From a virus, in the IMG/VR virus record IMGVR_UViG_3300017917_003792, positions 1 to 34,084 of that record: a stretch of DNA of 34,084 nt; one strand, 5' to 3'. The translations under genes and the position numbers were made by a program. Positions within the stretch are counted from its first letter, which is position 1, and every line of letters starts with the position of its first letter. The notes beneath the pieces were generated by a model that made no database searches, was not told the DNA's origin, and saw nothing but the letters and a program-made list of their open reading frames with translations. Below, in pieces: positions 1 through 34,084 of this stretch.

Positions 1-97
1 AAATACAACAACTGATCCAATAACTACAGGCGGTTTAACTTTAACGAATATAGGAACAGGAGTTGTTAGATCAACAAATGGTGAGGTTGTAGGTACT
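1..97. repeat. Terminal direct repeat, copy 1 (circular contig join)
   Basis: These 97 bases are identical to 33988-34084. The reading frame of the tail-fibre gene continues exactly through the join, with the same phase on both sides. This is the usual overlap of a circular or circularly permuted genome in assembly, not a biological terminal repeat, because it lies in the middle of a coding sequence. Confidence 0.95.
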
Positions 98-3000
98 TAT
101 GGATATGGTTTGGCGAATGGTGTTGCAACATTGGATTCAGGAGGTAAGATTCCTGCTGCCCAATTGCCATCTTCGGTAATGGAATATAAGGGTACATGGA
201 ATGCATCAACAAATACTCCAACTCTTGCTGATGGTACAGGTGATAATGGTGATGTTTATTTGGTAAATGTTGCAGGTTCACAGAACTTAGGATCAGGTAC
301 AATCTCATTTGCTGTAGGTGATTGGGTTGTATATAATGGAACGATTTGGCAAAAGTCTTTGAATAGCAATGCAGTTGCAAGTGTATTTGGCAGAACAGGA
401 ACAATAACTGCTCAGGAAGGTGATTATAATATTGATCAACTTGGGGATGTTGCAATAACATCTGCTGCTGCTAATGACTATTTAAGATACACAGGATCAT
501 CTTGGGTTAATACTCCTTTCCCTTCATTAATATCATCTGATAAACTTGTTCTTGCTGTTAGAAATAACTCAGGAGCAACAATAAACAAAGGTACTGTAGT
601 TTATATAAATGGTGCAACAGCAGGTTATCCAACAATTGCAAAGGCTATTGCAACAGGTGATACAACATCTGCTCAAACAATTGGTTTAGTTCAGGATAAT
701 ATTAGCAACAATTCTAATGGATATGTAGTTGCATATGGTCAAATAACAGGCATTGACACATCTGCATACACAGCAGGAACTCAACTTTATTTGTCACCTA
801 CAACTGCAGGTGGATTTACAAGCACAAAGCAATATGCTCCTAATCATCTGGTTTATGTTGGAGTTGTTACAACTCAGAATGCTGTAAATGGTGTGATTGA
901 GGTTCGTATAGGAAACGGTTTTGAATTATCAGAATTGCACGATGTGAGTGCACAGACTCCATCAAATAAAGATGGTATATTTTATAATTCAACAACTGAT
1001 CTTTGGGAAAGTAAAAGCATTGCAACTGTTTTGGGTTATACTCCTGAGCAGCCTTTGACTTTCTCTGCTCCTTTAAGCAGATCAACAAATACAGTTTCAA
1101 TTCCTGTTGCAACATCATCAGCAAATGGTTATTTATCATCTACAGATTGGACAACTTTTAATAATAAGCAAAATGCTTTAAATAATCCTTTATATCAATT
1201 AGCAGACATTTCAGAGCCTACTTATTCAGGTTCAACATATAATGCAGCGACAACATCAGGATATTTAAGGGTAAGTGGTGCATCAGATTCAAGAACAACA
1301 TTGATATTAAATGCATCAGGAAGTGTTGGCCCAATTCAGCAAGAATATAGTTATACAGGAAGTATAAGATGGAGAAATAAAACAGATTCATTAAATTGGA
1401 CTAATTGGAGATATTTATTATATTCTGATGGGGCTGGGTATACTGATAGAATTGCATATTTTGCAACTGATACTCAAATAGCAGGATTATCAACCAACAC
1501 ATATCCATCATTAACAGAATTAAGTTATGTTAAGGGTGTTACATCTTCTATTCAGACTCAAATTAATTCTAAAATAGGTGGAAGTGGTAGTTCTGGTAAT
1601 ATTGCATTATTTGATGGAAATGCAACTTTAACAAGCAGTGATTTAAAGCAATTATCTTCTACTGCATTAACATTAAATAATCCATCAAATGTATGGCCAA
1701 TAAGTTTTTCAAATGAAGCAGGAAGGTTTTTAATAAGGGGGGTAAATAATCAACCAACATTAATATTATATAGTGAGGCAGCATTTGGAACTGGTGATGA
1801 AATAGGTCAAATATGTTTAGGTGCTAAAGTTGGATCAACTACAAATAGTTTTGGAGGTGCCACAATTGATGGAGGTCTTGAAAATTCAACTAATGGTAGC
1901 GGTTATTTAAGATTTCGAACATATACATCAGCAGGTGTAGAAACTACTGCTTTAACATTAAATAGCTCTCAAGCTGCTATATTTACTTCTACAATTACTG
2001 CTTCAATAAATGCACTTACAACTACTGCAACTGCATTTGTTGTAAGCGATAGTGGAACACTAAAATCAAGAACTGCTGCTGAAATTAGAAGTGATATAGG
2101 AGCACAGGCTGTTTTAACTAATCCTGTAACAGGAACAGGTACAACAAATACATTACCAAAATTTACAGGGACAAGTACTATCGGAAATAGTTTATTTAGT
2201 GATGATGGCACTAATGGTGCTTTTGGTGGTACTAATTATAGTTCTGGTACAAGCGTAAGAACATTTAATATATCTTCTCCATTATATGCAGGATTAGCAT
2301 TTTGGACAAATAATGTAAATGCAGGAAGTATATTTTCTTATGGTGTAACTGGTAATTTAATTTTGAATGCTGATCCGACAAATGTTTATGCTGATTCAAC
2401 TTTATCATTAAATGTTGATGATATAGCAATTGCAACTTTCAAAGAAACTGGAATTACATTTACAAGATCGTTATCAGGTACAAGTTCATCATTAAGTTCA
2501 ACATCAACTGCAACGGCATTTATACCAACTGGATCAACAATACCTACAAATGGTATGTATAGAAGTGCTGCGAATAATCTTGATTTTTCAACAAATTCTA
2601 CAAGGGCATTTAACATTGGATCATCACAACAATCTACATTTTTCGGTACTGTATATGTAGGTACAACTAATAATGGTCAAGCAGGTACTATCTATTTAGA
2701 TTCATTTGAAGGATTTAATACAAGCATTTATTTTAATAGTTATGGAAGCAATTTCGCTCAATTAACTACAAATGGTCCAGGTTATTTTAATTTAAAAACA
2801 AGCAATGGAACGTCATTGATTGATGCATTTCATGTGAACATTGATGGAAATATTTTATACCCAAAAAATAATTCAAGAATATTTGGTGTTGCAAAAAGCG
2901 ATGCAGGAAATAATAATGGTGGAAATCTGACAATCAAAGCAGGTGGTGGTGTTGGAAGTGGCACAAGCGGTGATCTTTATTTAGGTGCAGGTAACGGAGG

Positions 3001-3871
3001 TGCGACAAATGGTAAAATACAATTTGGTCTTGCCCAGTCAACAAATAACAACACTGCTGGATTAGCAAGTACGTACATGACATTAACAAATGGCGGTGAT
3101 TTGTATTTAGGAAATACATCATTTACATCACCAAATGGTGCTGATAGATTTATGGGGATTTATGGGGGTCAAGATTGTAGTTTGATTTTACAAGATGCAG
3201 TTCAAACATGGGAATTGTATGTCAATGATGATTTTTATGTCACAGCAGGATCTACATCAAGATTACAAATTGATAGAACAACAGGAAATACAACATTAAC
3301 AGGAACAGCAGGGGCGATCAATACTGACATGGGTAATGGCGATATATTGACACTTTATGGTGGAACAATATCATCTGCAAATAGTGGTATCGGTATTGGA
3401 TTCACAAGAGCAGGAAGTCAACTTGGTTATATAAAAGCAGCAAGAGAAAATACAACAAATGAAGCATCATATCTTGCATTTGCAACTCAAACAAGTGCAG
3501 GAGCACATCCTGAAAGATTAAGAATAACAAGCACAGGAATGTTGAGGCATATTAATGCAAGTGTGAATGCAGAATTACATCATAGTGGTAGTATAACAAT
3601 TTCTGCATCTGGTGGCACAGCGACCATAACTTTAAAAAATGGAAGTTTAATATTTATAAGTGAGAATAACACAGGTACAGGAGCATTATTTTATGCAGGT
3701 TATTCGAGTGCTACTGTAGTAAAAATTGCTGATCCATCAGATATATTTGCTGTAAGTGATACTGCTAACAAAATATGTCTATACAAAAGTGCAAATACTG
3801 ATCAGGCAACAATAAAAAATAATAGATCAAATACAAATTTTACAGTTTATTCAATAAACAATTCAGATTAA
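1..3871 (+). CDS. Tail fibre / receptor-binding protein, C-terminal 1290 codons (continues from 33815)
   Basis: This is the larger part of a 1347-aa protein whose start is at 33815 across the contig join. Near the N-terminus it has the common fibre motif LDSGGKIPAAQLPS followed by a small domain (GDNGDVYLVN, VGDWVVYNG). Next come two modules typical of Bacteroidota phage fibres, VFGRTGTITAQEGDYN and GYLSSTDWTTFNNKQ. Long Ser/Thr/Asn/Gly-rich stretches with heptad-like repeats follow, and a C-terminal block includes SQLGYIKAARE and PERLRITSTG. No S74 intramolecular chaperone signature is visible at the C-terminus (ends SINNSD). It probably forms a trimeric fibre that binds the host surface. 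Function comes from module composition; the receptor is unknown. Confidence 0.85.
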   Translation, partial: NTTTDPITTGGLTLTNIGTGVVRSTNGEVVGTYGYGLANGVATLDSGGKIPAAQLPSSVMEYKGTWNASTNTPTLADGTGDNGDVYLVNVAGSQNLGSGTISFAVGDWVVYNGTIWQKSLNSNAVASVFGRTGTITAQEGDYNIDQLGDVAITSAAANDYLRYTGSSWVNTPFPSLISSDKLVLAVRNNSGATINKGTVVYINGATAGYPTIAKAIATGDTTSAQTIGLVQDNISNNSNGYVVAYGQITGIDTSAYTAGTQLYLSPTTAGGFTSTKQYAPNHLVYVGVVTTQNAVNGVIEVRIGNGFELSELHDVSAQTPSNKDGIFYNSTTDLWESKSIATVLGYTPEQPLTFSAPLSRSTNTVSIPVATSSANGYLSSTDWTTFNNKQNALNNPLYQLADISEPTYSGSTYNAATTSGYLRVSGASDSRTTLILNASGSVGPIQQEYSYTGSIRWRNKTDSLNWTNWRYLLYSDGAGYTDRIAYFATDTQIAGLSTNTYPSLTELSYVKGVTSSIQTQINSKIGGSGSSGNIALFDGNATLTSSDLKQLSSTALTLNNPSNVWPISFSNEAGRFLIRGVNNQPTLILYSEAAFGTGDEIGQICLGAKVGSTTNSFGGATIDGGLENSTNGSGYLRFRTYTSAGVETTALTLNSSQAAIFTSTITASINALTTTATAFVVSDSGTLKSRTAAEIRSDIGAQAVLTNPVTGTGTTNTLPKFTGTSTIGNSLFSDDGTNGAFGGTNYSSGTSVRTFNISSPLYAGLAFWTNNVNAGSIFSYGVTGNLILNADPTNVYADSTLSLNVDDIAIATFKETGITFTRSLSGTSSSLSSTSTATAFIPTGSTIPTNGMYRSAANNLDFSTNSTRAFNIGSSQQSTFFGTVYVGTTNNGQAGTIYLDSFEGFNTSIYFNSYGSNFAQLTTNGPGYFNLKTSNGTSLIDAFHVNIDGNILYPKNNSRIFGVAKSDAGNNNGGNLTIKAGGGVGSGTSGDLYLGAGNGGATNGKIQFGLAQSTNNNTAGLASTYMTLTNGGDLYLGNTSFTSPNGADRFMGIYGGQDCSLILQDAVQTWELYVNDDFYVTAGSTSRLQIDRTTGNTTLTGTAGAINTDMGNGDILTLYGGTISSANSGIGIGFTRAGSQLGYIKAARENTTNEASYLAFATQTSAGAHPERLRITSTGMLRHINASVNAELHHSGSITISASGGTATITLKNGSLIFISENNTGTGALFYAGYSSATVVKIADPSDIFAVSDTANKICLYKSANTDQATIKNNRSNTNFTVYSINNSD

Positions 3872-3872
3872 T

Positions 3873-4202
3873 ATGATAAATTATTCATGGATAATTCCAG
3901 AAAATGCTTTTCAGGTATTACAAAATGAAAATGGATTATTTAATGTTATTAAATATATAAAATGGATTAGGTGTGCAGAAGATATAGATAATGATATTAT
4001 ATATCAATCAGAGTATTCAAGCATATATGGTTGCCCTGATCCTAATGCTGATAACTATATTATATATGAAAATCTTACAGAGGAAATAGTTGTATCATGG
4101 TTGGAAAGCGGTTTAAATATGGAGAGAATTGATGGAGCATTAGCTAAAGATATTGCTAATCAAAAACTTCCTAAAACAGAAATTTTACCAAATCCTTTTT
4201 AA
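3873..4202 (+). CDS. Small conserved phage protein after the tail fibre
   Basis: 109 aa. It starts with ATG one base after the fibre stop codon, so it is probably co-translated. The order WIIPENAF, GLFNVIKYIKWIRCAED, YGCPDPNADNYIIYENLTEEIVVSWLES and a Pro-rich end (LPKTEILPNPF) resembles a small acidic protein family I know next to tail-fibre genes in marine and Bacteroidota phages. That family has no established function; the position suggests a fibre-associated or fibre-assembly role. No signal peptide or membrane segment is seen. Confidence 0.65.
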   Translation: MINYSWIIPENAFQVLQNENGLFNVIKYIKWIRCAEDIDNDIIYQSEYSSIYGCPDPNADNYIIYENLTEEIVVSWLESGLNMERIDGALAKDIANQKLPKTEILPNPF

Positions 4203-4214
4203 TATATACATTTG
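4184..4214 (+). promoter_or_regulatory. Bacteroidota-type promoter for the 4230-5079 pair
   Basis: A -33 box TTTA (4184-4187) is followed by 19 bp and a perfect -7 box TACATTTG (4207-4214). The downstream ATG at 4230 is 23 bp from the -7 box. It would separately transcribe the helical protein and spanin-like genes. Confidence 0.55.
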
Positions 4215-4229
4215 TATAAATTAAAAATT

Positions 4230-4619
4230 ATGACTAACAAAGACTTAATTATCACAGCCAATCTATTGGCAGCTAACATGGGCGATCAAACTACCAAAAC
4301 CCAAAAGAAACTTAGAAAGATTTATGACAAGATTAAACCTCTAATTGATTCCTATCAGGAGCAGCTTGAGGAATTAAGATTGGACAATGCATCTGTGGAT
4401 GATAAAGGAAACTTAATATTGGATGAAAAGGGTGCTTATAAGTTTTCAAAAGATGCTATTAAGAAACTCAATCAGCAGATCAAAGAATTGTCAGAAAAAG
4501 AAATTGAATTTAAACCTATTGAGGTACTCAACCCAGAAGGTTTAGAAATTCATGTGTATTTGCAGGGATGGCTAACAGGAGTTGAATTTAAGCAAGATGA
4601 GGAATCTGTTGATCTGTAG
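4230..4619 (+). CDS. Helical phage protein of unknown function
   Basis: 129 aa from ATG 4230; a TTG six codons upstream is possible but lies inside the promoter-like sequence. The protein is rich in charged helices (KTQKKLRKIYDKIKPLIDSYQEQLEEL, IKKLNQQIKELSEKEIEF) and ends in a short beta-like segment (LEIHVYLQGWLTGVEF). The pattern resembles small proteins found between fibre and lysis genes in Bacteroidota prophages. It shares 23 bp with the downstream lipoprotein gene, so translation is probably coupled. Function not recognised. Confidence 0.7.
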   Translation: MTNKDLIITANLLAANMGDQTTKTQKKLRKIYDKIKPLIDSYQEQLEELRLDNASVDDKGNLILDEKGAYKFSKDAIKKLNQQIKELSEKEIEFKPIEVLNPEGLEIHVYLQGWLTGVEFKQDEESVDL

Positions 4620-5079
4620 CCTGTTCTTAACAGGATGCCTTTCTGAGAGAAAACTTGCGGAAACCTGTGCAGAAAAATTCCCTGTCAAAGAGGAAATAAA
4701 AGAGGTTTTAATCATTGATACAGTACAATCTTTGCCAGATACTGTTGTAGTTCATTTTAAGGACTCAAATTTCACTTTTGTCTGCCCTCCTGTACAAACT
4801 ATCACCAAAACAAAAGAGGTCGTTAAAACTCAGGAAAATACTGCTAAAATTGAATCCTTAAAAAAGGTACATCAAAAAGAGATGGAAACCTATATTAAGG
4901 ATTTTGAGATGCATGAGCAAAACCACAATAAAGAGATAGAGAAGTTAAAGAAAGATTTAATCAACTCTCAAGAGAAGGTTGATAGTTTGCGGAAATTCAA
5001 ACGGTGGTTTTACATTTTAGTGCTTAGTTTAATTGCTATTTTTGCAATTCGTAATAGGTGGTTAAGATTCCCTCTGTAA
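4597..5079 (+). CDS. Candidate unimolecular spanin (lipoprotein with C-terminal membrane anchor)
   Basis: 160 aa from ATG 4597. The N-terminus is a short hydrophobic signal ending in a lipobox, LTGC with Cys14, so the mature protein would be anchored in the outer membrane. The middle (about 75-130) is a charged coiled coil (KKVHQKEMETYIKDFEMHEQNHNKEIEKLKKDL). A single membrane span (WFYILVLSLIAIFAI, about 138-152) lies eight residues before the end. Lipid at one end, coiled coil, and membrane span at the other is the architecture of u-spanins such as T1 gp11, which link inner and outer membranes for the last step of lysis. An Rz/Rz1 pair is not seen elsewhere. Assignment rests on architecture only. 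Confidence 0.65.
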   Translation: MRNLLICSLFLTGCLSERKLAETCAEKFPVKEEIKEVLIIDTVQSLPDTVVVHFKDSNFTFVCPPVQTITKTKEVVKTQENTAKIESLKKVHQKEMETYIKDFEMHEQNHNKEIEKLKKDLINSQEKVDSLRKFKRWFYILVLSLIAIFAIRNRWLRFPL

Positions 5080-5100
5080 GTACAGGGGGTTTCTTTTTTA
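5070..5100 (+). terminator. Rho-independent terminator after the spanin gene
   Basis: CCCTCTGT (5070-5077) pairs with ACAGGGGG (5082-5089) through an AAGT loop, giving 8 bp with one G-T pair, followed by TTTCTTTTTTA. The left arm overlaps the last two codons and the first base of the stop codon of the spanin-like gene. It closes the fibre/lysis unit before the regulatory region. Confidence 0.85.
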
Positions 5101-5284
5101 AAGTGTAATCTGTTGCACTTTATTCGGAATTATGCCGAATTAACCATGAAAATTCAACATAAAGTGTTATAAAATGCACATTAATTCGACTTATTATCCT
5201 TTATAAGATACATTGTAGCTCATATTTCCTATTTTTTGAGCTACAAATGAGCCGAATATGAGCCACAATCGGCTCAAAATAAAT
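5101..5284. promoter_or_regulatory. Repeat-rich regulatory region upstream of the early operon
   Basis: No gene is seen here. The stretch holds two imperfect direct repeats of the form AAGTGTnAT..TGCACnTTA..TTCG (5101-5126 and 5162-5187). It also has three inverted repeats: ATTCGG/CCGAAT (5122-5127 with 5135-5140), GTAGCTCA/TGAGCTAC (5215-5222 with 5237-5244) and TGAGCCG/CGGCTCA (5248-5254 with 5270-5276). A further TGAGCCA lies at 5259-5265. The repeats end just before the -33 box of the early promoter, as expected for operators bound by a dimeric regulator. A packaging or secondary replication site is a possible alternative. Confidence 0.6.
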
Positions 5285-5315
5285 TTTGCAGATTATAAAA
5301 AAGGGTTTATATTCG
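5285..5315 (+). promoter_or_regulatory. Early promoter with shared leader
   Basis: TTTG (5285-5288), 19 bp, then TATATTCG (5308-5315; one mismatch to TAnnTTTG). The transcript leader ends in AAACCACTTATTTATG at the start codon 5335, a near copy of the leader before the genes at 16817, 18449 and 27824 (minus). It is likely the main promoter for recombination and replication genes. Confidence 0.7.
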
Positions 5316-5334
5316 CAATCTAAACCACTTATTT

Positions 5335-5592
5335 ATGCAATTAAAACACATCAAATCCGATGTTTACCACCTGATTGGTGGCGATTACATCAATTGTTTC
5401 CTCACAGAACGAGAACTTCTCAGATTAATTAAAGACAATGACATTGCCGATGTTTACAAAACAGCAATCGGTTGGTTTGTCAATCACGATCTTGGTCAAC
5501 TTCCGTTTCATCACTACCTTAAAGTTATTTCACAAAATGCATTGGATTCTCTTTGTATAATTTTAAACAATGGCATATATGAAAACCAATAG
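5335..5592 (+). CDS. Hypothetical protein, first gene of the early operon
   Basis: 85 aa, ATG 27 bp downstream of the -7 box. Sequence features: MQLKHIKSDVYHLIGGDY, TERELLRLIKDNDIADVYKTA, and a C-terminal helix. It has no cysteine cluster, membrane segment or recognised motif. First genes of phage early operons often encode host-takeover or regulatory proteins, but nothing in the sequence proves this. It overlaps the next gene by 23 bp. Confidence 0.65.
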   Translation: MQLKHIKSDVYHLIGGDYINCFLTERELLRLIKDNDIADVYKTAIGWFVNHDLGQLPFHHYLKVISQNALDSLCIILNNGIYENQ

Positions 5593-5779
5593 ACTTTACA
5601 TTCCTGTTTCAGCACAGGAATACATTCAAAATCAATTTAAAGACAAAGTAACATTTGAAGTGCAAACAGAAAATACTGTTGCTGCTATATTTGAAGATGA
5701 ATTAACTTCATTAGATATAACAGACATATTTTTTGCAGGTGCTTTTTGGGGCATTAATAAATCACTTAAAACAACATAA
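5570..5779 (+). CDS. Hypothetical small early protein
   Basis: 69 aa from ATG 5570, or 66 aa from ATG 5579, where the better match to a normal N-terminus (MKTNRLYIPVSAQEYIQNQF) begins. Predicted alpha/beta, with a hydrophobic Gly/Ala/Phe patch (DIFFAGAFWGINKSLKTT) at the end. Family not recognised. It overlaps the gene upstream and ends one base before the ATG of the annealing-protein-like gene, so it belongs to the early operon. Confidence 0.6.
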   Translation: MAYMKTNRLYIPVSAQEYIQNQFKDKVTFEVQTENTVAAIFEDELTSLDITDIFFAGAFWGINKSLKTT

Positions 5780-5780
5780 A

Positions 5781-6374
5781 ATGCAAACAGTAAAAATCAA
5801 AGGCAAAGACTATGTACCTGTTCATGAGAGAATCAAATGGCTCAATGAAAATTATGAGTACAATATTCAATCAGATTATCAGTATTATTCAGAACGTAAA
5901 ATGTGGGTAGTCAAAGCGACTCTGACAATTCATGGAGCTGAAAGAGATTACATTTATACAGGACTTGCACAGGAAATTGAATCAGATAATTACAGAGAAG
6001 TAAATCACACATCTGCTCTGGAAAATGCAGAAACTTCTGCTGTAGGTAGAGCCTGTGCAATGGCTAACATTGGGATAGATACAGGCATTGCATCTGCCGA
6101 TGAAGTCCAGAAGGCAATCAATAGAGTTGAGGAAATAGATGAGGAAGGCAGACTTTATCTGCTCACCTTACTCGAAAATACAACCTATGAGGAAAGACAA
6201 AAGGAACAATTAGCAGTTAGGATTAGTAACATAAAGACTCAGGCTGAATATGACAAAGCACTTTCAAATCTTCAAATGAATCAGATTCAGGACAAAGACA
6301 GAATAAGCATGGGTTTAAATTACTCGCAAACAGACATCAAAAAAACAATTAAGAATGTTAGAGAAGTACAATGA
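5781..6374 (+). CDS. Erf/Sak-like single-strand annealing protein (tentative)
   Basis: 197 aa from ATG 5781; an upstream TTG in the same frame would add 16 residues inside the previous gene and is less likely. The N-terminal half is beta-rich (KIKGKDYVPVHERIKWLNENY, MWVVKATLTIHG). It is followed by TSALENAETSAVGRACAMANIGIDTGIASADEVQ (residues 77-110), in the place of the Tyr-Ala-Arg-Arg helix of Erf/Sak recombinases. This pattern recurs in phage proteins annotated as ssDNA-binding or annealing proteins beside SSB genes, which fits the neighbours here. Expected role: annealing of single strands during recombination or concatemer formation. The C-terminal third is variable and helical. Confidence 0.55.
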   Translation: MQTVKIKGKDYVPVHERIKWLNENYEYNIQSDYQYYSERKMWVVKATLTIHGAERDYIYTGLAQEIESDNYREVNHTSALENAETSAVGRACAMANIGIDTGIASADEVQKAINRVEEIDEEGRLYLLTLLENTTYEERQKEQLAVRISNIKTQAEYDKALSNLQMNQIQDKDRISMGLNYSQTDIKKTIKNVREVQ

Positions 6375-6720
6375 GCACTACCAAAGGATGATCAAATATC
6401 TTGAGCAGCCTATGCCAAAAGAAATAGAGGAACTGATTGAGAGATTAAATAACCTGACAATTTTAATGACAAGATCAGGGCAGTACCTGACTGAATGCCA
6501 ATATAAAATTGATGAGGTTATTGACATCGAATGCAAAGTCAACCTTGAACTATTGGATAAATTCTCAGCATCAACCTTTAATATGATGATAAAGGCTAAG
6601 GCAAAGGATTGGAATAGGTTAAAAATAGGATTTGAAAGATGCAACTCAGCATCTGTTCATCAGATAGATGCCATCAGAACTTTAATTTCATACGAAAAAG
6701 CAAAAATGCAAATTTTATGA
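6355..6720 (+). CDS. Hypothetical helical protein
   Basis: 121 aa, ATG overlapping the previous gene by 20 bp. Almost entirely helical (PKEIEELIERLNNLTILMTRSGQYLTECQYKIDEVIDIE), with a C-terminal HQIDAIRTLISYEKAKM segment. Similar small proteins lie between recombinase and SSB-like genes in Bacteroidota phages, where they may be accessory to recombination. That role is inferred only from position. It ends in the ATGA overlap with the next gene. Confidence 0.65.
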   Translation: MLEKYNEHYQRMIKYLEQPMPKEIEELIERLNNLTILMTRSGQYLTECQYKIDEVIDIECKVNLELLDKFSASTFNMMIKAKAKDWNRLKIGFERCNSASVHQIDAIRTLISYEKAKMQIL

Positions 6721-6917
6721 ACTCTTATCAGCAACTCCCCCCACAGGAAAGAATGGTCATTGTTGCTAAAATCTACCATCACATCTGGTATTCAGAGGAT
6801 AGATATAATGAACTAATGACTATTTTAGAAGATTGGGATCAGAATCCCACAAAAGAGGCTAAATTTTTAAATGACATAACAAATGGAACAGAACTCAAAG
6901 AATCAGAACTTTGCTAA
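6717..6917 (+). CDS. Hypothetical 66-aa early protein
   Basis: I choose ATG 6717, which shares ATGA with the previous stop codon. The longer in-frame reading begins inside the upstream gene, and MNSYQQLPPQERMVIVAKIYHHIWYSEDRY looks like a natural N-terminus. Helical and acidic; no recognised domain. It overlaps the SSB-like gene by 35 bp. Confidence 0.6.
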   Translation: MNSYQQLPPQERMVIVAKIYHHIWYSEDRYNELMTILEDWDQNPTKEAKFLNDITNGTELKESELC

Positions 6918-7110
6918 GGGTATTTATTTGACAAAGAAACAAGGTAAAAACGGAGAATTTCTCGAACTCGCAATCAAAGATGCAGAATCATACAAAAAGT
7001 ATGTTTGTTTTTTATCTAAAAAAAAGGACAAATACGGGAATGATTTCTATGTTATCTATGACAAGATTAAAGAAAATCAAACAAAACCAGAATCAGATTT
7101 ACCATTTTAA
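6883..7110 (+). CDS. Minimal SSB-like protein with an SSB-type C-terminal tip
   Basis: 75 aa. The body (GIYLTKKQGKNGEFLELAIKDAESYKKYVCFLSKKKDKYGNDFYVIYDK) reads as a five-strand beta pattern with Lys-rich loops, compatible with a compact OB-like fold. The chain ends in PESDLPF, matching the acidic D-D-[IL]-P-F tip through which bacterial SSB recruits replication and repair proteins. It stands between the annealing-protein-like gene and the DnaA-IV gene. It is far shorter than classical SSB (about 110 aa for the OB fold alone), so fold and ssDNA binding are inference; the tail motif is seen directly. Confidence 0.5.
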   Translation: MEQNSKNQNFAKGIYLTKKQGKNGEFLELAIKDAESYKKYVCFLSKKKDKYGNDFYVIYDKIKENQTKPESDLPF

Positions 7111-7119
7111 AACCAAAGC

Positions 7120-7617
7120 ATGAAAAATATAGATGAAATGAGGATTAATTCAAATATCCTTAAAAATGAGAAAGGGACAGCTATAGTAACAAGAAACACA
7201 ATCCTGAATATGATCAATGATTTTAACCACATGATCAAATCCAATGAGGATAGTGTCAGGAAACTGCAAAGATTATTGGAGCATTATCCATTGACTAAAA
7301 AGGTTGAAGTATTTAAGCATAAACCTGCTGATGAGATTATTGCAACTGTCAATCATGTTTTTGATACTGACTGTAGATTAAAAACAAGACACAGGAGAGT
7401 CACAGATGCGAGGCATTGTGTCTGTAGTTTACTAAGGACATATACTGATTTATCACATAAAGAGATTGGAGAGTATCTGTCAACCTTTGCAGATCATACA
7501 ACTGTTATCAGTTCTGTAAAGAAATGCAAAAGTCTTTTAGAGGTGGATGATGTGTTTAAAAATAAGTATAACCAATGCAAAGAAATAATTGAAGGTAGAT
7601 TGAAAATAAATCAGTAA
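7120..7617 (+). CDS. Stand-alone DnaA domain IV-like DNA-binding protein
   Basis: 165 aa. Residues about 68-160 match the C-terminal DNA-binding domain of DnaA: KPADEIIATVNHVF, then TDARHCVCSLLRTYTDLSHKEIGEYLSTFADHTTVISSVKK, with the signature DHTTVI (125-130) and a basic loop KTRHRRVTDAR before it. The AAA+ ATPase (domain III) is absent and replaced by a short helical N-terminus (1-60). It should bind DnaA-box-like sites but cannot assemble the ATP-driven DnaA helix by itself. Next to the organizer gene and its iterons it is likely part of origin recognition, or a competitor of host DnaA. Confidence 0.8.
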   Translation: MKNIDEMRINSNILKNEKGTAIVTRNTILNMINDFNHMIKSNEDSVRKLQRLLEHYPLTKKVEVFKHKPADEIIATVNHVFDTDCRLKTRHRRVTDARHCVCSLLRTYTDLSHKEIGEYLSTFADHTTVISSVKKCKSLLEVDDVFKNKYNQCKEIIEGRLKINQ

Positions 7618-7622
7618 TTTTG
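7615..7622 (+). promoter_or_regulatory. -7 box TAATTTTG at the 5' end of the structured RNA
   Basis: TAATTTTG fits TAnnTTTG exactly. No TTTG is found at the ideal -33 spacing; TTG lies at 7589-7591, so the spacing is too long. With the normal distance, transcription would start at about 7627, i.e. at the base of hairpin 1 and at the ATG of the 27-aa reading frame. Confidence 0.35.
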
Positions 7623-7626
7623 TTTT

Positions 7627-7710
7627 ATGAAGGAGGCAGCCTTCTATATGAACATACTACATTCCCTGATGGGTGCGGAACTGCCTTTCCAATCCCTTCA
7701 GGGATTTTAA
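7627..7710 (+). CDS. Possible 27-aa leader peptide within the structured RNA
   Basis: An ATG reading frame of 27 codons (begins MKEAAFYMNILHS, ends PFQSLQGF) fills the gap between the DnaA-IV gene and the organizer gene and stops 4 bp before the organizer ATG. Its codons are much more GC-rich than those of neighbouring genes because they coincide with the two hairpins. It could be a leader peptide coupling translation to RNA folding, or accidental. The RNA structure explains the base composition better. Confidence 0.25.
   Translation: MKEAAFYMNILHSLMGAELPFQSLQGF
7629..7704 (+). ncRNA. Two-hairpin RNA element with complementary loops (predicted kissing loop)
   Basis: Hairpin 1: GAAGG (7629-7633) pairs with CCTTC (7640-7644), loop AGGCAG. 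Hairpin 2 stacks three helices: TCCCTGA (7663-7669) with TCAGGGA (7698-7704), GGG (7671-7673) with CCC (7694-7696), and GGAA (7677-7680) with TTCC (7687-7690), loop CTGCCT. The two 6-nt loops are exact reverse complements, so an intramolecular or intermolecular kissing interaction is possible. Hairpin 2 is followed by TTTTAATTTT, a weak terminator tract, just before the organizer ATG at 7715. It may be an attenuator or a copy-control-like RNA for the replication gene. Confidence 0.5.
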
Positions 7711-7714
7711 TTTT
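7698..7714 (+). terminator. Possible attenuator before the organizer gene
   Basis: The 3' arm of hairpin 2 runs directly into TTTTAATTTT. The long imperfect stem (14 pairs in three helices) plus a U-rich tract interrupted by AA looks like a leaky intrinsic terminator, which would regulate read-through into the organizer gene. Confidence 0.4.
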
Positions 7715-8410
7715 ATGGCAAAAGACCCTGCAGTATTATTCTATACAAGTGATTTTTTGAGTGGCACATTCTCAATGACTAATGAGGAGGTAGGTATGTA
7801 CATTAGATTATTATGTTTACAACATCAAAAAGGTAAATTGACAGAAAAGGATATGCTAAGCATATGCAAAGCATATGTTCAGGATGTGTATGATAAATTT
7901 GAATTAATTGATGGTTGTTATGTAAACAAGCGAATGCATGATGAATCACAAAAAAGATCAAATTATACCAATTCAAGGCGAAATAATGCTAAAAACAAGC
8001 ATATGGTTGAGCATATGCATGAGCATATGCATGAGCATATGCAACAGCATATGCCTAAGCATATGGAAAATGAAAATGAAAATGAAAATATAAATAGAAT
8101 TAAAAATAAAAAATGTATTAAGCCGACAATTTCAGAAGTTGAGGATTACTTTCTTGAGAAGGGAAGCACAGTCGAAAAAGCAAAACAGGCATTCGATTAC
8201 TATGATGTGGCAGATTGGAAAGACTCAAAGGGGAAACCTGTAAAAAATTGGAAACAAAAAATGTTGGCGGTTTGGATAAATAACTCTAATTTTAACAATA
8301 ACTTTAAATCACCTAAAACGAAAATTGAGAAATATGCAGAATGGTATAACAAACTCACAGCTAATCTCAGCAGCGAAAAAGACAGCGAGGTTAGCGGATT
8401 CATCAACTGA
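7715..8410 (+). CDS. Replisome organizer / DUF1376-type replication initiator with an internal origin
   Basis: 231 aa from ATG 7715; an earlier in-frame start would run through the hairpin element and is rejected. The N-terminal domain (MAKDPAVLFYTSDFLSGTFSMTNEEVGMYIRLLCLQHQKGKL) is the DUF1376/phage replisome organizer winged helix. The C-terminal part (PTISEVEDYFLEKGS, FDYYDVADWKDSKGKPVKNWKQKMLAVW) is typical of the same proteins. Between them, residues about 93-122 consist of HMVEHMHEH-type repeats and NENENEN, encoded by 12-bp iterons and an AT-rich tract. This is the lambda O arrangement: the initiator gene contains its own origin in the linker. Product is expected to bind the iterons and recruit host helicase. 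Confidence 0.8.
   Translation: MAKDPAVLFYTSDFLSGTFSMTNEEVGMYIRLLCLQHQKGKLTEKDMLSICKAYVQDVYDKFELIDGCYVNKRMHDESQKRSNYTNSRRNNAKNKHMVEHMHEHMHEHMQQHMPKHMENENENENINRIKNKKCIKPTISEVEDYFLEKGSTVEKAKQAFDYYDVADWKDSKGKPVKNWKQKMLAVWINNSNFNNNFKSPKTKIEKYAEWYNKLTANLSSEKDSEVSGFIN
7850..7877. repeat. Upstream iteron cluster
   Basis: Two AGCATATG copies (7859-7866 and 7870-7877, 11 bp apart) follow an inverted partial copy (ATATGCT, 7851-7857). They lie 120 bp upstream of the main iteron array in the same gene. Possibly a secondary binding site of the initiator. Confidence 0.5.
7998..8065. repeat. Six phased iterons: replication origin inside the organizer gene
   Basis: AGCATATG occurs at 7998, 8010, 8022, 8034, 8046 and 8058, exactly 12 bp apart. 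The four spacer bases vary (GTTG, CATG, CATG, CAAC, CCTA). The core contains the palindrome CATATG. Immediately downstream lies an almost pure A/T tract. Regular helical phasing plus an adjacent unwinding region is the classic form of an iteron origin; the gene that contains it encodes the likely binding protein. Confidence 0.7.
8066..8120. other. AT-rich tract next to the iterons (putative DNA unwinding element)
   Basis: A run of GAAAAT repeats followed by ATAAATAG, AATTAAAAATAAAAAATG and similar sequence, with very few G or C bases, starts directly after the last iteron. It encodes NENENEN and INRIKNKK. By analogy with lambda ori it would be the first place to melt. Confidence 0.55.
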
Positions 8411-9005
8411 GGATATTTATGAAATTCTAACACAATCCATGATCCTTTTAGGTATTAAGGATGACAGGTTGCCTTCTGAATTTGAAATGAAGTACATGGC
8501 AAGAATGATGAAGGTTGATTATGCTAATTTACCAATAGGAGAGTTTAAGTTGGCATTTGATCTGATGATTAAAAACAAGTTAGATGAAAACCCTGAAACA
8601 TATCAGAACTTTTCAGCTTTATATCTTTCCAGATTAATGACATCATATGCGAGATGGGCATACAAACACTATGTAGAGGAAAAACCAGAGCCACAGAAAC
8701 AATTGGATGCACCAAAGATTTCTGATGATGAGATTTTAAATACAAGTTTAGAGATTTACAAAAAGAACAAAGATTGGAATCATATTTTCATGGGTATGAG
8801 ATGTTTCAATATTATCCACAAAAGAGGTCACGTTACCGATTTTGAGGGTACATTGAAAAGAACAGAGGAGGCAATCAGAAAGCAGTACCAATATGCATCT
8901 CACAAAGAACGCAAAGAAATGAACGAGTTTTTAGAGGATGATGAGCAAATGGAGTTAGCCTGTAGGCGAATGGCAGTTGCAGAATATTTCAATAAATTAA
9001 TCTAA
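8334..9005 (+). CDS. Replication-associated protein, candidate helicase-loader partner
   Basis: 223 aa from ATG 8334; the upstream in-frame TTG at 8325 adds three residues. It overlaps the organizer gene by 77 bp in another frame. The segment ILLGIKDDRLPSEFEMKYMARMMKVDYANLPIGEFKLAFDLMIKNKLDENPETYQNFSALYLSRLMTSYARWA matches a family regularly found right after the initiator gene in Bacteroidota phages. No Walker motif is visible, so it is not a DnaC-type AAA+ loader. The C-terminal half (after residue 130) is helical and charged. A role in loading or recruiting host helicase is inferred from position only. Confidence 0.6.
   Translation: MQNGITNSQLISAAKKTARLADSSTEDIYEILTQSMILLGIKDDRLPSEFEMKYMARMMKVDYANLPIGEFKLAFDLMIKNKLDENPETYQNFSALYLSRLMTSYARWAYKHYVEEKPEPQKQLDAPKISDDEILNTSLEIYKKNKDWNHIFMGMRCFNIIHKRGHVTDFEGTLKRTEEAIRKQYQYASHKERKEMNEFLEDDEQMELACRRMAVAEYFNKLI
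8812..8820 (+). promoter_or_regulatory. Perfect DnaA-box sequence TTATCCACA
   Basis: The strongest E. coli-type DnaA box occurs once, about 750 bp downstream of the iterons, inside the loader-candidate gene. A single 9-mer may be chance in an AT-rich genome, but the phage encodes a DnaA-IV protein that could bind it. Confidence 0.3.
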
Positions 9006-9009
9006 CTTT

Positions 9010-9246
9010 ATGAAGTGTAAACATTGTTTTAAATTTTATACAGTTACGATCCATAATGGCAAAACAGGTAAGACAGACTGCCCACATTGCGGAATCATCC
9101 AAAGAGCTGACTGCATCAGACCTAACAAAATGGGCGAAGGCAGAAGGCGAAAGATTGGGAATGAGGCTGAACAGAGTCAACAATATACCTGTCAGGAGGA
9201 GAAAGGGAACAATAGAGAAAGGATGGGCAGACTTGCAAGGATATAA
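9010..9246 (+). CDS. Small zinc-ribbon protein overlapping the nuclease gene
   Basis: 78 aa starting 4 bp after the previous gene. CKHC (residues 3-6) and CPHC (24-27) form a clear zinc ribbon. After about residue 40 the sequence becomes Arg/Glu-rich and low in order, where it shares DNA with the VRR-NUC gene in another frame (9056-9246). Two explanations: a true overlapping small gene, or a zinc ribbon joined to the nuclease by a frameshift. The regular Cys pairs and normal spacing to the gene before argue that at least the first 35 codons are translated. Confidence 0.5.
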   Translation: MKCKHCFKFYTVTIHNGKTGKTDCPHCGIIQRADCIRPNKMGEGRRRKIGNEAEQSQQYTCQEEKGNNRERMGRLARI

Positions 9247-9415
9247 TCAATTAGGATTATATGTTGCAATAGAGGTTAAAAAAATAGGGGATAGATTAAG
9301 CAAAGAACAAATTGAAAGACTGAACGATGTTATTGATTGCGGAGGGATAGCATATATCTGTACACAGCAAGGGTTTAATCCAATTTTGAACAAATGGACA
9401 AAAACGGAATATTAA
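9056..9415 (+). CDS. VRR-NUC domain nuclease
   Basis: 119 aa. The chain LTASDLTKWAKAEGERLGMRLNRVNNIPVRRRKGTIEKGWADLQGY followed by LYVAIEVKKIGDRLSKEQIERLNDVIDCGGIAYI is the VRR-NUC (PD-(D/E)xK) fold, with catalytic Asp59, Glu73-x-Lys75 and Gln85. These phage proteins are single-domain nucleases, thought to cut branched or flap DNA in replication and recombination. The domain includes the overlap region, so the start at 9056 rather than an internal Met is preferred. It overlaps the sigma-like gene by 22 bp. Confidence 0.8.
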   Translation: MAKQVRQTAHIAESSKELTASDLTKWAKAEGERLGMRLNRVNNIPVRRRKGTIEKGWADLQGYNQLGLYVAIEVKKIGDRLSKEQIERLNDVIDCGGIAYICTQQGFNPILNKWTKTEY

Positions 9416-9876
9416 CTGAGCTGTGGAATAGCGATGAGGTGAATCAGGCTATTAAAAAAATGCATCCTGTGGAGTTGCAGGATGATTTGAAAAGTGAGGT
9501 TTTTCTGATTTTGGCTGAACTTGAAGATCAGAAAGTTATTGAGTTATATGAAAGAAAACAGATCAGATTTTACATGGTAAGGATCATGCTGAATCTGGTT
9601 CAGTCAACAGATAAAAAGTTCTTTAAAAAATATAGGGATTTTGTAGAGTGGCAACCAATAGAAAAGATTGATGAGGTGGAGGTTGATGTTTCAGAAAATG
9701 TGATGCAGCATTTGGATGGACTTTATTGGTATCAAAAGGAAATTTTAAGGCTCTATGCATTTGAATTTAAATGTAACGCAAAGGAGCTAAGTAGACAGAC
9801 AGGTATTCCATATATGAGTATAATAAGAACTTTAAATCAGACTAAAAATGAACTCAAAAAACTCATTAGAAAATAA
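9394..9876 (+). CDS. Phage sigma-70-like (ECF-type) factor
   Basis: 160 aa. The N-terminal half (HPVELQDDLKSEVFLILAELEDQKVIELYERKQIRFYMVRIMLNLVQS) resembles sigma region 2. The C-terminal half (WYQKEILRLYAFEFKCNAKELSRQTGIPYMSIIRTLNQTKNELKKLI) is a region 4 helix-turn-helix. Length fits a two-domain ECF-type factor. Divergent sigma-like proteins of this kind are known in Bacteroidota phages. It could direct RNA polymerase to the unusual start-proximal elements before structural genes (19965, 25549, 30527); this link is a hypothesis. Confidence 0.65.
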   Translation: MDKNGILTELWNSDEVNQAIKKMHPVELQDDLKSEVFLILAELEDQKVIELYERKQIRFYMVRIMLNLVQSTDKKFFKKYRDFVEWQPIEKIDEVEVDVSENVMQHLDGLYWYQKEILRLYAFEFKCNAKELSRQTGIPYMSIIRTLNQTKNELKKLIRK

Positions 9877-10102
9877 TATTATTGAAATTAAAAAACCAAT
9901 GACAGCAGTTGAATGGTTATCAGATAAAATATCAGATATATTAATGTTTTTACCTAACAATAAAATTAAAGATATTGTAAATGCCATTGATGTAGCCAAA
10001 AACATGGAGCAGCACCAATTAACTGCAATGTATGAAATGGGTGCTTGTCACATGAGTGAATTAGGTACAGAGGAATTTTATAAAAAATTAAGTCAAATAT
10101 GA
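9848..10102 (+). CDS. Small conserved phage protein
   Basis: 84 aa from ATG 9848; a second ATG at 9899 gives MTAVEWLSDKISDIL, the usual N-terminus of this family in Bacteroidota phages, so the shorter 67-aa form is equally possible. The family pattern is AVEWL...VAKNMEQHQL...AMYEMG..., without known function. Overlaps the sigma-like gene by 29 bp and the next gene by 4 bp. Confidence 0.65.
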   Translation: MNSKNSLENNIIEIKKPMTAVEWLSDKISDILMFLPNNKIKDIVNAIDVAKNMEQHQLTAMYEMGACHMSELGTEEFYKKLSQI

Positions 10103-10341
10103 TAATAGTCGCAGCCTTAATGTTCGCAATATTCTTTGTTGAAATACATAGATTTGATCAGAAATGGAAATTAGATTTTAAACCTTTCAACTGTGCGAGT
10201 TGCTTGGCAGCATGGATTGCCTTAGCATTATATTTTCTGCCTGTACAGATTACTGAGATCATGGCATATATGTTTACTGCAGGGTCACTTGCACCAATAA
10301 TGAGAATGCTATTCCTAAAACTTTATAAAATTCTATCATGA
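10099..10341 (+). CDS. Small membrane protein with FNCxxCLxxW motif
   Basis: 80 aa, ATGA overlap upstream and downstream. Two or three hydrophobic segments: IIVAALMFAIFFVEI (2-16), AAWIALALYFLPVQI (37-51) and a weaker one after 55. The PFNCASCLAAW motif between the first two is shared by small phage and bacterial inner-membrane proteins of unknown role. Not part of the lysis cluster, which begins 2 kb later. Confidence 0.65.
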   Translation: MIIVAALMFAIFFVEIHRFDQKWKLDFKPFNCASCLAAWIALALYFLPVQITEIMAYMFTAGSLAPIMRMLFLKLYKILS

Positions 10342-10646
10342 AACAAGAACACAAAGATTACCTTGAGGAACATATAGGAAATTTTCATACAGTCCAAAAT
10401 GGGTATGTAAGAAATTTAGATATTCAATTACTAAATATGTATGAGCATATCTATAAATTGTATCTTGATCCAAACTTTGTTTTAACAAAATGGTGCAGCA
10501 GTTGCGTTATGGATATGCTGAAAAGATTATATGCATATTATTTAAATTTGCCACAGGAGCAAATTCAGGATTTGCCACTTGTACAAGAATCTGTACAAGA
10601 GCCTGTACAAGAACAACCTAAAAAGAGAGGCAGACCCAAAAAATGA
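10338..10646 (+). CDS. Small protein with CxxC motif and C-terminal AT-hook
   Basis: 102 aa. A helical N-terminal half contains KWCSSCVMDMLKRLYAYYLNL, a motif repeated in small phage proteins. It is followed by short repeats (VQESVQEPVQEQ) and a terminal KKRGRPKK, a canonical AT-hook that binds the minor groove of AT-rich DNA. A DNA-binding or DNA-organising role is plausible in this AT-rich phage. ATGA overlaps couple it to both neighbours. Confidence 0.65.
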   Translation: MKQEHKDYLEEHIGNFHTVQNGYVRNLDIQLLNMYEHIYKLYLDPNFVLTKWCSSCVMDMLKRLYAYYLNLPQEQIQDLPLVQESVQEPVQEQPKKRGRPKK

Positions 10647-11635
10647 GAATACTTGCAATAACCTCAAAATTTTCAGGTGTAGGGTATCACAGGATAATGC
10701 TCCCTTTGGTACACATGAAGAAAGATTATTGTCTGGTTACTGACACACTAAGTGAGGAAATAGTCAGTCAGGGATTTGATATATTTGTTATGAATAGGTT
10801 CTTGGCTGATATAAATATTCAGCAGATCATTGATTGGAGGAATAAATATGGTTTTAAATTAGTGGTTGACAATGATGATTATTGGCAACTTGATCCAACT
10901 CATATTCTTTATTCGAGATACGAGGCAAACAACATAACAGACAAAATCCTACAGTATATTAAGATTGCTGATTTATGCACTTGCACTCATGAAAGACTTG
11001 CAGATGCTATTTACCAATATAACCAGAATGTAGAGATTTTGCCTAATGCTTTGCCTTACGGAGAGGAGCAGTTTCTGGACAATAAAATAGAATCAGATAA
11101 ACTCAGGCTTTTTTGGTCAGGATCAGGAACACATGAGAAAGATTTAAAGATCATTAAAGAGCCTGTAAAGAGATTGATCGGAGAGAATGTTAAAATGGTC
11201 ATTGCAGGGTATAATGAAAGCGAGGGTGAAATCTGGAATAATATGTGCTATTATTTTTCAGCAGGTAGGAAACTTGACACACACATTTACAGATATTCGC
11301 CTATTGAGAGATACATGGCTGCCTATGCTGATTCTGATGTGAGTTTGATCCCTTTGGTTGAATCAAAGTTTAACGGAATGAAAAGTAATCTCAAGGTTCT
11401 GGAAACAGCAGCAAAGAAAAATCCTGCTATTGTTAGTGATGTTGATCCATATAAAAACCTGCCTGTCTTATACGTAAAAAAGCAATCTGATTGGTATAAG
11501 CATATAAAGGATTTGTTAAACGATCCGCAAATGCGAGTTGAGTTAGGTCAGCAGCTTTTTGATTTCTGTCAAAAGAATTACAATTTCAAAGAGATAAATA
11601 TCAAAAGAAACAGCATTTATAGTAAACTGCTCTAA
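10643..11635 (+). CDS. GT-B fold glycosyltransferase (group 4-like)
   Basis: 330 aa. The N-terminal Rossmann half starts MRILAITSKFSGVGYHRIMLPL with VVDNDDYW further on. The C-terminal half has LRLFWSGSGTHEKDLKII, a nucleotide-sugar loop (MVIAGYNESEG) and the E-x(n)-E region ESKFNGMKSNLKVLETAA typical of group 4 enzymes. It would transfer a sugar from a nucleotide donor. The acceptor may be virion protein, phage DNA or host surface glycan; nothing here decides, and no modified-base synthesis gene is seen. ATGA overlap with the AT-hook gene. Confidence 0.8.
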   Translation: MRILAITSKFSGVGYHRIMLPLVHMKKDYCLVTDTLSEEIVSQGFDIFVMNRFLADINIQQIIDWRNKYGFKLVVDNDDYWQLDPTHILYSRYEANNITDKILQYIKIADLCTCTHERLADAIYQYNQNVEILPNALPYGEEQFLDNKIESDKLRLFWSGSGTHEKDLKIIKEPVKRLIGENVKMVIAGYNESEGEIWNNMCYYFSAGRKLDTHIYRYSPIERYMAAYADSDVSLIPLVESKFNGMKSNLKVLETAAKKNPAIVSDVDPYKNLPVLYVKKQSDWYKHIKDLLNDPQMRVELGQQLFDFCQKNYNFKEINIKRNSIYSKLL

Positions 11636-12364
11636 ATGCCTGTTATTAAATGCTCCAACGGAAAATACAGAATTGGTAACGGATCATGTATTTATGACAC
11701 AGAGAAAAAGGCTGAGGAGGTATGGAGAGCAATTTTAGCATCTGGGGCATATGCAGCAGATGAAAAGAAAGTCAGCTATGATTATGATGACACTCTGAAT
11801 ACTAAAAGAGGTCAAGAACTTGCAAAAAGAGATATTTCAGAAGGTAAGACAGTATACATAGTTACCAGAAGGCATAGAAGTCAGGAGGTTTTAGATTTAG
11901 CAAAAGAATTAGGCATCCCAGAATCCAGAGTTATTTTCACAAATGGTGCAATGAAATGGGGTGTTATTAAACATCTTGGCATCGGTACACATCATGACAA
12001 TAATCAGAATGAATTAAATCTCATTAAACGCAATACAGAGGCTAAGGCTTTGAAGTTTGCTGAATCTTACAACGATTATCCAGAGGCAGCAGTAAACAAT
12101 GCTAAAAGAGCCTTAAAATGGGCAGAGGAAAATGGATGGGGATCATGTGGGGAGCAAACAGGAAAATTAAGAGCATCCATGTTAGCCAATAGAGAAAATC
12201 TAACGAGAGATACCATTGCGAGAATGGCATCATTCAAAAGACATCAACAACATAAAGATGTGCCATATTCAGAAGGTTGCGGAGGTTTAATGTGGGATGC
12301 ATGGGGTGGCGATGCAGGTATCGAATGGGCAATCAGAAAACTTAAAGAAATTGATAATGGATAA
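11636..12364 (+). CDS. HAD-like phosphatase flanked by head-protein-associated modules
   Basis: 242 aa in three parts. Residues 1-40 (VIKCSNGKYRIGNGSCIYDTEKKAEEVWRAIL) are a short module also found at the start of phage head proteins. Residues 45-135 form a small HAD domain: YDYDDTLNT (nucleophile Asp49 and acid Asp51), IVTRR and the acidic HHDNNQNEL. Residues 150-242 (NNAKRALKWAEENG, CGEQTGKLRASMLANRENLTRDTIARMASFKRH, GGLMWDAWGGDAGIEWA) are a module often appended to head-maturation proteins. Role unknown: a phosphatase on nucleotides or nucleic-acid ends, perhaps carried in the virion. Confidence 0.65.
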   Translation: MPVIKCSNGKYRIGNGSCIYDTEKKAEEVWRAILASGAYAADEKKVSYDYDDTLNTKRGQELAKRDISEGKTVYIVTRRHRSQEVLDLAKELGIPESRVIFTNGAMKWGVIKHLGIGTHHDNNQNELNLIKRNTEAKALKFAESYNDYPEAAVNNAKRALKWAEENGWGSCGEQTGKLRASMLANRENLTRDTIARMASFKRHQQHKDVPYSEGCGGLMWDAWGGDAGIEWAIRKLKEIDNG

Positions 12365-12515
12365 AAATAGTATAGGGATGTGCTTTGCCACAATCCTCAC
12401 AAATATATTTGCAAATGTTACCCTGAGTGAAATGGGCAACTTAGTTACAATCGGAGTGGGTTTAACAACAATAGTTTATAATCTATACAAGATTAAACAC
12501 GAAAAAAAGAAATGA
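12357..12515 (+). CDS. Holin-like small membrane protein 1
   Basis: 52 aa from ATG 12357, overlapping the previous stop by 8 bp. Hydrophobic MCFATILTNIFANV and LVTIGVGLTTIVYNLY segments are followed by a positively charged tail KIKHEKKK. Size, two short membrane segments and location just before the endolysin fit a class II holin. The longer in-frame reading from 12297 begins inside the upstream gene and is rejected. Confidence 0.6.
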   Translation: MDKNSIGMCFATILTNIFANVTLSEMGNLVTIGVGLTTIVYNLYKIKHEKKK

Positions 12516-12697
12516 GGCAATTTTTTACAGAAGATAATAACAGATTAAGCATGAAGCGATTGTGCGGATTTCTCTGCACAGTCAGTCTTTGTGCTGAGTT
12601 ATTTCACAGAGGTGGGGATGTTTTGGTTACTTCAATTGCCTTTATTGGTGCAGGATATTTAGGTCTTACAACAGCAGAGAAAATATTTAAGAAATGA
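12512..12697 (+). CDS. Holin- or antiholin-like small membrane protein 2
   Basis: 61 aa with ATGA overlaps on both sides. An N-terminal charged stretch (RQFFTEDNNRLSMKR) precedes hydrophobic LCGFLCTVSLCAELF and VTSIAFIGAGYLGLT, and a basic end (EKIFKK). Two holin-like genes in tandem before an endolysin suggest a holin/antiholin pair; which is which cannot be told. Confidence 0.6.
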   Translation: MRQFFTEDNNRLSMKRLCGFLCTVSLCAELFHRGGDVLVTSIAFIGAGYLGLTTAEKIFKK

Positions 12698-13164
12698 AAC
12701 TGAGTGAACATCTTGAATTGGCTGAGGTCATCAGGAGTGAATCAGCTAAACGGAGAGGCATTTCAAATATGCCAACTGAGGAACATATTGCTAATCTTAA
12801 AAAGTTGGCAGAAAATGTTTTTGAACCTATACGTGCAAATTTCAGGCAGCCTATACGTATAAGTTCAGGTTATAGGAGTCAATCATTAAATGCAGCTATT
12901 GGAGGTGCAACAAACTCACAGCATAGTACAGGTGAGGCAATTGATATTGATATGCAAGGCACTTCATTAACGAATAAAGAAATTTTTAATTTTATAAAAA
13001 ATAAACTTAACTTTGATCAACTCATTTACGAATTTGGGAATAATACAGAGCCTGATTGGGTTCATGTTAGTTACAAATCAAATGGGCAGCAGAGGAAACA
13101 GGTATTGAAAGCCATAAAGGAAAATGGCAAAACAAAATATATACCTTATGCCGACAAAACGTAG
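12694..13164 (+). CDS. Endolysin, peptidase M15 family
   Basis: 156 aa, full length for a single-domain M15A enzyme. SSGYRS (58-63) and SQHSTGEAIDID (76-87) supply zinc ligands His77 and Asp84; PDWVHVSY (120-127) gives the third ligand His124 and the likely catalytic Asp121. It is a D,D- or L,D-carboxypeptidase-type peptidoglycan hydrolase. There is no signal peptide, so release depends on the holin-like proteins encoded directly upstream. It overlaps the exonuclease gene by 17 bp. Confidence 0.85.
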   Translation: MKLSEHLELAEVIRSESAKRRGISNMPTEEHIANLKKLAENVFEPIRANFRQPIRISSGYRSQSLNAAIGGATNSQHSTGEAIDIDMQGTSLTNKEIFNFIKNKLNFDQLIYEFGNNTEPDWVHVSYKSNGQQRKQVLKAIKENGKTKYIPYADKT

Positions 13165-13879
13165 GCGGTTATTTTTTGACATAGAAACATCACCCAATTT
13201 GGGTTTGTTTTGGTCAGCAGGTTATAAGCAGCAGATTGATTATTCGAACATAATAAAAGAAAGATCAATTATTTGCATTTGTTATAAGTGGGAGGAGGAG
13301 AAACAAGTTTATGGATTGAATTGGGATAAAAAGCAGGATGACAAAAAAATGCTGCAACAGTTCATTGAGGTAGCTAATCAGGCAACTGAATTAGTTGGAC
13401 ACAATGGTGACAGATTTGATCTGGCATGGATTAGGACAAGATGTTTGTATCATGGTATTGATATGTTCCCAACATATACAACTATTGATACATTAAAGGT
13501 TGCGAGATCAAAGTTTAGATTTAATTCGAATAGACTCAATTACATTGCGAGTTATTTGGGGATAGGGAAAAAGATAAAGACTGAGTTTGATTTGTGGAAA
13601 TCAATACTTTTGGATAATGATCCTATAGCAATGGAAAAGATGTTAAAGTATTGCAAACAGGATGTGGTACTTTTAGAAAAGGTTTTTAAGCATTTGAATA
13701 ACCATATTGAGCCCAAAAGTCATTATGGTGTTATTTTTGGTTCTGATAGAGGTAGCTGCCCTGAATGTGGATCAGATGATCTAATTATTCAGCAGAGAAA
13801 AACAACAGCATCAGGAGTTAAGAAAATAATTTATCAATGTAAAACTTGTTTTAAATTCCACAGAAAAACTGATAAATAA
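13148..13879 (+). CDS. RNase H-like 3'-5' exonuclease with C-terminal zinc ribbon
   Basis: 243 aa from ATG 13148; an ATG at 13124 would add eight residues. Motifs of the DEDD superfamily: FFDIETS (Asp11, Glu13), VGHNGDRFDLAWI (Asp91) and YCKQDVVLLEKVF (Asp172), as in YprB/PolB-type exonucleases. Residues 204-234 form a zinc ribbon (CPEC...CKTC). There is no polymerase domain, so this is a stand-alone exonuclease, probably for recombination, repair or degradation of host DNA. Confidence 0.8.
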   Translation: MPTKRRRLFFDIETSPNLGLFWSAGYKQQIDYSNIIKERSIICICYKWEEEKQVYGLNWDKKQDDKKMLQQFIEVANQATELVGHNGDRFDLAWIRTRCLYHGIDMFPTYTTIDTLKVARSKFRFNSNRLNYIASYLGIGKKIKTEFDLWKSILLDNDPIAMEKMLKYCKQDVVLLEKVFKHLNNHIEPKSHYGVIFGSDRGSCPECGSDDLIIQQRKTTASGVKKIIYQCKTCFKFHRKTDK

Positions 13880-14070
13880 TGATACCTAAAAAAATAATTA
13901 AAATGAGTATAGAGGAACAGGAAGTATACCTAATTAAGAAAATGCAGGAGTTGTACAAAAAAGAGGAAATTTACAGGAGGGCACTTGCAAGAGTTAGAGG
14001 GAATCATAAAATAGATTTGTCAGAATTGGAAAGACCAGATTTATTGGAAATGAAAAGTGAACAGAATTAA
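13879..14070 (+). CDS. Hypothetical 63-aa protein
   Basis: The ATG shares one base with the exonuclease stop. Highly charged helix (SIEEQEVYLIKKMQELYKKEEIYRRALARVRG) with possible coiled coil. No family recognised. It overlaps the next gene, which begins at GTG 14057. Confidence 0.6.
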   Translation: MIPKKIIKMSIEEQEVYLIKKMQELYKKEEIYRRALARVRGNHKIDLSELERPDLLEMKSEQN

Positions 14071-14329
14071 GGTAAAATATCGCAAACTTGGCAAACATAA
14101 AGTCTGGGGATTCTCAGACAGTTCTGGTTTTGTTGAGTTAGATGCAACTCTCAAAGGGAAAAAGGCATTAGAGATATTAGTCCATGAGTGTCTGCACTTA
14201 CTTTATCCTGCTGACACAGAGGAGGAAATTGTAAATAAAAGTATAACTTTGACAAATACTCTTTGGCATGAAAAGTATAGAAAGATAGATGACAAAGAGG
14301 ACATCCCAATGCAAGATGGCTCACTATGA
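14057..14329 (+). CDS. Small HExxH metallopeptidase-like protein
   Basis: 90 aa beginning with GTG. ALEILVHECLHLLYPADTEEEIV contains the zinc metallopeptidase motif H-E-x-x-H (43-47) followed by a downstream acidic run. Similar tiny HExxH proteins are common in phage replication/packaging regions, some related to ImmA/SprT-like peptidases, without known substrate. There is no ATG upstream in this frame before the previous gene's coding body, so GTG is the best start. Confidence 0.65.
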   Translation: MNRIKVKYRKLGKHKVWGFSDSSGFVELDATLKGKKALEILVHECLHLLYPADTEEEIVNKSITLTNTLWHEKYRKIDDKEDIPMQDGSL

Positions 14330-14592
14330 AAAAACATACACAGATATACATGAAATATTTCGGATATGGAGTTGATGATTTCATTGGCTGTGAAGTATGC
14401 GGTAACAAAGCTGTTGACATTCATCATATTGATTGCAGGGGTATGGGTGGCTCAAAAGATAAAGACACGATCCAAAATTTAATGGCAATGTGTAGGATGT
14501 GTCATGAGAAATATGGGGACAAGAAAACATACACAGAACTGCTCAAAGAAACACACGAAAGATTTATAGAAATATATGGCAAAATGTACTGA
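14326..14592 (+). CDS. HNH endonuclease
   Basis: 88 aa. CEVC (22-25), DIHHIDCRGMGG (31-42), Asn51 (IQNLMAMC) and CRMCH (56-60) make a complete HNH site with two zinc-binding Cys pairs. Free-standing HNH proteins near terminase genes help DNA packaging and cos cleavage in HK97-like phages; with the terminase 600 bp downstream that role is likely. It overlaps the methyltransferase gene by 17 bp. Confidence 0.8.
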   Translation: MKKHTQIYMKYFGYGVDDFIGCEVCGNKAVDIHHIDCRGMGGSKDKDTIQNLMAMCRMCHEKYGDKKTYTELLKETHERFIEIYGKMY

Positions 14593-15106
14593 CAAAGAAT
14601 TTCTGGAAACAGAATTAAAAATGGGGATTAGTTTAGATAATCCTGCATTCATGGAGTTGGCAAAAAATACTGTTGCTCAATTAAATGGATATGGATCAAA
14701 GATTCTGGATTATGGCTGTGGAGTTGGAGCATATTCAAAGGCAGCTATTGAGCATGGTTTTGAGGTTTATGCATTCGAGAAGTTCAAGGCTCACAAAGAT
14801 TATTTAAAGGTAAATTTACCTGAATTAAAGGTAGTAAATAAACTACCAAAAACAGATATATTAATGTTTATTGAAACAGCAGAACATATGACTGATGATG
14901 AAATAAAAGGCATTTTTCAGCATATAAACCCAATATGGATTCTGTTTAGCAGTACAAGTGAAAAGACTGCCAATGATGAAATGTGGGGACATATAAACGT
15001 AAAAGAACAAAAAGAGTGGGATGATTTCTTTTTTAAGTTAGGGTACAGAATACACAAAAACGTACCACTCCCAACTGAATGGTCAAAGATTTATCAATTA
15101 ATGTAA
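14576..15106 (+). CDS. SAM-dependent methyltransferase (class I)
   Basis: 176 aa. ILDYGCGVGAYS (43-54) is the SAM-binding motif I, and YAFEKF the acidic motif II. FIETAEHM follows in the place of motif IV. No DNA-methylase DPPY/NPPY motif is seen, so the substrate may be a protein, small molecule or sugar rather than adenine or cytosine. The glycosyltransferase 4 kb upstream raises the option of glycan methylation. Confidence 0.7.
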   Translation: MAKCTDKEFLETELKMGISLDNPAFMELAKNTVAQLNGYGSKILDYGCGVGAYSKAAIEHGFEVYAFEKFKAHKDYLKVNLPELKVVNKLPKTDILMFIETAEHMTDDEIKGIFQHINPIWILFSSTSEKTANDEMWGHINVKEQKEWDDFFFKLGYRIHKNVPLPTEWSKIYQLM

Positions 15107-15107
15107 G

Positions 15108-15230
15108 ATGAAAAAAGGATCACAGGAAAAAATAAAGGTTTCATTTGGCAAACGTAAAAAGGGGAAGGCAAAAAGAGCCTTTAACAAACATGACAGAAAA
15201 GAAAGAACATACAGGGGACAAGGTAGGTAG
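15108..15230 (+). CDS. Small basic phage protein (40 aa)
   Basis: ATG one base after the methyltransferase stop. The product contains KIKVSFGKRKKGKAKRAFNK and ends in KERTYRGQGR. This very basic pattern with the YRGQGR end recurs in short genes just before the small terminase subunit in Bacteroidota phages. It overlaps the terminase start by 41 bp. Possibly DNA- or RNA-binding; function unknown. Confidence 0.65.
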   Translation: MKKGSQEKIKVSFGKRKKGKAKRAFNKHDRKERTYRGQGR

Positions 15231-15639
15231 ACCCACTAAGTACAAAGAGGAGTTCTGCAATATGCTAATTGAGCACATGGCAGAGGGTTATTCCTTTGAT
15301 TCATTTGCAGGAATTGTAGAGGTTCACATTGATACTTTATACGAATGGGCGAAGGTGCACAAAGAATTTTCCGATGCCAAACATATAGGGACTGCAAAAT
15401 CAATGGCATGGTGGGAAAAGGTTGGGCGAATGGGGATGATAAATGAGATACCATTTTTCAATGATAGGATATGGAGGCTGAACATGATCAACAGATTCAG
15501 GACTCAATGGTCAGATGGTACAAAGAATGAAAACAACGATAAAGTAAAAACTGAAATAGTTGTCAAATACGGAAATAAACCAGATAGACCTGTGGCTGCC
15601 GATAGCACATCAGACTCAACAGAAAGTTCTGGACTGTGA
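15190..15639 (+). CDS. terS: Terminase small subunit
   Basis: 149 aa from ATG 15190; the upstream TTG at 15145 lies inside the 40-aa gene. GRPTKYKEEFCNMLIEHMAEGYSFDSFAGIVEVHIDTLYEWAKVHKEFSDAKHIG is the helix-turn-helix DNA-recognition domain of this family. The Ser/Thr-rich end (ADSTSDSTESSGL) overlaps the large subunit gene by 80 bp. It recognises phage DNA and recruits the large subunit. Confidence 0.75.
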   Translation: MTEKKEHTGDKVGRPTKYKEEFCNMLIEHMAEGYSFDSFAGIVEVHIDTLYEWAKVHKEFSDAKHIGTAKSMAWWEKVGRMGMINEIPFFNDRIWRLNMINRFRTQWSDGTKNENNDKVKTEIVVKYGNKPDRPVAADSTSDSTESSGL

Positions 15640-16744
15640 TGCAAGGTTCATTGTTTTAATGTGTGGTCGAAGGTGGGGCAAAAGTGTAATCAGTCAATCA
15701 TTAGCAATTGAGAATGCCCTTCATGGCAAACTTGTAGCTTATATTACTCCGACATATGGGTTAGCAAAAATTTTTTATGATCAAATAGGAAACAGATTAG
15801 ATGCTGTTGTTGCATCAGGTAACAAATCAGATTTAGTCTTTAACTTTTTCTCAGGTGGATCAATCAGGTTCTTTACAGGAGAAAGATTAGATAATCTCAG
15901 AGGTCAGAGTTTCCACATGGCAATCATTGATGAGGCATCATACATTCCGAACCTTGAACATGGTTGGCTGAATGCCATCAGACCTACCTTAACAGACTTC
16001 AAAGGAAGGGCAATATTCCTGTCAACTCCCAAAGGGCAGAATTACTTTTATTCCCTGTACATGAAGTCAGGAGAAAAGGGTTGGCAAAGTTTTAAGTTTA
16101 CAACATATGATAACCCACACATATCCCCCGATGAAATAGATGACGCAAGAACCCAACTGCCCTCTGCTGTATTCGAACAGGAGTATATGGCGAACCCAAT
16201 GGAAAATGCCTCAAATCCATTTGGCAGTCAGTTCATAAAGCAATGCACAAAACCAATGAGTGCCTCTGAGCCTCTTTATTTTGGCATAGATTTGGCGAAG
16301 TCTGTGGATTGGACTGTTATCATTGGTTTAGATCAAAATGGCAATGTTAGCCTTCTAAAACGTTTCCAGAGGGATTGGGGCAGCACTAAACAGGAAATCC
16401 TAAATCTACCCAGAAAACCAATAGTCATTGACTCCACAGGTGTGGGTGATCCTATTTATGAAGATTTACTTAGGCAAGGGATTAATATTCAAGGAGTTAA
16501 GTTTACAAGTCAATCCAAACAGCAACTGATGATGGGGTTACAGACTGCCATACAAACAGGCAGGATCGGTTTCCCTGAGGGGATCATTACTCAGGAGTTA
16601 GAAATCTTTGAGTACCAATATACTCCGACAGGGGTTAAATATTCTGCACCATCTGGTTTCCATGATGATTGCGTTATGGCTCTTGCTCTTGCATGGCATA
16701 ATATGAATTTCAAAGCAGGTTCTGGGAAATATAGTTTCCTTTAA
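15560..16744 (+). CDS. terL: Terminase large subunit
   Basis: 394 aa. Packaging ATPase: adenine-binding HQTQQKVL, Walker A GRRWGKS (36-42), Walker B MAIIDEAS (Asp124, Glu125) and coupling motif STPKG (155-159). Nuclease: GIDLAKSVDW (Asp244), VIDSTG (Asp291) and HDDC (369-370). The only possible start upstream of the ATPase motifs is TTG 15560, directly after a TAG; the first ATG is at 15659, just before Walker A. So it uses a TTG start or is reached by frameshift from the small subunit. Motor for DNA packaging into proheads. Confidence 0.9.
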   Translation: MSNTEINQIDLWLPIAHQTQQKVLDCDARFIVLMCGRRWGKSVISQSLAIENALHGKLVAYITPTYGLAKIFYDQIGNRLDAVVASGNKSDLVFNFFSGGSIRFFTGERLDNLRGQSFHMAIIDEASYIPNLEHGWLNAIRPTLTDFKGRAIFLSTPKGQNYFYSLYMKSGEKGWQSFKFTTYDNPHISPDEIDDARTQLPSAVFEQEYMANPMENASNPFGSQFIKQCTKPMSASEPLYFGIDLAKSVDWTVIIGLDQNGNVSLLKRFQRDWGSTKQEILNLPRKPIVIDSTGVGDPIYEDLLRQGINIQGVKFTSQSKQQLMMGLQTAIQTGRIGFPEGIITQELEIFEYQYTPTGVKYSAPSGFHDDCVMALALAWHNMNFKAGSGKYSFL

Positions 16745-16762
16745 AAAAAAGTTTAAAAAATA

Positions 16763-16793
16763 TTTGGTGGATATAAAAAAAGGTTTATCTTTA
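16763..16793 (+). promoter_or_regulatory. Promoter with shared leader (accessory unit 1)
   Basis: TTTG (16763-16766), 19 bp, TATCTTTA (16786-16793). The leader ends AAAACCACTTATTATG at the start codon 16817, identical to that before 18449 and 27824 (minus). Confidence 0.7.
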
Positions 16794-16816
16794 ATGTACA
16801 AATAAAACCACTTATT

Positions 16817-17422
16817 ATGAAACAAGACAATTTTTACAAGTATTTCCCAACTGCAGAAGAGGTAGCTAAATTTGAAGAGCATTGCAGGTATGAAGATGAT
16901 CAGTACAGAAAGAATGCTGATTATCGGATGCAAAATTATTACAATTGTGTAGATGATTATTCATGGGGAGGGATTTGTGATCAAATAGCAGATCGAGCAA
17001 AGAGAGAAAGAGATGCTGATTTGAGTTTATTAAAGGAGCAATTAAAACTTGGAAAAGCTATTTCTGATCAACAGCATTGTTCGATTCTGGTTGATGCCGA
17101 AACTAAACAAATAGTTTCAGATAGGATCGTAAAAGGTAAATTTGGTGATTGTTGGATCATAAAGAATGGCAATGATGTTAAATTTGTCAGTGTTGCAAAA
17201 AAGCAATCTACCTATCAGAAAAAAGGGTATTTAGTTTTCACTAAACGTTATCATTTTGAGTATTATGGATATTTTTCAAAAGGGGTAAAGATTCAATTAA
17301 GAATCATTAAAACTGATATTTTAGAGGAATTGCCAGAATATCAAAGCACTTATCTTTCTCAGGATTTATACTTTGCAATTAAAAATAAAGAGCATGAAAT
17401 GCAGGATCAAATTCCTGCTTAA
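16817..17422 (+). CDS. Accessory protein of unknown function (201 aa)
   Basis: Own promoter and terminator. An acidic, helical N-terminal half (YFPTAEEVAKFEEHCRYEDDQYRKNADYRMQ) is followed by a beta-rich part: SILVDAETKQIVSDRIVKGKFGDCWIIKNGNDVKFVSVAKKQSTYQKKGY. The second part resembles a family seen in phages and plasmids of Bacteroidota, with no known function. No membrane segment. Position between packaging and tail genes plus independent control suggests a moron-type gene. Confidence 0.65.
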   Translation: MKQDNFYKYFPTAEEVAKFEEHCRYEDDQYRKNADYRMQNYYNCVDDYSWGGICDQIADRAKRERDADLSLLKEQLKLGKAISDQQHCSILVDAETKQIVSDRIVKGKFGDCWIIKNGNDVKFVSVAKKQSTYQKKGYLVFTKRYHFEYYGYFSKGVKIQLRIIKTDILEELPEYQSTYLSQDLYFAIKNKEHEMQDQIPA

Positions 17423-17428
17423 TTTTTT
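17401..17428 (+). terminator. Terminator overlapping the next promoter
   Basis: GCAGGA (17401-17406) pairs with TCCTGC (17413-17418), loop TCAAAT, followed by TTAATTTTTT. The stem covers the last codons of the 201-aa gene. The T-tract provides the -33 TTTG of the next promoter. Confidence 0.65.
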
Positions 17429-17456
17429 GGTTTATTTAAAAATATGTTTATCTTTG
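17426..17456 (+). promoter_or_regulatory. Perfect Bacteroidota promoter (accessory unit 2)
   Basis: TTTG (17426-17429), 19 bp, TATCTTTG (17449-17456): both boxes match consensus. The leader before ATG 17475 is AAAAACAACGTTATG, a more distant form of the shared leader. Confidence 0.75.
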
Positions 17457-17474
17457 TTATATAAAAACAACGTT

Positions 17475-17768
17475 ATGAAAAAAATCACTTTAGCGACAAT
17501 CAAAAGTTTCCTCAAGAAAAACGAAGGCAAAATCTTCATCAAAACTAAATCAGACTTCAATGGTCATACTGACTGTGTCGAACAGGTTCAGGATCATTTC
17601 AAATTGGCAAAGCAGGTTGAAAACTCCAAATATACTTTGGGAGTTGGTGGGGCATGGTTTGTGGGAAGTTCAAGAGATAGATTTGAAAACTTCGAGAATG
17701 AGATTTACTCAGGATATGAAGTCTGGAATTGCTGCGGAAGTTTCATCATTGCAAAACCTAAAAACTAA
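17475..17768 (+). CDS. Conserved phage/plasmid protein of unknown function
   Basis: 97 aa. TLATIKSFLKKNEGKIFIKTKSDFNGHTDCVEQV, LGVGGAWFVGSSRDRFENFENEIYSGYEVWNCCGSFIIA is a conserved pattern in small proteins of phages and conjugative elements; the Cys-Cys-Gly-Ser end is constant. Function unknown. First gene of a four-gene unit (to 18415). Confidence 0.7.
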   Translation: MKKITLATIKSFLKKNEGKIFIKTKSDFNGHTDCVEQVQDHFKLAKQVENSKYTLGVGGAWFVGSSRDRFENFENEIYSGYEVWNCCGSFIIAKPKN

Positions 17769-17772
17769 TAAA

Positions 17773-17859
17773 ATGAAAAAGGAAAACTTAAACTTACTTT
17801 TAGCTTTATTGATCGGTGCAATCATTATTGGTTTACTTCAAGATAATTACTGTTTATGA
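17773..17859 (+). CDS. 28-aa single-span membrane peptide
   Basis: MKKENLN followed by a 15-residue hydrophobic span (LLLALLIGAIIIGLL) and QDNYCL. ATG 4 bp after the previous stop; ATGA overlap with the next gene. Short size and clean membrane span suggest a membrane microprotein. Function unknown. Confidence 0.55.
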   Translation: MKKENLNLLLALLIGAIIIGLLQDNYCL

Positions 17860-18062
17860 CTCCAAAAGAAAAAGCAAAACAAATTGTTGATGAATTACAA
17901 TTTGCGATTATTGAAAGAAATGGAATATTATATTCTGGTATAAAAAAAGATGTAGCAATTGAAGCCTCAAAAATAGTGATAACCAATATTTTAAGAGAAG
18001 AAATATCTTTAACATATACAATTTATTGGGATAATGTAATTAAAGAAATAGAAAAATTATGA
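17856..18062 (+). CDS. Small conserved phage protein (MTPKEKA family)
   Basis: 68 aa: MTPKEKAKQIVDELQFAI...VAIEASKIVITNILRE...YWDNVIKEIEKL. This helical pattern is very common in Bacteroidota phages and mobile elements, with no assigned role. ATGA overlaps on both sides put it in the same unit as the 97-aa gene. Confidence 0.65.
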   Translation: MTPKEKAKQIVDELQFAIIERNGILYSGIKKDVAIEASKIVITNILREEISLTYTIYWDNVIKEIEKL

Positions 18063-18415
18063 TTACGAATTTTGAAAATGAAACCTGCCCTCTTTCTGAT
18101 GATGAAAAGCAATTCGTGCCTTTGATCATTCAGGGACTATCAACCAAAACAAAAGACAATCCTATTAAGTCAGACTCCATCTGTGAGAAGTTAAATGAGA
18201 AGTACAATTACGGATGCAAGATGACAGGAGCAAGGCTAAGAAAGATCACAAACTTTATCAGGAGTGAAGGCATCCTGCCTGTGATAGCAACCTCAAATGG
18301 GTACTATTGCAGTTATGATAAAAGAGAGATTGAGGATCAGATTAAGAGCCTATATGAAAGAGCAGAGGCAATCACAAAAAGTGCAGATGGTTTAAAAAAG
18401 TTTTTAAATAATTAA
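18059..18415 (+). CDS. Winged-helix-like DNA-binding protein
   Basis: 118 aa. CPLSDDEKQFVPLIIQGLSTKTKDNPIKSDSICEKLNEKYNYGCKMTGARLRKITNFIRSEGILPVIATSNGYYCS matches a phage protein family with a helix-turn-helix (residues 38-75) and a wing-like GYYCSYD. The end is a charged coil. Possible transcription regulator of accessory or early genes; the target is unknown. Confidence 0.6.
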   Translation: MITNFENETCPLSDDEKQFVPLIIQGLSTKTKDNPIKSDSICEKLNEKYNYGCKMTGARLRKITNFIRSEGILPVIATSNGYYCSYDKREIEDQIKSLYERAEAITKSADGLKKFLNN

Positions 18416-18433
18416 AACATTTGTTTATATTTG
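18403..18433 (+). promoter_or_regulatory. Promoter with shared leader (accessory unit 3)
   Basis: TTTA (18403-18406), 19 bp, TATATTTG (18426-18433). The leader ends AAAACCACTTATTATG at 18449. It drives the 60-aa gene and the XRE regulator. Confidence 0.7.
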
Positions 18434-18448
18434 TAAAAACCACTTATT

Positions 18449-18631
18449 ATGAAAATAGAATTAATTAAAGAAATCGACATTCATGGAAAAACTTGGTATT
18501 ACATTACAAAAGACGGAGAATACCAGAGCGGAACTACAACATGGAATTTAGAAGAGGCGGAATTAAAATTTACCGCAATTTCCGAAAATCGACAGTCGAC
18601 AAAGGAAGTAATCAAACAAATAGAGATATGA
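18449..18631 (+). CDS. Hypothetical 60-aa protein paired with the XRE regulator
   Basis: MKIELIKEIDIHGKTWYYITKDGEYQSGTTTWNLEEAELKF resembles small phage proteins with a beta hairpin that begin MKIE and contain WYYIT-type strands. It precedes an XRE gene with an ATGA overlap, the layout of some toxin-antitoxin pairs, but no toxin fold is recognisable. Own promoter. Confidence 0.55.
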   Translation: MKIELIKEIDIHGKTWYYITKDGEYQSGTTTWNLEEAELKFTAISENRQSTKEVIKQIEI

Positions 18632-18834
18632 TCGGTGAACTACTAAGGAAAACAAGACAAGAGCAAAACTTAACCCAGAAACAATTGGCTGAGAAATCAG
18701 GCATCAGCTTTGTTTCAATAAACCGAATTGAAAATGGCAACCCACCCAGACTTTCAGTCATCACAAAAATCTTCTCAGCAATGGGCAAAGAGGTATCAAT
18801 CAACATTACTGACTCAACTCAAGTGGTTGATTAA
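18628..18834 (+). CDS. XRE-family helix-turn-helix regulator
   Basis: 68 aa from ATG 18628. IGELLRKTRQEQNLTQKQLAEKSGISFVSINRIENGNPPRLSVITKIFSAMG is a complete five-helix HTH_3 domain; only a short tail (KEVSINITDSTQVVD) follows. Single-domain XRE proteins are repressors or antitoxins. The inverted repeats at 5215-5276 are candidate operators. No opposing Cro-like gene is found, so a lysogeny switch is not evident. Confidence 0.8.
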   Translation: MIGELLRKTRQEQNLTQKQLAEKSGISFVSINRIENGNPPRLSVITKIFSAMGKEVSINITDSTQVVD

Positions 18835-18934
18835 GGTGATTTGGTTTCCTATATCTTTATTGATATGTTTCCCAATTGTTGCTATTGCATTATATTATGC
18901 ATTTACAGAATGGTATGATAAAATTCATTACTAA
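18734..18934 (+). CDS. Small membrane protein, start uncertain
   Basis: 66 aa from ATG 18734, overlapping the XRE gene by 101 bp. The hydrophobic block KVIWFPISLLICFPIVAIALYYAF then EWYDKIHY resembles small one- or two-span proteins found just before tail-chaperone genes in related phages. The first 25 residues are unlike a natural protein and lie entirely in the XRE gene, so translation may start at an internal TTG or GTG (near 18820-18840). It shares one base with the next ATG. Confidence 0.5.
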   Translation: MATHPDFQSSQKSSQQWAKRYQSTLLTQLKWLIKVIWFPISLLICFPIVAIALYYAFTEWYDKIHY

Positions 18935-19593
18935 TGACATGGCAGGATATTAACGTATTTCAATTTCAGCAGATAGTAAAAGCAAGGGAGGAAAAAGACT
19001 CTATTGAAAGGGATAGCAAATTAATTGCAATCATCAATGGATGGGGAGAAATGCAGGTTGATTCTTTAACTGTTGAAGATTATAATAAAGAAAGAGCAAA
19101 GCTAAAATTTCTGGATGAAGATATAACAGGAAATCCTGTTAATTATATAAACATAAATAAACATAGGTATCAATGCATATATGATGTAAGAAAAATAAAT
19201 GCAGCCAGATATATTGAGAGTAAAACATTTTCACAGGAACTTGTACCTAACCTTCATAAAATTGCAGCATCATTAGTTCATCCAATGAAAAAGACTTTAT
19301 TTGGTTGGAGGCTTGACAAATACGATGCAGCCAAACATGAGCAATATTCTCAGGATATGTTGGAGGCAAGATTTGTAGATGTTTATCATTCCGTTGTTTT
19401 TTTTTATCATGTCTACAGAAATTGGATGGAGGTTTCAAAGGCTTATTTGATAGCGGAGATGGGGAAGCAGGGGGTTACGAACCCAGAAAAGGCGGTAGCC
19501 GATTTATTGAATATTATGGATGGCAGTATTGTACCAAAACTGTTGCCGACCACGAAAATATCACAGTTACAGAAGCATATGAATTACCGATAA
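18934..19593 (+). CDS. Tail assembly chaperone, short form (gpG-like)
   Basis: 219 aa. Position before tail genes, size, and an overlapping reading frame with a slippery site identify it as a tail assembly chaperone. TWQDINVFQFQQIVKAREEKDSIERDSKLIAIINGWG is the usual N-terminus of these proteins in Bacteroidota phages. The normal product ends DGSIVPKLLPTTKISQLQKHMNYR. It is thought to coat the tape measure and recruit tail tube subunits. The -1 form is listed separately. Confidence 0.7.
   Translation: MTWQDINVFQFQQIVKAREEKDSIERDSKLIAIINGWGEMQVDSLTVEDYNKERAKLKFLDEDITGNPVNYININKHRYQCIYDVRKINAARYIESKTFSQELVPNLHKIAASLVHPMKKTLFGWRLDKYDAAKHEQYSQDMLEARFVDVYHSVVFFYHVYRNWMEVSKAYLIAEMGKQGVTNPEKAVADLLNIMDGSIVPKLLPTTKISQLQKHMNYR
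19397..19405 (+). other. Slippery nine-T run for -1 frameshift
   Basis: The chaperone frame reads GTT GTT TTT TTT TAT across nine T residues; both TTT codons can re-pair one base back. The -1 frame is then open to 19655. This is the standard placement of a lambda G/GT-type signal. I do not see a strong downstream pseudoknot by eye. Confidence 0.6.
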
Positions 19594-19655
19594 TTCACTA
19601 TCTTAATACTTTGGCATATTTGAAAGCAGAAAGAGATTTTAAAAAGAATGGATAA
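19404..19655 (+). CDS. -1 frame extension of the tail chaperone (GT-like fusion)
   Basis: After the slip the -1 frame adds 83 residues (fusion of 157 + 83 = 240 aa). It ends with GGSRFIEYYGWQYCTKTVADHENITVTEAYELPIIHYLNTLAYLKAERDFKKN, a well-ordered helical segment resembling T-domain ends in related phages (NTLAYLKA). No ATG exists in the extension; only TTG 19422 could start it separately. Expected to be made at low level and to bind tail tube protein. Confidence 0.6.
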   Translation, partial: LSCLQKLDGGFKGLFDSGDGEAGGYEPRKGGSRFIEYYGWQYCTKTVADHENITVTEAYELPIIHYLNTLAYLKAERDFKKNG

Positions 19656-19889
19656 ATGGAAATAGAAATCTTATATCATACCGATACCACAAAGATGCTC
19701 AAAGATTTGGACATGGAATTTAATTGGGATGATCTGGATAGGGTTATGGCATATTTCTGCAATATAGATGTAATCCTGCCATATGTCAGAGATGGTGTTG
19801 AGTATACAGAGATTCATGTTGGAAATCATACTTATATCAGCACAGTACCTTATTTGTTGTTAAAGAAAGTTTTAATTCAATTACAATAG
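19656..19889 (+). CDS. Hypothetical 77-aa protein in the tail region
   Basis: ATG directly after the stop of the -1 extension. MEIEILYHTDTTKMLKDLDMEFNWDDLDRVMAYFCNIDVILPYVRDG is acidic and alpha/beta, followed by GNHTYISTVPYLLLKKVLIQLQ. It is followed by a terminator. Family not recognised by name; likely a virion accessory or regulatory protein. Confidence 0.65.
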   Translation: MEIEILYHTDTTKMLKDLDMEFNWDDLDRVMAYFCNIDVILPYVRDGVEYTEIHVGNHTYISTVPYLLLKKVLIQLQ

Positions 19890-19912
19890 CTTTTTTTCAT
19901 AGCGGTTGGTTT

Positions 19913-19941
19913 ACCCTGTCTTTTTAGGCAGGGTTTTTTTT
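19913..19941 (+). terminator. Rho-independent terminator between tail genes
   Basis: ACCCTGTC (19913-19920) pairs with GGCAGGGT (19927-19934), 8 bp with one G-T pair, loop TTTTTA, followed by a run of eight T. The loop is identical to that of the terminator at 30474-30508. Confidence 0.85.
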
Positions 19942-19964
19942 GCCAGATATTTTCCCAATTTTGG

Positions 19965-19975
19965 CTCATTTATAA
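19965..19975 (+). promoter_or_regulatory. CATTTATA element at the start of the tail-completion gene
   Basis: CTCATTTATAA ends 2 bp before the GTG start 19978 and follows the terminator. The same element lies at the same distance before the genes at 25562 and 30541. It resembles a degenerate -7 box (TAnnTTTG) placed so that the mRNA would begin at the start codon. Confidence 0.4.
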
Positions 19976-19977
19976 GT

Positions 19978-20670
19978 GTGAATAGACAACAGGCTGAATT
20001 TGTTAGAGAAAGATTTCTGAGCAGGTTTTCAGGTCAATATCAAAAGATTGATCCTGATAAATTCCCTGTGTTGGAGCAGATTCTTTTTGCTGCAGGTTTG
20101 GAGTTCAATGATACAGTAAGAAAGAATTTGGAAAAAGCAGGGGCAATAGCATCTGGAGCATTGGCAGATGTATCAGTACCACAGGTTGCGAGAACAGGTG
20201 AATTATATCAACTCTCTGTGGGTTATCCTATAGGATCAAAGCAAATGAAATACTTTGATTTTATCAATAAGGGTGTTAAGGGTGTAGGTGGAAAAGATGC
20301 AAAACCAAAAAGAAACTCTGGGCAATATACATTTAAAAGCAAAAGACCATCCTATTTTATGGCTAATGCGATTGCCAGATGGTTAGCAAATGCCAGAAAA
20401 AAGATTGCTGCAGATAGGGTAGATTTGAGCAAGGTGGCAAAAAAGAATAGGAGTCTTTCCAATATTGTAGATGCTGCAAAAAGTCGAAAGAGTTTGAGTT
20501 TTGCGATTGCATCAGCAATTAAAAGAGATGGTATAAGGGCAACATATTATTTTGACAGAGCAGTAAATCAGGTATTTAATAAAGACTTTCAGGAGGCTTT
20601 ACAGGTAGCTTTGGGAGCAGATATAGTAATACAAATAAGGCAAGAATATGGCAATAACAATAACAGATAG
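19978..20670 (+). CDS. Tail completion / HK97 gp10-like protein
   Basis: 230 aa from GTG 19978; a longer frame reaches back to a TTG inside the terminator and is rejected. Features: DTVRKNLEKAGAIASGALADVSVPQV, LYQLSVGYPIGSKQMKYFDFINKGVKG, YTFKSKRPSYFMANAIARWLANARKK and LSFAIASAIKRDGIRATYYFDRAV. This order is characteristic of gp10-like head-tail joining or tail completion proteins of Bacteroidota phages. It overlaps the next gene by 23 bp. Confidence 0.7.
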   Translation: MNRQQAEFVRERFLSRFSGQYQKIDPDKFPVLEQILFAAGLEFNDTVRKNLEKAGAIASGALADVSVPQVARTGELYQLSVGYPIGSKQMKYFDFINKGVKGVGGKDAKPKRNSGQYTFKSKRPSYFMANAIARWLANARKKIAADRVDLSKVAKKNRSLSNIVDAAKSRKSLSFAIASAIKRDGIRATYYFDRAVNQVFNKDFQEALQVALGADIVIQIRQEYGNNNNR

Positions 20671-21856
20671 TCCTGCAGCATATGCATCTCTACATGATGA
20701 TTTGTGGTTTGTTTCAACATCCACAAACTCAGGAACTACTAACTTTAAGTTTATATATGATGTAAGGGTTAATGGAAATATAGTTAGCACAGTAAAGGTT
20801 TTTCCTGATCCATCTGGTAGTGTTGGAATTTTTAATGCATCACCAATTGTCAGGGCATACGTTACAAACTACTTTGAGCCTTCTGGAAATTCAATTCTGG
20901 TGTCATCTAATGACAAATTAAAGGTCACTTATAATGTGGCTGTAGGCGAGGAGGTGACAGGTACGATCACTCGAAATATGGCATCTGGTGAGTTCAGCAG
21001 CTACAATTATTATCCACCATTGTTTGCGGATATTCTTGCAATCAATGATAATACTCCATTGGTACTATCTAACTATTATGATAATCTTTTGATTGAGAAT
21101 TTTAGTGATGATTGGCTAACAGAAAGAGATACTGATGAAATAGGGATTGAATATGGGGACAATTTTTATGCAACATATTTTAAGAAAACAGGAGGTACAT
21201 ATTCTGCATGGGTTGAGGTTGTTGATTCAGGAGAACAGGTTTTAACTACTGTTAGTGCGAACATTAGTTTAGCAGGAGAGATGAATCTATTTAATTTACA
21301 GGCTGCTCATGTTAATGATTGGGCAGGTAGTACAATAATAACTTCATCAACATATGGTTATAATTTCTATCTGAAAAGAGGGGTAGCGGTTTCAAGAGTT
21401 TTAAAGATCAGGCAGAAATGCTATCCTAAATATAAGCAATATAACCTGCATTTTCTAAATAGAGTTGGAGGTTGGGACACAATGAAGTTTGCTCTGGTCA
21501 ATAGGCGAAGCAGCGAGTTTCAGAGGAGTTCATACAGGAGAAATGATTGGCAGCTATCAGGCAACCAGATGAAAAATGTGGATGCTTACAACAGATATAA
21601 TGAAACATCTTTGAACTATGCAATACAACATAAAGACAGATTCCATTTAATTTCTGATTGGGTTAGTGAGCAGGATTATACATGGTTGGCTCAATTGGTT
21701 GCGAGTTCAATATGTTATATTGAGGTACAAGGTGCATATTTCCCTGTGACAATCTCAAGCACTAACTATCAGTATAAGGTGCAGAATGCAGACAAACTAT
21801 TTAATTTTGAAATAGACATTGAGGTTAGTAAATATTTAAACTCACAGTTTAGATGA
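20648..21856 (+). CDS. Tail tip / minor tail protein
   Basis: 402 aa, mostly beta strands with many Asn/Ser/Thr residues and regular Tyr/Trp (SYNYYPPLFADIL, WLTERDTDEIGIEYGDNFYATYF, GWDTMKFALVNRRSSEFQRSSYRR, DWVSEQDYTWLAQLVASSICYIE). This pattern belongs to a conserved structural protein preceding the baseplate/hub protein in Bacteroidota siphophages. Probably distal tail. ATGA overlap with the next gene. Confidence 0.65.
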   Translation: MAITITDSPAAYASLHDDLWFVSTSTNSGTTNFKFIYDVRVNGNIVSTVKVFPDPSGSVGIFNASPIVRAYVTNYFEPSGNSILVSSNDKLKVTYNVAVGEEVTGTITRNMASGEFSSYNYYPPLFADILAINDNTPLVLSNYYDNLLIENFSDDWLTERDTDEIGIEYGDNFYATYFKKTGGTYSAWVEVVDSGEQVLTTVSANISLAGEMNLFNLQAAHVNDWAGSTIITSSTYGYNFYLKRGVAVSRVLKIRQKCYPKYKQYNLHFLNRVGGWDTMKFALVNRRSSEFQRSSYRRNDWQLSGNQMKNVDAYNRYNETSLNYAIQHKDRFHLISDWVSEQDYTWLAQLVASSICYIEVQGAYFPVTISSTNYQYKVQNADKLFNFEIDIEVSKYLNSQFR

Positions 21857-23910
21857 TATCTACAGAGATTTATATTGAAGATAATAGATTGGATTTAGTT
21901 GATGAAATATCAACTGAGTTTCAGTATGCCATTGATGATATACAGGATTTTGGTAGTAAAAATACTTCCTTTTCAAAGACCATCAATATCACAGGTACTG
22001 CAAACAATAATAAAATCTTTGGATTTGTATTTGATTTAGGAAATGCAAATATCACAGATAATGATCAGCCTAATGTTGGTTATAACTTTAATGCATCTAA
22101 GGTTGCAAACTGCAGAATATTCATTGATAAAATACAGATATTTAAAGGGGTTTTAAGACTCTTAGAGATCGTTAAAGATGGATCAGCTATAGAATATCAA
22201 TGTGCAGTTTTCGGTGAATTAGGAGGCTTTATTTCAGCTTTAGGAAACAAAAGATTAGAGGACTTGGCAAATGTTTCTGGTGGAGGTTATCCTATTTATA
22301 GTGAATATAATGAAGCATGGACTGCAGCAAATATAACAGATCAATCTGTGCCTGTTTCTGGGAGTCCAATTCTTTATGGATTAATTGACATAGGGAATGT
22401 TAGTACAGATAAAGTTGATTTTCAATTCAATGCTTTCAGACCTTGTTACAAGGTTAAAGAAATGCTTGAAAAAATAAAAATTCAATCTGGATACACTTGG
22501 GATTTTTCATACTTGAGTAATTCCTTATTTGACAGACTTGTAATTCCTACAAATAGAAAGGTTTTATCAAATTCAACCACACAGGCATTTTTAGCAAATG
22601 CAGTTGCTGCAACTTATACAACAGATAATTATCCAGATTTTACAGTTGTCACAGCAGGTAACTTTACATTGGTCGGTAATTCATACAGATACAATGGTGC
22701 ATCAGCCTTACCATGTACAATTATTGCAGAATTATATGGAGAGTTTTTGGATGTACAAATGGATGGCATGGGTAATTATTATGATGTAACTGTGTCAATT
22801 AGAGTTAATGGTTTAGAGGTGGCATCAGATACATTCCCTGTTTTATACCTGCCCAGATATTTTAATATTTATAAAGAATATTCTGTAACATTAAATACTA
22901 ATGATTACATAGATATTTATGTATCATCTGCAGCAACTCAATACTCAATCAGTTCAGGTTATTTGCGAGTAAATACATCAACCGTTACAGATGTACCTAT
23001 AAATTATGGTGAAACAATTCAATTTGATAAACAGTTGCCTCAGGGTATTTTTCAGAGAGATTTCTTTTTATCAATTTGCAAAATGTTTAATCTTTATGTT
23101 TATGATGATCCTGTAGAAGAAAAGAAAATAATTATAAAACCATATATTGATTTTTATAGCGGTGCTACAGAAGATTGGACAAACAAAATTGATAGATCAA
23201 AACCAATGAGCATTAAACCAATGAGTGAAATCAATGCTCGTTATTATCAATTTAAGTTTAAGCAGGACAATGATTTGTACAATGAAAATTATAGAAAGAA
23301 ATATGCAGAGGGTTACGGTGATAGGATATTTGATACTGAATTTGATTTTGTTAAAGATACTGACACAACTGAGGTGATATTTAGTGGGAGTCCACTTTAT
23401 CAGGCTACTGGAACAGATAAAATTTATCCTGCTATTTATAAAGTTGGATCAGGTGGAGTTGAGGAATCAATGGATTTTAACATTAGGATTTTTCAGGCAA
23501 GATATATAAATGGAAGGACAAGTTATAAAATTAAAAATGGAAATAATAACGTATTAAGTAACGTAACTACTTATACTTACGTTGGGCATCTTGACAATCC
23601 ATTTAATCCAACTAATGACATAAATTTTGGAGCACCAAAAGAGATTTTCTTTAGAGCAACTACATATCCAACTACTAATCTATTCAATGCATACTATTCA
23701 GATTATATGTCTGAGATAACAGACAAAGACAGTAAGCTATTAACCTGCAATGTTTTATTAAATACAATGGATATTTATAATCTTGACTTTGGAAAATTAG
23801 TCTGGATAGATGGTGTTCTTTTTAGAATTAATACAATAGAAGGTTATAACCCTATGGATTATACAACAACAAAAGTTTCTTTATTAAAAGCAATTGAAAA
23901 AACATTCTAA
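21853..23910 (+). CDS. Tail-associated (baseplate hub-like) protein
   Basis: 685 aa. The N-terminal part RLDLVDEISTEFQYAIDDIQDFGSKNTSFSKTINITGTANNNKIFG and VANCRIFIDKIQIFKGVLRLLEI is constant in large tail proteins of Bacteroidota phages. Another block (FFLSICKMFNLYVYDDPVEEKKIIIKPYIDFY) matches the phage hub/tail-lysin backbone. No peptidase motif is visible. It likely sits at the tail tip and holds fibres. The stop shares one base with the tape measure ATG. Confidence 0.7.
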   Translation: MISTEIYIEDNRLDLVDEISTEFQYAIDDIQDFGSKNTSFSKTINITGTANNNKIFGFVFDLGNANITDNDQPNVGYNFNASKVANCRIFIDKIQIFKGVLRLLEIVKDGSAIEYQCAVFGELGGFISALGNKRLEDLANVSGGGYPIYSEYNEAWTAANITDQSVPVSGSPILYGLIDIGNVSTDKVDFQFNAFRPCYKVKEMLEKIKIQSGYTWDFSYLSNSLFDRLVIPTNRKVLSNSTTQAFLANAVAATYTTDNYPDFTVVTAGNFTLVGNSYRYNGASALPCTIIAELYGEFLDVQMDGMGNYYDVTVSIRVNGLEVASDTFPVLYLPRYFNIYKEYSVTLNTNDYIDIYVSSAATQYSISSGYLRVNTSTVTDVPINYGETIQFDKQLPQGIFQRDFFLSICKMFNLYVYDDPVEEKKIIIKPYIDFYSGATEDWTNKIDRSKPMSIKPMSEINARYYQFKFKQDNDLYNENYRKKYAEGYGDRIFDTEFDFVKDTDTTEVIFSGSPLYQATGTDKIYPAIYKVGSGGVEESMDFNIRIFQARYINGRTSYKIKNGNNNVLSNVTTYTYVGHLDNPFNPTNDINFGAPKEIFFRATTYPTTNLFNAYYSDYMSEITDKDSKLLTCNVLLNTMDIYNLDFGKLVWIDGVLFRINTIEGYNPMDYTTTKVSLLKAIEKTF

Positions 23911-25526
23911 TGGCTGAACAATTAAATTTAAATATAAATGTTGGCGGTAATGCCACAGAGAGTGTAGGAAGTTTAAAAAAACAATTGCGAGATGCAACTG
24001 CACAGGTAGCTTTATTATCTGAAAAATTTGGTGCAACATCTGTAGAGGCAGCAGCAGCAGCAAAAAGAGCGGCAGAATTAAGAGATAGAATTGGAGATGC
24101 TCAGTTGTTAACTCAGGCATTTAACCCAGATCAAAAGTTTAAAGCATTAGCAAATGCACTTTCTGGTGTTGCAGGTGGATTTTCTGCAGTACAGGGTGCA
24201 ATCGGTTTATTTGGTATTGAATCAAAAGAGGTTGAGCAACAATTGTTAAAGGTTCAATCTGCTCTTGCATTATCACAGGGACTCAATGCAATAGGTGATA
24301 GCATAGATGCATTTAAAGCACTGAAAACTCAGATAGTTGTTGAGGTTATTCCTGCGATAAAAGCATTAGGAACTGCTGCACAGGTAGGAATCGGGTTACT
24401 TGTTACTGCTGTTGTTGGTGCTATTGTTGCATGGAAAGAATATATAGACACACAGGAGCAGGTACAAAAAGCAGCAGAGGAAACAAATAAAGCACTTGAG
24501 AAAGGCTCTAAAACACAATTAGAGGGTGAGTTGGCTGCAATTGATAGAGAATCAAAATTGCAGATTGCAAGATTAAAAGGTAAAAAAGATAATGAAAGGG
24601 CAATATTTGAAGAGGAGCAATTAGCGAGAAAATTAAGAATTAATGCATTAGAAAGATTTTATGAACAGCAAAAAAATAAAGATGGAGAGGCTGCTCAAAA
24701 AGCATTAAATGATATTTTAAATTTACAAAATGAAATAAAGATTGCTGAAATAACTTTCAATAATGAACAGGCAGCAAGAGAAGATGAAAAAAATAGGGTA
24801 TTAAAAGAAAAAAGAGATAAAAGAGCAAAAGATGAATATGATGCTTTTGTAAATCATGTTAATACATTAAAGAGTCAATCAGATGCTGAAATTGAATTAC
24901 AAAAGTTTTTGATTGATGAAAAGAAAAAGAAAGATCAGGAATATTTTGATTGGCAAGTTACACAGGCTCAAAAAGCATATGATCAAACTGAGGCTGAGGT
25001 TGAATTACAAAAGTTTCTTTATGAAAAAGATGTTGAAGCAAAAAGATATGCGGAAGATGTTAAACTGCAAATTGTTTCAAATGCAATACAATCGTTAGGT
25101 TTTTTATTTGATAGAGGTAGTGCTATGGCTAAGGCTGCTGCATTAGCAGGTATTGGAATTGATACTGCACAAGGAATGATAAAAGGTTATAGAATTGCTC
25201 AAGAGGGTGCTGCTGCAGGTGGTCCTGCTGCTCCATTTTTGATGCCATTATATTATTCTCAACAATTACTTGCATTATTTAGTGCTGTTGCAAAAGCTAA
25301 ACAAGTTTTGGCTGCACCAAAAGGTGGTGGTTCATTTAGCTTTCCAACTCCAACAGGACCTGCACCATTAGCACCAATGCAGCCAACAGCAAATTTGACT
25401 GCATTAAATCAGGAAACAATCAATGCTCTTGGAAATCAGGCAATTAGAGCATATGTTATAGAAACTGATATGACTACAAATCAACAAAGAATACAGGCAA
25501 TTAGACAAAGAGCAAGATTTGGTTAA
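23910..25526 (+). CDS. Tape measure protein
   Basis: 538 aa. The N-terminus LNINVGGNATESVGSLKKQLRDATAQVALLSEKFGATSVEAAAAAKRAAELRDRIGDA is the usual tape-measure start. A hydrophobic region (GIGLLVTAVVGAIVAW, about 160-175) and long Lys/Glu coiled coils (180-390) follow. The C-terminus is Ala/Gly-rich (AAALAGIGIDTAQGMIKGYRIAQEGAAAGGPAAPFLMPLYYSQQ). Length sets tail length; at about 1.5 A per residue it predicts a short siphovirus tail near 80 nm. It lies after, not before, the tail tip genes, which is unusual. Confidence 0.7.
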   Translation: MAEQLNLNINVGGNATESVGSLKKQLRDATAQVALLSEKFGATSVEAAAAAKRAAELRDRIGDAQLLTQAFNPDQKFKALANALSGVAGGFSAVQGAIGLFGIESKEVEQQLLKVQSALALSQGLNAIGDSIDAFKALKTQIVVEVIPAIKALGTAAQVGIGLLVTAVVGAIVAWKEYIDTQEQVQKAAEETNKALEKGSKTQLEGELAAIDRESKLQIARLKGKKDNERAIFEEEQLARKLRINALERFYEQQKNKDGEAAQKALNDILNLQNEIKIAEITFNNEQAAREDEKNRVLKEKRDKRAKDEYDAFVNHVNTLKSQSDAEIELQKFLIDEKKKKDQEYFDWQVTQAQKAYDQTEAEVELQKFLYEKDVEAKRYAEDVKLQIVSNAIQSLGFLFDRGSAMAKAAALAGIGIDTAQGMIKGYRIAQEGAAAGGPAAPFLMPLYYSQQLLALFSAVAKAKQVLAAPKGGGSFSFPTPTGPAPLAPMQPTANLTALNQETINALGNQAIRAYVIETDMTTNQQRIQAIRQRARFG

Positions 25527-25548
25527 GCAGTTAAATTTAAAAATTACT

Positions 25549-25559
25549 TACATTTATAG
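25549..25559 (+). promoter_or_regulatory. TACATTTATAG element before the protease gene
   Basis: TACATTTATAG ends 2 bp before ATG 25562. It contains a good -7-like octamer (TACATTTA) but no TTTG at the normal -33 distance. Second member of the start-proximal element set. Confidence 0.45.
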
Positions 25560-25561
25560 AT

Positions 25562-27016
25562 ATGAATTTACCAATATTTGAATTAATGATCAATGAGGAC
25601 ATCAATGATGATGCAGAGGTGAACTTTGTGGCATTAGTTGACAGACCTGCGATCCAAAGAAATTGGAATGCATTTAAAGAAAAATATAAATTTGAAATTG
25701 TATCTGAGGAAAAGCGTATTATTTCTGGTCCTCTCATGTTGGCTGACACTCCAATTTTTAGGAGTGATGTTACTCATGGTGATTACTATGTTATGTTTAG
25801 TAAAGACACTATTTTCAAAATTGCTCAGAAGTTTTTCAAAAAAGGCTATCAGGCAAATGTAAATCTAATGCATGATCCATCACAGAAAGTTGATGGAGTT
25901 GTTATGTTCGAGAGTTTTATATCTGATAAAGATAGGGGCATATTGCCAATGAAGGGTTTTGAAGATTCCCCAGATGGTTCATGGTTTGGTAGTTTTAAGG
26001 TTGAAGATGATGCAACTTGGGAAAAAGTTAAAAATGGTGATGTCAGAGGTTTTTCTGTTGAGGGTATTTTCGAATATGGGAAGGCTCAAAAGAAAAGCAA
26101 GGAAGAGGAAATGATGGAAATGATTTACAGGATTCTTGAGGAGGTTGAAATGGGCGGTGAAGGTAGTGGATGCAAGGGTGATAATTGTGGTAGACCTAAA
26201 GGAAGCGGAAGCGGTACAGAAAGTGGAGCACCAAAAGTAAATTATTCTGATCCAAAGATTTTAAAAGAATCAGTTGATAAAATATTGTCTGAGCCTCCTA
26301 AATATGGAACTCAGGAAATATTTTCTAAAGATGGAGTTTACACAGATGAAAGACAGGGTTTACATAAAGAGGTTATTAATGATTATTTAAAAAATGGTAG
26401 TACAAATACAGGTACTTCGTATTTCATGGGCGGTGCTCCTGCAACAGGTAAAAGTTCAATCATAAATTCAGGGGATGTGACTTTGCCTAAGGGGATTATG
26501 GTTGTTGATGCAGATGCTATTAAAGCTAAAATCCCAGAATACGGAGAGATGATCAACAGGGGTGAAGGTCAAGCTGCAGCAAGAGTACATGAAGAGAGTT
26601 CAACATTATCAAAAGCAATAACTGCAACTGCTGCAAAAAGAGGTTATGATATCGTAAACGATGGAGTTGGAGATGGTAAATATGAATCTATAGTAAAAAA
26701 GGTTGAAGAGCAGAGAGAAGCAGGAAAAAGAGTTGTTGCAAATTATGTAACTACAGATACTGAAACATCTTTACAAAGAGCAAGACAAAGAGGAGAAAGA
26801 ACAGGAAGAGTTGTACCTGAGGAATATATAAAAAGTATGCACAGGGAAATTTCAAACTTAGTGCCTAAGTTGGCTCAAAATAAAGTATTTGATGAACTAA
26901 GACTTTACGATAATAACGGATCAAAACCGAAATTAATATTTGAACAAAAAGGCGATAAAATCACAATACATGATCAGACCGCCTATAAAAAGTTTTTAGC
27001 AAAACAGAAAGGTTAA
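25562..27016 (+). CDS. Head maturation protease (XkdF-like) fused to a zeta-toxin-like kinase
   Basis: 484 aa in three parts. Residues 1-185 match phage protease XkdF: EVNFVALVDRPAIQRNW, RIISGPLMLADTPIFR, HGDYYVMFSKDTI, NVNLMHDP, GSWFGSFKVEDDATWEKVKNGDVRGFSVEGIFE. Residues 198-218 are a Gly/Ser linker with two Cys. Residues 235-484 carry zeta-toxin features: Walker A GGAPATGKSS (290-299), VVDADAIKAKIPEY (314-327), ARVHEESSTLSKAI, and Arg-rich RARQRGERTGRVVPEEYI. Zeta enzymes phosphorylate UDP-N-acetylglucosamine and block cell-wall synthesis. The fused kinase could be packaged with the protease and act on the host. Substrate is not proved; no epsilon antitoxin is recognised. Confidence 0.75.
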   Translation: MNLPIFELMINEDINDDAEVNFVALVDRPAIQRNWNAFKEKYKFEIVSEEKRIISGPLMLADTPIFRSDVTHGDYYVMFSKDTIFKIAQKFFKKGYQANVNLMHDPSQKVDGVVMFESFISDKDRGILPMKGFEDSPDGSWFGSFKVEDDATWEKVKNGDVRGFSVEGIFEYGKAQKKSKEEEMMEMIYRILEEVEMGGEGSGCKGDNCGRPKGSGSGTESGAPKVNYSDPKILKESVDKILSEPPKYGTQEIFSKDGVYTDERQGLHKEVINDYLKNGSTNTGTSYFMGGAPATGKSSIINSGDVTLPKGIMVVDADAIKAKIPEYGEMINRGEGQAAARVHEESSTLSKAITATAAKRGYDIVNDGVGDGKYESIVKKVEEQREAGKRVVANYVTTDTETSLQRARQRGERTGRVVPEEYIKSMHREISNLVPKLAQNKVFDELRLYDNNGSKPKLIFEQKGDKITIHDQTAYKKFLAKQKG

Positions 27017-27193
27017 TTACATCTGTGGTATGTCAACCACTTTGCCAGACTTCATCAGTTCTTGAATCTCTTTGAGAAGTTGAATCTCTGATTCGTTTTG
27101 AGGCTCAGCACCACCAATGAGTTCAAGAACCCTTTTTTCTGGTTCTGAGATGTTGCTTGAAACTTTGCCATCGTATACTATATCTTCTTTCAT
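27017..27193 (-). CDS. 58-aa acidic helical protein, last gene of the minus island
   Basis: Read on the minus strand from ATG 27193. MKEDIVYDGKVSSNISEPEKRVLELIGG is followed by an amphipathic helix (SEIQLLKEIQELMKSGK) and VVDIPQM. Its stop codon touches that of the protease-zeta gene with no gap, so the two genes converge exactly. Codon use is like other genes of the genome. Function unknown; a link to the zeta domain is only positional. Confidence 0.55.
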   Translation of the reverse strand: MKEDIVYDGKVSSNISEPEKRVLELIGGAEPQNESEIQLLKEIQELMKSGKVVDIPQM

Positions 27194-27236
27194 ATTTGTA
27201 ATTTACAATAATAAATGCAGTTTTCAAAATCTTTTA

Positions 27237-27824
27237 TCAGGCATACCAACTGCAGTAATTTTCTTCACCTTCTTTGTGTTTCATCAGAGAACCGATAACA
27301 TCACCCATTGAAATGTGATAGCTTATCTCTCCATTCCAACCCACACTTGGCACAATTCTTTTCACAAAAGGCTCACCACAGAAACCATTAATTTCTGGTT
27401 TAAACAACCCAGAAGCCCATAAACTTTCACTTACCATAACTTTTCCGATCTTTCTCAGGATGGCTGATTTACCTTTGAAACCAACGATCTGATAGTATCT
27501 CAAGTTAGTCTGTTCATAACCCCAACTTTCATACAGAACCTGTCCAACATAAAACCCATGATCAAAACTCTGAGCAGCCTCTTTTTTCTTTCTCTTCATT
27601 TCCTCTCTTCTCTCCTGAATCTTCTCAAGATTAGCGACATAACTCTCAAGATAACTGATCATGTTTTCCTGATTTCTGAACCTGTAGTAAAACTCAGGTT
27701 TTTTGAATCTTGCTTTGCTGACAATCTTTTCAGCCTTAGCGAGGAACTGTCTTGAACTCTCAATTCTTTCCTCAATAACGAGGGAGAGGTTTTGTTTTTC
27801 GAATCTTTCAATTAACTGTTTCAT
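27237..27824 (-). CDS. Minus-strand accessory protein (195 aa)
   Basis: The N-terminal part is a long charged coil (MKQLIERFEKQNLSLVIEERIESSRQFLAKAEKIVSKARFKKPEF, EKIQERREEMKRKKKEAA). The C-terminal half is a beta-rich domain, DHGFYVGQVLYESWGYEQTNLRYYQIVGFKGKSAILRKIGK, seen in small proteins of phages and plasmids (VGQVLYESWGYEQTN). Own promoter with consensus boxes and the shared leader. Function unknown; the repeated occurrence in mobile elements suggests host interaction. Confidence 0.7.
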   Translation of the reverse strand: MKQLIERFEKQNLSLVIEERIESSRQFLAKAEKIVSKARFKKPEFYYRFRNQENMISYLESYVANLEKIQERREEMKRKKKEAAQSFDHGFYVGQVLYESWGYEQTNLRYYQIVGFKGKSAILRKIGKVMVSESLWASGLFKPEINGFCGEPFVKRIVPSVGWNGEISYHISMGDVIGSLMKHKEGEENYCSWYA

Positions 27825-27847
27825 AATAAGTGGTTTTAATTACAGAT

Positions 27848-27878
27848 CAAATATATAAACTTTTCTTTAATTTCCAAA
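27848..27878 (-). promoter_or_regulatory. Perfect minus-strand promoter with shared leader
   Basis: On the minus strand TTTG (27878-27875), 19 bp, TATATTTG (27855-27848). The leader ends AAAACCACTTATTATG at start 27824. Exact match to the promoter/leader pairs on the plus strand at 16763 and 18403. Confidence 0.8.
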
Positions 27879-27896
27879 ATATTTTTGTGGTTTTTT

Positions 27897-28076
27897 TTAA
27901 TATTCTTTTGGTGAATTTAATATCTGAGAAACAATCTCAAAAACACTTGGCACTCTTTCTAACTCATCTAATTCATCTGATAATTGATTCCATAAATTAC
28001 CATTTGGAAAGTTGTTTTCAACTTCAAAATTCATTTGTTCTTTGAGTTCTTTAACTCTGTTTTCTTTGTTATTCAT
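27897..28076 (-). CDS. 59-aa minus-strand protein
   Basis: ATG 28076 on the minus strand; MNNKENRVKELKEQMNFEVENNFPNGNLWNQLSDELDELERVPSVFEIVSQILNSP. Acidic and helical. The bases before the ATG are AAAACCACTAATATG, a variant of the shared leader, although they also encode the end of the 32-aa peptide upstream. Family not recognised. Confidence 0.6.
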   Translation of the reverse strand: MNNKENRVKELKEQMNFEVENNFPNGNLWNQLSDELDELERVPSVFEIVSQILNSPKEY

Positions 28077-28077
28077 A

Positions 28078-28176
28078 TTAGTGGTTTTTATAATATCTCT
28101 TTTGGTAATACTTCCTGTTATCTAAGTGAAAGAGAGAAGCACCGATCAAAGCGAGGAAAAAACAAACGTAAATCAT
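28078..28176 (-). CDS. 32-aa membrane peptide, first gene of the minus island
   Basis: ATG 28176 on the minus strand. A hydrophobic span (MIYVCFFLALIGASLFHL) is followed by a basic, Tyr-rich tail (DNRKYYQKRYYKNH). It ends just before the ATG of the 59-aa gene and has its own promoter, so it is likely translated. Function unknown. Confidence 0.5.
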   Translation of the reverse strand: MIYVCFFLALIGASLFHLDNRKYYQKRYYKNH

Positions 28177-28193
28177 AATCTCAAATTGTACAG

Positions 28194-28225
28194 TAAAGAT
28201 ATAAACTAAAGTTTATAATTCCAAA
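28194..28225 (-). promoter_or_regulatory. Minus-strand promoter of the 32-aa peptide
   Basis: On the minus strand TTTG (28225-28222), 20 bp, TATCTTTA (28201-28194), 25 bp before the ATG at 28176. Same -7 variant as at 16786. Confidence 0.6.
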
Positions 28226-28332
28226 TATTTATAAAGTTTTTTTTAAATTATTATTGTAACAATGTTGCAAAAAATAATAATTAAACTTTAAGTGATAAAT
28301 AGTCAATGTTTTACGGATTTAAAATAAAATGT
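28226..28332 (+). promoter_or_regulatory. Divergent intergenic region before head genes
   Basis: AT-rich region between the minus island and the scaffold gene. It holds an imperfect inverted repeat TTGTAAC / GTTGCAA (about 28254-28270) and a -7-like TATTATTG (28249-28256) without a clear -33 box. Probably contains the head-gene promoter, but I cannot fix it. Confidence 0.3.
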
Positions 28333-28917
28333 ATGAACGCAAAAGAAGCAATCATGAAAATTAGGGCACTCTTTGAAGAGGCGTCCAATATTCAGGAGGC
28401 TCAAGTTGAAGAGGCAAAACAAGAGTTTGCTGAATATCAACTTGCAGATGGCACTAAAGTTATGATTTCATCAATGGAAGTTGGTGGCGAAGTTAAACTT
28501 GAAGATGGCTCATTTGCTCCTGATGGTGATCATCAACTTGCTGATGGCTCACAAATCTCTGTTCTGGATGGCAAAATTGTTGAAATCAAAGTTGCTGAAA
28601 AACCAGAGGAAGATATGCCAGAGGTAGAAGTTGAAGCAAAGAAAGACAAAAAAATGGAGGAAATGGCTGCAGAATTTGCTGCAAAAATTTCTGAGATGAA
28701 CGGATTAATTGAAGCCTTGAATGAAAAAATATCTTCTATTGAAGATAAATCAAAGCAAGGTTTTTCTCAGGTAGTTGATTTGATTGAAGAGGTTACAAAA
28801 ATGCCTCAGGCTGATCCAATTGAAAAGCCACAATCTTTCAAATTTGAAGCTACAAAAGACATTAAGTTCGAAAGACTTAATAAATACAGACACGCAATTT
28901 TAAACTCTAAAAATTAA
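28333..28917 (+). CDS. Capsid scaffold-like protein
   Basis: 194 aa from ATG 28333; an ATG at 28306 would add nine residues (FYGFKIKC) unlike the family. MNAKEAIMKIRALFEEA is followed by repeats of the form LADGTKV, LEDGSFAPDGDHQLADGSQI. A long acidic coiled coil comes next (MEEMAAEFAAKISEMNGLIEALNEKISSIED), then a basic end. The ADG/EDG repeats and position before the major capsid gene are typical of scaffold proteins in Bacteroidota phages; the protease upstream probably removes it. Confidence 0.75.
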   Translation: MNAKEAIMKIRALFEEASNIQEAQVEEAKQEFAEYQLADGTKVMISSMEVGGEVKLEDGSFAPDGDHQLADGSQISVLDGKIVEIKVAEKPEEDMPEVEVEAKKDKKMEEMAAEFAAKISEMNGLIEALNEKISSIEDKSKQGFSQVVDLIEEVTKMPQADPIEKPQSFKFEATKDIKFERLNKYRHAILNSKN

Positions 28918-28923
28918 AACAAA

Positions 28924-29877
28924 ATGGCATTTAACGTTTCTGCATTGGCAGATTACACAGAACAAAACGAAGCATTACTTGTAACTTCAAGTGTGCTTGG
29001 TGCTAAAACTGCATCTTTGATTAAGAGTGCAGGTAACGTGATGGTAGGTGTTAAATCATCTGAAACCATCAATATTATGGATACTGATGCAATTTTCCAA
29101 AGCGGTTCAAGCTGTGGATTTACTGCATCTGGTTCAACAACTTTCACACAAAGAACTGTGACTGTTGGTAAAATTAAAGTTAATGAAGCTCTTTGCCCTA
29201 AAGATTTGGAAGCAAAGTATCTTCAAAAAGCATTGCCTACAGGTTCAATGTATGACAGCATTCCATTCGAACAAGAGTTTTCTGAAAAGAAAGCTAAGAG
29301 AATTGCTGCTCAACTTGAAACTGCTATTTGGCAAGGTGACACAGATTCAGTTAACGTAAACCTAAATAAATTTGATGGTTTGGTTAAGTTGATCGGTGCT
29401 GCATCTGGTGTTGTTGCTGCGAATGCATCAACTTACATTTCTGGTGCTCCTTTGTCAAGCATTACTGCTGCTAACGTAATTAGCATTTTTGATGGTATCT
29501 ACAAAGCAATCCCTGCTCAAGTTGTAGCTGCTGATGATATGACTATCTTCTGCGGTCAGGATTTGTTCAGAACTTACACAATTGCATTGAAAAACGAAAA
29601 TATGTTCCACTACACAGTTGATGCAAAGGCTGATAGTGAGTTCGTATTGCCGGGTACTTCAATAAAAGTTGTTGCTGTTGCAGGTTTGAATGGTACAAAC
29701 AAGGCATATGCTCTTAGATTGAGCAACTTGTTCTTGGGAACAGACCTTTTGAATGAAGAGGAAAAATTTGAAATCTTCTATGCAAAAGAAGCTGATCAAG
29801 TACGTTTCGTATCTGAGTTCAAAATGGGTGTGAACATTGCATTCCCAGATGAGATTGTGAAGTTTATCCTTGCATAA
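28924..29877 (+). CDS. Major capsid protein (HK97 fold)
   Basis: 317 aa. Position after protease and scaffold, the N-terminal helix (LADYTEQNEALLVTSSVLGAKTASLIK), the beta-rich core and the end FEIFYAKEADQVRFVSEFKMGVNIAFPDEIVKFIL identify it. Gly/Ser/Thr-rich composition and more regular codon use than its neighbours fit high expression. No separate N-terminal delta domain is fused; that function is taken by the scaffold gene. It is followed by a hairpin terminator. Confidence 0.8.
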   Translation: MAFNVSALADYTEQNEALLVTSSVLGAKTASLIKSAGNVMVGVKSSETINIMDTDAIFQSGSSCGFTASGSTTFTQRTVTVGKIKVNEALCPKDLEAKYLQKALPTGSMYDSIPFEQEFSEKKAKRIAAQLETAIWQGDTDSVNVNLNKFDGLVKLIGAASGVVAANASTYISGAPLSSITAANVISIFDGIYKAIPAQVVAADDMTIFCGQDLFRTYTIALKNENMFHYTVDAKADSEFVLPGTSIKVVAVAGLNGTNKAYALRLSNLFLGTDLLNEEEKFEIFYAKEADQVRFVSEFKMGVNIAFPDEIVKFILA

Positions 29878-29882
29878 TTAAC

Positions 29883-29912
29883 AGGGCAGCCTAAAAACTG
29901 CCCTATTTTAAA
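29883..29912 (+). terminator. Terminator after the major capsid gene
   Basis: AGGGCAG (29883-29889) pairs with CTGCCCT (29898-29904), 7 bp, loop CCTAAAAA, followed by ATTTTAAA. The T-tract is short, so it may be partial, lowering transcription of downstream genes relative to the capsid gene. Confidence 0.65.
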
Positions 29913-29930
29913 TAAATAAAACTTAATCAA

Positions 29931-30452
29931 ATGGCTTGTGCTCTAACACAAGGTTACACATTAGATTGTAAAGATTCATTAGGTGGCATAGTTGAAGTTT
30001 ACTTCATGGCATCTCAAGATGTAGCATCTTATACTGTTTCAGGTGGTGTTATTACAGCACTCACCAAAGATGCAGGAAAAAGATTCTACAAATATGAGTT
30101 GGTAAAAGGTACATCAAATTTTGTTGAGAATATAAATGCATCTGTTGAAAACGGAACTATATTTTATCAACAAGAATTGACAGTTGTTTTGAATAAACTT
30201 CAAGTAAATACAAGAAATGAAATCTTGTTACTTGCTAAGAATCTTTTGGTCGCTGTAGCCAAAGATAACAATGATAAATATTGGTACTTAGGATTGACAA
30301 GAGGACTTGACATCACAGCAGGTTCATCTCAATCAGGTACTGCAGAAGGTGATAGAAGTGGTTATACACTTACTTTCACAGGAAAAGAACCACAACTTGC
30401 TCCTGAGGTAAGCTCTACAGTTGCAGGTCAACTTCAAACTGCAGGTTCATAA
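29931..30452 (+). CDS. Major tail tube protein
   Basis: 173 aa. MACALTQGYTLDCKDSLGGIVEVYFM, FYKYELVKGTSNFVENINASVENGTIFYQQELTVVLNKLQ and GRSGYTLTFTG-like strands form the usual tail tube pattern of Bacteroidota siphophages (ALTQGYTLDCKDS). It is the main subunit of the tail, which a short tape measure keeps short. A strong terminator follows. Confidence 0.75.
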   Translation: MACALTQGYTLDCKDSLGGIVEVYFMASQDVASYTVSGGVITALTKDAGKRFYKYELVKGTSNFVENINASVENGTIFYQQELTVVLNKLQVNTRNEILLLAKNLLVAVAKDNNDKYWYLGLTRGLDITAGSSQSGTAEGDRSGYTLTFTGKEPQLAPEVSSTVAGQLQTAGS

Positions 30453-30473
30453 TATATATAGATTCTAAGTCTT

Positions 30474-30508
30474 AATGCTCTACCTTTTTAGGTGGGGCAT
30501 TTTTTTTG
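30474..30508 (+). terminator. Strong terminator after the tail tube gene
   Basis: AATGCTCTACC (30474-30484) pairs with GGTGGGGCATT (30491-30501), 11 bp with two G-T pairs, loop TTTTTA, followed by T-tract to 30507. Confidence 0.9.
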
Positions 30509-30526
30509 TTAATATCCAACCTTTTC

Positions 30527-30537
30527 TGCATTTATAG
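30527..30537 (+). promoter_or_regulatory. TGCATTTATAG element before the connector gene
   Basis: TGCATTTATAG ends 3 bp before ATG 30541. TTTG at 30505-30508 stands 18 bp upstream of TGCATTTA, giving a promoter-like arrangement. Third member of the start-proximal element set. Confidence 0.5.
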
Positions 30538-30540
30538 TTG

Positions 30541-30915
30541 ATGATACAATTAACAAAGGGACAGACTCAGTATATATATTTAACTTTAACTGAGAAACAG
30601 TTATTGTCAGCTCCTAATTATTTGTTCATATTTACTAACAGGAGTTCAAATCTTGAGGTTAAATTTGTATTGCTTAATGCTGCAGATGTGAGTCAATATA
30701 AAGACAGATATAATAAATTTTCAATTGTCACAAATACTTATTTTGGCAGCAGCCTTAATGGTCAATGGACATATGATGTATATGAGCAGACAAGCACATC
30801 AAATACAAATCCTGCAGGATTAAATAAATTGGAAAGTGGAATAATGATGTTAAATCAGGCATCTACAGTATATACTGAGTATGCAACTACAGACACTTAT
30901 AAAATTAGAGAATGA
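30541..30915 (+). CDS. Conserved head-tail region protein
   Basis: 124 aa from ATG 30541. MIQLTKGQTQYIYLTLTEKQLLSAPNYLFIFTNRSSNLEVKFVLLNAADVSQYKDRYNKFSI and QWTYDVYEQTSTSNTNPAGLNKLESGIMML are the signature of a small beta-rich virion protein found next to the portal in many Bacteroidota phages. Exact place in the virion unknown. ATGA overlap with the portal gene. Confidence 0.7.
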   Translation: MIQLTKGQTQYIYLTLTEKQLLSAPNYLFIFTNRSSNLEVKFVLLNAADVSQYKDRYNKFSIVTNTYFGSSLNGQWTYDVYEQTSTSNTNPAGLNKLESGIMMLNQASTVYTEYATTDTYKIRE

Positions 30916-32720
30916 TAAGTAATCAGAACATAGGAAACTACGTTTTAGTACAATTTGCAGAGGCTAAACAACCTGAGTACAGGGAAAAGAAAGGTGAAGG
31001 TTATATGCAGTATGGGGATAGAAATGATTATCCAACATATCTGGTAGAACTTTTCAATAAGTCTGCAAAACACAATGCAATTGTAAGAAATAAAGTTCAC
31101 TACATTATCGGAAACGGATGGGTAGGAAGTGAGCAAAGTCAGCCTTTCATTGACAGTCCAAACAGGAGTGAAAGTCTGGATGATCTTTCCAGAAAGGTAA
31201 GTTTAGATATGGAATTGTTTGGAGGTGCATATTTAGAGGTAATCTGGGGAATTGGGAAGGTTTCTGAAATTTGGCATTGTGATTATACTAAATTTAGAAC
31301 AAATAAAGATAATACTCAGTTCTGGTATAAAGAAGATTGGAAAGATAGTAAGGAAAAATATGAAGTTTATCCTGCCTTTAATCCTAAGAATCCACAAGGC
31401 AAACAAATCCTTTATTTAAAGGAATACAGACCAAATGGCGGTGTTTATTCCCTGCCTTCTTACTTTGGTGCTCTTAATTATATTGAGTCTGATATTGAGG
31501 TTTCTAAGCACGTTTTAGGCAATGCCAAAACAGGATTTAGTGCAAGTAAGTTGATTACCCTGCCTAATGGTGAGCCTTCACCTGAGGAGCAGAGAGTTGT
31601 ACACAATAAGTTTAAGAATACTTATACAGGTGCTGATGGTATAAAATATATGTTGGCATTTGTAAACGATGCATCCAGAAAACCAATAGTTGATGATTTG
31701 GGGCAGTCTGATTTGACAAAAGAAGATTTCAGCAGAGTTGATGAATTGATTCAGACTAATATTTTTAGCGGTCATCAGGTAACAACTCCATCAATTTTTG
31801 GTATTGCTCAACCGGGTAAATTGGGAACGAGGACTGAAATGAGAGATGGTTATGAAATCTTCAAAAATACTTACGTTAATGGTAAGCAAATGTTTTTGGA
31901 GGCTGCATTTAATATGTTATCAGGTTATGCAGGATATCCAGAAGATTTAAAACTCTTAGCAACTGAACCTGTAGGCATTGAATTTAGTGAGGCTACTATT
32001 GTACAAGTTGCACCAAAAGAGTGGATCATTGAGAAACTTGGCATTGATATGAGTAAATATCAGCAGCCTGAGCAACCTGTTGAGCAACCTGCACAAAATT
32101 TTGCTGATCAGTTTCAGGTGTTTTTCGAATTTGGTCAAGATAAAAGCGAATTTAATATCTGGAAAACCAAACATCTTTTTGGTGATGTTGAGTTGTTTGC
32201 TGATGTAACGCAATTACAATCTAATGTTTTGGATTTAATTGCTAAGGACAAAAGAATAACTCCAGAAGTTATTGCAGATACATTAAAAGAAGATATTGAT
32301 GCAGTAAAAAGAGTGATTGATTCTCTTAATAAAAAAGGCTTTTTAAATATTAAAGAGTCTGTAATTGGAGAGGGAATTGATTCAAATATAATTGTTGAAA
32401 GAACATTGACTGAGCCATTGTCTGAGATCGTAAAAAAAATCAGACCTGAAACAACAGAGTTTTTGATCAGATATTCTTACGAGTGGAAAAAAGGAATTCC
32501 TACAAATCAAAGAGATACAATTGCTCATCCTTCAAGAGAATTTTGTAAATATCTAATGGAGGCAAATAAAATGTATTCCAGAAGTGAGATTGAGCAAATG
32601 AGTGCGAGATTAGGATATTCTGTGTGGGATAGAAGGGGAGGTTGGTGGACACAGCCTAATGGCAGTCATTCACCATCTTGCAGACATGAATGGGTTTCTA
32701 ACATTGTAACAAGAAAATAA
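30912..32720 (+). CDS. Portal protein with C-terminal winged-helix and MuF-like extension
   Basis: 602 aa. Residues 1-380 are portal: YPTYLVELFNKSAKHNAIVRNKVHYIIGNGW, VSLDMELFGGAYLEVIWG, SEIWHCDYTKFR. About 433-480 form a winged helix (LDLIAKDKRITPEVIADTLKEDIDAVKRVIDSLNKKGFLNI). Residues 516-602 (FLIRYSYEWKKG, SREFCKYLMEANKMYSRSEIEQMSARLGYSVWDRRGGWWTQ, CRHEW) resemble the end of MuF-like minor capsid proteins. The combination is known in Bacteroidota phages. The dodecamer forms the DNA channel; the extension may hold DNA or injected proteins. Confidence 0.8.
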   Translation: MISNQNIGNYVLVQFAEAKQPEYREKKGEGYMQYGDRNDYPTYLVELFNKSAKHNAIVRNKVHYIIGNGWVGSEQSQPFIDSPNRSESLDDLSRKVSLDMELFGGAYLEVIWGIGKVSEIWHCDYTKFRTNKDNTQFWYKEDWKDSKEKYEVYPAFNPKNPQGKQILYLKEYRPNGGVYSLPSYFGALNYIESDIEVSKHVLGNAKTGFSASKLITLPNGEPSPEEQRVVHNKFKNTYTGADGIKYMLAFVNDASRKPIVDDLGQSDLTKEDFSRVDELIQTNIFSGHQVTTPSIFGIAQPGKLGTRTEMRDGYEIFKNTYVNGKQMFLEAAFNMLSGYAGYPEDLKLLATEPVGIEFSEATIVQVAPKEWIIEKLGIDMSKYQQPEQPVEQPAQNFADQFQVFFEFGQDKSEFNIWKTKHLFGDVELFADVTQLQSNVLDLIAKDKRITPEVIADTLKEDIDAVKRVIDSLNKKGFLNIKESVIGEGIDSNIIVERTLTEPLSEIVKKIRPETTEFLIRYSYEWKKGIPTNQRDTIAHPSREFCKYLMEANKMYSRSEIEQMSARLGYSVWDRRGGWWTQPNGSHSPSCRHEWVSNIVTRK

Positions 32721-32721
32721 A

Positions 32722-33324
32722 ATGAGTTTAAACATACTTTTTATATCGGTTGATACGATCAAAGACAGAACAGGACTGCATAACAATGTAGATGAAAAAT
32801 TAATCCTTCCAGAAATCAAAGCTGCTCAGGATATTTACATACTACCTGCACTTGGCTCTGGGCTTTATAATAGATTACAGGAAGGCATACAAAACAACAA
32901 TCTCACTCAGCAGGAAATAACCCTGATTAATGATTACATTGTTGATACACTTGTAAACTTTGTACTTAGTGAATTACCACAGGGATTGAGCTTCCAATAC
33001 TATAACAAAGGGCTGCTTAGAAAGACAGGTGAGAATTTTGAATCACCTTCTATGCAGGACATGATTGATGTTGCAAACAGATATAAAGGCAGAGCAGAAT
33101 ATTATAAACAAAGATTGATAAAGTATTTGAAAGAACAATCATCAAAAGGAAACTTTCCTCTTTACCTCAATCCCGGTTCTGGTATTGATGTTGTAAGACC
33201 TGAGCATGATGGTTATAATTCAACTATTTATCTTGGTGATGATACCTGCTGCGGAGGGAAAAAATATTATAAAGATTTTAAATACATATATCAGGGCGAT
33301 AATCCACCATGCTGTTATGAGTAA
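32722..33324 (+). CDS. Head-tail connector protein
   Basis: 200 aa, start 1 bp after the portal stop. LFISVDTIKDRTGLHNNVDEKLILPEIKAAQDIYILPALGSGLYNRLQEGI and LINDYIVDTLVNFVLSELPQGLSFQYYNKGLL form a mostly helical adaptor fold found after the portal gene in these phages. The C-terminal DDTCCGGKKYY and PPCCYE hold two Cys pairs that may bind metal. It connects portal to tail. Confidence 0.7.
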   Translation: MSLNILFISVDTIKDRTGLHNNVDEKLILPEIKAAQDIYILPALGSGLYNRLQEGIQNNNLTQQEITLINDYIVDTLVNFVLSELPQGLSFQYYNKGLLRKTGENFESPSMQDMIDVANRYKGRAEYYKQRLIKYLKEQSSKGNFPLYLNPGSGIDVVRPEHDGYNSTIYLGDDTCCGGKKYYKDFKYIYQGDNPPCCYE

Positions 33325-33448
33325 ACAAGCAAACTTAAAAAACCAAAAGAAATTGCAGATTTATCTGAAGAAACATGGCAACAACACTAACACTAAACCA
33401 AACGATAAAGGCTCTGACAGATTACGGAAACAACCACGCACAAATTAA
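33317..33448 (+). CDS. Possible 43-aa basic protein
   Basis: ATGA-type overlap with the connector stop. MSKQANLKNQKKLQIYLKKHG is a plausible basic helix. After that the frame overlaps the next gene by 74 bp and becomes low complexity (NNTNTKPNDKG). It fills the only gap here (50 bp), so it may be real, but it could also be accidental. Confidence 0.35.
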   Translation: MSKQANLKNQKKLQIYLKKHGNNTNTKPNDKGSDRLRKQPRTN

Positions 33449-33812
33449 CTTTGTTTATTTTGGTGAGGTTTATAATCGTTTGAGTCAAGAAGATGTGACA
33501 TATCCTGCCATGTTTATAACTCTCGAAAGTTCAAACATTCTTGCAAAGCAAATTGAGTTCAGATTCAGTCTTTATTTTATGGACAGGCAATTGCAGGAAA
33601 CAGAAGGTCAGGAGGTATTATCTGATATGACTCAGGTTTGCGGTGATATTATTGCCCAATTAAGAAATAACTCAAACATTTGGGATGCTCCTGATAATAT
33701 TCCTTTGGAATATTTTGTTGAGGGTGATCCAGATTATTTGGCAGGTGTTAGAGCTGATGTTACTTTAACTTTACCATTAATTAATGACAGATGTCAAGTC
33801 CCAACTAAATAA
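33375..33812 (+). CDS. Tail terminator / head-tail joining protein
   Basis: 145 aa. LNQTIKALTDYGNNHAQINFVYFGEVYNRLSQEDVTYPAMFITLESSNI, FRFSLYFMDRQLQETEGQEVLSDMTQVCGDIIAQL and VRADVTLTLPLINDRCQVP follow the alpha/beta pattern of Bacteroidota phage tail terminator-like proteins, located between connector and fibre genes. It ends 2 bp before the fibre ATG. Confidence 0.65.
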   Translation: MATTLTLNQTIKALTDYGNNHAQINFVYFGEVYNRLSQEDVTYPAMFITLESSNILAKQIEFRFSLYFMDRQLQETEGQEVLSDMTQVCGDIIAQLRNNSNIWDAPDNIPLEYFVEGDPDYLAGVRADVTLTLPLINDRCQVPTK

Positions 33813-33814
33813 CT

Positions 33815-34084
33815 ATGGAGTCTAAAAAAATAAATCAGTTAGCGACAAATGTAAATCCACAAACAAGTGATTTAACTACCATTGGTGATCCAATCACAGG
33901 TCAGTTAAAGAAAATCACATGGTTGCAGGTTGCTCATTTAATTGGTGCTCAGGCATCAGTTACATTGCAGCAGGTTACAGATAACGGAAATACAACAACT
34001 GATCCAATAACTACAGGCGGTTTAACTTTAACGAATATAGGAACAGGAGTTGTTAGATCAACAAATGGTGAGGTTGTAGGTACT
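33815..34084 (+). CDS. Tail fibre, N-terminal 90 codons (continues at 1)
   Basis: Start ATG 33815; MESKKINQLATNVNPQTSDLTTIGDPITGQLKKITWLQVAHLIG is the virion-attachment segment common to Bacteroidota fibre proteins (KINQL...ATGDPATGQLKKITW-like). The last 97 bases duplicate 1-97, and the frame continues into 98-3871, giving 1347 aa in the circular genome. Confidence 0.9.
   Translation, partial: MESKKINQLATNVNPQTSDLTTIGDPITGQLKKITWLQVAHLIGAQASVTLQQVTDNGNTTTDPITTGGLTLTNIGTGVVRSTNGEVVGT
33988..34084. repeat. Terminal direct repeat, copy 2
   Basis: Identical to 1-97; it closes the circle of 33,987 bp. Confidence 0.95.

Follow-up and report, generated by a model that had tools for sequence, protein, structure and literature searches.

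Comparison across related phages confirms that the RNA ahead of the replication initiator gene carries a kissing-hairpin structure, in which the loops of two successive hairpins would contact each other within the RNA, and suggests a regulatory effect on replication. It is the comparative data, and not the window alone (the whole 34,084-nt stretch of viral DNA analysed here), that decide that the observation is real. A preliminary description of the window had seen a single odd element. As judged from the compared sequences, it is one member of a modular, hypervariable family, which heads the replication operon while the N-terminal domain of the initiator is exchanged. The element looks like an unreported RNA family present in many Bacteroidota phages.

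The two-hairpin element of the window

The positions previously given for the promoter box, the hairpins and the loops agree with the window sequence (Table 1). The box shares positions with the stop codon of the gene upstream and predicts a transcription start at around position 7627. The loops of hairpin 1 (H1) and hairpin 2 (H2) are exact reverse complements. H2 is composed of three stems (7663-7669/7698-7704, 7671-7673/7694-7696 and 7677-7680/7687-7690). The preceding gene (7120-7617) codes for a 165-aa protein that has the C-terminal DNA-binding domain of DnaA (PF08299) but lacks an ATPase part.

Table 1. Features of the leader and initiator region in the window.
Feature	Position	Strand	Basis
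Sigma-A -7 box, Bacteroidota type, TAATTTTG (TAnnTTTG)	7615-7622	+	TAnnTT[TAC]G form precedes H1 in relatives
H1, GAAGG-AGGCAG-CCTTC; loop AGGCAG at 7634-7639	7629-7644	+	Folding; structure conserved in relatives
Linker, single-stranded, A/T-rich, 18 nt	7645-7662	+	About 13-18 nt in most elements
H2, three-helix, terminator-like; loop CTGCCT at 7681-7686	7663-7704	+	Folding; covarying stems in relatives
T-tract TTTTAATTTT, from H2 to the start codon	7705-7714	+	T-run statistics in relatives
Replication initiator/organiser gene, DUF1376 N-terminal domain, 231 aa; ATG at 7715	7715-8410	+	PF07120, E 4.5e-7; PHROG 9327, primosomal protein
Six 12-bp direct repeats (AGCATATGCATG-like), in phase, inside the initiator gene	7998-8069	+	12-nt spacing

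Folding of positions 7615-7714 gives a z of -3.4, and 2 of 200 shuffled sequences fold equally well. The minimum-energy fold of this stretch places H1 in an alternative register; folded alone, 7629-7644 adopts the H1 of Table 1 at -4.6 kcal/mol, and H2 alone reaches -20.9 kcal/mol. The loop match attains the same score in 3 of 60 shuffles, which for a single sequence is only marginally above chance.

Matching loops in related phages

Relatives of the DUF1376 gene were collected from IMG/VR (80 loci at first, later ~230 in total), the related sequences being mostly metagenomic contigs. The same two-hairpin architecture is found before the gene in many of them, with differing loops of 6-8 nt. 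The loops of H1 and H2 are complementary while their sequence varies between phages. Loop 1/loop 2 pairs include, besides AGGCAG/CTGCCT of the window, ATGCAG/CTGCAT, GGGCAAT/ATTGCCC, GTGGCTT/AAGCCAC, GTAGCCG/CGGCTAC, GTCGCAG/CTGCGAC, GTAGCGC/GCGCTAC, GTCTCAG/CTGAGAC, GTAGGAG/CTCCTAC and GTAGTGTG/CACACTAC. The parsed set of 57 elements (34 distinct cores) has a mean complementarity of 7.0 nt, against 2.7 nt with swapped pairs; the count is in part circular, since only elements whose loops match over 5 nt or more were admitted, and it includes two weak cases (L129 and L133). Some DUF1376 relatives have no element directly before the gene, and in several of these the gene is internal to an operon.

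The unbiased evidence comes from sets selected by their scaffold and from a model search. Alignment A2 brings together 11 elements from a single subfamily, selected without regard to their loops, and 275 of its 275 cells are paired. All seven loop-loop pairs of the kissing helix are kept in every sequence, with none broken and with compensatory double changes at five of the seven. Sliding the partners by 1-3 columns lowers the pairing to 38-55%. Changes affect 13 of 77 loop cells versus 14 of 198 stem cells, a modest loop excess (p 0.02, the cells not being independent). The two hairpins with complementary loops and the loop-loop interaction claimed in the preliminary description are thus borne out by the compensatory changes, both loops changing together and not independently of each other.

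Chance hairpins, or a coding constraint from a 27-aa open frame that starts at 7627 and spans the intergenic gap, would agree with the shuffling result for the window and with the way this frame fills the gap. In the relatives, it is the frame that is lost while the structure stays (ACG replaces ATG in L005, and L003 is frameshifted), and the stems and loops of A2 are fully paired. The comparative data refute this reading, whose probability we consider negligible.

A descriptor scan of 2.13 Mb with the promoter required gave 36 matches, versus 2 with reversed-loop and 6 with complemented-loop controls. Three of these six are real elements, whose loop GTAGGAT passes the control too. With the promoter omitted, 23 matches were obtained versus 6 and 3 in the controls. 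Two patterns describing the H2 scaffold with free loops found a 5-8 nt match kept in every match having an H1; one of their matches is unrelated (L086) and another has a loop match of only 5 nt (L008). A third pattern, built on the scaffold only, led to L231 with loops GTCGCAT/ATGCGAC. Covariance model R1 holds the stems and no loop-loop pairing; it still contains consensus loop letters and so is not fully blind. Its search recovered elements from other subfamilies, among them a new element in a Lutibacter assembly (L122:736-833) with loops GTTGCAG/CTGCAAC pairing at 7 of 7 positions, and new elements in L187 and L219, whose loops match as well. Loop matches elsewhere in the same loci show no excess over the control.

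Three structural details were noted among the elements. In L030 (2876-3000) and L032, H2 has an extra branch, and the partner of loop 1 (GTTCCCC and GTTTCCC, respectively) is unpaired beside H2. Loop 1 shows GTNR in 22 of 35 distinct loops, resembling the U-turn motif, which is a feature of antisense RNA loops. A AAACTTTTTG-like stretch recurs in the linkers of many elements (e.g., L013, L026 and L185) and is possibly a protein or ribosome site.

No Rfam family matches in the window, where C4, isrK and others do not reach the gathering threshold, and nothing relevant appears up to E = 1 in the loci of ten relatives. No report of kissing-loop leaders in Bacteroidota phages was found in the open-access literature, in line with the earlier statement that no such element is known. 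A riboswitch was considered and rejected: a conserved ligand-binding core is absent, the loops are hypervariable and the scaffolds differ between subfamilies. The phage collection yielded no isolate carrying the element, so that host and lifestyle are deduced from the type of promoter and from the Lutibacter assembly. The descriptor has no match in MT837034, in Nonlabens phage P12024S or in 12 kb of a Flavobacterium elemo phage. Thirteen host assemblies gave no match when searched genome-wide by covariance, an empty negative, as this search also missed the L122 element carried by one of them. No tyrosine integrase was matched in the window.

Promoter, transcript end and genomic setting

The TAnnTT[TAC]G box precedes H1 in 53 of the 54 elements with upstream sequence, against a background of 5%, most commonly at a spacing of 4 nt. 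The sigma-A box of Flavobacterium psychrophilum extends from -12 to -5 (PMC9723704); by this measure, H1 would in most elements start at +1 or only a few nt away from it. This is where the box had been proposed to place the 5' end of the transcript. At the other end, a run of at least five T within 25 nt of the ATG is found in 83% of 54 elements versus 8% of 698 ORF starts in the same loci. Together with H2, it substantiates the terminator-like 3' end that the preliminary description had placed before the organiser gene.

Promoter, T-tract and structure share one strand, and a G-U pair that is invariant in A2, next to covarying pairs, supports an RNA of the promoter strand. The -7 box was searched on the opposite strand as well: it occurs near the ATG in 0 of 55 elements and further on at or near background, a result that concerns this promoter type only. 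A classic countertranscript is thus unlikely. The lack of a conserved opposite-strand promoter, together with the lack of excess loop matches elsewhere, indicates that the two loops are each other's partners. A function at the level of DNA or as a primer, in which a cruciform or a replication primer at the origin would replace the expression regulator, could be suspected from the neighbouring initiator gene with its candidate iterons. The promoter, the T-tract and the invariant G-U beside covarying pairs all point instead to one RNA strand, making such a function most improbable.

The element precedes replication initiator genes in the relatives and heads operons of four initiator types. Where the following gene is not of the DUF1376 type, it is an HTH_36 or Lin1244_N initiator, or else a helicase or small gene that precedes such an initiator. 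In several element-headed operons, a DnaB helicase then follows. Between L009 and L080, identity reaches 97% in the element and 96% over the C-terminal initiator part, and the sequences directly after the ATG are unrelated (56%, with a baseline of 55%). Between L009 and L061, the upstream kilobase is 92% and the C-terminal part 96% identical, and the element only 73%. The leader is thus a module heading the replication operon; it is either exchanged or diverges more quickly than the sequences around it. It is separable from the N-terminal domain of the initiator, which argues against autoregulation by that domain. As a separate observation, the initiators at L009 3001, L080 2084, L061 2590 and L045 2584 share the C-terminal part and the upstream kilobase, their N-terminal domains being unrelated, with the domain exchange exactly at the element/ATG boundary.

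The direct repeats inside the window initiator gene, which are followed by an A-rich stretch, are candidate origin iterons and would be crossed by leader transcription. The arrangement would then be as in lambda O, where the origin iterons lie within the initiator gene.

A possible attenuator and its relation to known RNAs

With roughly even chances, the element is the 5' leader of the replication operon and acts as a promoter-proximal RNA transcription attenuator, in which the 5' hairpin kisses the terminator hairpin. A sigma-A promoter would start the RNA at or beside the small 5'-terminal H1. Most transcripts would then halt at the U-tract after H2, giving a compact small RNA of ~88 nt with a hairpin at each end. 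The initiator mRNA would arise only from read-through, and the same transcription would cross the candidate origin inside the gene. Loop-loop contact within one molecule may tune termination; such cis pairing is favoured because the linker length fits and no other complementary site is present. Two points speak against the attenuator: the T-tract of the window itself is broken up and has runs of 4, and no antiterminator structure was recognised.

Two other modes of action in cis were weighed. In translational control, the mRNA would be full-length, and the kissing complex by the start codon would limit ribosome access, the T-rich stretch being the start region. The distance from the end of H2 to the ATG, 10 nt in the window and a few nt in most relatives, suits this reading. 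Nevertheless, T-runs immediately following H2 are ten times as frequent as in front of the other ORFs in these loci, which is what a terminator would show, and start regions in these phages are not generally T-rich; we hold translational control to be unlikely. The put element of phage HK022 consists of two hairpins at the 5' end of the early transcript, which modify RNA polymerase and let it resist terminators further on. A processive antitermination element of this kind would explain why the element lies right at the 5' end of a long operon's transcript. It is, however, very unlikely here: the T-tract after H2 resembles a stop signal, and a polymerase-binding RNA is expected to keep its sequence and not to have hypervariable loops.

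For the attenuator, an additional step in trans can be envisaged. Since each phage type has a loop pair of its own, the released RNA may in addition engage leaders that are being transcribed from sister genomes. The brake would then be set by genome dosage and identity, as in a self-antisense form of P4 CI RNA or of pT181 attenuation. This action in trans is suggested by the private codes, by the somewhat faster change of loops than of stems, by the divergence of the element relative to its flanks, and by the precedents of P4 CI RNA (PMC4825925), pT181 (PMC3753616) and the I-complex plasmids (PMC10724649). This step is the least certain part of the mechanism and is proposed tentatively. Cis pairing would compete with any trans pairing, and the loops, constrained to pair, could vary by drift instead of under selection for identity.

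Such drift is also part of a further explanation, in which the element is a stable structural leader or a stand-alone sRNA, its nuclease-resistant kissing complex acting in cis only. Both ends are hairpins, the linker is long enough for intramolecular kissing, and compensatory changes are expected from a pairing constraint alone. Against this, loops are more changed than stems in close relatives, and the element of L009 and L061 has diverged well beyond both flanks. The stable leader seems rather improbable.

In its most extended form, the attenuator would be a self-antisense system with a lineage-private loop code, the ~88-nt leader RNA acting in trans on leaders of the same code, which we regard as doubtful. 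If true, replication would be set by genome dosage, superinfecting phages of the same code would be excluded and others ignored, and codes would be replaced by recombination, with or apart from the initiator domain. If the attenuator itself is borne out, an uncatalogued RNA family would govern replication across a large group of Bacteroidota phages, most of them uncultured. Its more than 30 matched loop pairs would form a natural set of candidate orthogonal kissing pairs for Bacteroidota, and would allow a direct test of whether the identity of RNA loops serves phages, as it does plasmids, in controlling copy number and compatibility.

Among known systems, the CI RNA of phage P4 (seqA/seqB/seqC) is a same-strand antisense RNA from the leader transcript, with an early stop before the phage replication genes (PMC4825925). 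Same-strand complementary segments ahead of phage replication genes are found here as well. The CI RNA is processed from a longer leader and pairs with two flanking targets, seqA and seqC, whereas the present leader is compact with one partner site in H2; the element has no sequence or Rfam match to CI. In plasmid pT181, kissing hairpins decide termination before the replication initiator gene (PMC3753616). The terminator-like hairpin before a rep-type gene is shared, as judged by H2 and the T-run statistics. In pT181, the counter-transcript comes from the opposite strand, whereas here the matching loop lies within the leader and no conserved opposite-strand promoter is seen, other promoter types being possible. 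RNAI and stem-loop I of the I-complex plasmids (IncK, IncB/O) form kissing loops before rep, and a few loop bases set the compatibility groups (PMC10724649). Those enterobacterial plasmids use an opposite-strand RNA for translational control, in contrast to a phage leader with a terminator-like hairpin.

Like the element, the c4 antisense RNA of P1 and P7 (Rfam C4) is a small phage RNA on the same strand and upstream of its target (PMC12197685, and general background). Its target is an antirepressor operon, and the element shows no Rfam match to C4. The packaging RNA (pRNA) of phi29 has two mutually complementary loops in one RNA, variable between relatives yet matching. It is an oligomerising part of the packaging motor, on which loop pairing between molecules builds a ring, whereas the element is a leader at a replication gene, outside a packaging setting. 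Another conserved structured leader (GCTCCGTCAGAGTA ... GGCGGAGCGTTTTGC) is found before the DUF1376 gene in L015 (~2570-2658), L016, L019 and L023; it has a terminator-like end and no matching second loop, and represents a different RNA type in the same place.
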